DNA from: Streptomonospora salina
GTDB lineage: Bacteria; Actinomycetota; Actinomycetes; Streptosporangiales; Streptosporangiaceae
Assembly: GCF_014204715.1 (NCBI RefSeq)
Contig: NZ_JACHLY010000001.1
Span: 2,635,001 to 2,699,000, forward strand
Direction of reading: 5' to 3'
Length of the DNA: 64,000 bases
A program made the translations under genes and the position numbers. The notes under the pieces are model-generated. The model saw only the letters and a list, made by a program, of their open reading frames with translations, was not told the DNA's origin and did not search any database. Below, one piece after another: positions 1-64,000 of the stretch. Within the stretch, counting starts at the first letter, position 1. The number at the start of each line of letters is the position of its first letter.

Positions 1-1548
1 GTCCACGACGATCAGCTTGAGGTCGTGCTGCTGCTTGAGCCGCCGGCACTTCGCGCGGATCTCCATCATCGACAGGTTCGGTGAGTCGTCGATGAACAGG
101 GGCGCGCTGGCGACTTCGCCCATGCGGCGGGCCAGGCGCGCCCAGTCGTCGTCGGTCATCAGCCCCGACCGCATCGTGTGCAGCGCCACCCGCGCCTCGG
201 CTGAGAGCAGGCGCATGACGATCTCGTTGCGCCCCATCTCCAGGCTGAAGAACACGCTGGTCAGCTGGTTCTTGATGGAGGCCGCCCGCGCGAAGTCCAG
301 TGCGAGCGTGGAGTTGTGCGTGGGGATCCGCGCCCGCGTGGCCAGGTAGAGGCGGTCGGGGTGGTCGACCTGGACGCAGCGCACCGGAACACTGGCCACC
401 CGCCGGGCGGCGATCACGCGGTGCGGAGCGCCGCCGCGCCCGGCGGATCCGTCCACAGGCTGGGGATCGAGCAGGGCCGCGGCGCCCGGAGTGCGGGCGG
501 CCGCCGCTGCACGGCATCCGGATTCCGCGGCGGTGTTCTCCCCCGGACGCCGAGCGGCGATCGCGATGCCCGCAGGCCCGCCGCCGGCGGGCGCGTGCTC
601 CAGCTCGGCGGCGAGTTCACCGGTGGTGGCCAGGCCGTGCACCGGCCCGCCCGACCCTTCCCGCAGCGTGGGCCACTGGTGCCGGGCGTCGGCGACCACC
701 GCGGTGCCGTCGGCGAACTCCAGCTCGTAGCAGGGCCGCCCGCGCATCACCTCGGTCGCCGCGACCACCCGCGTGGGTGTGCCGTCGGCGGCCACGAGCT
801 CGCCTCCCACGGCGACGTCGCCCATGGTGGTCCAGCCGTGCGGGGTGGGCAGCGGGGTGTCCAGCGCCAGCGCCTTGCCCACGGCCGGGCGTGCGGCGAC
901 GATGACCATCTGCCCCGGGTGCAGTCCGTTGGAGAGCTGGTCCAAGTCGGTGAACCCGGTGGGCACACCGGTCATGGAGCCGTCGTGGGCGGAGATCGCC
1001 TCGATCTCGTCCAGAGCCCCCGGCATGATGTCGCTGAGCGGCAGATAGTCCTCGCCGGTGCGCTTCTCGGCGACGCGATGGATCTCGGCTTGGGCGTGGT
1101 CGACCAGGTCGTCGACTTCGCCGTCGCCGGAGTAGCCGATCTGGGCGATGCGTGTGCCGACCTCCACGAGGCGGCGCAGCACCGCGCGGTCGGAGACGAT
1201 GCGCGCGTAGTAGCCGGCGTTGGCCGCGGTGGGGATGGCCTCGGTGAGCGTGTGCAGGTACGGCGCTCCCCCGACCCGGGCGATCTCGCCGCGCTTGGTG
1301 AGCTCGGCGTTGACCGAGATGGCGTCGACCGGCTCGCCGCGCGAGAACAGGTCGACGGTCACGTCGAAGACGGTCTGGTGGGCCGGGCGGTAGAAGTCCG
1401 CGGACCGCACGATCTCGACGACCTGGGTGATGGCCTCCTTGGACAGCAGCATGCCCCCCAGCACGCTCTGCTCGGCCATGATGTCGTGCGGCGGTGTGCG
1501 CTCGAATCCGCTGCCGGTGTTCTCCGGCGGGTGTTCGGCGACGCTCAC
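1..1548 (-). CDS. dnaB: replicative DNA helicase DnaB, 5' part, intein-containing
   Basis: Hexameric replicative helicase that unwinds DNA at the fork. The GTG start at 1548 is preceded by an AGGGGGAA ribosome binding site. The 225-residue N-extein carries the DnaB N-terminal domain (HDIMAEQSVLGGMLLS) and the start of the RecA-like domain (GFTDLDQLSNGLHPGQ, ARPAVGK). Walker A is split: GK is followed by a 187-residue intein, after which STLALDFARAASIK resumes the P-loop, then FFSLEM and the Walker B start LKLIVVD at the window edge. The C-terminus lies outside the window. The frame is open throughout, so this is an intein and not a disruption. It is transcribed divergently from the MATE gene, and the intergenic region holds DnaA-box-like sequences. 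Identity is secure from motifs. Confidence 0.96.
   Translation of the reverse strand, partial: MSVAEHPPENTGSGFERTPPHDIMAEQSVLGGMLLSKEAITQVVEIVRSADFYRPAHQTVFDVTVDLFSRGEPVDAISVNAELTKRGEIARVGGAPYLHTLTEAIPTAANAGYYARIVSDRAVLRRLVEVGTRIAQIGYSGDGEVDDLVDHAQAEIHRVAEKRTGEDYLPLSDIMPGALDEIEAISAHDGSMTGVPTGFTDLDQLSNGLHPGQMVIVAARPAVGKALALDTPLPTPHGWTTMGDVAVGGELVAADGTPTRVVAATEVMRGRPCYELEFADGTAVVADARHQWPTLREGSGGPVHGLATTGELAAELEHAPAGGGPAGIAIAARRPGENTAAESGCRAAAAARTPGAAALLDPQPVDGSAGRGGAPHRVIAARRVASVPVRCVQVDHPDRLYLATRARIPTHNSTLALDFARAASIKNQLTSVFFSLEMGRNEIVMRLLSAEARVALHTMRSGLMTDDDWARLARRMGEVASAPLFIDDSPNLSMMEIRAKCRRLKQQHDLKLIVVD
313..873 (-). other. DnaB mini-intein, class 3 (W-C-T) type
   Basis: In-frame insertion of 187 residues between Lys and Ser of the DnaB Walker A motif. 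It begins ALALDTPLPTP and ends IPTHN, followed by Ser +1. Position 1 is Ala, not the usual Cys/Ser nucleophile. The three class 3 residues are visible: Trp67 in block B (ARHQW), Cys166 in block F (PVRCVQVD) and Thr185 before the terminal His186-Asn187. By analogy with characterised class 3 inteins, Cys166 would attack first to form a branched intermediate. Between blocks B and F lies about 95 residues of Ala/Gly/Arg-rich sequence with no recognisable LAGLIDADG motif, so the homing endonuclease seems lost. Splicing competence is inferred. Confidence 0.92.
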
Positions 1549-1635
1549 GTGGATTCCCCCTGCTTCACGATCGGCATGCCGTGCATGCCCGAGCTTGGAT
1601 TCTCGCGACTGCGGGACCCGTAGCGCAAAGCAGCT

Positions 1636-1838
1636 TGTGGACGCAGCTGGGGAGATCCTGTGGACGAGTGGGGACATCCTGCGGATAGCTTGTGCACAGA
1701 GCTTGTGGATAACTCTGCACGTGTATGTCGATATCCCCTATGGCCAGCGGATACTCTGTGCACCGGCTGTGCGCGAAAGAAATTTCTGCCGCCCCTGTCC
1801 ACAAGTTATCCACAAGCTCCCCCGGCAGTGGTGGACAA
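1636..1838. promoter_or_regulatory. DnaA-box-like cluster upstream of dnaB
   Basis: The 336-bp gap between dnaB and the MATE gene contains several 9-mers matching DnaA boxes. TGTGGATAA (1704-1712) and TTATCCACA (1806-1814) are perfect consensus boxes in opposite orientations. Near matches are TGTGGACGC (1636), TGTGGACGA (1659), CTGTCCACA (1795-1803) and GGTGGACAA (1830). The dnaB promoter must also lie here. The density resembles an oriC lobe although the origin is about 33 kb away, so the site may regulate dnaB or titrate DnaA. Function is inferred. Confidence 0.6.
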
Positions 1839-1884
1839 CCCCCGCACACCCAGTCGAACACCTGTCCGCTAAGGTCGCAACGAC

Positions 1885-3237
1885 ATGTCCGCTCTCCTCT
1901 CCGCGCCGCCCTTCCGCCACCCCCACGACCGCGAGATCTTCCGGCTGGCCGTGCCCACCTTCTTCGCCCTGGTGTCCGAGCCGCTGTTCCTGCTCAGCGA
2001 CACCGCCATCGTGGGCACCCTGGGAACGGCACCGCTGGGCGGCCTGGGTGTGGCCGGACAGATCCTGATGACACTGGCCAACCTGTGCATCTTCTTGGCC
2101 TACGGCACCACCTCGGCCGTGGCCCGCCGCTTCGGCGCCGGAGAGGCCGCCTCCGGACTCCGCAGCGGCATCGACGGGCTGTGGCTGGCGCTGATCATCG
2201 GCGCGGCCGTCCTGGCACTGGGGTACCCGGCCGCGCCGTGGCTGATCGAAGCCCTGGGAGCCTCGCCCGAGGTCGCCCCGCACGCCCTGACCTACCTGCG
2301 CATCAGCCTGCTCAGCGCACCCGGCCTGCTGATCGTCATGGCCGGCACCGGCGTCCTGCGCGGACTCCAGGACGCGACGACCCCGCTGGTCGTGGCGGTA
2401 GGGGCCAACCTGGCCAACATCGGGCTGGCGGCGCTGCTCGTGCTGGTCCTGGAACAGGGGATCGCCGGATCCGCATGGGCCACGGTCGTCGCCCAGAGCG
2501 CCGGCGCCGCCGTCTACGTCGCCGTGGTGCTGCGCGCCGCCCGCCGGCACGGAGTCTCCCCCGCTCCCAGTGCCGAAGGCCTGCGCTCGGCCCTCGGCGC
2601 CGGGGCGGCACTGTTCGTGCGCACCGTCTCGCTGCGCGCCGTACTGCTCGTATGCACCGCGGTCGCCGCCCGCCTCGGCGACCCCGAGATCGCCGCGCAC
2701 CAGGTCGCCACGCAGATCTGGTCGCTGCTGGTCTTCGCGATGGACGCCATCGCGATCGCCGGCCAGGCCATCATCGGCCGCTACCTGGGCGCCTCCGACA
2801 CCTCCGGTGCCCGCGCCGCGACCCGCCGCATGCTCGAATGGGGCGTTCTCTCCGGCCTGCTGTTCACGGTCGCGGTGTTCGCGGTGCGGCCGTGGGCGCC
2901 GCTGCTGTTCACCGACGACCCGCAGGTGCACCGCCTGCTGTTGGCCACGCTCGTCGTCGTGGCTCTCATGCAGCCGCTGAGCGGCGTCGTCATGGTGCTC
3001 GACGGGATCCTGATGGGCGCCGGCGACCAGCGCTACCTGGCGTGGGCGAGTTTCTGGACCATGCTGGTGTTCCTGCCCTGCGCCGCCGCGGTGCAGTACG
3101 GCTTCTCCGCGGAGTCCGATCCCGGCCTGGTGGCCCTGTGGTGCGCCTTCGCCGTATGGATGGCCGCCCGCGGAGCGACCCTGGGGCTGCGGGCCCGCGG
3201 GGACGCCTGGCTGGTGGTCGGCGCGGCACGGCCCTGA
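1885..3237 (+). CDS. MATE family efflux transporter (DinF-like)
   Basis: Predicted Na+ or H+ coupled multidrug exporter of the inner membrane, 450 residues, typical for the family. About 12 hydrophobic segments form two MatE halves: the first opens with EIFRLAVPTFFALVSEPLF and continues with LLSDTAIVGTLG, and the second contains the family-typical AAHQVATQIWSLLVFAMDAI followed by AGQAIIGRYLGA. The ATG at 1885 is 14 bp after a TAAGG-like stretch; no strong ribosome binding site is seen. It stands alone, divergent from dnaB and convergent with the downstream amidase. From memory a DinF-like gene next to dnaB is conserved in actinomycetes. The substrate cannot be told from sequence. Confidence 0.88.
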   Translation: MSALLSAPPFRHPHDREIFRLAVPTFFALVSEPLFLLSDTAIVGTLGTAPLGGLGVAGQILMTLANLCIFLAYGTTSAVARRFGAGEAASGLRSGIDGLWLALIIGAAVLALGYPAAPWLIEALGASPEVAPHALTYLRISLLSAPGLLIVMAGTGVLRGLQDATTPLVVAVGANLANIGLAALLVLVLEQGIAGSAWATVVAQSAGAAVYVAVVLRAARRHGVSPAPSAEGLRSALGAGAALFVRTVSLRAVLLVCTAVAARLGDPEIAAHQVATQIWSLLVFAMDAIAIAGQAIIGRYLGASDTSGARAATRRMLEWGVLSGLLFTVAVFAVRPWAPLLFTDDPQVHRLLLATLVVVALMQPLSGVVMVLDGILMGAGDQRYLAWASFWTMLVFLPCAAAVQYGFSAESDPGLVALWCAFAVWMAARGATLGLRARGDAWLVVGAARP

Positions 3238-3293
3238 CCGCCGCAGGCGGACCCGCAGGCCCCGCAGGGCCGCCGCGGCCCTGAGTGCCCTGC

Positions 3294-4115
3294 TCAGACG
3301 TCCTCAGACCCGATCGCGGGGCCGTGGTAGAACGGTGCCCGACGCTCGGAGTCGGGCACCTCGGGATAGGTGGGCAGGTGCTCGTCCGGTACATCCGAAT
3401 CGTCGCGCAGTACGAGCCGCGCATGCAGGGTGCGCAGGCGCGAGCGGACGTCGGTGCGCAGCCCCGGCAGCATGCCGTAGAGCTTGTCGCCAGGGCAGTT
3501 GGTGGCGTTGAAGTCGCGGTGGCCCACGATGGCCGTCGCCGGGTCGAGCCCGTAGCCCAGGCACAACCACGCGCAGGTCTCGATGAGCGCGGTCATCAGC
3601 TCCCGCGGCGGCGTCTGGGACATGTAGGAGCCCTCGTTCTCGATGCCGATCGTGTGGGAGTTGTGGTTGGCCGTGTGGGCACCGACCACGTGGTTCTCGT
3701 CGCCGATCGCCTGCAGCGACCGGTTGCGGCCCTCCATGACGTGGCCACCACGGCTGATCGTGAGCTGCTGCCCGGTGTCATCCCAGCCGTTGCTGTCCAT
3801 GTGGTAGTTCTGAATCGACCGCGACAGCCGGAACGCGTGGTCCCGGGAACGGTTGGAGCTGTTGCCCGTGGCCGTGTGGTGCACGACGATCCGGTCGGGC
3901 GGGGTCGAACGCACCGCGGCCCAGTCTTCGGGCTTGCGCGCGTTCCAATCGCCGCGGTTGTAGATCCGCGGCCGGGCGTCCGCCGCGGCCCGGTCGGGCG
4001 CGGCCAGGTCGATGGCACCGCCCAGCAGCACTCCCCCGGCGGCGACGGCCGCGGTGTGCAGGACACTGCGCCGCGCGACGCCGTCCCCGGTTCTCTCGCC
4101 GTCCCGACTGGACAT
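3294..4115 (-). CDS. Tat-exported N-acetylmuramoyl-L-alanine amidase (PGRP/Amidase_2 fold)
   Basis: Predicted zinc amidase cleaving the MurNAc-L-Ala bond of peptidoglycan outside the membrane; 273 residues. Residues about 14-40 form a twin-arginine signal (ARRSVLHTAAVAAGG) ending near AAADA. The mature part has the peptidoglycan-recognition fold: RIVVHHTAT gives the first zinc His, VGAHTANHNSHTIGIENEG is the central strand, and IVGHRDFNATNCPGD supplies the second His and the Cys ligand. No cell-wall-binding repeats are present. An AT-rich, promoter-like stretch lies upstream at about 4158-4200, and a terminator separates it from the ribosomal-protein operon, so it is probably its own unit. 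Confidence 0.9.
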   Translation of the reverse strand: MSSRDGERTGDGVARRSVLHTAAVAAGGVLLGGAIDLAAPDRAAADARPRIYNRGDWNARKPEDWAAVRSTPPDRIVVHHTATGNSSNRSRDHAFRLSRSIQNYHMDSNGWDDTGQQLTISRGGHVMEGRNRSLQAIGDENHVVGAHTANHNSHTIGIENEGSYMSQTPPRELMTALIETCAWLCLGYGLDPATAIVGHRDFNATNCPGDKLYGMLPGLRTDVRSRLRTLHARLVLRDDSDVPDEHLPTYPEVPDSERRAPFYHGPAIGSEDV

Positions 4116-4238
4116 ACAGCCTCACCCCTCCCGTGGAGACTCGGACCCACAGGACAAGATAAGTCACGGTTTGTCGTTATAGCGTTACAACGAGTAGGCG
4201 TGTCGTGTGCACGCCCCGTACCGGCCGGACACGAAAAA

Positions 4239-4268
4239 GGCCCCGGCTCCCCGCAGGGAGCCGGGGCC
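4239..4268 (-). terminator. intrinsic terminator after rplI
   Basis: Perfect 13-bp inverted repeat GGCCCCGGCTCCC / GGGAGCCGGGGCC with a 4-nt loop, flanked by AAAAA on the left and GAAAAAG on the right. In the minus direction the stem is followed by a T run, as expected for a Rho-independent terminator closing the rpsF-ssb-rpsR-rplI operon 22 bp after rplI. Confidence 0.9.
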
Positions 4269-4289
4269 GAAAAAGCCCGAGGCCTCCGG

Positions 4290-4736
4290 TCAGACGCCGA
4301 TGACCTGGACCGCGATGGTGGCGCTGACCTCAGGGTGCAGACGGATCTGCACCTTGTGGTCGCCCACCGACTTGATCGGATTGCGGATCTCGATCCGGCG
4401 CTTGTCGACCTCCGGGCCGCCGGCCGCCTTCACGGCCTCGGCGACGTCGTTGGCGGTGACCGAGCCGAACAGCCGGCCGCCGTCGCCGGCGCGCTGGTTC
4501 AGCTTCACGCGCATCGAGTTCAGACGCTCCGCGATCTGCTGGGCGTCCTCCAGGCTGCGGATCTCCCGGGCCTGGCGGGCGCGGCGGATCGAGTCGATCT
4601 GCTTCTGCCCGCCGCGGGTCCACCGAATGGCGAAACCGCGGGGCAGCAGGTAGTTGCGGCCGTAACCGTCCTTCACCTCGGCGACGTCGCCCGGGGCGCC
4701 GAGGCCGGTGACCTCTTGGGTCAGAATCAGCTTCAC
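4290..4736 (-). CDS. rplI: 50S ribosomal protein L9
   Basis: Structural protein of the large ribosomal subunit at the base of the L1 stalk; 148 residues, normal length. The N-terminal RNA-binding domain begins [21 protein letters not shown], followed by the L9 signature [13 protein letters not shown]; a long connecting helix leads to the C-terminal domain ending [10 protein letters not shown]. The start is GTG with GGGAGG about 8 bp upstream. It is the last gene of the rpsF-ssb-rpsR-rplI cluster and is followed by a strong terminator. Confidence 0.97.
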
Positions 4737-4761
4737 GACAAAACCTCCCTCGGATTCCCCG

Positions 4762-4998
4762 TTAGCGAGCGGTGCTGGTGTAGGGCAGCAGCGCCATCTC
4801 GCGGGCGTTCTTGATCGCAGTAGCGACGTCGCGCTGGTGCTGCGTGCAGTTGCCGGTCACCCGACGGGCACGGATCTTGCCCCGGTCGGAGATGAACTTG
4901 CGCAGCAGAGTGGTGTCTTTGTAGTCGATGTAGGTCAGCTTTTCCTGACAGAACAGGCAAACCTTCTTCTTGGGCTTGCGCGCTGCCGGCTTCGCCAT
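4762..4998 (-). CDS. rpsR: 30S ribosomal protein S18
   Basis: Small-subunit protein that contacts S6 and 16S rRNA; 78 residues from the chosen ATG ([12 protein letters not shown]). This start is preceded by AAAGGAGC at good spacing. An in-frame ATG six codons upstream would place that ribosome binding site inside the gene and is disfavoured. VCLFCQEK plus the later GNCTQHQ show a CxxC...C pattern, that is the zinc-ribbon (C+) form of S18. The conserved core [14 protein letters not shown] and ALLPYT are intact. The neighbours ssb and rplI are the usual ones. Confidence 0.96.
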
Positions 4999-5106
4999 CG
5001 TGGTGCTCCTTTGCAAGAGCCCCGGATACTCCGGGGATGGTCAATCGGACAGGTGTGCGGACGTCCGCGGCCCGGAGCCGCTGCGCCCGCGTATTCGATC
5101 CGCGGC

Positions 5107-5652
5107 CTAGAACGGGGGCTCGTCGGAGAATCCGCCCCCGCCGCCGGTGGACCAGGGGTCCTCGGCCGGAGGGCCGGAGCGGCCGCCCTGGGAGCCGCCG
5201 AAGCCGCCCCCCTGGTTGCCGTAGCCTCCGCCGCCCTGCTGGCCGCCGCCACCGCCGCCGCCGAAACCGCCGCCTTGGCCGCCTTGGCGCTGCACCTTGG
5301 TCACCTTCGCGGTGGCGCTGCGCAGCGCAGGTCCGACCTCGTCGACGTCGATCTCGTAAACGGTCCGCTTCTCGCCCTCCTTCGTCTCGAAGGAGCGCTG
5401 CTTGAGCCTGCCCTGCACGATGACGCGCATGCCGCGCTGCAGGGTTTCGGCGACGTTCTCCGCGTACTGCCGCCAAACGGAGCAGGTGAGGAACATCGAC
5501 TCACCGTCGCGCCATTCGCCGGCCTGCCGGTCGAAGATGCGCGGTGTCGATGCGACGCGGAAATTGGCGACCGCGGCACCGCTGGGAGTGAATCGCAGCT
5601 CCGGGTCGTCGACGAGGTTGCCGACGAGCGTGATCTGGGTTTCGCCTGCCAT
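5107..5652 (-). CDS. ssb: single-stranded DNA-binding protein
   Basis: Binds single-stranded DNA at forks and recruits partners through its C-terminal tip; 181 residues. Residues 1 to about 110 form the OB fold ([65 protein letters not shown]). A Gly/Gln-rich linker of about 50 residues follows, then the acidic partner-docking tip DEPPF. The length and linker match the main actinobacterial SSB-A. It lies between rpsF and rpsR in the classic S6-SSB-S18 order. Confidence 0.97.
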
Positions 5653-5756
5653 GGATCGGCTCCGGTTGGTGTAGACGGATCAGCGAGCGGAGAACGCCGG
5701 GCGGTAGGCGCCGACGGCCGCGAGGGGCGGCCGTGTATCGGATTCCCCCGTCGCGC

Positions 5757-6047
5757 TCAGTGCGCGGCGGGCCGCAGGACCTTGGTGCGCAGGACGGACT
5801 CGGTGAGTCCGAGCTGGCGGTCGAGCTCCTTGACGGTCTTGGGCTCGGCCGTCAAGTCGACCACCGCGTAGATGCCGTCGGAGTTCTTGGCGATGTCGTA
5901 GGAAAGACGGCGCTTCCCCCAGACGTCGACCTTCTCGACGGTGCCGCCGTCGTTGCGGACGACTCCCAGGAACTGCTCAAGCGACGGGGACACCGTGCGC
6001 TCGTCGAGGCTGGGGTCGAGGATGACCATAACTTCGTAACGACGCAT
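5757..6047 (-). CDS. rpsF: 30S ribosomal protein S6
   Basis: Small-subunit protein that pairs with S18; 96 residues from [18 protein letters not shown]. The chosen ATG at 6047 follows GAGGAGG at about 12 bp; a longer in-frame start 26 codons upstream adds a tail not found in the family and is rejected. The ferredoxin-like core with [18 protein letters not shown] and [11 protein letters not shown] is intact. It is the first gene of the S6-SSB-S18-L9 cluster; a 90-bp gap separates it from the upstream glycosyltransferase gene, so transcription may continue from there or start in that gap. Confidence 0.96.
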
Positions 6048-6137
6048 GAGCGTTCGTACCTCCTCTGGACTGTTGCGGCCATGGTCTCTCCATGGCAGGA
6101 GGGCATTGAGCCAGACGGGAGCCAAGGTTACCAGCCG

Positions 6138-7493
6138 TCACGGCCGTCGACGGCCCGTCCGCAAGCAGTCGGCGACCGTCAGCGCGCACAGCGCCGCGAC
6201 CGCTCCCAAGCGCCCGAGCAGCACCGGAGCGTACCCCTCGAACGGCAGGCCCTGCGGCGCCCCGGCCACGGCCGGATCGCCCTGCTGCGACACGTGCAGC
6301 AGGTGCTGCCAGATCCCGAAGAAGTAGCAGACCTCGGCCGCCTGCCACAGGACGAACAGGGCCGCGGCCGCACCCGGGCGGATCGTACGCGGCCAGGCCA
6401 GGGCGGCCAGCGGGATCAGCCACAGCGCGAACTGCGGCGACCACACCTTGTTGGTCATCAGGAAAGCCGCCACCACCAGGAACACCAACTGCTCCAGCGG
6501 GGGGCGCCGCCTCGACAGCAGGCCCAGCAGTGCGACCCCGGCGCAGGCGAGCACCAGAGTGCCCGTTCCCGTCGCGTTGACCAGGTCCAGATCGCCGGAG
6601 TCGAACAGGCCGTAGCCGCCCAGGGCGTAGTAGACCGAGCCCCAGTCGGTGCCGCGCTCCTGGCTGAAGCGGAAGAAGGTCGCCCAGTTGTGCGGCGCCG
6701 CGAGGTAGACCGGAAGGTTCACCACCGCCCAGGTCGCGACCGCGCCGGCGAGGACCCGCAGGAAGTCGGCGGCCGGCGGTCCGCCTTCCTTGCGCCACAG
6801 TTCGCGGACCGCGAGCACCAGCAGCGGCCCGAACACCAGGAACGGGTAGAACTTCGCGGCCGTCGCCAGCCCGATCAACGCACCGGCCGCCCACATCCGG
6901 CCTCGGGCGTAGCAGACCAGCCCGCTGACCAGCAGCGCGACGGCCAGCAGGTCCCAGTTGATCAGGCCGGTGAGCACCGCGGCCGGGGCCAGGGCGACGA
7001 AGCCCCCCGCGAGCAGCGCGGCGCGCGGACGGAATCCGCCGTCGCCGTCGAGGCCTCCGCGGCCGGCGATACAGCCGGTGCCCACCACGGCGACCACCAG
7101 GCAAAGGCCCAGCACGGCGGCGGTGAGGTCGAAGTAGGCGAACGCGCGGCCGATCCCGTCGGGAAGCCAGGAGACCGCCCGCGCCGCGGCGAACATCAGC
7201 CCGCCCGTCAGCACCGGGTACTCGGTGGCGACGTCGAGGTAGGGAACCGCGCCGTCACCGAGCCCGTCGCGGTAGTACAGCGGAAAGACGTCGCTATAGC
7301 AGCCGTAGGTGTACTGGCCGCCCTCGATCCACGCGCCGCCGAAGCGGCACTGCCATTTGGCGAGGTAGGCCAGCACCGCGCCCGCAGCGCCCAGGACCGC
7401 CAGCCAGAGTCCGATCCGCCCGTTCACGGAGGACCTATGCCGCGGGCCGGCGGCTTCCTCGCCGCCGGCCCGCGCATCGGGTGTCGCCGCCAT
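6138..7493 (-). CDS. glycosyltransferase family 87-type integral membrane protein
   Basis: A 451-residue polytopic membrane protein resembling DUF2029/GT87 polyprenol-phosphate-mannose-dependent transferases. After a short cytoplasmic start, the first membrane segment (LWLAVLGAAGAVLAYLAKW) leads to a periplasmic loop YSDVFPLYYRDGL, VPYLDVATEYPVLTGG, the acidic region expected near the active site; eight or more further hydrophobic helices follow. The ATG directly abuts the stop codon of the PBP gene, which implies translational coupling. A penicillin-binding protein followed by such a protein upstream of rpsF is, from memory, conserved in actinomycetes. The substrate is unknown; an envelope lipoglycan role is inference. 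Confidence 0.75.
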   Translation of the reverse strand: MAATPDARAGGEEAAGPRHRSSVNGRIGLWLAVLGAAGAVLAYLAKWQCRFGGAWIEGGQYTYGCYSDVFPLYYRDGLGDGAVPYLDVATEYPVLTGGLMFAAARAVSWLPDGIGRAFAYFDLTAAVLGLCLVVAVVGTGCIAGRGGLDGDGGFRPRAALLAGGFVALAPAAVLTGLINWDLLAVALLVSGLVCYARGRMWAAGALIGLATAAKFYPFLVFGPLLVLAVRELWRKEGGPPAADFLRVLAGAVATWAVVNLPVYLAAPHNWATFFRFSQERGTDWGSVYYALGGYGLFDSGDLDLVNATGTGTLVLACAGVALLGLLSRRRPPLEQLVFLVVAAFLMTNKVWSPQFALWLIPLAALAWPRTIRPGAAAALFVLWQAAEVCYFFGIWQHLLHVSQQGDPAVAGAPQGLPFEGYAPVLLGRLGAVAALCALTVADCLRTGRRRP

Positions 7494-10076
7494 CTACTCG
7501 CCACTCAAGAGACCGGGTTGGGTTCCCGGGCTCTCCTCGTCGTCGTTGTCGTCGTCGTTGTCGTCATCGCCTGGCATGCCGTCGCCGCTGTCGTCCCCGC
7601 TGTCGCCGCCGTCGTCAAAGCAGGGCAGGTCTTCGGGACGGCACTCGGTCGTCTCTTCGTCCGTCGGGTCGGTGGGGATCGTCGGAGTCCACGTCGGGCC
7701 CTCCGGCTCCTCCTGCTCCTCCTGCTCCTCTTCTTCTTCCGTTTCCTCTTCGGTCGACGTGGCCGTCGGCGTGGGCGTGGGGCCGTAGCGCTCGGCCGAA
7801 CCCGCGTACACGGGTTCGGGGAACTGCTGGACCTCCTTGCCGTCCATCGCCGTGGTCATGTAGTCCTTCCAGATCTTCGCGGAGGTCGTACCGCCGTAGA
7901 TCGCGTTGACGCCGGGGATGACCAGCTTCTGGCCGTCGTCGCGGCTCAGTCCCACCGCTGTGGCCAGCTGCGGGGTGAATCCGACGAACCACGCCGACTT
8001 GGCGCTGTTGGACGTACCGGTCTTGCCCGCCACCGGGCGCCCGTCGGGCAGCGCCGCCGATTCGCCGCCGCCGCCGTCGACGACCTGGGTCATCGCGTAG
8101 GTGGCGTCGGCCGCGGTGTCCTGACTGAAGGCCCGGGTCCCCGACTCCAGCTCGGCCTGGTCGTCGGGCTCGACGACGTCGCCCTCGGCGTCGGTGAGCT
8201 CGGTGATCATGTGCTGGGGCATGTGCACACCCCCGTTGGCGAAGGTGGCGAACCCGGCGGCCTGGTCCAGAGCGGAGACGCGGTAGGTGCCCAGCGCGAT
8301 GTTGGGGCCCAGGTCCGCGGTCTCGAACTGGTCCTCGCTGACCCCCGCGTCGTCGGCCGTCGTGACGACCGCGTTCGGCGTGGTCTCGATCGCCAGCTGC
8401 ACGAAGCTGGTGTTGATCGATTTGGCCGTCGACTCGATGAGGTCGACCTCGCCGTGGGATTCGTTGCTGTCGTTCTGGATCGGCTCGGCGATGCCGGGGA
8501 ACTCCTGCGGGGAGTCACCGTTGAAGGTGCTTTCCAGTCCGATTCCCTGTTCCAGGCCGGTCGCCAGCACATAGGGCTTGAAGGCCGAACCGGCCTGCGC
8601 GTCGAGGGTGAGCGAGTTGTTGGGGTCGGAGCTGAAGTCCTCGCCGCCGTAGAAGGCCTTGATCTCACCGGTCTGCGGCTCGACCGACGCCAGGTGCTGC
8701 ACCGTCGCCTCGGGCATGTCGGGCAGGGTCTGGCTGAACGCCTCGCCGGCCCGCTTCATCAGCTCGGGGTCGAGCGAGGTCTCGATCGAGTAGCCGCCGG
8801 TGCTCAGCTGGCCGGGTTCCAGGCCGTAGCGGCGGTTGGCCTCCTGCTGGACGGCCTGGCGGATGTAGGCCTCTTGGTTGGTGACGTTCGCGCCGGGGTT
8901 GTAGTCGACCGTCTCGGGGAACTCCAGCTCGTCGGCCTCGGACTTGGGCATGCCCAGTTCCGAGTTGTCGCCGTGCATCTCGATGAGGCCCTTGCGGGTG
9001 TACTCCCACCGGTCCTTGAGGATGTCCTCCATATCCGAGCCCTCTTCGACGTTCTCGAAGTTGCCGGGCTGCTGGATGATGGAGCCGATGAACACGCCCT
9101 CGGCGGCGTTGAGCTCTTGGACGTCCTTGCCGAAGTAGGCCTGGGACGCGGCCTGGACCCCGTAGGCCTGGCGGCCGAAGTAGATCGTGTTGAGGTACTT
9201 CTCCAGGATCTCGTCGGCGGGCATCTGCTGGCCGGCCTTGATGGCGATCAGGATCTCGCGCAGCTTCCGGCTGTAGGTGCGTTCCTGGGACAGCGTGTCG
9301 TAGTAGTTGCGCGCCATCTGCTGGGTGATGGTGGAACCGCCGCCGGCGGCACCGCCGGTCAGCACGGCGCGCATGGTGCCGGTGATCGAGATGCCCGGCT
9401 CTTCGTAGAACTTGCGCTGCTCCGCCGCGAGGACGCCGTTGACCACCTCACGCGGGATGTCTTCGCTCGTGACCATGACACGGTTGATCTCGCCCGTGGT
9501 CGCGGCCTCTTCGCCGTTGGCGTAGTCGATGCTCGTGGACGCGAGCATGGCGTTGTCCTGCTGGCCGAGCTTCGCCAGGTCGGTCCGCGCGTAGGCGATG
9601 CCCAGCACCGCGACCCCGGTGACGAACATCAGCGCGCAGACGACCAGCGCGGGTTTCCACACTTTGCCGAAGAAGCGCCTGACGGGGCCGCGGTCGTCGT
9701 CCTCGCCGGAGCCCCCGCGCGGGGTCTTGCGGCGGCCGCCGCCCCCGCTGCCGGCTGCGGCCCGGCGTCCGGACTCGGCGCGGGCGCCTCCCGCTGGGGT
9801 GCGTCGGCCTCCGCCGCCCTGCCGGGACTGCTCGGGGGCCCGGCGCCTGCGGCCGTCGTCCGGTCCCGCCGCCGCCTCGGCACGGCTGCGTCGCGGGCGC
9901 TCGTCGTCCCAGAAGCCGGCGCTGTCGTCGCTGCCCGGCCGACTGCGCCGATCACCGGCGCGTTCGTCCGCCGCGGGGCCGCCGGCCCGGCGGCCACCGC
10001 CGTCGCCGCGGGCGCCCTCGGGCGGGCCAGAGGCCCGTCGGCGCCCGCCGGCATTCCGTCGTCTTTCGGTACTCAC
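7494..10076 (-). CDS. bifunctional penicillin-binding protein (GT51 + transpeptidase)
   Basis: Class A PBP that polymerises and crosslinks peptidoglycan; 860 residues from GTG at 10076 (an ATG 34 codons upstream is possible but the extra sequence looks non-coding). About 160 Arg/Gly/Ala-rich cytoplasmic residues precede one membrane helix (PALVVCALMFVTGVAVLGIAY). The glycosyltransferase domain shows EQRKFYEEPGISITGTMRAV, GGSTITQQMARN and EILEKYLNTIYFG. The transpeptidase has AGSAFKPY (SxxK), SINTSF (SxN) and VAGKTGTSN (KTG). The last 110 or so residues are an unusual Glu/Pro/Thr then Asp/Asn-rich tail. It is coupled to the downstream GT87-type gene. Confidence 0.93.
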   Translation of the reverse strand: MSTERRRNAGGRRRASGPPEGARGDGGGRRAGGPAADERAGDRRSRPGSDDSAGFWDDERPRRSRAEAAAGPDDGRRRRAPEQSRQGGGGRRTPAGGARAESGRRAAAGSGGGGRRKTPRGGSGEDDDRGPVRRFFGKVWKPALVVCALMFVTGVAVLGIAYARTDLAKLGQQDNAMLASTSIDYANGEEAATTGEINRVMVTSEDIPREVVNGVLAAEQRKFYEEPGISITGTMRAVLTGGAAGGGSTITQQMARNYYDTLSQERTYSRKLREILIAIKAGQQMPADEILEKYLNTIYFGRQAYGVQAASQAYFGKDVQELNAAEGVFIGSIIQQPGNFENVEEGSDMEDILKDRWEYTRKGLIEMHGDNSELGMPKSEADELEFPETVDYNPGANVTNQEAYIRQAVQQEANRRYGLEPGQLSTGGYSIETSLDPELMKRAGEAFSQTLPDMPEATVQHLASVEPQTGEIKAFYGGEDFSSDPNNSLTLDAQAGSAFKPYVLATGLEQGIGLESTFNGDSPQEFPGIAEPIQNDSNESHGEVDLIESTAKSINTSFVQLAIETTPNAVVTTADDAGVSEDQFETADLGPNIALGTYRVSALDQAAGFATFANGGVHMPQHMITELTDAEGDVVEPDDQAELESGTRAFSQDTAADATYAMTQVVDGGGGESAALPDGRPVAGKTGTSNSAKSAWFVGFTPQLATAVGLSRDDGQKLVIPGVNAIYGGTTSAKIWKDYMTTAMDGKEVQQFPEPVYAGSAERYGPTPTPTATSTEEETEEEEEQEEQEEPEGPTWTPTIPTDPTDEETTECRPEDLPCFDDGGDSGDDSGDGMPGDDDNDDDNDDEESPGTQPGLLSGE

Positions 10077-10178
10077 GCGTCCTCGATTGCTGTTAAGCGG
10101 CCGATCGGCCTTGCGACTCGGGTAGTGGAGGGGGATAAGCCCCGCGCGAAGGAGAATCCGGCCTGCGGATCGAACCAC

Positions 10179-10860
10179 ACCAGTCGTTTCGGGGGTTGAA
10201 GCGTCCGCTGATGGGACGCGCGACTGCCGCGGTCGGTTTTCGACCCTCCGGAAAGCTCGTCCTCTGCTGCCTCCTGTCGGCGACCTCTAGGCAAGGATCC
10301 CGTGGCGGAACACGGTCGGGCGACGTCCGTGCGACCACGGCGGGCCCCGGTCCCGCCGCCGCCTACCGGGCCCGTCGTCGGGGGCGGGCCACAGGCGCAT
10401 CGGGCCTCACGAGTAAAGCACCCGTCACGGTAGAGCGATGCCGCCCGCTAGCACAACCCACGCGGGAGGGTACCGCTCGGCCGGACGCCTCCGGCGGGTT
10501 CCCGCCACCCTGTGTGCGCGGACACGAGCGCAGGGGCGCACTGCGCAGCGTTCGGCGCGGCGCGAGCCGATCGTGTTCCGGCGGACACTCCCGCAGGTCG
10601 CGTCGGCTTCCTGCTGGAAGGACCGCGACACCCGGCCTGTCCCAGGGTGTTAGATACTCAACACGGGCTTGCGTTATATCGACGCGATATACTCAGTCCT
10701 ACACAAAGCACACATTGAACTCAGAACTCCGGTGCCGTCCGCATCCGGGATCGGACGTCGCCCGCCGGCCGCGTGGCACACCGGACGCCCGCAGCGGGAA
10801 CAGATCCGGTCCCGACGCGGCTGACCCCTATCAGGTGCGACGAATCAGGGAGGTGCGCGG
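10179..10860. other. 680-bp divergent intergenic region without a convincing gene
   Basis: Lies between the minus-strand PBP gene and plus-strand padR. A 222-codon open frame exists here, but it is Arg-rich, has no recognisable domain and runs into padR, so it is not called. The region holds the promoters for both directions and the palindrome described separately; nothing else is recognised. Confidence 0.5.
10675..10691. promoter_or_regulatory. perfect palindrome, probable PadR operator
   Basis: TATATCG-ACG-CGATATA has two perfect 7-bp arms and a 3-bp spacer, lying in an AT-rich island of an otherwise GC-rich gap, 170 bp before padR. AT-rich dyads are typical PadR-family binding sites, so autoregulation of padR and control of ino1 are plausible. 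No second copy was found in the 90 bp before ino1. Confidence 0.6.
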
Positions 10861-11487
10861 ATGAGTGCAGGGCGGGCGCGAGTGTTGGAACTCGCCGTCC
10901 TCGGACACCTCGCGGAAGCCCCGATGCACGGCTATGAACTGCGAAAACATCTCAACGCCGACCTCGGTGCCTTCCACGCCTTCTCCTACGGCTCCCTCTA
11001 CCCGGGGCTGAAGTCGATGCTGCACCGCGATCTGGTGGCGGCCTCCGCGGGCGACGGCGGCGCGGCGCGGGGACGGCGTTCGCGTATCGTCTACCGCCTG
11101 ACCGAGCACGGTCGCGACCGGCTCCACGAGTTGCTCTCCGAGAGCACTCCGGCAGCCACCGACGACGAATGCTTCGGGGTGCATTTCACCCTGTTCGGCC
11201 GCACCGCCGCCGAGGTGCGGCTGCGTATCCTCGACGGACGGCGCACACGCCTGCTGGAACGGTTGTCTGCACTGCGCGAACGCCTGAGGGGGCAGGTGCA
11301 GGACCCCTACACGGTCGAATTGAACCGCCATCGGGCAGCGGCCATCGAGAGCGAGGTCGACTGGCTGGACACGCTCATCCGCCGAGAGCGGCGGTGCGCC
11401 GAAGGGTCGGCGGGCAGCGATGCGAGCATCGGCGGGAATCCCCCGCCCGGCGTGGGAGCTCCGCCGCACACCGACAACCGGCACTAG
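10861..11487 (+). CDS. PadR family transcriptional regulator
   Basis: DNA-binding regulator of 208 residues. The N-terminal winged helix (residues about 6-95) reads VLELAVLGHLAEAPMHGYEL, then FSYGSLYPGLKSMLHRDL and RRSRIVYRLTEHGRDRL, the standard PadR recognition helix and wing. The C-terminal part (DPYTVELNRHRAAAIESEVDWLDTL) is the Vir_act_alpha_C-type dimerisation region. GGGAGG precedes the ATG at good spacing. It sits 90 bp upstream of ino1 in the same orientation, as in other actinomycetes, so it probably controls inositol synthesis; effector unknown. Confidence 0.9.
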   Translation: MSAGRARVLELAVLGHLAEAPMHGYELRKHLNADLGAFHAFSYGSLYPGLKSMLHRDLVAASAGDGGAARGRRSRIVYRLTEHGRDRLHELLSESTPAATDDECFGVHFTLFGRTAAEVRLRILDGRRTRLLERLSALRERLRGQVQDPYTVELNRHRAAAIESEVDWLDTLIRRERRCAEGSAGSDASIGGNPPPGVGAPPHTDNRH

Positions 11488-11577
11488 CCGGGGCGGCCCG
11501 AGCCGCCGCAGGCCGGCGCGTCGTCCCCGACGCGCCGACATAATTCCGAGTCAGCAACGAAAAAGGAGCAAGGACCA

Positions 11578-12657
11578 ATGGGTTCGGTACGTGTAGCCGT
11601 CGTCGGTGTCGGAAACTGCGCGGCGTCGCTCGTCCAGGGCGTCCACTACTACTCGGATGCCGACCCCGAGGCCCGGGTGCCGGGCCTGATGCATGTGCAG
11701 TTCGGCTCCTATCACGTACGCGACGTCGAGTTCGTCGCCGCGTTCGACGTCGACGCCAAGAAGGTCGGCCACGACCTCGCCGACGCCATCAGCGCCAGCG
11801 AGAACAACACGATCAAGATCTGCGACGTGCCGCCCACGGGAGTGGCGGTGCAGCGCGGCCCCACCTTCGACGGGCTGGGCCGCTACTACCGCGACACCAT
11901 CGAAGAGTCCACCGAGAACGCCGTGGACGTGGTCGCCGCGCTCAAGGCCGCGCGTGCCGACGTGCTGGTCTCCTACCTCCCGGTGGGCTCCGAGGACGCC
12001 GACCGCTTCTACGCCCAGTGCGCCATCGACGCCGGGGTCGCCTTCGTCAACGCCCTCCCGGTCTTCATCGCCTCCGACCCCGAGTGGGCCGAGAAGTTCT
12101 CCCAAGCGGGTGTGCCGATCGTCGGCGACGACATCAAGTCCCAGATCGGCGCGACGATAACGCACCGCGTGCTGTCCAAGCTCTTCGAGGACCGCGGGGT
12201 CGTCGTGGACCGCACGTACCAGCTCAACTTCGGCGGGAACATGGACTTCATGAACATGCTGGAGCGTGAGCGGCTGGAGTCCAAAAAGGTCTCCAAGACG
12301 CGGTCGGTCACCTCCCAGATTCCCCACGAACTCAACGCCGGTTCGGTCCACATCGGCCCTTCCGACCATGTGCCCTGGCTCGACGACCGCAAGTGGGCCT
12401 ACATCCGGCTGGAAGGCCGGGCCTTCGGCGACGCGCCGGTGAGCCTGGAGTACAAGCTGGAGGTGTGGGACTCCCCCAACTCCGCCGGGATCATCATCGA
12501 CGCCCTCCGCGCCGCCAAGATCGCCAAGGACCGCGGGATCGGCGGCCCCGTCCTCTCGGCCTCTTCGTACTTCATGAAGGCCCCGCCCGAACAGCACAGC
12601 GACAGCGACGGCCACGCCATGGTCGAGCGGTTCATCGCCGGCGAAGCCGACCGCTGA
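11578..12657 (+). CDS. ino1: inositol-3-phosphate synthase
   Basis: Converts glucose-6-phosphate to myo-inositol-3-phosphate with NAD, the committed step for phosphatidylinositol lipids and mycothiol. 359 residues, the short actinobacterial form. The NAD-binding start is [18 protein letters not shown]; the catalytic core includes [31 protein letters not shown] and [13 protein letters not shown], ending with [30 protein letters not shown] lies just before the ATG. Its partner padR is upstream. The supply of mycothiol precursor fits with the thiol-stress genes sigM and trxBA nearby. Confidence 0.96.
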
Positions 12658-12853
12658 CCCCCGCGGCCGCCGCGCCGGCTCGGTTCCGGTCCTCCGCGGA
12701 TCCCCGGCCGCGGGGCGCGGCTCGGGCACGACCGGCTCCGCGCGGCCGGGACCGGCCGCGCCCGAGCCGCGCCCGGCTGCGCGCGCCATACTGGCCCTCC
12801 CCCGTGAAACCGAACCGGGCGATGCGCGCGCCCGAACAGGGCAAGGAGCCTCG

Positions 12854-13573
12854 ATGAGCCACCCCCGAGAGCCCGGTCGGCCCCCGTACCCGGGGCCGCA
12901 GGGACCGTGGCGGCAGCCTCCGGTGCCCGGCGGCCCCCACGACCCGCACTCCCCCGTGCAGCAACCTCCGGGCGCCGGAGGCCCCGGGTACGGGACGCCG
13001 CCGGGGCCGCCGCCCGGCGGGGCGCCGGGCACCCCGGGCAGCCCGTACCCGCCGCCTCCGGGCGGGCGCCCGCCCGGAGGCGGCGGCAACGCCGGACTCG
13101 TCCTCGTGATCGCCTCCGTCTGCGTGGCCGTCCTCGTCGTGATCGGCGGAGTCGGCCTGTGGCTGCTCTCCGGCGGCGGAGACGTCACCGCTTCGGGCGG
13201 GCAGGGATCGGACGACAGCGTCCAGGCGCTCTACGAAGGCACCTGGGACGGAACCCTCGACCAGTACGACGCCGCAGGCGGCCCCATGGGGACCTGGTCG
13301 CTCACCGTCGAGGTCGGCGAGGAGACCATCGCGGCCGAGGAGTACGGCTTGGGCGGCCCCGAGGACGGCCGCTGCACCTGGGAGATCTCCGGCGCCCAAG
13401 GCACCGGGGCGCAGCTGACGTTCGGCTACACGGTCGCCGACGACCCCGACTGCGCCGACAACGGCGACGTCGTCATCGAACCGTCGGGCGGCGACTCCCT
13501 CGACATCACCGTAACGGGCACGCTCCAGGACGGAAGCGAGACCGAGTCCCGGGGCACGCTGTACCGGGATTAG
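12854..13573 (+). CDS. Pro/Gly-rich single-pass membrane protein, unknown function
   Basis: 239 residues, not recognised as a named family. Residues 1 to about 75 are Pro/Gly-rich and disordered (GPPPGGAPGTPGSPYPPPPG), followed by one membrane helix (LVLVIASVCVAVLVVIGGVGLWLL). The outer part, about 125 residues, is a small soluble domain with repeated Gly-Thr-Trp turns (YEGTWDGTLDQYDAAGG, MGTWSLTVEV) and two cysteines (RCTWE, PDCADN) that may form a disulphide; this looks like a beta-rich secreted domain. AAGGAGC lies before the ATG. It follows ino1 by about 200 bp and no functional link is evident. Confidence 0.7.
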   Translation: MSHPREPGRPPYPGPQGPWRQPPVPGGPHDPHSPVQQPPGAGGPGYGTPPGPPPGGAPGTPGSPYPPPPGGRPPGGGGNAGLVLVIASVCVAVLVVIGGVGLWLLSGGGDVTASGGQGSDDSVQALYEGTWDGTLDQYDAAGGPMGTWSLTVEVGEETIAAEEYGLGGPEDGRCTWEISGAQGTGAQLTFGYTVADDPDCADNGDVVIEPSGGDSLDITVTGTLQDGSETESRGTLYRD

Positions 13574-13665
13574 CCCGGCGCGGCCCGGCAACGGCGACCG
13601 CCTCCACGCGGCGCCGTCCGCACGCCGCCCGTCGGCCGGAAGCCCGCTCCCGGGCCTCGCGCGAC

Positions 13666-13679
13666 GTTTCACGTGGAAC
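13666..13679. promoter_or_regulatory. parS-like site (one mismatch)
   Basis: GTTTCACGTGGAAC differs from the consensus GTTTCACGTGAAAC at one position. It lies 58 bp before the MFS gene, about 15 kb from parB, and is probably a peripheral ParB-binding site. Confidence 0.6.
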
Positions 13680-13736
13680 ACGGCAAGCGGCACGACCGCG
13701 CGTCCGTGCGCTGCACGGCCCTCGTAGTCTTGGGCG

Positions 13737-15041
13737 GTGTCCTTCTACCGCGATCTGCGCGACGTGCTCCAGGGCCCGCGGTTCCGCCGCCTGTTCGCCA
13801 CGCGCCTGATCTCCCAGTTCGGCGACGGCGTCTACCAGGCCGGGCTGGCCGGATACGTCTTCTTCTCCCCCGAGCAGCACACGACCGCCCTCCAGGTCGC
13901 CGCCGCCTTCGCCGTGCTGCTACTGCCCTTCTCGGCCGTCGGCCCGTTCGCGGGCGTCCTTATCGACAGATGGTCACGTCGACAGGTCCTCTTCGTCTCC
14001 ACTCTCGCCAAAGGCCTGGTCGCCGCCTGTACCGCGGCGCTGGTGTGGTCCGGCTCCGACGGCGCCGTCTTCTTCGCGACAGCCCTCGTCGTACTCAGCG
14101 TGAACCGCTTCGTGCTGGCCGCGCTCTCCGCCGCCCTGCCGCACGTCGTGCCCCGGCACGAACTGATGATGGCCAACGCGGTGACGCCGACGTGCGGCAC
14201 CTTCGCCGCCTTCCTGGGCGCGGCCGTCGGCGCCGGGCTGCGGCTGCTGGGCGGCGACGGGTACGCGGGAACGGCGCTGATCCTGGTAGGGGCCGGCGCG
14301 GCGATGGCGCTGGCCGGGCCCGCCGCCCTCACCCTCGGACGCGGTGAACTCGGCCCCGACCTCGGCGAGCAGACGGACCGGGTACGCACCGCCGTCCGGA
14401 ACGTGGCGGTCGGTTTGGCCGACGGCGCGCGCCACATCTTCGACCGGCGCCCCGCGCGCTACGGACTCGCCACCGTCGCCGGCCACCGGCTCGCCTACGG
14501 CGTCGCCACGCTGGTGACCCTGCTGCTGTACAACAACACCTTCACCGCCGGAGGCGTCGCCGGCTTCGCGGGGTTCTCGGTCGCTCTGGCGGCCTCGGGC
14601 GCCGGATACTTCGCCGGCGCGGTGGCGACCCCGTGGGCCACCGCCCGCGTCCGGTCCGACACGTGGATCGCGCTGCTGCTCGGTACCGGCGCCGCGGTAC
14701 TGCTGGTCTTCGGGCTGCCGTTCACGCCGGTACTGTTCCCCGTCGCCGGGTTCGCGCTGGGCGCCGTGTCCCAAGGGGTCAAGGTCAGCGTCGACACGCT
14801 GGTTCAGCGACATGTCGACGACGCCTACCGCGGACGCGTGTTCGCGATCTACGACATGCTGTTCAACGCGGCTTTCGTCGCCGGCGCCGGTCTCGCGGCG
14901 GGTGCCGTCCCCTCCTCGGGCGAGAGCGCCGCCGCGGTCGCCGGGATGGCGGCGGGTTATGCGCTGATGGCCGCCGGCTGGACGGTACGGGCCCGGCACC
15001 TGCGCCGCGCCGAACCGGCCCCGACCGCCCGCGGCGGCTGA
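13737..15041 (+). CDS. MFS transporter
   Basis: Major facilitator superfamily permease of 434 residues with about 12 hydrophobic segments. The N-terminus (DVLQGPRFRRLFATRLISQFGDGVYQAGLAGYVFF) and the segment LIDRWSRRQVLFVSTL (motif A-like loop between helices 2 and 3) are typical of the MFS_3 drug or macrolide exporter branch. The GTG start has no Shine-Dalgarno sequence; a TAGTCT hexamer 9 bp upstream fits an actinobacterial -10 box, so the mRNA may be leaderless. The substrate is unknown. It converges with cca. Confidence 0.88.
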   Translation: MSFYRDLRDVLQGPRFRRLFATRLISQFGDGVYQAGLAGYVFFSPEQHTTALQVAAAFAVLLLPFSAVGPFAGVLIDRWSRRQVLFVSTLAKGLVAACTAALVWSGSDGAVFFATALVVLSVNRFVLAALSAALPHVVPRHELMMANAVTPTCGTFAAFLGAAVGAGLRLLGGDGYAGTALILVGAGAAMALAGPAALTLGRGELGPDLGEQTDRVRTAVRNVAVGLADGARHIFDRRPARYGLATVAGHRLAYGVATLVTLLLYNNTFTAGGVAGFAGFSVALAASGAGYFAGAVATPWATARVRSDTWIALLLGTGAAVLLVFGLPFTPVLFPVAGFALGAVSQGVKVSVDTLVQRHVDDAYRGRVFAIYDMLFNAAFVAGAGLAAGAVPSSGESAAAVAGMAAGYALMAAGWTVRARHLRRAEPAPTARGG

Positions 15042-15112
15042 TCCGGTGCCCGGAGACCGCCGGCGAGAAGCCCTTTGGGAACCACGTGGCCCGGGCCCGT
15101 CCACGGACCGGC

Positions 15113-15135
15113 CCCGCCGGACGGGCCCCGGCGGG
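15113..15135. terminator. possible hairpin between convergent MFS and cca genes
   Basis: CCCGCCGG and CCGGCGGG form 8-bp perfect arms around a 7-nt loop in the 217-bp convergent gap. No U-tract follows on either strand, so this is a weak call. Two copies of CGACACGGCGCTT also occur in this gap. Confidence 0.35.
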
Positions 15136-15258
15136 TGTCTGAGGCCCGACGGCTACCGCCGTGTCGACACGGCGCTTTGCTGACGAACCGACGTGGGGGC
15201 ATGCCGACACGGCGCTTCACCGCTGCGCCCTCCCGGACGGCCCGCGCCGGGCGCGTGT

Positions 15259-16824
15259 CTAGTCGGAGCCTTCGCCGCCCGCGGCCTCCTCGGTGCTCTC
15301 CGCGGGCTCTCCGGCCTCCGCGGCCTCGTCGAGGTGGCGCTGGGCCCAGACGCGCAGTTCCGCGGCGGCGGCCTCCCGCCCCATGGGGCCGTTCTCCAGG
15401 CGCAGCTCCAGCAGATAGCGCCACGCCTTGCCGACCATCGGCCCGGGCTTGATGTCCAGGATCTGCTGGATCTCGTTGCCGTCGAGGTCGGGGCGGACCT
15501 TGTTGAGCTCCTCCTCTTCGGCGAGGCGCTCGATCCGGTTCTCGATGTCGTCGTAGGCGCGGGCCAGCGCGGCGGCCTTGCGGCGGTTGCGGGTTGTGCA
15601 GTCGGCCCGCGTCAGGATGTGCAGACGCTGCAGCTGCTCGCCGGCGTCGCGCGCGTAGCGCCGCACCGCCGAGTCGGTCCACTCGCCCTTGCCGTAGCCG
15701 TGGAAGCGCAGATGCAGGCTGACCAGTTTGCCGACGGCGGCCACGACGTCTTTGGAGAAGCGCAGCGCACTGAGCCGACTCTTGCTCATGGAGGCGCCCA
15801 CGACCTCGTGGTGGTGGAAGGTGACGCGGCCGCCGGACTCGAACGCGCGGGTTTTGGGCTTGCCGATGTCGTGCAGCAGCGCCGCGAGGCGCAGCACGAG
15901 GTCCGGCTCCACCCCGCGCTTGCGCTCCAGTTCGATGGCCTGGTCGAGCACCGTCAGAGAGTGGTCGTAGACGTCCTTGTGCCGGTGGTGCTCGTCGATC
16001 TCCAACTGCATGCGGGGGATCTCGGGCAGCACGTGGACGGCGAGGCCCAACTCGACCATCAGCTCGACGCCCCTGCGGGGAGCGTCGCTGAGGATCAGTT
16101 TCGTGAGTTCGTCGCGGACGCGCTCGGCCGAGACGATCGCCAACCGGTCGGCCATGCCGGAAGCGGCTTCGCGCACCTCGGATTCCGGCGCCAGCCCCAG
16201 CTGTGCGGCGAAGCGCACCGCGCGCATGATGCGCAGCGGGTCGTCGGAGAAGGAGTCCTCCGGCTCGCCGGGGGTGCGCAAGCGGCCCGCCTTGAGATCG
16301 GCCAGACCGCCGAAGGGGTCGACGAACTCGCGTTCGGGCAGCCGCACCGCCATGGCGTTGACCGTGAAGTCGCGGCGCAGGAGATCGTCGTGCAGCGAGG
16401 TGCCGTAGTGGACCTCGGGCTTGCGGGACTTGGGCTGGTAGGACTCGCTGCGGTAGGTCGTGATCTCCAGCTGGAGCCCGCCCTTGCGCAGTCCGACCGT
16501 GCCGAAGTCGATGCCGACCGTCCATACGGCGTCGGCCCAGGACTCGACCAGGGAGAGGATGGTCTGGGGGACGGCATCGGTGGTGAGGTCGAAGTCGTGG
16601 ACCTCGCGGCCCAGCAAGGCGTCGCGTACCGGGCCGCCGACCATCGCGAGCTCGTGCCCGCCTTCGAGGAAGAGCTCTCCCAGCTCCTGAAGGACGGAGC
16701 CGATGGAACCGAAGAGCTCGGTTATCGCCGCCCGCTGCCGGTCGGTGAGCTCACCCGGGGATGGCGGGGCTGCCCCTTCCGCCGACGCGCGGGGGGATTC
16801 ACCGGGAAACGCTGTGTTGGGCAC
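15259..16824 (-). CDS. cca: CCA tRNA nucleotidyltransferase with HD domain
   Basis: Adds or repairs the 3' CCA of tRNAs; needed here because the tRNA-Ile gene in this window does not encode CCA. 521 residues. The class II head carries MVGGPVRDALLG and the catalytic DFDLTTDA, then LLRRDFTVNAMAV and SFSDDPLRIMRAVRFAAQLG. The C-terminal HD domain shows LRLAALLHDIGKPKTR, the form found in HD-containing actinobacterial enzymes. The N-terminal 30 residues are Pro/Ala-rich. It is divergent from the DUF6049 gene across 317 bp in which I recognise no other feature. Confidence 0.95.
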   Translation of the reverse strand: MPNTAFPGESPRASAEGAAPPSPGELTDRQRAAITELFGSIGSVLQELGELFLEGGHELAMVGGPVRDALLGREVHDFDLTTDAVPQTILSLVESWADAVWTVGIDFGTVGLRKGGLQLEITTYRSESYQPKSRKPEVHYGTSLHDDLLRRDFTVNAMAVRLPEREFVDPFGGLADLKAGRLRTPGEPEDSFSDDPLRIMRAVRFAAQLGLAPESEVREAASGMADRLAIVSAERVRDELTKLILSDAPRRGVELMVELGLAVHVLPEIPRMQLEIDEHHRHKDVYDHSLTVLDQAIELERKRGVEPDLVLRLAALLHDIGKPKTRAFESGGRVTFHHHEVVGASMSKSRLSALRFSKDVVAAVGKLVSLHLRFHGYGKGEWTDSAVRRYARDAGEQLQRLHILTRADCTTRNRRKAAALARAYDDIENRIERLAEEEELNKVRPDLDGNEIQQILDIKPGPMVGKAWRYLLELRLENGPMGREAAAAELRVWAQRHLDEAAEAGEPAESTEEAAGGEGSD

Positions 16825-17141
16825 ACCACCAGAGACTAGGCGGCAGCACCCCGGTCATGCGAATCGGCCCGTGGGTTCAGGCGGTCCGTGTGCTGAGGGC
16901 CACGGCCGGTTCCGACGATGCCGCGCCGGGTCTGGGACGGGGCGGCAGCACATTCCGCCCTGGCCGTAATGCAACGGAGCGCGGCCGGCAAGGGGGTATC
17001 GTTCGGAACAGTCCGCCGCGACTCCCGCGCGCCCGCGCGCCCCGGGAGGGTGCGGAACGGGTCGCGAGATCGCCCCGACGAGCGAATTCGTACCCAATCC
17101 CCCGCGGGCCACTGTCAACCTGACACGGAAGACCTTCTGGC

Positions 17142-19673
17142 GTGCGTCGAATCGTCCACATCGGCGCGGTCGTGGCCACGACCGCAGCCGTCAGCCCGGC
17201 ACTAGCCGCATTCGGTCCTGCCCACACCCCGGCCGACGCCGATCCCGGGGACGACGGCGCCCAGAACGCTCCGCTGACCGTCGAGGCCATCACGCCGAAA
17301 TCCATCGGCGACGACAGCACGGTGCGCATCAGCGGACAGGTCACCAACACCACCGGCAGCGCGCTCGACGAGATCGAAGTCCGCTTCAGCTATTCGTCCC
17401 GCCCGTTCCGCGAACGCTCCGAACTCGACTCGTTCGCCTCCGGTGACGGCGCCGCTCCGGAGACCGAGGCCGGCGGCGCCGAACTGGACACCCCCCTGGC
17501 GCCGGGCGAATCCACCGAGTACACCCTGAGCGCCGAGGCCGCCGACCTCGACCTGTCCTCGTGGGGCGTCTACCCCATGGCCGTCGAGGCGGTCAGCGGG
17601 GCCGGCGAGGACGTCGGCGCCACGCGCACGTTCCTGCCCTACCGCGGCGGCGGATCGGCCCCCGAGCCCGTCGACATCGCCTGGGTATGGCCGCTCGTGG
17701 ACAGCCCCCAGCGCGCCGGCGACGACACCTATCTGGACTCCTCGCTGCAGGAGAGCCTCCGGTCCGAAGGGCGGCTCGGCCGGCTGCTGGCGGTCGGCGC
17801 CCAGAGCGACGAGGTCGTCCTGGATCCCGAGGCTCCCGGAACGCAGACCCCCGCGTCTCCCTCCCAGCCCCAGGAACCCTCCCCGTCCACACCGTCGGTC
17901 CCGGCCGACGACGCTACGGATCCCCCGGACGCCGCCGACGATTCGGCTCAGGGACAGGACGAAAGCGGCGACGCGTCCGACGTGCCCGTCACATGGGCCG
18001 TCGACCCGGGGACGCTGGCCGATGTCGAGCGCATGACCTCCGCCTACGAGGTCGCCGACGATCCGCAGGCCGCCGTCAGTACCGGCACCGGATCCGCGAG
18101 CCCCGACATGAGCACCACCTCCATGGAGGCCAGTGCCGAGGCGCAGCTGTGGCTGGAGCAGGCCCGCGGCGCGCTGGCCGGGGACCAGGTGGTCTCGACC
18201 CCGTACGCGTCCGCCGACATCGCGGCGCTGCTGCGGAACGGCCTGGGCGACGACGCCGACGCCGCGGTCTCGCTGGGCCGCAGCACCGCCGAGCGCGTGC
18301 TGGGACGGTCCACCGACGCGACCGTGGCGCTGCCCCAGGGCGGTCTGATGAACCAGGCCACCCGCGAGTTCTTCCAGGGCCACGGCGCGAGCACGTTCCT
18401 GCTGCGCGACGACGCGATGCCCGCGAAACCGCATGTGGACCACACCGCCACCGCCGAAGCGCCGGTGTCGCTGGGCGAAGGCGAGCAGGGCACCGCGCTG
18501 GTCGCCGACTCCGGGCTGACCGAGGTGCTGAGCACCGACGCTTCCCAGCCCGGCGAGGCGGCCCTGGCCCAGCAGCGTTTCGCCGCTGAGAGCGCGATGA
18601 TCGCCGGCGAGGATCCGGGGGGCCGGCGTACGGTCGTGGCCTACCCGCCCTCCGATTGGAATCCCGGAGCCGAGTACGCCCAGGGCCTGCTGGAGTCCAG
18701 CGCGTCGCTGCCGTGGCTGGATCCCGTGAACCTGGCCGACGTCGCGCCGGACGGTTCCGGCGCGGGCGAGGACCGCACCACCCCGACCTATCCCGAAAGC
18801 GGGACCGAATCCGAGCTGAGCGGGTCCTACCTCCAGCCGATCAAGGACCTGCGGGGCCGGGTGCGGCTGTTCAACAGCGTCCTCGTCGACGACCCGGACC
18901 CGTTCCGCCCGGCAGTGCTGCGGCTGGAGTCGGCCGCCTGGCGCCGGGAGGACGACCTGGCGGGCCCGGCGCGCGCGCTGGTCGAGCGGGCGATCGAGCG
19001 CGACATGGACAAGGTCCGCATCATCCCGACCGAGCCGGTGACACTGGCCAGCGCATCCGGCACGATCGGGATCCCGCTGGCCAACGACCTTGAGGACCAC
19101 ACCGTCCGGGTCAACCTGTCCATGCTCCCGGACAACCCCGAGCGCCTGAACATCGGCGGGTACCAGGACACCATCGAAATCGGTCCGGGAGAGAAGACGA
19201 CCGTCTACGTCGAGCTGTCGGCACGCGTCAACGGCCGGACCGTGGTCCGCATGAACCTGCACAACTTGAGCGGCGAGCCGGTCTCCGACGGGCAGTACCT
19301 GCCGGTCAACGCGACAGGCATGGGCATGCAGGCGCTAATCATCAGCGGCATCGGCGCCCTGGTGCTGGTGGTGGCTCTGGCGCCGCGGGCGCTGCGCAAA
19401 TGGGCACGCGACCGCAAGGGCGGCACCGCCGCCGGGGACACCGCCGCCGGGGACGGCGCCTCCGCGGAGCAGGCGGACGACTCTCCGGAGGACGGATCGG
19501 AAGGCGTCCGGGCCGACGCTCCGGACGAGGCGTCGGCGCCGGCGTCCGGCGTGCAGGACAATGAGGACGATTCCGCGAGCGGCCCGGCTGTCGGCTCCGA
19601 CTCCTCCGAGCCGTCGGCCGAGGGCGGCGGCGACGGCGAGGACCGCTCCGACGGCACCGGCACCGGCCGCTAG
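17142..19673 (+). CDS. DUF6049 family secreted, membrane-anchored protein
   Basis: 843-residue protein of unknown function. A weak signal peptide (residues 1-35, VHIGAVVATTAAVSPALAAFG) leads to a large extracellular part with a beta-sandwich-like N-terminal domain (VEAITPKSIGDDSTVRISGQV) and a second one near the C-terminus (ERLNIGGYQDTIEIGPGEKT). One membrane helix (ALIISGIGALVLVVALAPRAL) is followed by a basic stop-transfer and a 90-residue Ala/Asp/Glu/Ser-rich tail. The GTG start has only a weak ribosome binding site. The position between cca and murJ is conserved in actinomycetes from memory and suggests an envelope role. Confidence 0.82.
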   Translation: MRRIVHIGAVVATTAAVSPALAAFGPAHTPADADPGDDGAQNAPLTVEAITPKSIGDDSTVRISGQVTNTTGSALDEIEVRFSYSSRPFRERSELDSFASGDGAAPETEAGGAELDTPLAPGESTEYTLSAEAADLDLSSWGVYPMAVEAVSGAGEDVGATRTFLPYRGGGSAPEPVDIAWVWPLVDSPQRAGDDTYLDSSLQESLRSEGRLGRLLAVGAQSDEVVLDPEAPGTQTPASPSQPQEPSPSTPSVPADDATDPPDAADDSAQGQDESGDASDVPVTWAVDPGTLADVERMTSAYEVADDPQAAVSTGTGSASPDMSTTSMEASAEAQLWLEQARGALAGDQVVSTPYASADIAALLRNGLGDDADAAVSLGRSTAERVLGRSTDATVALPQGGLMNQATREFFQGHGASTFLLRDDAMPAKPHVDHTATAEAPVSLGEGEQGTALVADSGLTEVLSTDASQPGEAALAQQRFAAESAMIAGEDPGGRRTVVAYPPSDWNPGAEYAQGLLESSASLPWLDPVNLADVAPDGSGAGEDRTTPTYPESGTESELSGSYLQPIKDLRGRVRLFNSVLVDDPDPFRPAVLRLESAAWRREDDLAGPARALVERAIERDMDKVRIIPTEPVTLASASGTIGIPLANDLEDHTVRVNLSMLPDNPERLNIGGYQDTIEIGPGEKTTVYVELSARVNGRTVVRMNLHNLSGEPVSDGQYLPVNATGMGMQALIISGIGALVLVVALAPRALRKWARDRKGGTAAGDTAAGDGASAEQADDSPEDGSEGVRADAPDEASAPASGVQDNEDDSASGPAVGSDSSEPSAEGGGDGEDRSDGTGTGR

Positions 19674-19743
19674 CCGGACGCACGCGGCCGCCCGCTCCGC
19701 CCACCGCGCCCCCGCAAGCCATGCAATCCGAAGGGAGCCGTCT

Positions 19744-21516
19744 GTGGCCACCGAGACCGCCAACGGCAGCGACGACCCGGCCGAATCCGGCCGCAGCCGG
19801 GACGGCTCGGCGCCGGATACCGCCCCCGCGTCCGACGCCGCCGATCCCGTTCCCGAACAGGAACAGGACGGGGAGCAGGACGGGGCGGCCGAAAGCGGCT
19901 CGGGCGGCATGATGCGCTCCAGCGCCGTCATGGCCGCCGGCACGATGGTCTCGCGTGTCACCGGGTTCGTTAAGGCCCTGGTCATCGCCGCCGCTCTGGG
20001 CACCCAGCTGCTCGGTGACGCCTATCAGACCGCCCAGACCATCCCCTTCATCGTCAACGACCTGCTCATCGGCGGACTGATCGCCAGCGTGCTGGTCCCA
20101 CTGCTGGTCAAAAGGCGGATGCGGGACGCCGACGGCGGCGTCAAGACCGAGGACCGGCTGTTCACCGGCGCCCTGATCGCGCTGTTCGCCGTGACCGCGG
20201 TCGCGATCCTCGCCGCCGGACCGATCGTCGGCCTGTACCTGGGCGACTCCTCTCCCCGGCAGGTCGAGGTGTCGGTCTACCTGGCGCGCTTCCTGCTCGC
20301 CCAGATCTTCTTCGTGGGCATCAGCGGCCTGATCAGCGCCATGCTCAACAGCCGCAACCGGTTCGGCGCTCCGGTGTGGGCACCGGTGCTCAACAACCTG
20401 GTCATCATCGCGGTCGGGTGCCTGTTCCTGTGGACAGCCGGCGCCGGGCGCACCGTCGACACCGTCACCCAGGGTGAACTGGTGCTGCTGGGCGCCGGCA
20501 CCTCCTCGGGCATGGCGCTGCAGGCGGTGGTGCTGCTCGCCGCGGTATGGCGCGCCGGGTTCCGCTGGCGCCCGCGGCTGGACCTCCGCGGTTCCGGCCT
20601 CGGCGAAGCGCTGCGCAGCGCCGGGTGGATGTTCGTCTACACCCTGATGACCCAGCTGGGCCTGCTGATCACCGCCAACGTGGTCAACCGCGCCGGTGCC
20701 GAGAGCGTGGCCGGCGGTTACGACGTCGGCGCCGGGCTGACCGCCTACAACTTCGCCTACACCCTCTTCCAACTGCCCTACGCGATCATCGCGGTCTCGC
20801 TGATCACCGTGCTGCTTCCGCGGATGAGCGCCCACGCCGAGCAGCGGCAGTGGAGCGAGGTCCGCGCCGGGTTCTCCCGCACGCTGCGCACGTCGGCGCT
20901 GGTGCTGGTGCCGCTGGGGCTGGCTCTGGCGATCTACGCGGTGCCGGTGGCCACCCTGGTCTTCGCGCGCGGCAACACCTCGGACGGGGACGCCGCCAAC
21001 ATCGGTGCGGTACTGACCGCCATGGCGCTGGGGCTGGTGCCGTTCACCGTCTTCCAGCTGATGCTGCGGGTGTTCTACGCGATGGGAGACACCCGCACAC
21101 CCGCGCTGATCAGCGTCGCCAACGTCACCGTGCACGGTGTACTGGCGTATACCGCTTTCCTCGTACTCCCGCCCGACATCGTCGTGGTGGGCGTGGCCGC
21201 CGGGTTCATGCTGTCCTTCGTCTCCGGGCTGACCATCGCGGGCTTCGTCCTCAGCCGCCGTCTCGGCGGGCTTGACGGGCGGCGCATCGGTGCCACATTG
21301 TTGCGGCTGCACGCGGCCGCGGTCCCCAGCGTCGCCGTCGGCCTCGGCGTGCTGTGGCTGTTCACCACCCGACTGGGGGAAGGGGCGGTGACGAACATCG
21401 GAGCACCGGTCGTGGGCTGCCTCGCGGGCGGTCTGCTGTTCTTCCTCAGCGCCCGGCTGTTCGTTCCCGAACTCTCGGACGCTGTGGCCCTCGTGCGCAC
21501 ACGTCTGCGGCGGTAG
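19744..21516 (+). CDS. murJ: MurJ/MviN family lipid II flippase, first copy
   Basis: Predicted lipid II flippase, 590 residues from GTG at 19744, which follows GAAGGGAG; a longer in-frame opening upstream is rejected. The first 55 residues are a charged cytoplasmic tail (PVPEQEQDGEQDG). The 14-helix core starts SSAVMAAGTMVSRVTGFVKA and shows the MurJ features GDAYQTAQTIPFIVNDLLIGG, SAMLNSRNRFGAPVWAPVLN, YNFAYTLFQLPYAIIAVSLI and FYAMGDTRTPALISVANV. It is followed by a close paralogue and a pseudokinase gene. Which of the two copies is the essential flippase cannot be told from sequence. Confidence 0.9.
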   Translation: MATETANGSDDPAESGRSRDGSAPDTAPASDAADPVPEQEQDGEQDGAAESGSGGMMRSSAVMAAGTMVSRVTGFVKALVIAAALGTQLLGDAYQTAQTIPFIVNDLLIGGLIASVLVPLLVKRRMRDADGGVKTEDRLFTGALIALFAVTAVAILAAGPIVGLYLGDSSPRQVEVSVYLARFLLAQIFFVGISGLISAMLNSRNRFGAPVWAPVLNNLVIIAVGCLFLWTAGAGRTVDTVTQGELVLLGAGTSSGMALQAVVLLAAVWRAGFRWRPRLDLRGSGLGEALRSAGWMFVYTLMTQLGLLITANVVNRAGAESVAGGYDVGAGLTAYNFAYTLFQLPYAIIAVSLITVLLPRMSAHAEQRQWSEVRAGFSRTLRTSALVLVPLGLALAIYAVPVATLVFARGNTSDGDAANIGAVLTAMALGLVPFTVFQLMLRVFYAMGDTRTPALISVANVTVHGVLAYTAFLVLPPDIVVVGVAAGFMLSFVSGLTIAGFVLSRRLGGLDGRRIGATLLRLHAAAVPSVAVGLGVLWLFTTRLGEGAVTNIGAPVVGCLAGGLLFFLSARLFVPELSDAVALVRTRLRR

Positions 21517-21623
21517 CCCGGCGCGGGTCCCGCCACGGCGGCCGTCGGCCCGGACCCCGCCGCGCATCCCCCCGCCACACGCCGCGCATCCCCCCGCCCA
21601 CCCGATGAGGAAGCACCAGCGAC

Positions 21624-23498
21624 ATGACGCGACCCGTGCCCGACGGCCGACCCGACGACGGGCACCGCGGCACGGACGGTTCCGCGCCGGCGGCCCGCAG
21701 ACGGCGCCTGCCCATGCCCGACGAAGTCCTCGACGCGGTCGAGCACTCCGAGCCCGGCACCGAGCCCGAGCCGGGGCTGCACCCCGACCACGACCCGTCG
21801 GACTACGGCGACCTGGGCACGGCCGACCGGCCCGGCGAGGAAGGCAACGAGATCGGCGGCGCCGCGCACTCGGCGCCCGGCGACCTGCTGCGCTCCAGCG
21901 CGGTGATGGCCGCCGGAACCGTCGTCTCCCGCATCACCGGGTTCGTGCGCACGATCGTGCTGGCCGCGGCGCTGGGCACGCAGCTGCTGGGCGACGCTTA
22001 CCAGACGGCGAACATGGTGCCCTTCGCCGTCTACGACCTCCTCATCGGCGGGCTGCTGGCGAGCGTGTTCGTGCCGTTCCTGGTGAAGCGCAGGAAACGG
22101 GACGCCGACGGCGGTACGGCGACAGAGCAGCGGTTGTTCACCGTCATCCTGCTGGTACTGGCCGTGATGACGATGCTCGCCATCGCCGCGGCGGAGTGGC
22201 TGATCCGCGTCTACGCCGGCGACTTCACGGGGCCTCAGCACGATGCGGCGACGCTGCTGGCGCGGTTCCTCCTCGCCCAGATCTTCTTCATCGGCGCCAG
22301 CGGCATCGCCAGCGCGATGCTCAACAGCCGCGACCGGTTCGGCGCGCCCATGTGGGCGCCGGTGCTCAACAACCTGGTCATCATCGCGGTCGGGGTCCTG
22401 TTCCTGACGGTCACCGGGCCCGGTACCACTCCGGACTCGGTCACCGAGGGCCAGCTGACGCTGCTGGGCGCGGGGACCGCCGCGGGACAGCTGCTGCAGG
22501 CGCTGGTTCTGGTGGGGTCGCTGTTCGCCGCGGGGTTCCGCTGGCGGCCGCGGCTGGACCTGCGGGGCTCGGGTCTGGGCGAAGCCGTGCGCACCGCCGC
22601 CTGGATGCTGGTCTACGTCGGCGTCGCCCAAGCGGGACTGCTGGTGACCACCAACGTCGCCACGCGTGCGGGCGTGGCCGCGGCCCGGGAAGGCGAGTCG
22701 GCGGCGGGCGCCGGCATCACGGCATACCAGTACGCGTCCATGCTGTTCCAGCTCCCCTACGCGATCATCGCGGTCTCGGTGATCACCGCTCTGCTGCCGC
22801 GGATGAGCGCCCACGTCGCCGACGGGCGCACGGACCTGGTGCGTGCGGACTTCTCCCGCGGCCTGCGGCTGTCGGCGGTGCTGATCGTCCCGCTGTCGGT
22901 GGCGATGGTCGTCTTCGCGATCCCCTTCTGCGTGATGATCTACGCCAACGGCAGCACCTCGGTCGCCGACGCCCGGTCCATCGGGCGCATCCTGATGGTG
23001 TTCGCGGTGATGCTCATCCCCTTCACGATGTTCCAGCTGCAAATGCGGGTGTACTACGCGCTGGGCGACACCCGGACGCCGTCGCTGTTCGCGCTGCCCG
23101 CCGAGGCCGCACACGCCGCGCTGGCCGTGGGGCTGCTGTTCCTGGCTCCCGCGCAGCTGATCGTCGTGCTCCTGCCGATCGCCTACGGGTCCTATTACGT
23201 GGTCGGCTCCGTGCTCGCCTGGCGGGGGCTGCACCGCCGGCTCAACGGGACGGACGGACGGCGGATCCTGCGCACCCTGCTGCTGCTGTACGCGGCCACC
23301 GTTCCCAGCGCCCTGTTCGCGATCGCGATGGCGACGGGCTTCGGGCTGCTTCCCGGGACTCTGCTGCCGAACCTCCTGGGCATGGCTGCCGGCGGCGCAG
23401 TGGGCGCGCTGCTGTTCATCCTGGCCGCCAAACGGCTAGGTGTGACAGAAGTCACAACGTTCCTGGAAATGGTGCGCAGCCGCCTGCTCAGCCGCTGA
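21624..23498 (+). CDS. MurJ/MviN family lipid II flippase, second copy
   Basis: Tandem paralogue of the preceding gene, 624 residues. An 85-residue acidic N-terminal tail precedes the 14-helix core, which matches copy one almost motif for motif: SSAVMAAGTVVSRITGFVRT, GDAYQTANMVPFAVYDLLIGG, SAMLNSRDRFGAPMWAPVLN, YASMLFQLPYAIIAVSVI, YYALGDTRTPSLFALPAEA. GAGGAAG lies before the ATG. The copies differ mainly in the tails and the last helices. This one is nearest to the pseudokinase gene, matching the usual actinobacterial murJ-pseudokinase order, so it may be the orthologue of the single murJ in other genera (inference). Confidence 0.88.
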   Translation: MTRPVPDGRPDDGHRGTDGSAPAARRRRLPMPDEVLDAVEHSEPGTEPEPGLHPDHDPSDYGDLGTADRPGEEGNEIGGAAHSAPGDLLRSSAVMAAGTVVSRITGFVRTIVLAAALGTQLLGDAYQTANMVPFAVYDLLIGGLLASVFVPFLVKRRKRDADGGTATEQRLFTVILLVLAVMTMLAIAAAEWLIRVYAGDFTGPQHDAATLLARFLLAQIFFIGASGIASAMLNSRDRFGAPMWAPVLNNLVIIAVGVLFLTVTGPGTTPDSVTEGQLTLLGAGTAAGQLLQALVLVGSLFAAGFRWRPRLDLRGSGLGEAVRTAAWMLVYVGVAQAGLLVTTNVATRAGVAAAREGESAAGAGITAYQYASMLFQLPYAIIAVSVITALLPRMSAHVADGRTDLVRADFSRGLRLSAVLIVPLSVAMVVFAIPFCVMIYANGSTSVADARSIGRILMVFAVMLIPFTMFQLQMRVYYALGDTRTPSLFALPAEAAHAALAVGLLFLAPAQLIVVLLPIAYGSYYVVGSVLAWRGLHRRLNGTDGRRILRTLLLLYAATVPSALFAIAMATGFGLLPGTLLPNLLGMAAGGAVGALLFILAAKRLGVTEVTTFLEMVRSRLLSR

Positions 23499-23750
23499 TC
23501 ACCGGGCGGACACGACCCTGCGTAATCGACCAAAGGACCCAAATGCTCGCTCATCCGCCCACTTCTGGCCACCGAAGGCACCGCAGAGGCGTCCTAGCAT
23601 GGAACGGCAGTTCTATACCGCCGCACACGAGTTTTCTGAGCTGCCCGAAGGGAGGTTGGGGACAGGCACAGACACGGCCGGATCCGCTTCGCGGACCGCT
23701 CCCGACGGGAGCGTCGTCACCCTTCGGCCGTCGCGTCCGTCACTCCCGGC

Positions 23751-25289
23751 ATGAGCACCTCCATGATTGAGCCCGGCGCCCGTCTCGCAGACCGTTACCG
23801 ACTCGACAGCCAGGTGAGCCAGACCGCAGGGGCCACCCTGTGGAAAGCGACCGACGAGACCCTGGCTCGGCTCGTCGGCGTCTGGACCTTCGCCGACGAC
23901 TTCCCCCGAACCGGCGAGGTCGTTCGAGCCGCCCGCGCCACCAGCCGCATCGCCGACTCACGTGTCACCCAGGTGTTCGACGCCGACGACAGCGGCCCCG
24001 CCCCCTACGTCGTCGAGGAATGGGTGGCGGGACAGTCCCTGTCCGACCTGCTCGCTGAGGGCCCTCTCGAACCCGAACGCGCCGCCGGGCTGGTAGCCGA
24101 AGCGGCAGAGACCCTGGCCACCGCGCACACCGCGGGCCTCTACCACCTCAACCTGACCCCGGGCAAGCTGATCTGGAGCCTCGGGGGTGCCGTCAAGGTC
24201 ACCGGCATCGGCGTCGACGCCGCGATGCTGGGCATCGGCGCGGACAACCCCGCGGCCGCCGACGCCCAAGGGCTCGGGCGACTGCTGTATGCGGCGCTGA
24301 CCGCCCACTGGCCGACGGAGGCGCGCAACGGCCTGCCGGCGGCGCCGCTCGTCGCGGGCGCCCCCTGCCAGCCCGTCCAACTGAAGTCGGGCGTCTCCCA
24401 GTACCTCAACGACCTCGTGTGCCGCTCGGCGTTCCTCGCTCCGCTGCACGGAGGCGCGCTCTCCAGCGCCCGCGAGCTCGCCGACGCGCTGGCCGACGTC
24501 CCGCGCATGGTCCCGCTGCCCGTCGCACCGCCCAACGCACCCATGGCCCCCGACCCGGCCCGCGGCACCTCGCGGCGGTCCGGCGAGTTCCCCGCGCAGC
24601 CGCAGGCGCCGTCCTCCCGGCAGCGCCAGGCCGCCCCCGCGCCGCAGCGGCGCCGCCCCGGTGCGGGCGGCGTACCTCCCGGGGTCACGAAGACGCTGGT
24701 CGCAAGCCTGGCCCTGATCGTGTTCGTCGGGGTCGTCGTGGTCGCCTGGAACATCGGCAGCAGCATGAGCACGGGCGGCGACGAGGGCCCCGGCAGCCAG
24801 ACCACTGCGGGCGACGAGGAGGAGACCGTCGCCCCGACGGCGCTGGAGCCGCAGGCGGCCAACGGGTTCGACCCGCTGGGCGACGACGGCGACGAGCACA
24901 ACGACATCGCCGGTCAGGCCATCGACGGCGAGCCCACGACCGCGTGGAACACGCAGGGATACAACAGCGCCGACCTCGGCGGCCTGAAGTCGGGGGTGGG
25001 ACTGCGCATCGACCTCGGGCAGAGCGCCGAGGTGCACGAGGTTTCGCTCAGTTTGGGAGGAGGTCCCCACGACACGGAGATTCTCGTGGGAGACTCCGAG
25101 GATCCGGCCGCTCTGGGCGCCGGCGACTCCCCCGCCGCCGCCCGGAGCGGAGTCGAGGGCGAGGTCGACTTCGAGCTCTCCGAGCCTGCCGAGGGACGCT
25201 ATGTCGTCGTATGGTTCACTAGCCTGCCCCAGGACGGGTCCAGGTATCGAGGCATCGTCAATGAGGTCGAGCTGCGCGGGAAAACGTGA
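23751..25289 (+). CDS. MurJ-associated membrane pseudokinase with discoidin-like domain
   Basis: 512 residues. A protein-kinase fold spans about residues 1-250 (LADRYRLDSQVSQTAGATLWKA, VEEWVAGQSLSDLL), but the key motifs are lost: the HRD loop reads YHLNLTPGKLIW with no catalytic Asp, and the DFG position reads KVTGIGVDA. It is therefore a pseudokinase, like the kinase-like domain attached to mycobacterial MviN. A Pro/Gln/Arg-rich linker and one membrane helix (LVASLALIVFVGVVVVAWNIG) lead to an extracellular discoidin-like sandwich (IDGEPTTAWNT, VGLRIDLGQSAEVHEVSLSL). It may recruit an FHA partner to MurJ. Its stop overlaps the sigM start (GTGA). Confidence 0.85.
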   Translation: MSTSMIEPGARLADRYRLDSQVSQTAGATLWKATDETLARLVGVWTFADDFPRTGEVVRAARATSRIADSRVTQVFDADDSGPAPYVVEEWVAGQSLSDLLAEGPLEPERAAGLVAEAAETLATAHTAGLYHLNLTPGKLIWSLGGAVKVTGIGVDAAMLGIGADNPAAADAQGLGRLLYAALTAHWPTEARNGLPAAPLVAGAPCQPVQLKSGVSQYLNDLVCRSAFLAPLHGGALSSARELADALADVPRMVPLPVAPPNAPMAPDPARGTSRRSGEFPAQPQAPSSRQRQAAPAPQRRRPGAGGVPPGVTKTLVASLALIVFVGVVVVAWNIGSSMSTGGDEGPGSQTTAGDEEETVAPTALEPQAANGFDPLGDDGDEHNDIAGQAIDGEPTTAWNTQGYNSADLGGLKSGVGLRIDLGQSAEVHEVSLSLGGGPHDTEILVGDSEDPAALGAGDSPAAARSGVEGEVDFELSEPAEGRYVVVWFTSLPQDGSRYRGIVNEVELRGKT

Positions 25290-25918
25290 CTACGGTGATT
25301 GACGCGGTTCAGGAGCTCCCGGACAAGGAGCTGTTGTCCAGACACGCTCACGGGGACGACCGGGCATTCGGAGAACTGGTCCGGCGCCACCGTGAGCGTA
25401 TGTGGGCTGTCGCGATCCGCGTCCTCGGCGACGCCGAAGAGGCCGCCGACGCGCTGCAGGACGCCTTCCTCTCGGCCTTCCGGGGAGCGCACCGGTTCCG
25501 CGGCGACGCCCAGGTCAGCACCTGGTTGCACCGCATCGTGATCAACGCGTGCCACGACCGCATGCGCCGCAAGATGGTCCGCCCGGCGGTCCCCACGGAC
25601 GACGCCACCCTCGACGTGATCTCCAACGAGCGGACCAAGGCCAGCACCCCCGATCCCACCGGCAGCAGCGACTCGGCGATGGACGTCCACTCCGCACTGA
25701 CGCGGCTGCCCGAGGATCAGCGCATGGCTCTGGTCCTCGTCGACATGATGGGCTACCGCGTCGACGAGGCCGCCGACATCCTCGAGGTCGCCTCCGGGAC
25801 GGTGAAGAGCCGCTGTGCCCGGGGACGCGCGAGACTTCTGCCATATCTGTCCCACCTGAGGAACCCTGAGGCCCCCCGGGACGTCACATCCCCGAGAGGA
25901 GGTGACAGGGCATCGTGA
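25286..25918 (+). CDS. sigM: ECF RNA polymerase sigma factor SigM
   Basis: Extracytoplasmic-function sigma factor, 210 residues. Region 2 (residues about 20-90) reads FGELVRRHRERMWAVAIRVL, AADALQDAFLSAFRGAHRFRG and VSTWLHRIVINACHDRMRR; region 4 reads ALTRLPEDQRMALVLVDMMG, YRVDEAADILEVASGTVKSR with CARGRARLLPYL. The GTG start overlaps the upstream stop by 4 bp, and its own stop overlaps the anti-sigma start in the same way, so the three genes are translationally coupled. The symbol rests on position before trxBA in actinomycetes. A role in envelope or oxidative stress is inferred from neighbours. Confidence 0.92.
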   Translation: MTTVIDAVQELPDKELLSRHAHGDDRAFGELVRRHRERMWAVAIRVLGDAEEAADALQDAFLSAFRGAHRFRGDAQVSTWLHRIVINACHDRMRRKMVRPAVPTDDATLDVISNERTKASTPDPTGSSDSAMDVHSALTRLPEDQRMALVLVDMMGYRVDEAADILEVASGTVKSRCARGRARLLPYLSHLRNPEAPRDVTSPRGGDRAS

Positions 25919-26847
25919 CGTCTCATGTGGACGCGGAGACTCTCGCCTTGTCGGCCGAAGGGCTGCTCCAGGACAACGAGGAGAACGCCGTCCAGCAGCA
26001 CGTGGCCGACTGCGCCACCTGTGCCGCGCAACAGTCCGAGCTGGCCGACGTCCCGCAGGTTTTGGCCGAGGTGTCCGCTCCTCCGCTTCCGGACTCCGTC
26101 TCCGAACGCCTCGACGACGCGCTGCGGGCCGAAGCCGACAATCGCAGCCCGTACGGCGACACGGGCGACGCGGGCGCGGGCGGCGGTACCGCGGCATCCG
26201 GCGGCGCCGGCTCCGAACCTCCCGGCGACGTCGTGCCCATGCGGCGCCGGTTCGGCTCGTCCCACCGGTGGATCAACTACCTGGCCGTCGCCGCGGCCGC
26301 CGTCGTGGTCGTCGGCGGCGGCAGCGCCATCGTGCGCAATGTGGTCCTCGGCCCCGAATTCGGCGGGCAGTTTTCCGATACCGGCGGAGCGGCCGGCTCC
26401 ACCGCCCACGACACCGCGCGGGACTACCAGCCGCTGGTCGTCGAGAGCGGGACCGTCTACACCGCCGCCCGGCTCGACGATCAGGCCGCAACGGTCCTCG
26501 ACGAGAGCGACCCGACCGCGGCGGACAGCCCGGGCGGCTCTGAAAGCGCCCCTGAGGGAGCGGCCGGGGGCGCCCCGGGTGACCGCTCGGATGCGCCTCC
26601 CGACGTCTCCTCCTGCGTCGAGAGCGCCGCCGACAGCTCCGGCGACCGCCCGTTGCTGATCGACCTCGCGGAGTACTCCTCCGACGGGGCGGAGGGCACC
26701 GCGTGGGTGATGTACTACGGATCCCGGCCCGGCGGCCGGGCGCAGGACACCTACGACGTCGTCGTCTTCGCACCGGAGTGCGGATCCGAGGGCACCGCCG
26801 CGCACGAGGACGCCGTACTGGAGCGCACCACCGTCAAGGCTCCCTGA
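25915..26847 (+). CDS. membrane anti-sigma factor (SigM partner)
   Basis: 310 residues. The N-terminal zinc-binding anti-sigma domain (about residues 1-65) has the HxxxCxxC motif [14 protein letters not shown], which places it in the ZAS family. A Gly/Ala linker is followed by one membrane helix ([21 protein letters not shown]) and a secreted domain of about 180 residues ending with [13 protein letters not shown] and [13 protein letters not shown]; its two Cys (SSCVES and PECGSE) could pair outside. The GTG overlaps the sigM stop by 4 bp. It most likely binds and inhibits SigM until a signal releases it, as in mycobacterial RsmA-SigM. Confidence 0.88.
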
Positions 26848-27040
26848 GGACCGCGCGCCCCGCCCGAACCCGGGTGCCCGCGCTCGTTCGGCCCCCGCCG
26901 CACCCGCCGGCGGGGGCCGTCGCATGCGCGCGAGGGAACCGGCGTGCCCGCCGCCGCAGCGGCTCCGCACCCGCCGGGCGGCCGCCGGGAACAGCGCCGC
27001 CCCGGCGGACCGCCGGGGCGGAACGTCCCGCCGCACCGGA

Positions 27041-27067
27041 GGGAATCAGACGCGCCTACCATCTGTT
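27041..27067 (+). promoter_or_regulatory. SigR-type promoter of trxBA
   Basis: GGGAAT, an 18-bp spacer and GTT match the Streptomyces SigR consensus exactly. The predicted start is near 27,075, about 60 bp before trxB. In S. coelicolor trxBA is a known SigR target under disulphide stress, so the same control is expected; no sigR gene is in this window. Confidence 0.75.
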
Positions 27068-27137
27068 AGGACAGACGACTTTCCCCGCGGGCAGCCGTCA
27101 GCGCCCTGCCCGCCGAGCCGACCGGAGGGCGACGATC

Positions 27138-28070
27138 GTGAGCGACGTCCGCAACGTAATCATCATCGGATCGGGTCCCGCGGGCTATACCGCGGCCTTC
27201 TACGCCGCCCGCGCCGACCTCGAACCCATCGTGTTCGAAGGCGCCATCACGGCCGGCGGCGCTCTGATGAACACCACAGACGTCGAAAACTTCCCCGGGT
27301 TCCCGGACGCCGTCATGGGCCCCGAGTTGATGGACAACCTGCGCAAGCAGGCCGAACGCTTCGGCGCGGAGCTCGTCCCCGACGACGTCACCGAGGTCGA
27401 CCTCACCGCCGACCCCAAGGTGGTCAAGGTCGGCGACGACGTCCACTACGCCCGCACGGTGATCATCGCGACGGGCTCCGGCTACCGCACGCTGGACGTC
27501 CCCGGCGAGGAGGAGTTCTCCGGGCGCGGCACGTCCTGGTGCGCCACCTGCGACGGCTTCTTCTTCCGGGACAAGGACATCGCCGTGGTCGGCGGCGGCG
27601 ACACGGCCATGGAGGAAGCGACCTTCCTCACCCGCTTCGCCCGTTCGGTCACCGTCATCCACCGCCGCGAGGAGCTGCGCGCCAGCAAGATCATGCAGGA
27701 GCGCGCCTTCGAGAACGACAAGATCAGTTTCCTGTGGAACAGCGAGGTGACGGAGGTCGTCGGCGAGTCCAAGATGACCGGCGTGCGCGTGCGCAACACC
27801 GTCACCGGCGAGGAGAGCAAGCTCGACCTCAGCGGCCTGTTCATCGCCATCGGGCACGACCCGCGTGTGGAGCTCTTCCAGGGCCAGTTGGACTTCGACT
27901 CCGAGGGCTACCTGGCCGTCGACGCACCGAGCACGCGCACCAAGATCCCCGGCGTGTTCGCCTCCGGCGACGTCGTCGACCACAACTACCGCCAAGCCGT
28001 GACCGCAGCCGGCACCGGTTGCGCCGCCGCTCTGGACGCCGAGCGGTTCCTGGCCGACCAGGGCCGGTGA
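27138..28070 (+). CDS. trxB: thioredoxin-disulphide reductase
   Basis: NADPH-dependent flavoenzyme that reduces thioredoxin; 310 residues from the GTG at 27138, which follows GGAGGGCGACGATC; a longer open frame upstream has no family similarity. The FAD site is [19 protein letters not shown], the redox-active pair is [10 protein letters not shown], the NADPH site is [18 protein letters not shown], and the C-terminal FAD motif is [23 protein letters not shown]. It is 67 bp upstream of trxA and preceded by a SigR-type promoter. Confidence 0.97.
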
Positions 28071-28137
28071 CACCGCGACCGCGTCGCTCTCGACATCCCA
28101 CCACCACGCTGACCGAGCGATTGATGAGGAGTACACC

Positions 28138-28464
28138 ATGGCCGACCTGAAGCAGGTCACCGACAGCAGCTTCGAAAGTGACGTACTCAAGAGCGAGAAG
28201 CCGGTGCTGGTCGACTTCTGGGCCGAATGGTGCGGCCCGTGCCGCCAGGTCGCCCCGATCTTGGAGGAGATCGCCCAGCAGCACGGCGACAAGCTGGAGA
28301 TCGTCAAGCTCAACACCGACGAGAACCCCGAGACCTCCCGGGACGCCGGCGTCATGTCGATCCCGATGATGAACGTCTACCAGAACGGCGAGGTCGTCAA
28401 GCAGATCCACGGCGCCAAGCCCAAGCGCAAGCTGCTGCAGGACCTCGAAGAGTTCATCGGCTGA
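28138..28464 (+). CDS. trxA: thioredoxin
   Basis: Cytoplasmic disulphide reductant, 108 residues. The active site is AEWCGPCRQVAP; the conserved cis-Pro loop is VMSIPMMNVY, and KLEIVKLNTDENPETS is the central strand region. GATGAGGAG lies before the ATG. It is reduced by the TrxB encoded directly upstream and probably co-transcribed from the SigR-type promoter. Two parS sites and a very long hairpin follow it. Confidence 0.97.
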   Translation: MADLKQVTDSSFESDVLKSEKPVLVDFWAEWCGPCRQVAPILEEIAQQHGDKLEIVKLNTDENPETSRDAGVMSIPMMNVYQNGEVVKQIHGAKPKRKLLQDLEEFIG

Positions 28465-28489
28465 CACGGAGTCCACGCAGTCGCCGCGC

Positions 28490-28503
28490 GTTTCACGTGA
28501 AAC
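28490..28503. promoter_or_regulatory. parS site 1 of pair after trxA
   Basis: Perfect GTTTCACGTGAAAC palindrome 26 bp after the trxA stop; a ParB-binding centromere site. Confidence 0.92.
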
Positions 28504-28521
28504 GGCAGTTACTCGCGCACG

Positions 28522-28535
28522 GTTTCACGTGAAAC
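28522..28535. promoter_or_regulatory. parS site 2 of pair after trxA
   Basis: Second perfect GTTTCACGTGAAAC, 32 bp from the first (three helical turns), so two ParB dimers would load on the same face. Confidence 0.92.
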
Positions 28536-28550
28536 GCGTCCCGCGAGCCG

Positions 28551-28625
28551 GACACCACCCCCGCACGCGCAGCAGCGCCCCCGAGCACGGCTCGGGGGCG
28601 CTGCTGCGCGTGCGGGGGTGGTGTC
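28551..28625. terminator. perfect hairpin with 35-bp arms between trxA and parB
   Basis: A perfect inverted repeat with 35-bp arms (28551-28585 and 28591-28625) and the 5-nt loop CACGG. The arms include CACCACCCCCGCACGCGC and its exact complement. It lies in the convergent trxA/parB gap 15 bp after a parS. No U-tract follows on either strand. It is likely a bidirectional terminator, but the length and perfection are unusual and a cruciform is possible. Confidence 0.7.
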
Positions 28626-28791
28626 GCCGCACTCCGCTCACGGCCACGCTTCGTCTCTTCGTCCGCCTAGCGCCACAGCGCTTTGTCGACCCGCCGCATG
28701 CTTCGTCGACCCGGCCGAGACCTCCGCGGCGGCCCGCCGCACCGGTGTACGTCATCCCGCGGACCGGGCGGCGCCCGATCAGCGCGGCGCC

Positions 28792-29730
28792 TCACTCCCG
28801 ATCGGCGGCACCGGGCGCCATGGCCGCGATGATGCGCTCCAAGTCCTCCTTCGTCGCGAATTCCACGACGATCTTGCCCTTGTTGCGCCCCTGGTTGATC
28901 TTGACCCGGGTCTCGAAGGTATCGGACAGGCGCCGCGACAGCTCCTCCATCTCCGGGCTGGGGTCGCTGCTCGCCGGCGACTTCCGGGACGCCGAGCGCT
29001 TCTCGTCGGTCTCGCCGAGCGTGATGATCTCCTCCAGCGCCCGAACCGACAGGCCTTCCTCGACGATCCTGCGAGCGAGGCGGTCCTGGGTGTCGGACTC
29101 CTCCACCGACAGCAGCGCGCGGGCGTGCCCGGCGCTGAGCACGCCGGCCGCGACGCGCCGCTGCACCGACGGCGACAGGTTCAGCAGGCGAAGAGTGTTG
29201 GTGATGTGGGGGCGCGAGCGGCCGATGCGCTTGGCGAGTTCGTCGTGGGTGGCCCCGAAGTCGTCTAGCAGCTGCTGGTAGGCGGCGGCCTCCTCCAGCG
29301 GATTCAGCTGCTGGCGGTGCAGGTTCTCGAGCAGGGCGTCGCGCAGGAGTTCGTCGTCGGTGGTGTCGCGGACGATCGCGGGGATCGTCTCCAACCCGAC
29401 TTCCTTGCTGGCGCGCCACCGGCGCTCGCCCATGATGAGTTCGTAGCGGCCCGAACCGAGTGTTCGGACGACGATCGGCTGCAGCAGCCCGACCTCGGCG
29501 ATGGAGGCGCGCAACTCTTCGAGCGCTTCCTCGTCGAAATGCTGCCGGGGCTGTCTCGGGTTGGGGGTGACCGCGCCTACCTCGATCTCGTCGAGGTAGG
29601 CGCCGCCGACTGCCTCAGGCGCCGGCTGCTCCAGCCCGAACTCGGCCGGAGCGTCCAGGCCCGCTGTCTCGGGCGCTTGCGGTATCAACGCGCCAAGGCC
29701 CTTGCCCAGACCGCGCCGCTGCTGGCTCAC
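28792..29730 (-). CDS. parB: chromosome-partitioning protein ParB
   Basis: CTP-dependent DNA clamp that loads at parS and spreads to segregate origins; 312 residues from GTG at 29730 with GAAGGGAG upstream. Residues 1-12 ([12 protein letters not shown]) are the ParA-stimulating tail. The CTP-binding domain contains [15 protein letters not shown] and [17 protein letters not shown]. The helix-turn-helix is [20 protein letters not shown], and the C-terminal dimerisation domain ends [17 protein letters not shown]. The gene is downstream of parA and is surrounded by at least five nearby parS sites. Confidence 0.97.
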
Positions 29731-29749
29731 CGACGACTCCCTTCACGTC

Positions 29750-30688
29750 TCATGATCGGTTCCCGGCGCCCATCGCCGCCCGGTAGGCGATCTCGCGCGC
29801 CGCCTCCATATAGGCGACCGCACCGGTCGACCCCGAGTCGTAGGTCATGACCGACTGGCCGTAGCTCGGCGCTTCCGAGACGCGGACGCTCCGGGGCACC
29901 AGTGTCTTGAGTACCAGATCTCCGAAGTGTCCGCGTACCTCCTCCGCAACCTGGGACGCCAGTCTCGTCCGGCCGTCGTACATGGTGAGCACGATCGTGG
30001 AGATCTCCATCGCCGGGTTGAGGTGGGACTTCACCAGTTCGACGTTGCGCAGCAGCTGCCCGAGCCCTTCCAGCGCGTAGTACTCGCACTGGATCGGAAT
30101 CAGGATCTCTTCGCAGGCGACCATCGCGTTGACCGTGAGGAGGCCGAGCGAGGGCGGGCAGTCGATGAGGATGTAGTCGAGTTCGCTGCTGTCGTAGGCG
30201 GAGAACGCACGCTTTAGCCGCGATTCACGGGCCACCAGCGAGACCAGTTCGATCTCCGCGCCGGCGAGATCGATCGTAGCGGGGACGCACCAGAGATTCT
30301 CGACGTCGGGTACCGGCTGGGCGAGGTCCCGGATCTGGGCGTCTTCGACCAGGCAGTGGTAGATGGAGCGGGACTCGGCGCTGCGGTCCATGCTCAGCGC
30401 GGTCGACGCGTTGCCCTGGGGATCGAGGTCGACCACGAGCACGCGGTTGCCGTGCATCGCCAGCGACGCCGCGAGATTGACCGCGGTGGTGGTCTTTCCG
30501 ACACCGCCCTTCTGGTTGGCCACGCTGATGACGCGGCACGCGCCCGGACGGGGCCAGGAGTCGTCCCCGTTGCCGCGCACCGACATGGCTACACGAGCGG
30601 CGCGCGCTATGGGCGTATCCAACTCCACCTCGGGTTCCGGCACGGAGATCGCGTCGGCATCCGTTTCATGTGAAACGTCGGTGGCCAT
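29750..30688 (-). CDS. parA: chromosome-partitioning ATPase ParA
   Basis: Deviant Walker ATPase that moves ParB-parS complexes. The core shows VISVANQKGGVGKTTTAVNL (deviant Walker A), VDLDPQGNASTAL and LDYILIDCPPSLGLLTVNA. Start choice: ATG at 30688 (312 residues) follows GGGAGGA at 8 bp and is preferred. A GTG at 30766 would add 26 residues, overlap rsmG by 4 bp and place a further parS inside the gene; its codon use is atypical. Either way one parS lies within the N-terminal codons and is read as Val-Ser-His-Glu-Thr. The operon partner is parB, 19 bp downstream. Confidence 0.95.
   Translation of the reverse strand: MATDVSHETDADAISVPEPEVELDTPIARAARVAMSVRGNGDDSWPRPGACRVISVANQKGGVGKTTTAVNLAASLAMHGNRVLVVDLDPQGNASTALSMDRSAESRSIYHCLVEDAQIRDLAQPVPDVENLWCVPATIDLAGAEIELVSLVARESRLKRAFSAYDSSELDYILIDCPPSLGLLTVNAMVACEEILIPIQCEYYALEGLGQLLRNVELVKSHLNPAMEISTIVLTMYDGRTRLASQVAEEVRGHFGDLVLKTLVPRSVRVSEAPSYGQSVMTYDSGSTGAVAYMEAAREIAYRAAMGAGNRS
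30663..30676. promoter_or_regulatory. parS-like site inside parA
   Basis: GTTTCATGTGAAAC, one base from consensus, within the first codons of parA on the opposite strand. Confidence 0.75.
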
Positions 30689-30710
30689 GTCTCGGTCCTC
30701 CCAGCGAGGC

Positions 30711-30724
30711 GTTTCATGTGAAAC
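30711..30724. promoter_or_regulatory. parS-like site at parA/rsmG junction
   Basis: GTTTCATGTGAAAC, the same one-base variant, 48 bp from the copy inside parA. It lies just upstream of the preferred parA start and inside the longer alternative frame. Confidence 0.75.
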
Positions 30725-30762
30725 ATCGGCGCCGTCGGTCTGGTTCTGGGTCACGAATGACT

Positions 30763-31482
30763 TCACCTCTTCCGTCCGCGCTTCTTCTTCGAGCCACCCG
30801 AGGAGCGGCGGGCCTTGGACGCGCCGGAGTGACCGCTCTCAGAGGTGACCGTCACGCGAACAACCGTGGTAGCGGGTTCGACTTTACCGCGCCCTACCCG
30901 AATCACATCAGCAACGCAGGGGCGTTGTGCCGACAAATCACCGCGCGCCTCTTCCAGTTCACTCTCGGCCTGCTCCCCCTTGAGCGCCAGGAGGAACCCG
31001 CCCTTGCGCAGCAGCGGAAGCGCCCACGCCCCGAGTCGTGCCAGCGGCGCGACGGCGCGGGCCGTTACGACGTCCGCTCGGATCTCCGACCGCATGTCCT
31101 CGGCCCGCCCGCGGCGGACCGCGACATTGGGGAGTTCGAGGTGCTCGATGCACTCCCGCAGGAACACCGTCCGCCGAAGCAGGGGTTCCAGCAGCGTAAC
31201 GGAGAGATCCGGGCGCAGGATGCCCAGGATCACTCCGGGCAGTCCGGCACCCGAGCCGACGTCGACGACCGCGGAGCCCTCGGGGATCAGCTCCTCGATC
31301 ACCGCGCAGTTCATCAGATGCCGTTCCCACAACCGGGGCACCTCGCGCGGACCGATGAGTCCGCGTTCGACGCCCGCGCCCGCGAGCAGGTCGGCGTACC
31401 GGGCCACCAGCGGCAGTGCGTCACCGAACAAGTGCTGCGCCTGCTCGGGCGGGGGCACCTTCCCCTCAGCACCCGAGGTCAT
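30763..31482 (-). CDS. rsmG: 16S rRNA (guanine-N7) methyltransferase RsmG (GidB)
   Basis: SAM-dependent methylation of G527 in 16S rRNA (E. coli numbering); loss gives low-level streptomycin resistance in other bacteria. 239 residues. The SAM site is AVVDVGSGAGLPGVILGILR, followed by VTLLEPLLRRTVFL and the catalytic region VTARAVAPLARLGAWALPLL with GGFLLALKGEQAE. The C-terminal 40 residues are basic and Ser-rich (RSSGGSKKKRGRKR). It is upstream of parA in the usual order rsmG-parA-parB. Confidence 0.96.
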   Translation of the reverse strand: MTSGAEGKVPPPEQAQHLFGDALPLVARYADLLAGAGVERGLIGPREVPRLWERHLMNCAVIEELIPEGSAVVDVGSGAGLPGVILGILRPDLSVTLLEPLLRRTVFLRECIEHLELPNVAVRRGRAEDMRSEIRADVVTARAVAPLARLGAWALPLLRKGGFLLALKGEQAESELEEARGDLSAQRPCVADVIRVGRGKVEPATTVVRVTVTSESGHSGASKARRSSGGSKKKRGRKR

Positions 31483-31565
31483 CAGTCACCACCTTGCGCC
31501 TTTCAGACCGGCCGGCGATGAATCGACAGGTCGACATGGAGAGAAATCCGGGGGTAGATACGAAA

Positions 31566-31597
31566 GCGCCCCCCACGATCCTATGCGTGAGGGGCGC
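31566..31597 (-). terminator. probable terminator of the rpmH-khpB operon
   Basis: GCGCCCC and GGGGCGC arms enclose an 18-nt loop that can partly pair (CAC/GTG). In the minus direction it is followed by TTTCGT. It lies between khpB and rsmG, where an operon boundary is expected. Confidence 0.6.
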
Positions 31598-31612
31598 CTG
31601 CGGGGACGTCGT

Positions 31613-31626
31613 GTTTCACGTGAAAC
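31613..31626. promoter_or_regulatory. parS site between khpB and rsmG
   Basis: Perfect GTTTCACGTGAAAC palindrome in the 232-bp khpB/rsmG gap. Confidence 0.92.
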
Positions 31627-31714
31627 CCGGGTCGGCGGGGTTCCGCGTCCGCCGCCGCGGCCGGATCGCGGGTATTCGCCGTGGAAACCGGGGAGCCGGG
31701 AGGCCGAGCGCGCA

Positions 31715-32260
31715 TCACTCGGCGGGATGGACCACCACGTAGCGGTCGGGCTCTTCGCCCTCGGACTCGCTGCGCAGCCCGGCGGCCGCGACGGCGTCGT
31801 GCACGACCTTGCGCTCGAAGGGGCTCATCGGCTCGAGTTCCTTCATCTTTCCGCTCTTGCTGACCTCCTCGGCGGCGTCGGTTCCCACGCGCGTCAGGGT
31901 GCGCCGCCGGGAGTCGCGGAAGCCGCCGATGTCGAGCATCAACCGGCTGCGGTTGCCGGTGCTGCGGTGCACCGCCAGACGCGTCAGCTCTTGGAGGGCT
32001 TCGAGGACCTCGCCGTTCTCGCCGATGATGTCGTCGAGCGTCGCGCCCACGACCGACACCATCGCCCGATCGCCCTCGACGTCCATGTCGATGTCGCCGT
32101 CGTAGTCGGCGATATCCAGCAGGCCCTCGATGTAGTCGGCGGCGACGTCGCCTTCACGCTCCAGCGCCGCGACATCCACGGCCGTCTCGTCGTCCTTCTC
32201 CGGTGCCTCCGCCACGGCGACGCCGCCGCCGTCCGCCCCGTCCTCGCTACCGTTGCTCAC
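31715..32260 (-). CDS. khpB: Jag/KhpB family RNA-binding protein (KH-R3H)
   Basis: RNA-binding protein encoded with yidC in most Gram-positives; 181 residues from GTG at 32260, placed 10 bp after GGAG; a TTG two codons earlier is too close to that site. An acidic N-terminal tail of about 40 residues is followed by the KH-like domain (ATLDDIIGENGEVLEALQEL, NRSRLMLDIGGFRDSRR) and the R3H domain (SPFERKVVHDAVAAAG) with its Arg and His. It is the last gene of the rpmH-rnpA-yidD-yidC-khpB operon. Confidence 0.92.
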   Translation of the reverse strand: MSNGSEDGADGGGVAVAEAPEKDDETAVDVAALEREGDVAADYIEGLLDIADYDGDIDMDVEGDRAMVSVVGATLDDIIGENGEVLEALQELTRLAVHRSTGNRSRLMLDIGGFRDSRRRTLTRVGTDAAEEVSKSGKMKELEPMSPFERKVVHDAVAAAGLRSESEGEEPDRYVVVHPAE

Positions 32261-32361
32261 AGCCAACCGTCTCCTAACGTCTGAGCGGGGCCCCCGCGGC
32301 GGCGCGCCTCTAGGGCGTTGCGTGCCTGCGCGCCGTGTACGGAGATCACCCGATAGCCCTA

Positions 32362-33297
32362 CTAACCCTTGCGCTGATTGCCGCCGCGCTTGGCCCGCGG
32401 CTGCTTCCTCGGCTGCCTACGCTCGATCTTAGGCTCTTCGACCGGCTCTGGCGCGCTCTCTTTGCGCTTGCCGAGCAGACCCTTGGCGGATCCGTTCGGG
32501 GAGGCCGCCGCGTCTCCGGTGTCGGCCGACGAGGCAGTGGCGGGCTTGCGGTAGATGAAGTGCTGCTGGCCCATGGTCCACAGGTTGTTCGTGACCCAGT
32601 AGATCAGCACACCGACGGGCATCCCCAGACCGAAGAGGCCGAAGGCCGGCGCCAGGTACATCATGATCTTCTGCGACTGCGCCATGGGGTTGTCGGGCAT
32701 CTGCACGGTGCTGCGCCTCATGCTCTGGCGCATCGTCAGGAAGGTCGTCCCGCCCATGATGATGCAGGCCAGCACGATCACCGCTTTGGCGATGAGCGGC
32801 TCGGCGCCGTAGCTCTCCAGCTCCTCGTTGCTCATCAGGAACTGGGCCGCGAGCGGGGCGTGGAAGATCGCCGCGTTCTGCGCGCTCTCGACCAGGCCCG
32901 GGGTGAAGCCGTAGTTGGCGTGCCCCTGGGCGACGTTGCGCAGTACGTTGAACAGTGCGAAGAAGACCGGCATCTGCAGCAGCAGCGGGAGGCAGCCCAT
33001 CAAGGGGTTGGTGCCGCTCTCCTGGTAGAGCTTCATCTGCTCTTGCTGCAGGCGCTGCTTGTCGTTCTTGTAGCGCTCACGGATCTTCGTCAGCTGCGGC
33101 TGCATGTCCTGGATCTTGCGCTGCGTCTGCATCTGCTTGACGAACAGCGGCACCATGATCAGCCGCATCAGAATCGTCAGTGTGACGATGGACAGGCCCC
33201 ACGCCCAGCCGCTGTCGGGGTTGAACCCGACGGTCGCCAGAGCAGAGTGGATGTGGATCAGCACCCAGCCGACGATGTTGTAAAGCCAGTCCAGCAC
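32362..33297 (-). CDS. yidC: membrane protein insertase YidC
   Basis: Inserts and folds inner-membrane proteins alone or with SecYEG; 311 residues from GTG at 33297 after AGAGGGAG. Five membrane segments are seen: the first is LDWLYNIVGWVLIHIHSAL, then LSIVTLTILMRLIMVPLFVK with the conserved Arg of the hydrophilic groove, a charged coiled cytoplasmic loop (QTQRKIQDMQPQLTKIRERY), LMGCLPLLLQMPVFFALFNV, and two C-terminal helices (AVIVLACIIMGGTTFL, GLGMPVGVLIYWVTNNLWT). The Lys/Arg-rich C-tail (RRQPRKQPRAKRGG) may bind ribosomes. Confidence 0.96.
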   Translation of the reverse strand: MLDWLYNIVGWVLIHIHSALATVGFNPDSGWAWGLSIVTLTILMRLIMVPLFVKQMQTQRKIQDMQPQLTKIRERYKNDKQRLQQEQMKLYQESGTNPLMGCLPLLLQMPVFFALFNVLRNVAQGHANYGFTPGLVESAQNAAIFHAPLAAQFLMSNEELESYGAEPLIAKAVIVLACIIMGGTTFLTMRQSMRRSTVQMPDNPMAQSQKIMMYLAPAFGLFGLGMPVGVLIYWVTNNLWTMGQQHFIYRKPATASSADTGDAAASPNGSAKGLLGKRKESAPEPVEEPKIERRQPRKQPRAKRGGNQRKG

Positions 33298-33325
33298 CGG
33301 CCAACTCCCTCTTCCTTCGGTTCGG

Positions 33326-33634
33326 CTACTGCCCCGGTGGTTCCGGCGCGGTGCCCGGTTCGACGATCGGCTCAGCCCCCTGCCCGGCGGCACCGCTGCG
33401 CGGCGGGACGGGATCGAGGCCGCCGGGATGGAATGGCTGGCAGCGGGCGAGCCGGCGCACGGTCAGCCAGAGCCCGCGAGGGGCGCCGTGGACGTGGAGC
33501 GCCTCGATCGCATAGTGGCTGCACGACGGATAGAAGCGGCAGACGGGGGGAAGGAGCTGACTGATGAAGCGCTGGTAGCCGCGGATCGGCAGCACCAGGG
33601 CTCTCGCCGCCCGACTCGGAGTCTCGTCGCTCAT
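33326..33634 (-). CDS. yidD: membrane protein insertion efficiency factor YidD
   Basis: Small amphipathic protein thought to help YidC; 102 residues. The family core is complete: [38 protein letters not shown] and [14 protein letters not shown] with its three conserved Cys. The last 25 residues are a Pro/Glu tail. Its ATG overlaps the rnpA stop (ATGA), and yidC follows after 28 bp. Confidence 0.94.
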
Positions 33635-34062
33635 GAACCCGCCAGATCCCCGCCGCCGCGCGTCTCCTCCGGTGCGACCGGCCCCTTGCGACGGCGAGTC
33701 GCATTCTTGCGGGGCCGCATCGCCGAAGCGATGGCACCGTCGAGTTGCGCGGCCAGCGTGTCGTATCCCAGGGACGCGGACAGGGGTTTGGCCCGCACTA
33801 CTAGCAGGCTACCCGCAGGCAGGTGCCCGACCCGCGCCCGCATGAGGTGGCGGAGGCGGCGCTGCACCCGCTTCCGGGTCACGGCGTTGCCGACGGGCTT
33901 TCCCACCGCGAAACCGACGCGCGGCTCGGCCGCGGCATCCCGCTCCCGGGCGGGGGGCGCCAGATAGGCGACACTGAGCGCCTCGCGGCCGGCGCGGCGA
34001 CCGGACCGCAGGACGGAGGTGAACTCCGCGCTGCGGCGCATGCGGTTCTGGGGCGACAACAT
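33631..34062 (-). CDS. rnpA: ribonuclease P protein component
   Basis: Protein subunit that helps the RNase P RNA bind pre-tRNA; 143 residues from the ATG at [15 protein letters not shown] start 10 codons upstream is possible but extends past the family N-terminus. The signature [20 protein letters not shown] is intact and followed by the basic [10 protein letters not shown] helix. The C-terminus has an added Arg/Lys-rich stretch. It is downstream of rpmH and overlaps yidD by 4 bp. Confidence 0.95.
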
Positions 34063-34152
34063 CGGATCGAATCCTCTGCGGACAGAGCGCACAACGAAGG
34101 CCGGCTGCCGCAGGGACAGCCGGCCCGCAGGTCGATCGGTCGACCGTGGCCG

Positions 34153-34296
34153 TTAGTGGCTCACGGTCAGCCGCGCGCGCCCCTTCTTGCGGCGCGCTGC
34201 GATGACAGCGCGTCCGGCACGGGTCCGCATGCGCAGCCGGAAACCATGAACCTTGGCGCGGCGCCGGTTGTTCGGCTGAAACGTACGCTTGCTCAC
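34153..34296 (-). CDS. rpmH: 50S ribosomal protein L34
   Basis: 47-residue large-subunit protein. It starts with GTG ([19 protein letters not shown]), continues [16 protein letters not shown] and ends [15 protein letters not shown] lies 8 bp before the start. It is the first gene of the operon running away from oriC (rpmH-rnpA-yidD-yidC-khpB), divergent from dnaA. Confidence 0.97.
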
Positions 34297-34609
34297 TGCA
34301 GGCTCCAGGGGCGTGTAATCGAAGTACTACGGCTGCCCCACGGCAGCGGGGCACGGTGTCTGCGCTCTCCGGCGCCGAAGGGCGTTGCGAACGATCCGCA
34401 CGGGGCCCTTCAGCGAGGGCGGGCCGACGGCGCCGCAGGCCGCCGTGACGGTGCGCTGCGGCATCGCCGCAAGCGCAGACCGATGACGGCCCAAGCATAC
34501 CGAACATACGGCCAGGTTCCGTACCGGTCAAATCCACCACCGCGGCCACCAGCGACGATGTGCAGACGACGCCCGCGACGGCAGGTCTCCCGGACGGTTT
34601 TCCCGAGCC

Positions 34610-34968
34610 TGTGGACAACTTCGCACCATGTTCTCCACAGGCTGTGCATCAGCGTCGGGCACCCCTAAGCTGTGGAAAACACGCGGTCGTCGGCCGACTG
34701 TGGCCGCACCCCTCCACGGAGCGCTGTCCACAGCCTGTGCGCATGCATCGCAACCACGATGATCTGCGAATTGTGGATAACTCACCGTCCGCGGACCACG
34801 TCTGGGAAGCTGTGCAAAAGCACGTGGACAACGTGTGGATCACGCCTCGCAGTTGTGGAAACACGTCATGTCGAGGGTGATCTCCCTCCTGCCGCCCCGC
34901 ATTCCTCCGTACACAGGTGATCCACAGAACACCGCAGGTTACCCACAAGACGCCGGGTTGTGGACCGA
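34610..34968. other. oriC lobe 1: DnaA-box cluster between rpmH and dnaA
   Basis: The 817-bp rpmH-dnaA gap carries many DnaA boxes. TGTGGACAA (34610-34618) and TGTGGATAA (34772-34780) are exact. Near matches include TTCTCCACA (34631), CTGTCCACA (34724), CGTGGACAA (34823), TGTGGATCA (34835), TTACCCACA (34939) and TGTGGACCG (34960). The dnaA and rpmH promoters also lie here. It may be part of oriC or an autoregulatory region for dnaA. Confidence 0.75.
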
Positions 34969-35100
34969 CGGCGCGGCCCGGTCCCGCACCCGTACACACA
35001 ACCGCGACAATGGAATGTCGAGCTCCGGAGCCCGGACCGTCGACGACGAACCGAACCTCCCTACGGTGCATCGAGGAGACCAGTGAGAAGGGGACGAACC

Positions 35101-35121
35101 ATGGCAGGTCACCGTGTCTGA
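35101..35121 (+). CDS. possible 6-codon leader peptide overlapping the dnaA start
   Basis: ATG at 35101, 9 bp after AAGGGG, reads MAGHRV and stops with TGA at 35119-35121. The dnaA GTG at 35114 lies inside its last codons in another frame and has almost no ribosome binding site of its own. Ribosomes ending on the leader could restart at dnaA. This is inferred from layout alone. Confidence 0.35.
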
Positions 35122-37261
35122 GGCACAGGTCAACCTCGCAATGGTGTGGTCGAGCGTGCTCAACAGCCTCGACAACAGCACTCTCCCCCCGCAGCAGCGC
35201 GCGTGGCTTCCCCAGACCCGACCGCTCGGGCTGATCGAGGACACCGCCCTGCTGGCCGCACCCAACGAGTTCGCCAAGGAAGTGCTGGAGACCCGCCTGC
35301 GACCGGCGATCAGCGAGGCGCTCTCCAGCGAGCTCGGCCGGGAGATCCGGGTGGCGGTCACCGTCGACCCCGCAGCGGTCCAGCCGCCCCCGTCCGCCGC
35401 GCCGACCGCCGCCGGCGGCTACACACCGCCCTCCCCCGACCCCGCAGCGGGGTCCCCCGCGCCGGGCGCCGGTTCGGGGCCGCGGCAGCAGCCGGCCATA
35501 GCGCCCGAGGACCTGCCGGGCTCGCCCGCGGCGACCGAAGAGGTCCCCGACGGCCAATTCGGGCAGCCGGGACACGACGAACCGGGGCGACACCAGTACG
35601 GGCAGCCGGGACACCACGAACAGCAGTCCCAGGGACAGCAGGCGGCGCAGAGCCGGGCGGAACAGCTGCCCAGCTCCTATGCGGCTCCCGAGCCTCCGCG
35701 TTCCGATTCCCGCGGGTCCGGCGCCGACCCCGACGACGGCTATCCGGAAGGCGCCTACCCGGGCGGCGACGATCTGCTCGCGCCGCGCCGCGACCCCGGC
35801 GCACACGAGTACCGGTCCGCACCGCCCCGCCCCGAGCCGGAGCCCGCCCCCCGACCCCAGCAGCAGCCGGACCCCCGATACCGGCAGCAGCCCCACCAGC
35901 CCCCTGAGCCCCAGTCCCGGGGAGACCACCTCCGCCCGGACCAACCCGCCGCCGCCGAATGGGACGGACCGAACCGCTGGGAGACGCCCGCCGGGGAGAC
36001 CGGAGGACCGGGGCCGGGGCGCCAGGCCGCCGACGGCCCCTCGGACCAGGGCGACCAGCACCGCCGCGAGCCCGGCTCCGCCGCATCCGAGCCCGCGGAC
36101 CGGCCGCCGGCCGACGCCCCGGGTGAGGGCGGCGGCGCCGAGGCGGTGCAGGGGGCCGCTCCCCCGCCGCCGACGCCCGCGGCGCCCGACACGTCGGGGG
36201 GCAACCAGCCCCACACCTCGGCCGAGCCCGCGCGGCTGAACCCCAAGTACACCTTCGACACCTTCGTCATCGGCTCCAGCAACCGGTTCGCCCATGCGGC
36301 GGCGGTCGCCGTGGCCGAAGCGCCGGCCAAGGCATACAACCCGCTGTTCATCTACGGCGGCTCGGGCTTGGGCAAGACGCATCTGCTGCACGCCATCGGC
36401 CACTACTCCCAGCGGCTCTACGACGGCGCCCGTGTGCGCTATGTCAGCTCGGAGGAGTTCACCAACGAGTTCATCAACTCCATCCGCGACGGCAAGGCCG
36501 ACGGTTTCCGGCGGCGCTACCGCGACATCGACGTCCTCCTGGTCGACGACATCCAGTTCCTGGAGAACAAGGAGCAGACGCAGGAGGAGTTCTTCCACAC
36601 CTTCAACACGCTGCACAACTCCAACAAGCAGATCGTAATCTCCAGCGACCGCCCGCCCAAGCAGCTGGTCACGCTGGAGGACCGGCTGCGCAACCGGTTC
36701 GAGTGGGGCCTGATCACCGACGTCCAGCCGCCCGAGCTGGAGACCCGGATCGCGATCCTGCGCAAGAAGGCCGCACAGGAAGGGCTGGCGGCGCCGCCCG
36801 AGGTGCTGGAGTTCATCGCCAGCAAGATCGCCACGAACATCCGGGAGCTGGAGGGCGCGCTGATCCGCGTCACCGCCTTCGCCAGCCTCAACCGGCAGTC
36901 GGTGGACCTGCATCTGACCGGGATCGTCCTCAAGGACCTGATCCCCGACGACGAGGGGCCCGAGATCACCGCCTCGGCCATCATGGCCCAGACGGCGTCC
37001 TACTTCGGGCTCAGCGCGGACGATCTGTGCGGTACGTCTCGCTCGCGTGTGCTGGTCACCGCGCGGCAGATCGCCATGTACCTGTGCCGCGAACTCACCG
37101 ATCTGTCGCTGCCCAAGATCGGCCAGCAGTTCGGCCGCGACCACACCACGGTGATGCACGCCGACCGCAAGATCCGCTCGCTGATGGCCGAGCGCCGGTC
37201 CATCTACAACCAGGTCACCGAGTTGACGAACCGGATCAAGCAGAAGTCGCGAAACGGCTGA
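35114..37261 (+). CDS. dnaA: chromosomal replication initiator DnaA
   Basis: Binds DnaA boxes and melts oriC; 715 residues from GTG. Domain I (residues 1-90) reads [20 protein letters not shown]. Domain II is a very long, about 280-residue, Pro/Gln/Gly-rich linker, as in Streptomyces DnaA but variable. Domain III is the AAA+ core: [20 protein letters not shown] (Walker A), [20 protein letters not shown] (Walker B) and arginine-finger region [14 protein letters not shown]. Domain IV has the DNA-binding helix [20 protein letters not shown]. It is flanked by DnaA-box lobes on both sides. Confidence 0.97.
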
Positions 37262-37348
37262 CCTCCCGTCCGCCCCGCTGCGGCCGGATCGGACCGGCCG
37301 CGGGCCGCGGAATTTTCTCGCGCCGATTTCGCGCCGATCTGACCGAAG

Positions 37349-37733
37349 TTGTCCCCAAGGCGGGCGGGTTGTCTGTGGAAAACTCGTGGATAACCCTGCG
37401 GATAACCGGCCGATTCCCGTGGACAACTTGGGGACGGGCTGTGGGGCGCGTCCACTGCCCGTCCCGCCCGGTCCCCCGGCACTTGTGGGTAACCCGTGGA
37501 CAACCTGTGGAACGGCCGTGGACAACCTGTGGATCGATTGTGCAGGCCCGTCGGCCGTCCACAGCGAGCCGAGTTCTCCCCAAGCTCCGCCCACAGGGGC
37601 GGTGGACAAAAATCGCGGGGATGACCTGCGAATACAATGGTTGTCCACACTATCCACAACCCCTACTACTACGACGCCACCCCTTATCCCTCAGTGCCTT
37701 GGTAAAACAGCTCAGCCCCTCATCTGTGGACAG
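37349..37733. other. oriC lobe 2: DnaA-box cluster between dnaA and dnaN
   Basis: The 653-bp dnaA-dnaN gap is the usual actinobacterial oriC position. At least a dozen boxes are seen: TTGTCCACA (37641-37649, exact) adjoining CTATCCACA (37650-37658), CGTGGATAA (37385), TGCGGATAA (37397), CGTGGACAA (37418, 37495 and 37517), TGTGGGTAA (37484), TGTGGACAG (37725) and TTGTCCCCA (37349), on both strands. A less GC-rich stretch at about 37,610-37,715 (ACTACTACGACG and neighbours) could be the unwinding region. Confidence 0.85.
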
Positions 37734-37914
37734 CCCGGCCCTGACCCCCGCCTCGGCACCAGGCGGGTCGGCGATCGAGTGTTGACGGGCAGCAGCGGCG
37801 GGCGAATCCGGGTACCGTGTGAAACCGTCCCCGTGAAGCGACCGGTGCCACCGCCGCGACAGCGCCCCCAGCACTCACAGGGACCACCTGGTTTCGAGGA
37901 AAGTGAGTCGGATA

Positions 37915-39051
37915 GTGAAGTTCCGGGTCGAACGTGACGTACTGGCCGACGCCGTCGCCTGGACCGCCCGCAGCCTGCCGTCCCGGCCGTCGGTTCCGGT
38001 CCTGGCCGGCATGCTGCTGGACGCCACAGCGGACGACGGCGGCAGGCTGCGGCTCTCCAGCTTCGACTACGAGGTCTCCGCTCAGGTATCGGTGGACATC
38101 GACGCCGAGGAAGCGGGAACCACGCTGGTCTCCGGCCGCCTGCTCGCCGAGATCACGCGGAACCTCCCTCCCCAGACCGTGGAGATCAGCACCGACGGAG
38201 CCAAGGTCGTGGTCTCCTGCGGCAGCGCGAAGTTCACACTGCTGACCCTGCCTGTGGAGGACTACCCCTCGCTTCCGGCCATGCCCGAGCAGACCGGCTC
38301 GATCGGCAGCGACGCCTTCGCCGCCGCCGTCGGCCAGGTCGCCGTAGCGGCCGGACGCGACGACACGCTGCCGATGCTCACCGGCGTGCGCATCGAGATC
38401 GAGGGCGACACCGTCACGCTCGCCTCGACCGACCGCTACCGCCTGGCGGTGCGCGAAATCCCCTGGAAACCGGAGAACCCCGACGTCTCCGCCGTCGCGC
38501 TGGTCCCGGCCAAGACCCTCGCCGACACCGCCAAGTCCCTGACCAGCGGCGCCGAAGTCTCCATCGCGCTGGCCAACGCCGAAAGCGGCGAGGGCATGAT
38601 CGGGTTCGAGGGCGGCGGCCGCCGCACCACCACGCGCCTGCTCGACGGCGAGTTCCCGAAGTACCGCGCGCTGCTGCCCGACTCGTTCAACTCGGTGGCC
38701 GAGATCCAGCGCACCGAATTCATCGAAGCCGTCAAGCGCGTCTCGCTGGTCGCCGAGCGCAACACTCCGCTGCGGCTGGCCTTCAGCGAGGGCCGGCTCG
38801 TACTTGAAGCCGGAACCGGCGACGAGGCACAGGCTGTGGAGGCCTTGGACGCCTCTCTGGACGGCGACGAGGTCCAGATCGCCTTCAACTCCGCGTTCCT
38901 GCTCGACGGCCTCTCTGCGATCGACTCCGACGTCGCACGGCTGCAGTTCACCACCTCGACCAAGCCTGCGATCATCACGGGCAAGCCCGCCGACGACGAG
39001 GCGAGTGCCGACTACCGCTACCTGATCATGCCCGTCCGGTTGTCGGGCTGA
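37915..39051 (+). CDS. dnaN: DNA polymerase III beta sliding clamp
   Basis: Ring clamp that tethers replicative and repair polymerases; 378 residues from GTG at 37915 (VKFRVERDVLADAVAW). A GTG four codons earlier is too close to the GAGGAAAG ribosome binding site and adds residues absent from relatives. The three clamp domains are recognisable: SRPSVPVLAGMLLDA, LPMLTGVRIEIEGDTVTLAS with DRYRLAVREI, and LFSEGRLVLEAGTG-like KRVSLVAERNTPLRLAFSEG. It ends YLIMPVRLSG, the normal C-terminus. It follows oriC and precedes gnd. Confidence 0.97.
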   Translation: MKFRVERDVLADAVAWTARSLPSRPSVPVLAGMLLDATADDGGRLRLSSFDYEVSAQVSVDIDAEEAGTTLVSGRLLAEITRNLPPQTVEISTDGAKVVVSCGSAKFTLLTLPVEDYPSLPAMPEQTGSIGSDAFAAAVGQVAVAAGRDDTLPMLTGVRIEIEGDTVTLASTDRYRLAVREIPWKPENPDVSAVALVPAKTLADTAKSLTSGAEVSIALANAESGEGMIGFEGGGRRTTTRLLDGEFPKYRALLPDSFNSVAEIQRTEFIEAVKRVSLVAERNTPLRLAFSEGRLVLEAGTGDEAQAVEALDASLDGDEVQIAFNSAFLLDGLSAIDSDVARLQFTTSTKPAIITGKPADDEASADYRYLIMPVRLSG

Positions 39052-39101
39052 CACCGTCGGCGAGAGCACACCGACCCGGCTCCTATAGGGGGATGAGACG
39101 C

Positions 39102-40007
39102 ATGCAGCTAGGGATGGTCGGACTGGGCAAGATGGGCGGCAACATGGCCGGCCGCTTGCGCGACAAGGGCCATGAGGTCGTCGGCTTCGATTTCGACCCC
39201 GAGTTGCGCGACGTAGCCGATCTGGCCGAGCTCGTCCAGCGGCTCGCGGCCCCGCGCACCATCTGGCTCATGGTCCCCGCGGGCGCCCCCACCCGCGAGA
39301 CCGTCGACCGGCTCGCGGAACTGCTGGAGGCCGGCGACCTCGTCGTCGAGGGCGGCAACTCCCACTACGCCGACGACCGGCGCTGCGCCGAGCACCTGCG
39401 CGAGCGCGGGATCGGCTACGTCGACGCGGGCGTGAGCGGCGGCGTGTGGGGCCGCCAGGAGGGCTACGGGATCATGGTCGGCGGTGATCCCGAGGACGTC
39501 GCGCGCGGCGAGCCGGTCTTCACCGAACTGACTCCCGACGAGGGCGGCTACGTGAAAGCCGGCGGCGTCGGCGCCGGCCACTTCGTCAAGATGGTGCACA
39601 ACGGCATCGAGTACGGCATGATGCAGGCCTTCGCCGAGGGCTACGAGCTGATGGCCGCCTCCGACATCGTCGACGACGTCCCCGGGACCTTCGAAAGCTG
39701 GCGCGAGGGGACGGTCGTGCGCTCCTGGCTGCTGGACCTGCTCGTGTGCGCTCTGCGCGAGGACCCCGGGCTCGACGCCATCCGGGGCTATGCCGAGGAT
39801 TCCGGCGAGGGCCGGTGGACGGTGCAGGCGGCGGTGGACCACGCCGTGCCCGCTCCGGTGATCACCGCGGCGCTGTTCGCGCGCTTCGCCTCGCGCCAGG
39901 ACGACAGCCCCGCGATGAAGGTGGTCGCGGCGCTGCGCAACCAGTTCGGCGGACACGAGGTCACCGCCTCCGGCGACGACGCCGCCGAGAATTCGCCCGG
40001 GAGCTGA
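39102..40007 (+). CDS. gnd: 6-phosphogluconate dehydrogenase, decarboxylating (short form)
   Basis: Oxidises 6-phosphogluconate to ribulose-5-phosphate in the pentose-phosphate pathway; 301 residues, the short GntZ/YqeC-like form. The cofactor site is QLGMVGLGKMGGNMAGRL; substrate motifs are VVEGGNSHYADD, GYVDAGVSGGVWGRQEGYGI and GHFVKMVHNGIEYGMMQAFA. Start at the ATG 39102 with GGGGG 8 bp upstream; an ATG three codons earlier sits too close to it. The position between dnaN and recF is conserved in actinomycetes and may link sugar flux to origin-proximal dosage (inference). Confidence 0.94.
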   Translation: MQLGMVGLGKMGGNMAGRLRDKGHEVVGFDFDPELRDVADLAELVQRLAAPRTIWLMVPAGAPTRETVDRLAELLEAGDLVVEGGNSHYADDRRCAEHLRERGIGYVDAGVSGGVWGRQEGYGIMVGGDPEDVARGEPVFTELTPDEGGYVKAGGVGAGHFVKMVHNGIEYGMMQAFAEGYELMAASDIVDDVPGTFESWREGTVVRSWLLDLLVCALREDPGLDAIRGYAEDSGEGRWTVQAAVDHAVPAPVITAALFARFASRQDDSPAMKVVAALRNQFGGHEVTASGDDAAENSPGS

Positions 40008-40149
40008 CCGCTCCCCCGCCGCCCGGCGGTCGGGCGCCCCGCCGCCGACCGTCCAGGGCGGGCGCACCCCGGCCGCGTGTCGGCGGTGCGCGGTTGACGT
40101 GACTGCGGAGCCCGGTCGCCGCGCCGACGCGACCGGCCGTGCCTACCGG

Positions 40150-40163
40150 GTTTCACGTGAAAC
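40150..40163. promoter_or_regulatory. parS site upstream of recF
   Basis: Perfect GTTTCACGTGAAAC inside the longer palindrome CGGGTTTCACGTGAAACCCG, 55 bp before recF. Confidence 0.92.
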
Positions 40164-40217
40164 CCGGCGAACCTGCGCACCTCGCCACCGGCGTTCCCGG
40201 GTATCAGGAGAGGTCGG

Positions 40218-41348
40218 ATGTACGTTTCACACCTCCAACTGGCCGACTATCGGTCCTACGAGTCGGTCCATCTGGAGCTCGGTCCCGGGATCAGTACGTT
40301 CGTCGGACCCAACGGCCAGGGCAAGACCAACCTCGTCGAGGCGATCGGCTACGTCGCCACTCTGGGCAGCCACCGTGTGGCCACCGACGCGCCGCTGGTC
40401 CGCAAGGGCGCCGAGCGCGCCATCGTGCGCGCCGCCATCGTCAAGGACGAGCGCCAAGCCGTCGTCGATCTGGAGATCAACCCCGGAAAGGCGAACCGCG
40501 CCCGGCTCAACCGGGCACCCGCCACCCGCCCCCGCGAGGTGCTGGGCGTGCTGCGGACCGTGCTGTTCGCCCCCGAGGACCTCGCACTGGTCAAGGGCGA
40601 CCCCGGGGAGCGGCGGCGTTTCCTCGACGAGCTCCTCGTCGCCCGGGCTCCCCGGATCGCGGGGGTGCGCTCCGACTACGAACGCGTCCTCAAGCAGCGC
40701 AACGCGCTGCTCAAGTCCGCCTCGGCCCAGTTCTTCAAGCGCGGCGAACCCGACCTGTCGACCCTCGACGTGTGGAACGAGCACCTCGCCGTCGCCGGGG
40801 CCGAGCTGCTGGCCGCGCGTCTGGCCCTGGTGGCCGAACTCCAGCCGCTGGTGGGCAAGGCCTACAGCGAGCTGACCACCGTCGGCGGACCGCCGGTGCT
40901 GCAGTACCGCTCCTCGGCCGCGGCCTCCGACGAGGAGCCGCCCGCCGACCGCGAGCAGCTCGCGCAGCTGCTGCGGGAGGCTCTGGCCGAGGCACGCGTG
41001 CAGGAGCTGCAGCGCGGCGTCAGTCTCATCGGTCCGCACCGCGACGACCTGCACCTGCGCCTGGACGAGCTTCCGGCCAAGGGATACGCCAGCCAGGGCG
41101 AGTCCTGGTCCTACGCGCTGGCGCTGCGGCTGGCGGGCTTCGAGCTGCTGCGCGCCGACGGCGACGATCCCGTGCTGCTGCTCGACGACGTCTTCGCCGA
41201 ACTCGACTCCGAGCGCCGCAGCCGCTTGGCCGAGCACGTCCGCCATGCCGAGCAGGTGTTCGTCAGCGCCGCCGTCGCCGAGGACATCCCGCCGGAGCTG
41301 CAGGGCGACCGGTTCCGCGTCGTCGAAGGGGGGATCGAACATGAGTGA
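40218..41348 (+). CDS. recF: DNA replication and repair protein RecF
   Basis: SMC-like ATPase that helps load RecA at gaps; 376 residues. Walker A is [20 protein letters not shown], with [20 protein letters not shown] following; the ABC-like signature region is [20 protein letters not shown] and Walker B is [40 protein letters not shown] is the typical RecF segment. The stop overlaps the start of the DUF721 gene. AGGAGAGG precedes the ATG. Confidence 0.96.
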
Positions 41349-41838
41349 GGACACCCCGGACCCCTCCCCCGCCGAAGAGCAGCCGGCGCCCAGCGGTGCC
41401 GACCTCGCCCGCCAGGCGCTGGCCCAGGCCAAGGCCGCTGCACGCGAGCGGGGCGCATCGCCCGAGCAGCGCCCCCGCCCGGTGCGCCGCAGGTCGGGGC
41501 GCTCGCGCAACGAACCGCAGCTGTTCGGCGACGCGGTGCGCGCATGGCTGGTCGAGCACGGCTTGCAGGAGCAGGTGGCGGTCGGCGGCGTCTTCGGCCG
41601 GTGGAACGAGATCGTGGGCGACTACAACGCCCAGCACCTGCGTCCGGTCTCCTACGAGGGCGGCGAGCTGGTCGTGGCCGCGGACTCGGCGACCATGGCG
41701 GCCCACGCCCGCGCCATGGTGCGCGATCTGCTGCGCAGGCTGAACGAGGAGCTCGGGCACGGCACGGTGACATCCATCAAGGTCCAGGCTCCCGGCCGCG
41801 GGCGCGGGCGCGGTCCCGGGCCGCGGCGGGTGCGCTGA
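41341..41838 (+). CDS. DUF721 (DciA-like) family protein
   Basis: 165 residues, overlapping the recF stop by 8 bp. A disordered Pro/Ala/Arg-rich N-terminal half ([20 protein letters not shown]) precedes the DUF721 domain from about residue 60: [40 protein letters not shown] and [20 protein letters not shown]. Proteins of this family (DciA) load or activate DnaB in bacteria lacking DnaC or DnaI, so a helicase-operator role is likely. The recF-DUF721-gyrB order is standard for actinomycetes. Confidence 0.88.
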
Positions 41839-44171
<2,333 letters not shown>

Positions 44172-44225
44172 TACCGGCACATCCCGACGGCAGCGAACGA
44201 CTCAGCAGAAAAGGATCGACATCCA

Positions 44226-46877
<2,652 letters not shown>

Positions 46878-46953
46878 CCGAGTGCCGGAACCGCGCTGAG
46901 ATCAGCGCGTAGCCGGACGCCCGTAGACTCCTCGGCACGACCGGAACGCACCG

Positions 46954-46979
46954 CGGAGGGCGGTATCGGCCGCCCTCCG
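46954..46979 (+). terminator. terminator after gyrA
   Basis: Perfect 10-bp arms CGGAGGGCGG / CCGCCCTCCG with loop TATCGG, followed by TGTGCTGTTT; it lies 77 bp after gyrA. Confidence 0.75.
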
Positions 46980-47120
46980 TGTGCTGTTTCGGCTAACCGA
47001 CGAATCGGGCATAGAGTTTGCCCCCGTGGCAGTGTCGTCCGCCGGTGCGGAGTCGGCCTCGGATCGATCCCCCTTGACCCTGTTTCACCGTCACAAGGAA
47101 AGTCCAGCGGTAACGTGGCT

Positions 47121-48809
47121 ATGTCTGACAACACGCAACGGCAGTCCACCGCTCACGAGAAGTCCGCGGCGGACGGCGTGAGCACGGAATCGACGACCGC
47201 AGAATCGGATCAGGCCGCCACAGCCCGGGAGCAGAACGGGGACGATACCGCCGCCTCCGACGGATCCGCCGACGCGCCGAGCGACGACACGGCGGCCGAC
47301 GGGTCCGACCCTTCCGAGGGCACCGCCGAGTCCTCCGCAGCGGTCCGAGACGGGGACGCCACGAAGGGCGGGGCGGCGAAGAAGGGCGCCTCGAAGCCCG
47401 AGTCGGGATCCGGGAGCGGTTCGGCAGCGGCGGGCCGGAAGCCAGCGAGCGCGAAGCCCGACGCTTCGAGCCCGGCATCCGCGTCCGCGGGCACGGCCGG
47501 GAGCACGGCGAAGACCGGGAAGGGCTCCGGGGCCGAGGACACCCCGAGCGCAGAGACCGCGAAGACCGCCTCCCCGACGCAGGCCGCCGCGGAAACCGAC
47601 GGTTCCACCGACAGCGCGGACACGAAGCCGGAGCCGGCGAAGCCGACGGATTCCGCGAAGTCCGGAACCGAGTCCGCTGACTCGTCGACGTCCGCGGGCA
47701 CCGGGGGCGCGAAGGACACGAAGAGCGCGAAGGACGGCGTCGCCGATCAGGCGTCGGGTCCCGGACCCGCCGGCAGCGCCGGAGCCGGGGGCGCCGGCGG
47801 CAAGGGCGACACGTCGACAAAGAAGCCTGGCGACATCTCGTCCGGCACCGCCTCGACGGACTCGGCGAAGAAGACCGGTAAGGGGTCGGCGGCGGCCGCA
47901 TCGCCGTCGTCCGGATCGTCGTCGGCGAAACCGTCCTCGCCGTCTTCGCTGTCGGCGGGTTCGTCCGCTGCCGGCGCCGGCGCCGGCGCCGGCAGCGGCA
48001 GCGCGTCGGCAGGCACGGGCGCGGGCTCGGCGGGTTCCGGCCGCCCTACGGGCGGCGAGGCGTCGGCCAAGTCCGCGTCCGCCACCGGGGCCGCGAGCGG
48101 CACGCCTTCCGCGGCTTCCGGGGCCACCGCGCGATCCTCCTCCGGCACGGGATCGGGCACCGGTGCGGCGAAGCCCGCCGCCTCCGCGTCTTCCGCGGCC
48201 GGTTCGGCCAGCTCAACGGCGAGCAAAACGGGTAAGAGCCCTCAGGGGGCTTCGACCACGTCGGGTGCATCCCGCGGATCGGGCGGTTCCGCCGGTGCGG
48301 CTTCGGGGAGCGAGCCGGCCGGCGGCAGCGGATCAGCGGCGAGTACGTCCCCCGCGGAGGCGAAGGCCGAGCAAAGGGGAGTGTCGATGATGGCGCCGAA
48401 CGGGCCCGCGACCACGGTCAAGGCCGGAAAATCCACGCGCAAGGCGCACTTGGCGGTGAGTCGCGTCGAGCCGTGGTCGGTGATGCGCTTCAGCTTCGTC
48501 ATCTCGCTGGTGTGCTTCATCATCCTGTTCGTCGCGGTGTTGGTGCTCTACGGGATCCTCTCGGGCCTGGGCGTCTTCGACGCGATCACGGACCTGATCA
48601 CCTCCCTCACCGAAGGAGGCGAGGGCGACGAGCTGAACCTCCAGCCCGCGTCGTGGTTCTCGCCCGGCCGCGTCCTCGGCTACACCGGCCTGATCGGCGC
48701 CTTGAACATCATCCTGATCACGTCGCTGTCCACGATCGGTGCGATGCTTTACAACCTGGCGGCCGACCTCGTCGGCGGCATCGACGTGACGCTGTCCGAG
48801 ACCGAGTAG
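47121..48809 (+). CDS. DUF3566 membrane protein with very long low-complexity N-terminus
   Basis: 562 residues from ATG at 47121 (a GTG two codons earlier is possible). Residues 1 to about 440 are almost only Ser, Ala, Gly, Thr, Lys and Asp (for example AGAGAGAGSGSASAGTGAGS) and must be disordered. The C-terminal 115 residues are DUF3566: HLAVSRVEPWSVMRFSFVIS, two membrane helices (LVCFIILFVAVLVLYGILS and YTGLIGALNIILITSLSTIG) and a short acidic end. DUF3566 directly after gyrA is an actinobacterial hallmark; mycobacterial relatives bind the cell-division site, from memory. A role at the envelope is inferred. Confidence 0.88.
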   Translation: MSDNTQRQSTAHEKSAADGVSTESTTAESDQAATAREQNGDDTAASDGSADAPSDDTAADGSDPSEGTAESSAAVRDGDATKGGAAKKGASKPESGSGSGSAAAGRKPASAKPDASSPASASAGTAGSTAKTGKGSGAEDTPSAETAKTASPTQAAAETDGSTDSADTKPEPAKPTDSAKSGTESADSSTSAGTGGAKDTKSAKDGVADQASGPGPAGSAGAGGAGGKGDTSTKKPGDISSGTASTDSAKKTGKGSAAAASPSSGSSSAKPSSPSSLSAGSSAAGAGAGAGSGSASAGTGAGSAGSGRPTGGEASAKSASATGAASGTPSAASGATARSSSGTGSGTGAAKPAASASSAAGSASSTASKTGKSPQGASTTSGASRGSGGSAGAASGSEPAGGSGSAASTSPAEAKAEQRGVSMMAPNGPATTVKAGKSTRKAHLAVSRVEPWSVMRFSFVISLVCFIILFVAVLVLYGILSGLGVFDAITDLITSLTEGGEGDELNLQPASWFSPGRVLGYTGLIGALNIILITSLSTIGAMLYNLAADLVGGIDVTLSETE

Positions 48810-48982
48810 AGGACCGACCGACCCGGCGATCGCCCCGTTCCGCAGTCGCGAGCATCCCTCGCAAGGCAGTAGAGTGGATCCGCGGGCAGGCGGCCTCCCC
48901 CACGGGTGACCGCGGACCCGACCACCGCCTCGACCTGGTTCGCCCTGAATCGACGAGTGCGGTAAAGTTCCACCTGGAACGC

Positions 48983-49056
48983 GGGCGTATAGCTCAGTCG
49001 GTTAGAGCGCATCCCTGATAAGGATGAGGCCCCAGGTTCAAGTCCTGGTACGCCCA
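48983..49056 (+). tRNA. tRNA-Ile(GAT)
   Basis: 74-nt cloverleaf. The acceptor stem GGGCGTA pairs with TACGCCC and the discriminator is A; the D-arm GCTCAGTCGGTTAGAGC is normal; the anticodon stem-loop is CATCC-CTGATAA-GGATG with anticodon GAT; the T-arm is CCAGG-TTCAAGT-CCTGG. CCA is not encoded. Its 3' half is a usual attachment site for integrative elements, and accessory genes start right after it. Confidence 0.96.
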
Positions 49057-49072
49057 CTCGTTTATGCAGATC

Positions 49073-49110
49073 AGAGCCTGGTTCCCGCTGTGCGGGAGCC
49101 GGGCTCTTGT
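49073..49110 (+). terminator. hairpin and T-rich stretch after tRNA-Ile
   Basis: AGAGCCTGGTTCCCGC and GCGGGAGCCGGGCTCT pair with two G-T wobbles around a 3-nt loop, followed by TGTTCGTTT; probably the tRNA terminator. Confidence 0.65.
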
Positions 49111-49227
49111 TCGTTTGACCGTCGCTTGACCGTGAGGACGACCCGGTAGCGCCTGTCAGGACCCAGCTGCGTGTGGCAGCGAGCGGTAGGAACGGGATCG
49201 GCGGCCGAGGACGTATTCGGCGAATGG

Positions 49228-49473
49228 TCACTGTGACTCCGTAGTCGTATCGGGCAGCTCGACCGGTAGTGGAACGTCGAGCAGACGCAGTATTTGCGCT
49301 GTCGGGATGCGGTAGGAGTCCCCGTAGCGCGTCACTGTACAAGGGAACTCTCCGCTCCTGGCTAGCTCGTAGGCAGTCGTTCGTCCCATGTTCAAGGCTC
49401 TCGCCGCTGTCATGAGGTCGACGGCGGCGGGTAGCGAGTACAGCTCGGAGATCGTCAAGGGCGTCCTGGGCAC
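49228..49473 (-). CDS. excisionase-like helix-turn-helix protein
   Basis: 81 residues from GTG at 49473 with AAGGAG upstream. A MerR/excisionase-type winged helix covers most of it: AAVDLMTAARALNMGRTTAY, ELARSGEFPCTVTRYGDSY and RIPTAQILRLLDVP. Proteins of this type direct excision by a tyrosine integrase. Normally the integrase gene lies between such a gene and the tRNA; here only 171 bp separate them, so the integrase appears to be lost or elsewhere. Confidence 0.8.
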   Translation of the reverse strand: MPRTPLTISELYSLPAAVDLMTAARALNMGRTTAYELARSGEFPCTVTRYGDSYRIPTAQILRLLDVPLPVELPDTTTESQ

Positions 49474-49627
49474 TCCGGCATCTGCTCCTTCGGTCGCACA
49501 CTGGGCATCCGGTAGCAGTAAGCGGAGGCGGGGGCGCGATCTGTGACCGGCGCTCGCTGAGCGTTGGTGTACGTTCGTGCTCAGGTTCCGGCGATGAGAA
49601 CCGGACTGGTGCGCATCACCCTCCTCT

Positions 49628-50119
49628 GTGTCGAAAGCCGAGGTCATGTCGCGAGCAGGAGTGCCCTCGTGGGATCCCCGGGCGCTGTACTCGGCGCGTA
49701 CGAATGCGCGGTTGGACCAGGGCGTCCTCGCTGAACGCGTGGGCATCTCGCGCGCCAGTGTGGCCAACTACGAGCGGACGGACGGCCACGCTCCCTCGCC
49801 CGCTGTGCTGGTGTCCCTGGCCCGGGCTCTGGACGCTCCTCCGCGTGAGCTGCTGGCGCCGGACGCGCGAGGGTTGGCGGTCCTGCGAGCCGTTGCGGGA
49901 CTCTCCCAGTCGGAACTGGTGGAGCGGCTTCCCACCCGGGATCTCAGCGTCCCGGCCTATAAAGCCATCGAGACCGGGCGCACCCGGCGCCTCCGCGAGT
50001 CGGACGCCGAGGCGATCGCGGCGGTACTGGGCACCGACCGCGACACCCTGATGCGCGAGCACGCCTACGACGTCGACGCCTTCACCGCTCGGGCGGGCGA
50101 GGGATCTGCTGCCGAGTGA
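49628..50119 (+). CDS. tandem XRE-type helix-turn-helix regulator
   Basis: 163 residues from GTG; the upstream sequence has no clear ribosome binding site, so an internal ATG (49646) or GTG (49658) start is possible. Two HTH_3 domains lie in series: LDQGVLAERVGISRASVANY followed by ERTDGHAPSPAVLVSLARAL, then AGLSQSELVERLPTRDLSVP with YKAIETGRTRRLRESDAEAI. Double-XRE proteins are common regulators in actinobacterial integrative elements. It is convergent with the following gene, with only 2 bp between stops. Confidence 0.82.
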   Translation: MSKAEVMSRAGVPSWDPRALYSARTNARLDQGVLAERVGISRASVANYERTDGHAPSPAVLVSLARALDAPPRELLAPDARGLAVLRAVAGLSQSELVERLPTRDLSVPAYKAIETGRTRRLRESDAEAIAAVLGTDRDTLMREHAYDVDAFTARAGEGSAAE

Positions 50120-50121
50120 GC

Positions 50122-51681
50122 TCATCCGTCCGCGCTTGGGCGAAGAGGGAGTTGCTCGTGCGGGGGACGGGATCGGCGGGGCGTGGGCGTGCCCGACAGT
50201 GTGAAGACGGCGTCGACCAGCTCGGGATTGATCATGGAGTCGTCGCCGTGCAGGGCGGCGCAGACCTCGGTGAGCGCCGTTCCGGGGCCGATTCCCGAGC
50301 GCAGTACGCCGTAGCGGGCGGCGACGGCGGGGGTGCGGCTGCGCCCGGCGGCGCAGTGCAGGAGAACACGCTTGCCCTCCGCGCGCAACTCGGCCACGGC
50401 ACGGGCGGCCTGGTCGAGTACATAGGGCGTGTGGGCGTTGGCGCCGGGTGTGTCGACCAGCCAGACCTGCATGTGATCGCCGCCGGGAAGGCCGGTGAAG
50501 TCCTCGACGCCCGTGCGGCACAGCGATACCACGGCGTCGACCTCCGGTTTCGCGTCGGCCAGTGCGAGGTTTCCCAGGATCAGGCCCGGGTCGCGGGGAT
50601 GGGCGGTGTGGACGGGAATCGCGGCGTCCTCGGGTCGCGGCTGGTGGTGGGCGGCGGGCCACCCGGTGGAGTCGGTTCCGAAGGCGATGCCGATGCCCTG
50701 GGCCGCCAGGTCGCGGACGGTGTAGCCGGGCCAGCCGTGGACGATGCGCTGCCATTCGAGGGGAATGGCCGAGACGCCCCAACGGGCACCGAGAAGCCCT
50801 CCGGCGATAGCGGCGACGGTGTCGGTGTCGTGGCCGGCGCGGACGGCGGCCTCCAGCGCGTGGCGGAAGTGGTCTGCCCGGAAGGAGCCTTCGGCGGGCC
50901 GGTGCGCGGGGATCAGCGTGCGGATGATCGCTGACCAGGCTGCCTGGAGAGCGTGCACGACCCAGCCGTTGCTGCAGAAGCTCGCAGGCGGATGGCTTGC
51001 GGCTTCGTCGAAGCGGTCGCGCCACACCTGCCTGCGGTGGTCGGGAAGCAGGGTGACGGCGTCGCGTAGGCCGTCGAACTCTCCGTGCACCACCGCATGG
51101 CGGATCGCTTCGCACCAGAGGATGCAGGCTTCGGCCGCTTCCGGGTCGCTATGCGTGAGGCGGCTGAAGCGGTCGGCCGCGGCCGCCAGGCCTTCCCGGT
51201 CGGTGAGGTAGGCGAGTGCCAGTGGCGCGGTGCGCATCAGGGAGCCGTTGCCCGCGCTGGGGACGCCGGATGTGTAACGCTTCCAGGCGGCTGCTGTCAT
51301 CCGGTCGGATACGAAGGGGGCCCCCGCGTGCTGTTGGGCGGCGTGGAGAACGCTCGACGTCTGGATCCCGATGTCGGTGGCGCCTTCGCGTCGCCAGTGC
51401 AGCCAGGCCTCGGCCGTGTGGTCGCGGCCCTGTGGCGAGTCCACGTCGGCCCCGTAGAGCAGAGCGGCCTCGGCCAGGCAGACGGCCATCTGGGTGTCGT
51501 CGCTGTATTCGCCGGGTGCGTAGGGGCCCAAGCCCCCTCCGGCCATCGTCGGTGTCCGGTCGTCGCTGAGGCGAGGTTGGAACTCGTAGGGCACGCCGAG
51601 GGCGTCGCCGCATGCGGTACCGGTCAGTACGCCGGCGGCCCGGTCGCGGATTCGGGGATCACGGGTGAGGTCGATGTGCAT
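50122..51681 (-). CDS. ADP-ribosylglycohydrolase / dual-specificity phosphatase fusion
   Basis: 519 residues from ATG at 51681 (GGAGG 4 bp upstream). Residues about 10-350 are an ADP-ribosylglycohydrolase (DraG/ARH) domain: GVLTGTACGDALGVPYEFQP, the metal site YSDDTQMAVCLAEAAL and the second metal site AGHDTDTVAAIAGGLLGARW. Residues about 365-500 are a DSP-like phosphatase with VLLHCAAGRSRTPAVAARYG, the C-x5-R catalytic loop. The enzyme could remove ADP-ribose and handle a phosphate on the same substrate. Being within a mobile element suggests a role in element control or defence; this is speculative. Confidence 0.85.
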   Translation of the reverse strand: MHIDLTRDPRIRDRAAGVLTGTACGDALGVPYEFQPRLSDDRTPTMAGGGLGPYAPGEYSDDTQMAVCLAEAALLYGADVDSPQGRDHTAEAWLHWRREGATDIGIQTSSVLHAAQQHAGAPFVSDRMTAAAWKRYTSGVPSAGNGSLMRTAPLALAYLTDREGLAAAADRFSRLTHSDPEAAEACILWCEAIRHAVVHGEFDGLRDAVTLLPDHRRQVWRDRFDEAASHPPASFCSNGWVVHALQAAWSAIIRTLIPAHRPAEGSFRADHFRHALEAAVRAGHDTDTVAAIAGGLLGARWGVSAIPLEWQRIVHGWPGYTVRDLAAQGIGIAFGTDSTGWPAAHHQPRPEDAAIPVHTAHPRDPGLILGNLALADAKPEVDAVVSLCRTGVEDFTGLPGGDHMQVWLVDTPGANAHTPYVLDQAARAVAELRAEGKRVLLHCAAGRSRTPAVAARYGVLRSGIGPGTALTEVCAALHGDDSMINPELVDAVFTLSGTPTPRRSRPPHEQLPLRPSADG

Positions 51682-51771
51682 GGAGCCTCCGTTTTTTCGG
51701 TTGAAGGGAGTCACGGGTCGGACTGTTGGCGGTTTTGCGTTGACGACGGGTTGCCGAGAGAAAGGGGCATT

Positions 51772-52095
51772 ATGGATTCCGAGCAGACGTCGCCGGTCGT
51801 GACCGTCACGCAGGCGGGCGGACGGCAGTTGATCGGGGTGTCGCTGCGGTCGGGGCCTGAGGAGTCCTCCACACCGCTGCGTGCGGCCTGCTACCGCTAC
51901 GACGGTGATGACGACGGCGCCGAAGCACCGATCCTGTCTCTGGACCAGGGCACAGTGCACGCACAGCTCAGCTGCGCCGATCGCGGGGCGGTGTGTGAAG
52001 CCGATGTCCGCACGGCTCGCCTGATCGCCGAAGCGGCTCTGGGCTACTTCGAGGCCATGCTGAGGGCACGCGCGAATCAGACCGCAATCGACTGA
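51772..52095 (+). CDS. small hypothetical protein of the element
   Basis: 107 residues, not recognised. AAAGGGG lies before the ATG. The sequence is an acidic mixed alpha/beta protein (VVTVTQAGGRQLIGVSLRSG, LSLDQGTVHAQLSCADRG, TARLIAEAALGYFEAMLRAR) with no membrane segment. It is divergent from the glycohydrolase/phosphatase gene across 90 bp and precedes an AT-rich operator region. Confidence 0.65.
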   Translation: MDSEQTSPVVTVTQAGGRQLIGVSLRSGPEESSTPLRAACYRYDGDDDGAEAPILSLDQGTVHAQLSCADRGAVCEADVRTARLIAEAALGYFEAMLRARANQTAID

Positions 52096-52153
52096 CGGTT
52101 GGGCTCCGGGGCGGGCCCTGACGAAGGGTTCCGCCCCGCGAAGCCATATATAT

Positions 52154-52224
52154 CTTAAGCAAACATTCAACATCAACGCAAGTCCGGTCATGCGGCTTAT
52201 GATTGACACTATAGTTTGCTTAAG
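52154..52224. promoter_or_regulatory. operator-like inverted repeat CTTAAGCAAAC ... GTTTGCTTAAG
   Basis: Perfect 11-bp arms at 52154-52164 and 52214-52224, 49 bp apart, in a strikingly AT-rich stretch directly before the methylase-like gene. The half-site GTTTGCTTAA recurs at 54,875. Each arm carries CTTAAG. Likely a binding site of the element's own repressor; the regulator is not identified. Confidence 0.65.
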
Positions 52225-52238
52225 TTATTACTTGTCCC

Positions 52239-53051
52239 ATGCAATCAACACGAACCCAAGTGACAGCCGTAGCCGAGGCGGCCTGCTCCGCATGGCAGAG
52301 TGCCTTCGCCGGCCCGGACAGCCGCGTCCCGCTCAGCGTGGTGGCGGCCCTGAGCCTGGTCGATCACGGAGATCCCGCCGACGTCATAGGTGCCGATGAC
52401 GCGGAAGTAGCGCAGCTCATCGGTCACCTGTGGAGCTCCTTCTGCCGCCTGCGCCCGGACCTGGCCTACCGCGTTATGTCCTTATTGGAGTGGAGTCCCG
52501 GAAGGCGGGTCGGGGCCGATGAACACCGCGGCGCCGCCGCCGTGGCTCGCGCCGCGGTCGATGCCGGGATCCTGGACATGGGAGCTTCGGGCGCCCTGCA
52601 GGAAGAGGACGTGCTCGGACCGTTGGTATCGATGCTGCGCCCGCCCTCGGCGCTGCAACGCACCGGGACCTTCTTCACCCCCGCAGACGTCGCCGACCTG
52701 ATGGCGGCCACGACCCTGGGTGAGGGGCGGATTCCTGCCGGCAGCAGCATCGCCGACGAAGCCGCCGGAACCGGCGGACTCCTGCTCGCAGCCGCGCGAC
52801 ACCTGCGTCGCCGCGGCATCGAACCGGCCACGATGCGATGGGCCGCGGCCGACATCGATCCGCTGATCGCCGCCTGCCTGGCCGTCAACGTCCACCGCTG
52901 GGGGCTGGGCCCTCGGGTCCTGATCGGCTGCGCCGACACCCTCGCTCACGACTGGGTGGAGCAGGCCAGCCACGAACGGGATCTGGGCCTGGGCATCGCC
53001 CGCAACACCGGGATCCTGGCTGCCCTGCGCGGATTCGGCGCAGCCGCCTGA
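52239..53051 (+). CDS. N-6 DNA methylase-like protein of AICE type
   Basis: 270 residues. The N-terminal half is the helical domain common in such element proteins (SRVPLSVVAALSLVDHGDPA). The C-terminal half resembles the start of N6_Mtase: QRTGTFFTPADVADLMAATT, the SAM motif IADEAAGTGGLLLAAARHLR and AADIDPLIAACLAVNVHRWG. It ends soon after, with no NPPY/F catalytic motif, as is common for this short family from memory, so real methylation is doubtful. A diverged relative lies at 54,934. The gene starts just after the GTTTGCTTAAG repeat and lacks a clear ribosome binding site. Confidence 0.78.
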   Translation: MQSTRTQVTAVAEAACSAWQSAFAGPDSRVPLSVVAALSLVDHGDPADVIGADDAEVAQLIGHLWSSFCRLRPDLAYRVMSLLEWSPGRRVGADEHRGAAAVARAAVDAGILDMGASGALQEEDVLGPLVSMLRPPSALQRTGTFFTPADVADLMAATTLGEGRIPAGSSIADEAAGTGGLLLAAARHLRRRGIEPATMRWAAADIDPLIAACLAVNVHRWGLGPRVLIGCADTLAHDWVEQASHERDLGLGIARNTGILAALRGFGAAA

Positions 53052-53200
53052 CAGGCCCCATACCACTGCACCGATATTCATCCGATGGTCGGGTGACCTG
53101 GGAGCCGCTTTCGAACGTTCTGCGGTCCCGGACGGCATCCCCTGTTGTCCGCATCGCCCGACCACGTTCACCCCGTTTTCGACCGGCCAGGGAGGCCCGT

Positions 53201-53782
53201 ATGTCTCAAACCCCGTTCCCCATGCCCGAGACGGTCCGTGCTCTGCACCGGACCCCCGAAGGAGTGCCCATCCCGTGGAACACCGAATGGGACAGCTCCG
53301 AGAACCGCCGCATCGTCCAGCGCCTCACGCCCGCTCCTCGCCTGGACTGCGACTGCATCATCGGCCGCGGTGAGCCCCGCATGGGCGGGCAGTGCCCGAG
53401 CCGACAGCGCATGGCGGTGACGGGGCGGCTGTGCGGGGTGTGCGGCACCCCCGTCGACGCCCGCACGTCCGTGGCATGGATCAGCGCCACCCCGGGCGCC
53501 TCGCTCGTCGAGCCGGGGGCGCACCCGGCGTGCCTGGCCTACGCGATGTGCGCCTGCCCCCACCTGCAGCACCTGCTGCACCGTTCCCGCGTCATCGAGT
53601 GCCAGGAGTACGCCGTGGCCGAGAGCCACATCGTGCTGCGCGAAGGCGCCGCCCTTGAGCGTGTGCCGGCTCCGCTCGACAGCACGAGGCCGGGGCTCCT
53701 GGACTTCTACGTTTCCCTGCCGCACGAGTCGCGTACGACCTACGCCCGCCGCTGGCTCGACGAGCAGACCGCGCGCAATTAG
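53201..53782 (+). CDS. Cys-rich hypothetical protein of the element
   Basis: 193 residues from ATG at 53201, 5 bp after GGAGG. Cysteines cluster in the centre: RLDCDCIIG, MGGQCPSRQ and LCGVCGTPV, then AMCACPHLQHLLH, which suggests one or two zinc-binding sites. No catalytic motif is seen. It reads toward the small and DUF2637 genes. Function unknown. Confidence 0.65.
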   Translation: MSQTPFPMPETVRALHRTPEGVPIPWNTEWDSSENRRIVQRLTPAPRLDCDCIIGRGEPRMGGQCPSRQRMAVTGRLCGVCGTPVDARTSVAWISATPGASLVEPGAHPACLAYAMCACPHLQHLLHRSRVIECQEYAVAESHIVLREGAALERVPAPLDSTRPGLLDFYVSLPHESRTTYARRWLDEQTARN

Positions 53783-53822
53783 CCCGACGCACACGCTCAC
53801 CCCGGGAAGCGAAAGGAGCGAC

Positions 53823-53942
53823 ATGAGATCTCACCAAGCGACACCGACCACGACAAGCGCCACGACCTTCGGACACGAGCCGGATATCGCGCATTGCGGC
53901 TGCGGTCTCGGCGGCCGCCGAGACGCCAAGGCGGCGACATGA
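53823..53942 (+). CDS. 39-residue small protein coupled to DUF2637 gene
   Basis: Starts ATG AGA TCT CAC with AAAGGAG 5 bp upstream, the best ribosome binding site of the area, and reads MRSHQATPTTTSATTFGHEP then DIAHCGCGLGGRRDAKAAT. Its TGA overlaps the ATG of the DUF2637 gene (ATGA), so it could at least couple translation. The His-Cys-x-Cys pattern may bind metal. No family recognised. Confidence 0.55.
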   Translation: MRSHQATPTTTSATTFGHEPDIAHCGCGLGGRRDAKAAT

Positions 53943-54826
53943 GCGACACGACAGCGACACACCGCCGCAGCGGCAGCCGACGCGGGCGGTTCGCCTGGGG
54001 CCAGCTCGCGACGCTCGGCGGCAGCTTGGCCATCGCCATCGGTCTGGCGCTGGTCTCCTACGGCCACATCCACTCCTTCGCCCGCGACGCGGGCGCGTCG
54101 GTATGGGAAGCCGCCATTGTCGCGGCCACGGTCGACGGACTGATCGTCGTCGCCATCGGAGCCATCGGACATGCGCGGCGAACGGGAGCGACACCCCCGA
54201 GGATGGTCAAGATGGCCCTGGTCATCGGAATCATCGCCACCACCGGCGCCAACGTGCACGACGGTCTCCCCCACGGCTGGCGGGGTGTGGTGCTCGCGCT
54301 GTGGGTGCCCATCGCCGCCGAGGTGGCCTATCAGCTGGCGATGTGGGTCGGGCGTACTCCGGTGCCGCAGGAGGAACCCCCCGAACTGGTCGTGTGCGGC
54401 GCCTTCAGCAGCGTCGAGTCTCTGTCGGCGTCGCTGGACGGTCGCCGGCCGCTGGGGCTGGGCGAGCATGTCGCGGACGACACCGGCGAAAGCCGCCCCG
54501 GCGGGGTCGGCGTCGCCACCGACGCCCTGCCCAGGATCGACGACCTGCCCGCCAAGAAGCGCGACGCCCTGGTCGTATTGCTGAACGAACCGGCGATCTC
54601 CGGGGCCGAACTCGGCCAGCGGCTCGGGCTGACGCCCCGCACCGGGCAGCGCTACCGCGAGCAGCTCACCCCGATGGTGCGACTGCACGGCGGTCGCCCC
54701 GCACCCGAAACCGTCACCCGCGACACAGCGGCCCCACTGGGCGACACCGCCCCGATGCCGCCTGTCGGCGACGACATCGCAGCGACAGCGCCGTGCGACA
54801 CCGGCGAACGCGCCCTGGTCGCCTGA
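53939..54826 (+). CDS. DUF2637 (SpdB-like) membrane protein
   Basis: 295 residues from ATG at 53939. Four membrane helices in the first 140 residues: WGQLATLGGSLAIAIGLALV, AAIVAATVDGLIVVAIGAIG, MALVIGIIATTGANVHDGLP and VVLALWVPIAAEVAYQLAMW; this is DUF2637, found in plasmid-transfer/spread proteins of Streptomyces elements. The C-terminal part has a helix-turn-helix-like stretch (AISGAELGQRLGLTPRTGQR). It probably helps intramycelial spread of the element. Upstream coupling to a 39-residue protein is by ATGA overlap. Confidence 0.85.
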   Translation: MSDTTATHRRSGSRRGRFAWGQLATLGGSLAIAIGLALVSYGHIHSFARDAGASVWEAAIVAATVDGLIVVAIGAIGHARRTGATPPRMVKMALVIGIIATTGANVHDGLPHGWRGVVLALWVPIAAEVAYQLAMWVGRTPVPQEEPPELVVCGAFSSVESLSASLDGRRPLGLGEHVADDTGESRPGGVGVATDALPRIDDLPAKKRDALVVLLNEPAISGAELGQRLGLTPRTGQRYREQLTPMVRLHGGRPAPETVTRDTAAPLGDTAPMPPVGDDIAATAPCDTGERALVA

Positions 54827-54874
54827 CACACCGACGACTGACCCCATAACCAGCAGCAGCGGCCACCCTGTCGA

Positions 54875-54907
54875 GTTTGCTTAAAACAGTTCGTGTCTTA
54901 AGTGAAT
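54875..54907. promoter_or_regulatory. second GTTTGCTTAA operator-like site
   Basis: GTTTGCTTAA (54875-54884) faces CTTAAGTGAA (54897-54906), an imperfect dyad in an AT-rich stretch 27 bp before a gene start. It shares the half-site of the 52,154-52,224 repeat. Confidence 0.6.
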
Positions 54908-54933
54908 GGAGTGGACGCCAACAGGAGGAAGAC

Positions 54934-55698
54934 ATGGAACCCCTCACCCCAACGATCACCCGCATCGCCGACCGCGTCGCCGACGCCTGGACCTACCACT
55001 GCGGCCCCAGCCGTGTGGAGATACCCGCCGGCGTGTGCGTCGCCATCGCGCTCACTCGCGACCTGCCCGCCCGCGGTCACGGCCTGACCGACCTGCCCAA
55101 CCTGCCTGCGCTCTCGCCCACCGAGGTGCGCCGCGAGATGTGGATGCGCTGGAACCACCTCAATCGGCTCCACCTCTGGGCGCGCCCCCGTTGGCTGTGC
55201 CTCTACGGCGACCTCGCCCCCACCCCCTGGGTCTGGAACCTCGAGGCCGGCGTTCAGGCCGTGGCCGCCGTATGCGTGGAGGAAGGCCTCGCCCAGCTGC
55301 TCGCAGACGACGAAACCCGCCTGGGAGCCGACGTACTCGGCCACATCCGCCACCGCCTGGTCGGCCTGCTGTGGTCGCAAGATCCCTCGCCGTTGGAAGA
55401 CGACCGTCGGCTGTCGGGTCCCACACGTTCCCTACTGGCCTCGGCCGCGGACGGCTCGGCCCTGTGCATCGACGGGAACGCCGCCTCGGTCTTTCCGCGC
55501 ATCGTCGGCGAACTGCGGCGCATCGGCCGCTCCCCGGCCGCCCTGCGCTGGCACCTGCGCGAGATCCATGAGCTCTCCGCGGCCGTCCTCACCGCCAGCT
55601 GCGTGCTGTGGGAGGTCGGCGAACCGCTGATCGGCATCGCCGAGCACGGCGAGTGGGTCGCCGAAGCCCTCGAAGAACGCGAAGAGCTCGGCTTCTAG
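54934..55698 (+). CDS. diverged paralogue of the element's methylase-like protein
   Basis: 254 residues from ATG after AGGAGGAAG. The N-terminus (ADAWTYHCGPSRVEIPAGV) resembles that of the 52,239 protein. The C-terminal stretch LRRIGRSPAALRWHLREIHE, then LSAAVLTASCVLWEVGEPLI, aligns well with that protein's LRRRGIEPATMRWAAADIDP and following residues. The glycine-rich SAM motif is replaced (IDGNAASVFPRIVGEL) and the FFTP segment is gone, so it cannot bind SAM in the usual way. Probably a structural or regulatory relic of the same family. Similarity was judged by eye. Confidence 0.65.
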   Translation: MEPLTPTITRIADRVADAWTYHCGPSRVEIPAGVCVAIALTRDLPARGHGLTDLPNLPALSPTEVRREMWMRWNHLNRLHLWARPRWLCLYGDLAPTPWVWNLEAGVQAVAAVCVEEGLAQLLADDETRLGADVLGHIRHRLVGLLWSQDPSPLEDDRRLSGPTRSLLASAADGSALCIDGNAASVFPRIVGELRRIGRSPAALRWHLREIHELSAAVLTASCVLWEVGEPLIGIAEHGEWVAEALEEREELGF

Positions 55699-55729
55699 GA
55701 GAAACCGACTGCTCGTTCTGAAACGAACT

Positions 55730-55763
55730 GAGGCCGTCCGGTGGTGGATCACCGGACGGCCTC
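55730..55763 (+). terminator. hairpin terminator after the paralogue gene
   Basis: Perfect 14-bp arms GAGGCCGTCCGGTG / CACCGGACGGCCTC around the loop GTGGAT. No U-tract follows, but position and stability fit termination before the winged-helix gene. Confidence 0.7.
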
Positions 55764-55796
55764 TGACCACCGTCCTGACCTGACCAGGAGGCGGCC

Positions 55797-57086
55797 ATGC
55801 CCGATCATAACCCCCGCTCATCCCCCGCTCCCGGCCTCGACGACACCGAACGTCCCCGCAAGCGCCCCATGGGAGCCATGCGCGGACTCGGATTCATCCC
55901 CAGCCTGTGGATCACCACTGCTCTGAAGCGAGGCTTGATCCCCTCCTCGCGTGCCCACACCGTGCTGGCGATCCTGGCCGACGCCGTCGACGCCGATGGG
56001 CGCTGGTGCTGGCTGCGTATCACGACCATCGCCGCCCGATCAGGTGGCACGCTGAGCACATCCACCGTCAAGCGGGCGCTGGCCGATCTGGAGCAGGCCC
56101 GCCTCATCCGCCGGCTTCCCAAGTCCGCGGTGCATGCCTTTTTCGCCGACGACCTCGCCGCGGGGCGGCGCACCGGCGACCGCCTACCGGACGTCATCGA
56201 GCTTCTCATTCCTGCGTCGGCGTTCCCGACGCAGACGGTGGAAGAGATCAACGCGGTGCGCGCTGAACTCGGCGAGTGCCCACTGACTCCCACCACCCGG
56301 CCCGATCACGCGAGCACCAACATGGGCCACGCGGCGGAGCATCCTGGTCGCGACGCCGGGTCAGATCGGTCCCCAGACCTGTGCCCTGAAGACCCTCACC
56401 CTCAGACCACTTCTCCGACCGGCCCGCCCAGCTCCACCGGGACCATCCCTGAGCGCTCAGCGCGTATCCCCGAGCCCCGTCTACCGGACCCGCCGGCCCG
56501 CGGGACCAGCGCGGATCCGGCGCCGTCCGAGGCCGCGCTGCACGCTCTGCGGCTGGTCCCCGACGCCGCCCTGGCCTTCCCGAACGCCGACCGCCGTCGC
56601 TTGGCGCTGCGGTTGGACTCGCTGGCGGCACAAGGCGTGTCGTGGGACGACCTCAAGGCGACTGTCGCCGCCGCCGACACCGCCACCCGCCCCTACGCCG
56701 CCCTCATGGCCAGGCTTGCCGGTCCGGCGTCTGCGCACGCCTGGCTTGCCCGAGCGCCCAAGAGGGCCGAGAAACCGACCGGAGAGCCCGACTCACCCGC
56801 GCCGGAGCGGGAGATCTCGGCCGTCTGCCCCTCGCACCCGAGCATCCGCCCGCTGGCGAGCGGATGCCCGCTCTGCGCGGCAGCTGCTCCGGGCCGTTCC
56901 ACGGCTCATCCGGCTCCTGGGAGCGCCGGAAGTGTCCGCCATACGGGTACTGAGGACGCGCACCAGGCAGCAGGGCCGCATGGGCTCGACGCGCCGAATC
57001 GGCGACGTGTCGGGCTGTCACCAGGAGCCCGCGCCGCCGCGGATTCCGCCCGTGCCCACTTGGCAGAGCTCAAGGCAGCAGTTTGA
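55797..57086 (+). CDS. winged-helix protein with C-terminal zinc knuckle, AICE type
   Basis: 429 residues from ATG after AGGAGGCGG. Residues about 30-110 are a winged helix (LIPSSRAHTVLAILADAVDA, TTIAARSGGTLSTSTVKRAL, ADLEQARLIRRLP), as in plasmid and AICE helix-turn-helix proteins. A Pro/Ser/Thr-rich linker follows. Near residue 345 a CxxH...CxxC motif (CPSHPSIRPLASGCPLC) forms a likely zinc knuckle. The two ends suggest a DNA-binding replication or regulatory protein of the element. It is the last element gene before the CRISPR array. Confidence 0.72.
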   Translation: MPDHNPRSSPAPGLDDTERPRKRPMGAMRGLGFIPSLWITTALKRGLIPSSRAHTVLAILADAVDADGRWCWLRITTIAARSGGTLSTSTVKRALADLEQARLIRRLPKSAVHAFFADDLAAGRRTGDRLPDVIELLIPASAFPTQTVEEINAVRAELGECPLTPTTRPDHASTNMGHAAEHPGRDAGSDRSPDLCPEDPHPQTTSPTGPPSSTGTIPERSARIPEPRLPDPPARGTSADPAPSEAALHALRLVPDAALAFPNADRRRLALRLDSLAAQGVSWDDLKATVAAADTATRPYAALMARLAGPASAHAWLARAPKRAEKPTGEPDSPAPEREISAVCPSHPSIRPLASGCPLCAAAAPGRSTAHPAPGSAGSVRHTGTEDAHQAAGPHGLDAPNRRRVGLSPGARAAADSARAHLAELKAAV

Positions 57087-57139
57087 TCTGCAGAGCCGTA
57101 CCGGAGATGGAGCAGATGACCGAGTCCTTTCATCTCACC

Positions 57140-57319
57140 CTTCGACGTGGACGACTCTGTCAGAGCCGTGGACACGTCTCCCTTGCGGAGATCGTGATCC
57201 CGTCGCGGCGCCTTCAACGTGGACGGCTCCTTCAGAGCCGTGGACACCTCGGGCTGACGCCGCTGTACTACCAGGCCGAGTTCCTTCAACGTGGACGGTT
57301 CCTTCAGAGCCGTGGACAC
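57140..57319 (-). CRISPR. mini CRISPR array, three 36-nt repeats and two 36-nt spacers
   Basis: Repeats at 57140-57175, 57212-57247 and 57284-57319 with spacers of exactly 36 nt (57176-57211, 57248-57283), a strict 72-bp period. On the minus strand a repeat begins GTGTCCACGGCTCTGAAG and ends GTCCACGTTGAAG, with a 7-bp stem ACGGCTC/GAGCCGT around TGAAG. Repeats 2 and 3 differ at one base; repeat 1 has four changes, which marks it as the distal end, so transcription runs right to left, away from the cas genes. Orientation is inferred. Confidence 0.85.
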
Positions 57320-57644
57320 CCTGCTTCACCAGTGGAAATGCGGTTCTTTGGGGCATCTCGGGAGCCCGGGAGGGCGATGTTTGTGACCATGTGTCGGATT
57401 TTCGGATTGGGAACCTATCGGGGATTTCATGGGCACTGACGGTTCGCCAGGAGTCGCGTCTGTGTTCGACTGAATATAGCTATGCCCTATGTCTACCCGA
57501 GTGTGCCGCATCGTCGGATTCCCATCTCGGCCGGTTCCGGACTTCCGCCTCCATTGTCGTCCCCCGCCTATACGGTGCCGATCGCACGTAAGCGCCGAAC
57601 GGCCCGCAGCGGCCGATCGCCCGTCGACGCCGTAGAGGGGACCC
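57320..57644 (-). promoter_or_regulatory. putative CRISPR leader and cas promoter region
   Basis: 325 bp between the array and csb1 without a convincing gene, with AT-richer patches (ATTTTCGGATTGGG near 57,400; GAATATAGCTATG near 57,472). By array polarity it should hold the leader on the minus side and the cas promoter on the plus side. No specific motif was identified. Confidence 0.5.
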
Positions 57645-58907
57645 ATGTCCGAGGGACTCGTGCAGACACTGCTGGACGCAGTGGACGAAAAACGCACGGT
57701 GGCAGGAATCGCGACCCAGGCCCGGTATCGCCCCCCGGAAGGGGAGAAGGTGTTCCCGCCGACCTTCCCCATCGACGGGACCAATGCGCCGGCGCCCGCC
57801 CTGGTGGGCCGGCGCCTTACCGATGAGCAGGGACGCCAGTTCATGGTGGTGCGCGAGCAGAGCGCGCACGAAACCGGCCGCAGCCCGGATGACAAGGTGC
57901 AGTACCTGATCGAGCCGCGGCGCATCGACGATGAGATGCGGGAGATCGTGGTGCTGGACCAGGTACCCAGCCAGGCCAACAGGATGGAAGCGGCACTCCT
58001 GGCGGCTCGCGACGCCGGACGGATCCGGATTCCGCTGTTCGAGCTGACCATGACCGCCTCCGACGAACTCTCGGTGCGGTTGACATCCCTGGAGTTCCCG
58101 CACCGCTTTGCCGACGCTTACCTACGCGACAGCCTGCTGGACGGCGTGGTCTTCGACCGGACGCCGGTGGGCCAGCGGCTGCGCTCGGCCACCTCTCACG
58201 ACGTACGCCCGCTCTTCGAGTACTCGCCGGAATCGCTGATCTTCGGGGCGTGGGACTCCCATCGCAAGGGCCGCGGGGTGAAAATCGCCCGCTCCTACTC
58301 CTCCTCCATGATCGGGATGGACCCCCAACTCGGGAAGCGCCGATCGGGCCGGACGGATCCCAACAACCTGACCGGTGCGGTCAAGCCCGGCCACAACGGC
58401 GCCGACTGGACCTTCACCTCCTCCGGGGAGAAGAAGAAGGGAGAGCGGCTCAGCGAGGTCGGCCACGGCAACATCGCGCCCGGCTTCGACCACGGCGGAG
58501 TGGTGATCAGCAGCGCCCAGCGCAGCGGGTGGCTGTCGCTGGCCGGTCTGGCCCAGCTGCGCTTCGGCGACGCCACCTCGGAGGCCGCCCACCTCGCCCG
58601 CGCCACATTGGCGGCGCTGGCGCTGGCAGCCGACCGGTTGGCCTTCGACACGGTTTCGCTGCGGCTGCGCTCGGGCTGCGACCTGGTGCGCACCGAGGAC
58701 CAGGTGGCGCTGGATGCCGGCAACCACCGCGAACCCCTGGACGTCGATACAGCCTCGGCGATCGCGGCCTTCCACGAGCTGGCCGAGCGCGCCGGGCAGG
58801 CCGGCATCCCGATAGCCACCGAAACCGTGTCCCTCACCCCGCATACCGCGTTGGCGCAGGCCATCGACTATGCCCTGACACGGGCCGAGACCAGCGAGGC
58901 GGAGTAG
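57645..58907 (+). CDS. cas7: type I-G Cas7 backbone protein Csb1
   Basis: 420 residues, GSU0053/Csb1 family: the Cas7 that coats crRNA in type I-G (formerly I-U) Cascade. Recognisable segments are EGEKVFPPTFPIDG, VQYLIEPRRIDDEMREIVVL and VLDQVPSQANRMEAALLA near the start, then FDRTPVGQRLRSATSHDVRP, PESLIFGAWDSHRKGRGVKI with ARSYSSSMIGMDP, and QRSGWLSLAGLAQLRF. GAGGGGACCC lies before the ATG. csb2 follows after 6 bp. It is the first gene of the cas operon. Confidence 0.92.
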   Translation: MSEGLVQTLLDAVDEKRTVAGIATQARYRPPEGEKVFPPTFPIDGTNAPAPALVGRRLTDEQGRQFMVVREQSAHETGRSPDDKVQYLIEPRRIDDEMREIVVLDQVPSQANRMEAALLAARDAGRIRIPLFELTMTASDELSVRLTSLEFPHRFADAYLRDSLLDGVVFDRTPVGQRLRSATSHDVRPLFEYSPESLIFGAWDSHRKGRGVKIARSYSSSMIGMDPQLGKRRSGRTDPNNLTGAVKPGHNGADWTFTSSGEKKKGERLSEVGHGNIAPGFDHGGVVISSAQRSGWLSLAGLAQLRFGDATSEAAHLARATLAALALAADRLAFDTVSLRLRSGCDLVRTEDQVALDAGNHREPLDVDTASAIAAFHELAERAGQAGIPIATETVSLTPHTALAQAIDYALTRAETSEAE

Positions 58908-58913
58908 TCCGGC

Positions 58914-60362
58914 ATGGCAGTCGCAATCGAAGCCCGGCTGCTTTCGGGCCGCTATGAAGCCGCGACCCAGCGCGGCGATCGGGTCGAGTGGCCGCCGCAT
59001 CCGGCGCGGGTGTTCTGCGCGCTGGTGGGCGCCGCCCGCTCCCACGCCGAGCGAGAAGCCCTGGAGTGGTTGGAAGCCCAGCCGCCCCCGCAGGTGTGGG
59101 CGCCCGAGTTGGAGGGCGACTCGGCGGTGACGACCTATGTGGTCACCAACAAGAAGAGCCCGAAGGGCGGCCATCAGAACTGGCCGGGCCGCACCGCCAC
59201 CGAACGCACCCGGGTGACCGGCATCCCCACCGACGACACTTTCGCGCTGGTGTGGGGTGAAGCCGAACCTCCCGAGGGGGTCGTGGCAGCGCTGGGCGAG
59301 GCGGCATGGCGGGTGCCCTACCTGGGGCGGGCCTCCAACCCGGCGGCGCTGCGCGTGCACACCGCCCCCACCCGCCGGGACGGGTGGGCCATCTACCGGC
59401 CAACCAGGTTGGACGCGGTCAACGCGATCGCGCTGCGGGTGTGCTATCCGGGCTATCTGCAGGCATTGGACGCGGCCTTCGACGAAGGGCGGCGCGCGTG
59501 GGAGGAGTCGCGCACCCTGCCCTACACGCGCGAGAGCGACGACGACCCCGCCCCTGAGGCGCCGACGGCAGCAGGACCCTTTGCCCGGATCCTGGCCTTC
59601 TCCCTACCGGGCGGCACCGTGCGCCCCGAGGGCATCGACCTGCTGCGCGCCACGAACACACTGCGCGCGACCGTCCTCAGCCGCATCGGCGACGCCGCAG
59701 CCGGCCAGATCACCGGCCACACCGATCCGGGCCGCGGCCACGTGGGCTACATCGGCCTGGTCGACGTGGGCCACGCAAATGCCCGCGGCCACCTGCTCGG
59801 GATGGGCGTGCTCCTGCCCGAGGACCTGGACACCGATGCGGCGGTCCAGTTGCGCCACGCGCTCACCGGCGAGGAGGGAGTGCGGGTGAAGATGGGACGG
59901 GCCGGCCACCTCGACCTCACCTACGAGCCCTGGCCTTCAACCCCGCGCCGGCTCACCCCCGGCTACTGGTCGGCCGGCGCGGGCGGGGCCTGCTGCTGGT
60001 CCAGCGCCACCCCGCTGATGCTGGACCGCTACATCCGCCCCAGCACCGACCGGGCGGCCGAGGTCGCCCGGTGCCTGGTCACCGCGGGCTACCCGGAACC
60101 GGTCCGGGTAGAGGTCGGCGACGCGCCCCTGCTGGCCGGGGCGCCGCACCGCATGAACCCCAAGACGTTCCCGCAGAACCGGCCGCGCCGCAAGATGCTG
60201 CACGCCCGCATCACCTTCCCCCACCCTGTTCGCGGTCCGGTAGCTGCCGGGTCGCTGCGCTACCTCGGCTTGGGCCTGTTCGCCCCGGCCCCCGCCCACC
60301 ACCACACCCACGACGACGAAGATGCACAACTGCGGGAGGCTGCGCATGACGTGGGACGCTGA
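58914..60362 (+). CDS. csb2: type I-G Cas5-Cas6 fusion Csb2
   Basis: 482 residues, GSU0054/Csb2 family. The N-terminal part is Cas5-like (IEARLLSGRYEAATQRGDRV, EWPPHPARVFCALVGAARS, VPYLGRASNPAALRVH); the C-terminal part is the Cas6-like RAMP that cuts pre-crRNA, with RYLGLGLFAPAPAHHHTHDD at the end and RRKMLHARITFPHPV before it. It binds the crRNA 5' handle and processes the repeats of the array upstream. The stop overlaps cas3 by 17 bp. Confidence 0.92.
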   Translation: MAVAIEARLLSGRYEAATQRGDRVEWPPHPARVFCALVGAARSHAEREALEWLEAQPPPQVWAPELEGDSAVTTYVVTNKKSPKGGHQNWPGRTATERTRVTGIPTDDTFALVWGEAEPPEGVVAALGEAAWRVPYLGRASNPAALRVHTAPTRRDGWAIYRPTRLDAVNAIALRVCYPGYLQALDAAFDEGRRAWEESRTLPYTRESDDDPAPEAPTAAGPFARILAFSLPGGTVRPEGIDLLRATNTLRATVLSRIGDAAAGQITGHTDPGRGHVGYIGLVDVGHANARGHLLGMGVLLPEDLDTDAAVQLRHALTGEEGVRVKMGRAGHLDLTYEPWPSTPRRLTPGYWSAGAGGACCWSSATPLMLDRYIRPSTDRAAEVARCLVTAGYPEPVRVEVGDAPLLAGAPHRMNPKTFPQNRPRRKMLHARITFPHPVRGPVAAGSLRYLGLGLFAPAPAHHHTHDDEDAQLREAAHDVGR

Positions 60363-63300
60363 GGGCTTCGCCCGCTTCTTCGCCGACGTGCACGGCTTCG
60401 CGCCGCTGCCCTGGCAACACGCCCTGGCCGATCATGTGCTGCAGGGCGAGGACTGGCCGCAGGAGATCGACGTGCCCACCGGGCTGGGCAAGACCGCGCT
60501 GATCGACATCGCCCTGTTCGCCTCCGCCGCCGGAGCGCCGGCGGCCCGGCGGCGGGTGTTCTTCGTCGTCGACCGGCGCCTGGTGGTCGACCAGGCCCAC
60601 ACCCACGCCCGCACCATCGCCGACGCTCTCGCCGCGCCCGGGAGCGAGGCCGTGGCGGCCGTCGCCCGAGCGCTGCGCCCCGCCGAGGGAGAGGACGGGC
60701 CGGTGGTGGAGGTCGGGCGGATGCGCGGCGGCACCACCTGGTCCTGGCGGTGGGTGGAGCGGCCCGATGCCCACGCCGTCATCGCCGGCACCGTCGACCA
60801 GATCGGCTCCCGGCTGCTGATGCGCGGCTACGGACTCAGCGCCAACCTGGCGCCGATCGACGCGGCCCTGGTGGGCACCGACAGCCTCATCGTCTGCGAC
60901 GAGGCCCACCTGGCCGAACCGTTCCTCACCACCCTGCAGGCCGCCTCCGAGTTCGCCGGCGGGCCGGGGCGGCTGCACCGCCCCACGGTGGTGGCCATGT
61001 CGGCCACGACCAACGGCATGGAGCGCACTCGCCACACCATCACCGCCGCCGACGAGAACCACCCGGTGGCGGCGGCCCGGCTGCACGCGCCCCGCCGACT
61101 CCACCTCATCCACCCCAAAGCCACCCCGGCCCAAGCCCCGCGGGCCGTCGTGGCCCAAATGGCCGCCTGGGCCCGGCACCTGGCCGACGAGCCCGACAGC
61201 GGCCGGGTGGTACTGAGCGTGTGCAACACCGTGGCCCGCTCCCGCGCCGTCTTCGACGCCCTGGCCACCGCCGGTGTACCCGCCGAACAGCGGATCCTAT
61301 TGACCGGGCGGACGCGCCCGCTGGACCGCGACCACCTGCTCGCCCGCACCGCCGACAAGTTCTTGCTGGGTCAACGAAGCTATGCGTCGGCCCCGCCATT
61401 TCACATTGTCAGCACGCAGACGATCGAGGTCGGAGCTAACCTCGACGCCGACCACCTGGTGACCGAGTCGACCTCGATATCGGCGCTGATCCAGCGGTTG
61501 GGCCGCATCGGCCGCGCCCCCGACCAGCGGCCCAACGGGGGAGCAACGGCTTCGGTGTTTCGCGCGGTGGTGGTGCATGACCCCGCCACCACCGACGACG
61601 ACCCCGTCTACGGGCCCGCCCGCCCAGCCGCCTGGGAAGTGCTCTGCCGCTACGCCACCCCGGCCCGCCCCACCCCCAAAACCAGCCCCAGCGCCGACCT
61701 GATGGGCGACCACATCGTCGCCTCCCCCGTCGCGCTGCAACGCATGCTGGCCGACCTCAGCCCTGAGGCACGAGCGCGCCTGGCGCCGCCCGCCCCGCTC
61801 GTACCTCGCGTGTGGGAGACCACCCTGCAGGCGTGGTCCAACACCGGACCGCGCCCGCACCCCGACCCGCCGGTTGCGCCCTACCTCCACGGGCTCGAGA
61901 CCCGCGAGCCGGACGTACAGATCCTCTGGCGCGCCGACCTCACCCCCGCGCACCTGCGCCAGGCCCGCACCGACGGCAGCCGCGTCGCCCCCGCTCCCGA
62001 GACGGTACAGCAGCGGCTGCAGGCCCTCCCACCGGCCGCCGAGGAGATGCTCAGCCTGCCCGCCCCGGCCCTGCGCCGCTGGGCCAACGGCAACCCGCCC
62101 GCCGACGTGGCCGACGTCGACACCGCCCACGACCCCGCCGAGCCCGACACCCAGAACGCGACGATGCGAGTGGTGCGCTACCGCGGACGCGAGGACATCG
62201 CGGTCATCCCCGCCTCGGCAATCCGCCCCGGCGACACCGTCGTCCTGCCCACATCCGCGGGCGGATGCGACGCCTACGGGTGGAACCCCGACTCCCGCGC
62301 CCCCGTGATCGACATCGGCGACCTGGCCCTGCGCCGCCATCGCCCCCACCTGCGCATCCACCCGGCCCTGCCCACCGTGCTGCAACCGGCACCCGGAGAA
62401 CCGGCCACAGACCCCGGCCCCCCGGAGGCCGACGCGCTTGAGCGCATCCGTCCCCTGCTGGAGATCCTGCAGGAGCGCGACCCCGACGCCGCCGTGCGCG
62501 GGGCCGACTTCGCCCACGCCCTCACACCGCCCCCCGCTGTGGACGCCGAACCGCTGTTCGCCACCCGCGCCCGGCGCCTGCTGCAGGTGCTGACCGACCT
62601 CGCCGCTGCCGGCCCCCGCCGCCTCAACGCCGCCCTCCTTCCCGAATCTGAGGGTGCAGCCGGGGCGGTGGTGCTCTCGACAGCCGGGGCCGGCGCCGGC
62701 GACGACGACACCTCCTCGGCCTCCACCGCCCCGGCCCCCGTCGAGCTCGACGAACACCAGCACGCGGTGGCCGACCAGGCCGCCGCCTTCGCCCGCGCCC
62801 TCGGCCTCGACGACCACACGGTCCACGCCCTCTGGCTGGCCGGGCGCCACCATGACGAGGGAAAGCGCGACCCCCGGTTCCAAGCCATGCTGCGCGGGCT
62901 GCCCGCCGACGCCCTGGACGGGCTGCCCGCATTGGCCAAGTCCGGCTTCAACCCCGCCGACCGCACCGCCTACCGCCAGGCGCTGGCCCGTTCGGGCTAC
63001 CCGCCCGGGCTGCGCCATGAGGCCCTGTCGGCGCGCATCGCCGCCGCCCTGCTCGACCAACACGGCTACGACGTCGACCGCGACCTCGTGCTGCACCTGA
63101 TCGCCACCCACCACGGCCGCGCCCGCCCGCTGATCACCCCCGTGCTCGACCCCGAACCGCCCGCGATCCCGCTGCCTACCGGGCTGGAGGCCATCACCGC
63201 GGCCAACGGGCTCGACCGGAACCAGCCGGACCGCTTCGCCCGGCTCCAGCAGCGCTACGGGCCCTGGCACCTGTGCCTACTGGAAGCGGTGGTGCGCATG

Positions 63301-64000
63301 GCCGACATCTGGTGCTCGGCCGGACACACCCTCACCACCCAAACCGCCCCCACCATCCCCCGAAGCCGGCCCCCCGCGCCCGCCCGGCCGCAGCCGGAAC
63401 ACACCGTGACCCTGCCCGCCCTGGACGGACGCGACCCCCTCGGGTTCCTCGCTGCCCTGGGGCTGCTGCGCCTGCTCACCGACCACACCGACCAAACGGC
63501 CGCGCTCGCCTTCGACCCCGCCACCGCCACCGCGCACCTCACCAGCCCGCTGCCGAGCCTGGAGGCCATTGCCCAGCAACTGCACACCCTCGTCACCGAG
63601 CTCGGCGTGGACCGGCTGCTGCCCGACGCCCCGCCCCACTGGCCACCCCAGCAGGCTTCAGACAGTGCCGCCGACCCCCTGCGGGTGCCTCACGATCGTG
63701 TGCCAGCCTTCATCGAAGACGCACTGGCAATGGCTGACGCGACCGTCGAGCAGGCGGCAGTGCGGCGATGGCTGCCGACCATCCTCACCGAGCTAGCCTC
63801 CGACACCCACAGGCCGCCTCGCGCCGCCCTAACTCCCTACATGGCGCCTGCAGGAAAGCAGACCGTTGTCACGTTCTTCAAAGCACCGCTCCTCGAGGTT
63901 CGCAACCGTCCCCGTCTGCTTGAGGAAGCGCTGCGGGCGTGGCGGCGTGTGGAGGGCACCACGGGGGAGTACCTCGACCACCGCGCCATTCGCATGGCCG
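60346..64000 (+). CDS. cas3: type I-G Cas3 helicase-HD nuclease with C-terminal extension, partial
   Basis: The reading frame is open from ATG 60346 to the window end, at least 1218 residues. The helicase comes first: IDVPTGLGKTALIDIALFAS (Walker A), SLIVCDEAHLAEPF (DEAH), VVAMSATTNG, VSTQTIEVGANLDADHLVTE and ALIQRLGRIGRAPDQ. The HD nuclease follows at about residue 835 (LAGRHHDEGKRDPRFQAM), the helicase-HD order of GSU0051-type Cas3, with IATHHGRARPL further on. After residue 1010 a Pro-rich linker leads in frame to a new domain (VTLPALDGRDPLGFLAALGL), cut by the window edge. NCBI names a separate type I-G Cas3-extension family (from memory), which this may match. Confidence 0.9.
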   Translation, partial: MTWDAEGFARFFADVHGFAPLPWQHALADHVLQGEDWPQEIDVPTGLGKTALIDIALFASAAGAPAARRRVFFVVDRRLVVDQAHTHARTIADALAAPGSEAVAAVARALRPAEGEDGPVVEVGRMRGGTTWSWRWVERPDAHAVIAGTVDQIGSRLLMRGYGLSANLAPIDAALVGTDSLIVCDEAHLAEPFLTTLQAASEFAGGPGRLHRPTVVAMSATTNGMERTRHTITAADENHPVAAARLHAPRRLHLIHPKATPAQAPRAVVAQMAAWARHLADEPDSGRVVLSVCNTVARSRAVFDALATAGVPAEQRILLTGRTRPLDRDHLLARTADKFLLGQRSYASAPPFHIVSTQTIEVGANLDADHLVTESTSISALIQRLGRIGRAPDQRPNGGATASVFRAVVVHDPATTDDDPVYGPARPAAWEVLCRYATPARPTPKTSPSADLMGDHIVASPVALQRMLADLSPEARARLAPPAPLVPRVWETTLQAWSNTGPRPHPDPPVAPYLHGLETREPDVQILWRADLTPAHLRQARTDGSRVAPAPETVQQRLQALPPAAEEMLSLPAPALRRWANGNPPADVADVDTAHDPAEPDTQNATMRVVRYRGREDIAVIPASAIRPGDTVVLPTSAGGCDAYGWNPDSRAPVIDIGDLALRRHRPHLRIHPALPTVLQPAPGEPATDPGPPEADALERIRPLLEILQERDPDAAVRGADFAHALTPPPAVDAEPLFATRARRLLQVLTDLAAAGPRRLNAALLPESEGAAGAVVLSTAGAGAGDDDTSSASTAPAPVELDEHQHAVADQAAAFARALGLDDHTVHALWLAGRHHDEGKRDPRFQAMLRGLPADALDGLPALAKSGFNPADRTAYRQALARSGYPPGLRHEALSARIAAALLDQHGYDVDRDLVLHLIATHHGRARPLITPVLDPEPPAIPLPTGLEAITAANGLDRNQPDRFARLQQRYGPWHLCLLEAVVRMADIWCSAGHTLTTQTAPTIPRSRPPAPARPQPEHTVTLPALDGRDPLGFLAALGLLRLLTDHTDQTAALAFDPATATAHLTSPLPSLEAIAQQLHTLVTELGVDRLLPDAPPHWPPQQASDSAADPLRVPHDRVPAFIEDALAMADATVEQAAVRRWLPTILTELASDTHRPPRAALTPYMAPAGKQTVVTFFKAPLLEVRNRPRLLEEALRAWRRVEGTTGEYLDHRAIRMA

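Follow-up and report, generated by a model that had tools for sequence, protein, structure and literature searches.

Evidence for a class 3 mini-intein in the Walker A motif of the chromosomal DnaB helicase of Streptomonospora salina

The stretch of DNA analyzed here, referred to as the window, is 64,000 nucleotides long and corresponds to C1:2635001-2699000 in the genome. It contains, at its beginning, the 5' part of dnaB, whose frame runs past the window start, to window position -1649. The stop-to-stop frame is 1128 amino acids long; in our reading of the sequence, the start codon is probably the GTG at 1546-1548. When the frame is scanned with Pfam, the DnaB N-terminal domain, DnaB_C, Intein_splicing (653-1068), LAGLIDADG_3 (856-939) and AAA_25 are found. 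The single Intein_splicing match is due to a second intein, located outside the window, and not to the insertion described below.

Translation of positions 313-873 gives 187 residues without stops, starting with Ala and ending with Thr-His-Asn, in frame with the rest of dnaB, which stays open on both sides: ...VAARPAVGK precedes these residues, and STLALDF... follows them. The insertion thus separates the Lys and the Ser of the Walker A motif (...ARPAVGK/A...HN/STLALDF), which is the DnaB-b insertion site; the original prediction, made from the sequence alone, of an Ala-first insertion at this place is confirmed by the translation. No Pfam or NCBIfam model names the insertion at E <= 1e-3, and annotation by these two collections would therefore miss it. 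The possibility that the genome has a further copy of the intein was also considered, and rejected: only weak matches are present, one with E 0.006, crossing 4 stops, and one with E 3.8. The features are reported in Table 1.

Table 1. Features of dnaB and of its insertion; positions refer to the window, and residues are numbered from the first residue of the insertion.
Feature	Position	Strand	Notes
dnaB, 5' part	1..1548	-	Pfam DnaB and DnaB_C, NCBIfam TIGR00665 on whole frame
N-extein of DnaB, C-terminal ...AARPAVGK (Walker A Lys)	874..1548	-	
Class 3 mini-intein (supported assignment), DnaB insertion site b, 187 aa	313..873	-	
C-extein of DnaB, first part, STLALDF...	1..312	-	
Ala1, no nucleophile at position 1	871..873	-	Ala in 97/97
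Cys48, equivalent of M. smegmatis DnaBi1 redox partner Cys48	730..732	-	97/97
Block B, D62-x-x-H65-x-W67	673..690	-	
Region between block B and block F, residues 70-149, 80 residues	427..666	-	
Predicted strand and helix, residues 76-92	598..648	-	AlphaFold2 secondary structure, block pLDDT; T83 T84 invariant
Residues 80-118, match to flank preceding LAGLIDADG core in long relatives	520..636	-	hhalign
Cys166 (block F:4), putative initiating nucleophile	376..378	-	chemistry by analogy, PMC5222942 and PMC6195587
Block G, Thr185-His186-Asn187	313..321	-	
Ser+1, also Walker A Ser of DnaB	310..312	-	

Class 3 inteins are defined by a Trp at B:12, a Cys at F:4 and a Thr at G:5, with no need for a nucleophile at position 1, while class 1 inteins are defined by a Ser, Thr or Cys at that position; the residue following a class 3 intein is Ser or Thr, with one known exception featuring Cys (PMC5222942). 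In the insertion, position 1 is Ala, and not one of the three class 1 residues. W67, C166 and T185 are found exactly where the W-C-T triad had been proposed, along with H65 (B:10), the penultimate H186, the terminal N187 and Ser+1.

The same signature was evaluated in the relatives. Of the 200 genomes searched at the family level, 118 match at E <= 1e-3, some of them outside dnaB. Sequences were examined for 90 of the 118 (30 loci returned plus 60 fetched); the remaining 28 are mostly weaker matches, and for this reason the conservation counts tilt towards query-like inteins. An intein was obtained from 54 of the 60 fetched loci: L092 runs off the contig end, in L073 and L101 no start was found by the extraction pattern, and in L109, L111 and L112 the intein is preceded by a P-loop other than the DnaB one. 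From an earlier group of 56 loci, including the named ones, 50 gave an intein: no start was found in L002, L003, L053 and L056, L025 ends with its contig, and L055 is a viral gene, where the end was missed by the pattern. Together, the 45 distinct sequences of the earlier group and the 54 of the fetched one resulted in 97 different inteins of site b, the query being one of them.

Ala1, Cys48, Asp62, His65, Trp67, the block F Cys and the final Thr, His and Asn are present in 97 out of 97 of these inteins, a set picked by likeness to the query. The extraction pattern demanded His-x-Trp/Phe and an HN ending, so that conservation at those positions is preset or only partly independent; Ala1, Cys48, Asp62, the block F Cys and the Thr were free to vary. 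In the splicing domain as a whole, 19 of the 107 columns are invariant, and 25 more are conserved in at least 95% of the sequences. Two observations had been named beforehand as arguing against the class, a Cys or Ser at position 1 in orthologues and a loss of the block F Cys or of the Thr: neither occurs in any of the 97.

Inteins of similar aspect, featuring Ala1, Cys48, the block B His and the Trp, follow the P-loops of the non-DnaB genes in L111, L112 and L109, from relatives within the family. The P-loops are GATGSGK and KKGSGK, the former of which we take to be FtsK-like.

Solved relatives are close. In a phmmer search against the PDB sequences, the best matches are 6rix (E 1e-43), 6riy (7.5e-43) and 6bs8/6own (2.3e-41), all named "Replicative DNA helicase" and all class 3 according to the entry titles; next after these DnaB inteins come two gp41-1 inteins, with E values of 0.017 and 0.44. 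An AlphaFold2 model, built from an alignment of 14 mini-inteins, has a mean pLDDT of 82, with 121 residues at 90 or above, and its predicted fold is of the HINT type: the top structure by VIA-align is 6bs8_A (Z 22.9, rmsd 1.0 Å, 127 residues aligned, 63% identity), followed by 6rix_B (Z 22.4), 6riy_A (Z 22.2) and then by a Prp8 intein (Z 18.9). The first seven rows returned by Foldseek are occupied by the same three entries, 6bs8, 6rix and 6riy. The class 3 split intein 6zgq reaches only a Z of 15.6, under several inteins of other kinds: the predicted fold is therefore near to the DnaB-b inteins, rather than to class 3 at large, and does not fix the intein class by itself. The assignment of the insertion as a class 3 mini-intein, as originally proposed, is supported by the signature, the closest solved relatives, the predicted fold and the conservation taken together. 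Close relatives have already been solved in mycobacterial DnaB, among them the crystallized M. smegmatis DnaBi1.

This intein (6bs8, 6own) is located at the P-loop with Ser+1 and features Ala1, Cys48, Asp62, His65, Trp67, Cys118, Thr137, His138 and Asn139 (PMC6195587). The two inteins share the Walker A site, Ser+1 and the endonuclease-free state. Their numbering is identical through block B, and the last 22 residues match one to one; the Streptomonospora intein has 187 residues versus 139, the extra 48 being located between blocks B and F. Within this region lies a Cys120, without counterpart at that position in the five congeners. The M. chimaera DnaB-1 intein (6rix, 6riy), also class 3, comes from the same gene and is the best PDB sequence match; it has 145 residues, with a linker shorter than that of the Streptomonospora intein. 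The M. leprae DnaB intein, likened here by its description, is also a class 3 mini-intein, with proven splicing (PMC5222942). The purified M. smegmatis intein was found by another group not to be well folded (PMC7664689).

Within the genus, an intein is found at site b in all 6 Streptomonospora genomes examined, own included, with lengths of 184-201 aa; the five congeners' inteins are 59-77% identical to the query. S. nanhaiensis (L047), outside these six genomes, has at the same site an endonuclease-bearing form of 415 aa. Literature searches, which left most subscription papers outside, returned nothing on class 3 inteins in Nocardiopsis or on a Nocardiopsis DnaB intein, and, for intein together with Streptomonospora, only a bacteriocin review.

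Selection was evaluated on the 15 pairs formed by the six congeners, in all of which the frame is open, by using 382 extein codons (a part of the extein), 107 splicing-domain codons and 56-80 linker codons. The dN/dS ratio is 0.01-0.11 for the extein, 0.14-0.46 for the splicing domain and 0.37-1.09 for the linker, the last values being rough because the linker alignments are gappy; the order extein < splicing domain < linker holds in 15 out of 15 pairs. The proteins encoded by the compared extein codons are 94-100% identical. As judged from these sequences, the pattern is what should be expected if the intein is functional and its spacer only loosely constrained.

The linker itself is present, as had been claimed, but measures 80 residues (70-149) and not about 95, the borders originally given being wider. 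No Pfam family is found in the 187 residues at E <= 0.01, in agreement with the anticipated lack of a LAGLIDADG endonuclease, while LAGLIDADG_3 is found in both of the long relatives scanned. These (L037, from N. prasina, and L047, both of 415 aa) belong to the DnaB-b inteins of Nocardiopsis and other relatives, and share site and signature with the Streptomonospora mini-intein; unlike it, they exceed the Pfam cut-offs for both LAGLIDADG_3 and Hom_end. The 97 site-b inteins range from 134 to 501 aa: 14 are shorter than 217, 31 fall at 217-379 and 52 have 380 or more. Mycobacterial DnaB-b inteins are described as free of endonucleases (PMC5050341); the long forms found here indicate that site-b relatives outside mycobacteria do have them. 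Many of the long inteins (L037, L031, L033 and others) also contain, between the endonuclease blocks, two or three CxxC pairs, found in none of the short ones, as if, judging from the sequences, a zinc-binding insert had been gained or lost separately.

The suggestion that the linker is a decayed endonuclease scar holds in part. When a profile is built from the middle regions of the 52 long inteins, each of the 31 inteins of intermediate length matches it with at least 55 bits. Against the query linker, in contrast, 145 of 1000 self-shuffles score as high, and the match is not significant. The corresponding numbers of shuffles, out of 1000, are 90, 8, 0, 819 and 960 for the linkers of the five congeners (L005 to L009, in this order), 61 for L036, 1 each for L010, L027 and L090, and 0 for L011, L012, L078 and L084. 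When the six genus linkers are joined into a profile and compared with the 52 long regions by hhalign, a score of 24.8 is obtained, which none of 200 column shuffles equals, the highest of them reaching 15.3; the E value is 0.004, for one comparison, with an HH-suite probability of only 8.5%. The match involves residues 80-118, and corresponds to the flank of the endonuclease, not to its core. The scar reading is thus supported through the relatives, and not by the query sequence alone. A similar proposal has been made for the linker of the M. smegmatis intein, which is shorter (PMC6195587).

For part of the linker, the model predicts an ordered fold rather than a scar: a strand at 76-83 is followed by a helix at 84-92, both modelled with confidence, and Thr83-Thr84 are invariant in 14 out of 14 mini-inteins. 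The pLDDT is 66 at 91-100, 80 at 101-110 and below 50 at 113-145. On the basis of the model, we read residues 76-92 as a probably retained fold, and residues 93-150 as mostly spacer.

Loss of the endonuclease is supported by the span of the site-b lengths, from LAGLIDADG-bearing forms of 501 aa down to 134 aa; that the change was a loss, rather than a gain, is what we infer. The losses cannot be reliably counted on the tree, obtained from 107 columns by a quick method and poorly resolved (5 starred out of 94 inner branches). The least number of changes between mini and long forms on this tree is 7; the six genus minis need 2, and their single origin is thus not supported by it. A free-standing endonuclease acting in trans was considered and, as far as Pfam LAGLIDADG_3 can tell, rejected: this model matches only one place in the genome, inside the second dnaB intein. 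With an almost unbroken run of lengths at a single site (134 to 501 aa), these inteins are useful for the study of homing endonuclease loss with splicing kept.

The second intein is located in the same dnaB, beyond the window start (L004, G000:C1:2628001-2640000). It is 426 aa long (LRESG/CLTADT...VHN/SIEQD), with Cys1, Ser+1 and LAGLIDADG_3, and we provisionally assign it to the H4 loop, where M. smegmatis DnaBi2 is inserted (PMC6195587). It is found also in S. alba, while in the other four congeners LRESG-SIEQD is uninterrupted: within the genus, the mini-intein is present in 6 out of 6 genomes, the endonuclease-bearing second intein in 2 out of 6. M. smegmatis dnaB likewise contains two inteins, the second of which bears an endonuclease, and this mycobacterial layout is now seen in another actinobacterial lineage.

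A DnaB paralogue, free of inteins, is present on contig C3, of 28,986 bases (L122, 6718-8280): it has 445 aa from the Met used, with ARPSLGKSTLALD, and is 58% identical, over 438 residues, to the chromosomal DnaB, both insertion places being uninterrupted. The other frames of the contig look plasmid-like by eye. A frame of 476 aa contains a further, partial DnaB_C match, at G000:C1:1938497-1938688, which scores 24.7 bits by itself and 37.1 when its neighbours are added. The original prediction made replicative helicase activity dependent on splicing. This should hold for the chromosomal gene, whose Walker A motif is interrupted by the insertion; not every DnaB of the cell needs it, as the paralogue on C3 is intein-free. 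The latter is likelier to replicate its own element than to serve the chromosome.

The sequence, the signature, the predicted fold, the conservation, the selection pattern and the length series observed here lead to a reading in which we place very high confidence: the insertion is a class 3 mini-intein, at site b of the chromosomal DnaB, which would splice as DnaBi1 does and would descend from an endonuclease-bearing intein. Both the splicing activity and the order of its steps are what we infer, by analogy with M. smegmatis DnaBi1. In class 3 inteins the block F Cys is obligatory as the first nucleophile, and two branched intermediates are formed. Cys166 (F:4) would here attack the bond between Lys(-1) and Ala1, giving a block F branched intermediate; the N-extein would then pass to Ser+1, and cyclization of Asn187 would release the intein. 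An acyl shift would finally rejoin Lys and Ser, restoring the Walker A motif (GKS) and hence ATP binding. The ancestor would be an endonuclease-bearing intein at site b, whose descendants kept the strand and helix ahead of the LAGLIDADG core but not the core itself. The mini-intein is real but largely ordinary, with a splicing chemistry, predicted by analogy, which is unusual yet known.

A different account is that of a splicing-dead remnant, with its motifs kept, in a cell where the intein-free DnaB of contig C3 replicates the chromosome. Such a protein, of 445 aa, does exist, on a contig of 28,986 bases, and dN/dS is higher in the splicing domain than in the extein, as seen above. The extein, however, with its high identity and low dN/dS across the 6 congeners, is unlike that of a dead gene; the catalytic residues are found in 97 out of 97 inteins, and the paralogue, on a small contig, is just 58% identical to the chromosomal protein. 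A dead remnant is accordingly considered very improbable. Even less credit, so little as to be almost nil, is given to a mistaken class 3 assignment, the intein being really of class 1 or class 2: Ala1 by itself would fit class 2 too, but no residue of the Trp-Cys-Thr triplet is missing and the solved structures closest to the intein belong to class 3, while class 1 requires Ser, Thr or Cys at a position (PMC5222942) where Ala is found in all 97. Both classes were rejected on the basis of Ala1 and the full triplet.

Another possibility, complementing the splicing-competent class 3 mini-intein rather than replacing it, is that splicing is regulated: oxidation, through a Cys48-Cys166 disulfide, or zinc, bound at Cys166, Val167 and Tyr176, would slow it, and stress would pause the maturation of the helicase. 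In M. smegmatis DnaBi1 a Cys48-Cys118 disulfide is induced by peroxide (PMC6195587), and effects of both oxidation and zinc on splicing were measured (PMC6195587, PMC7360933). The cysteines corresponding to this redox pair, C48 and C166, are in place in the Streptomonospora intein and kept in 97 out of 97 relatives; the equivalents of the zinc contacts, Val167 and Tyr176, do not vary among the 14 mini-inteins. Yet all seven Cys48 substitutions tried in DnaBi1 abolish splicing (PMC6195587), and catalysis or folding alone can explain the conservation. Moreover, Cys48, called "non-conserved" in PMC6195587, is just as invariant in endonuclease-bearing forms, from minis of 134 aa to forms of 501 aa, which is not what a late host adaptation should look like. 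Since 19 of the 107 columns are invariant, it is one of a small set, and not unique; conservation alone cannot tell a redox role from a structural one. Regulation of this kind, argued by analogy, is regarded as possible, and is put forward tentatively.

That Cys48 does not vary among the DnaB-b inteins is relevant to whether the proposed oxidative-stress switch would have evolved as an adaptation, or would simply come along with a residue required for splicing. That a Cys48 redox trap is an old, fixed property of the actinobacterial DnaB-b class 3 inteins, rather than a late host adaptation, seems to us rather unlikely. If it were so, oxidation- or zinc-sensitive maturation of the helicase would be widespread among these inteins; in S. 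salina, the sensitivity would hit the chromosomal DnaB and spare the intein-free one of contig C3.

In phage class 3 inteins, in contrast with DnaB-b ones, Cys48 varies. The query matches 368 phage records at E <= 1e-3, none of them over 80% of its length; among the 40 matches listed, the gene is mostly that of terminase. Seven viral regions were read, six of them from the 40 listed plus L055; L056, where the match begins at residue 47 and the end lacks a class 3 block F, was left out of the count. The Trp, the block F Cys and the Thr are shared by 7 out of 7, while Cys48 is present in four (L123, L124, L126, L127) and absent in three (L125, L128, L055). In L123, from Brevibacterium phage Rousseau, a class 3-type intein, featuring the Cys48 equivalent, is located in a DnaB-like helicase, directly after the P-loop Lys (GEGAGK), with Thr at +1.
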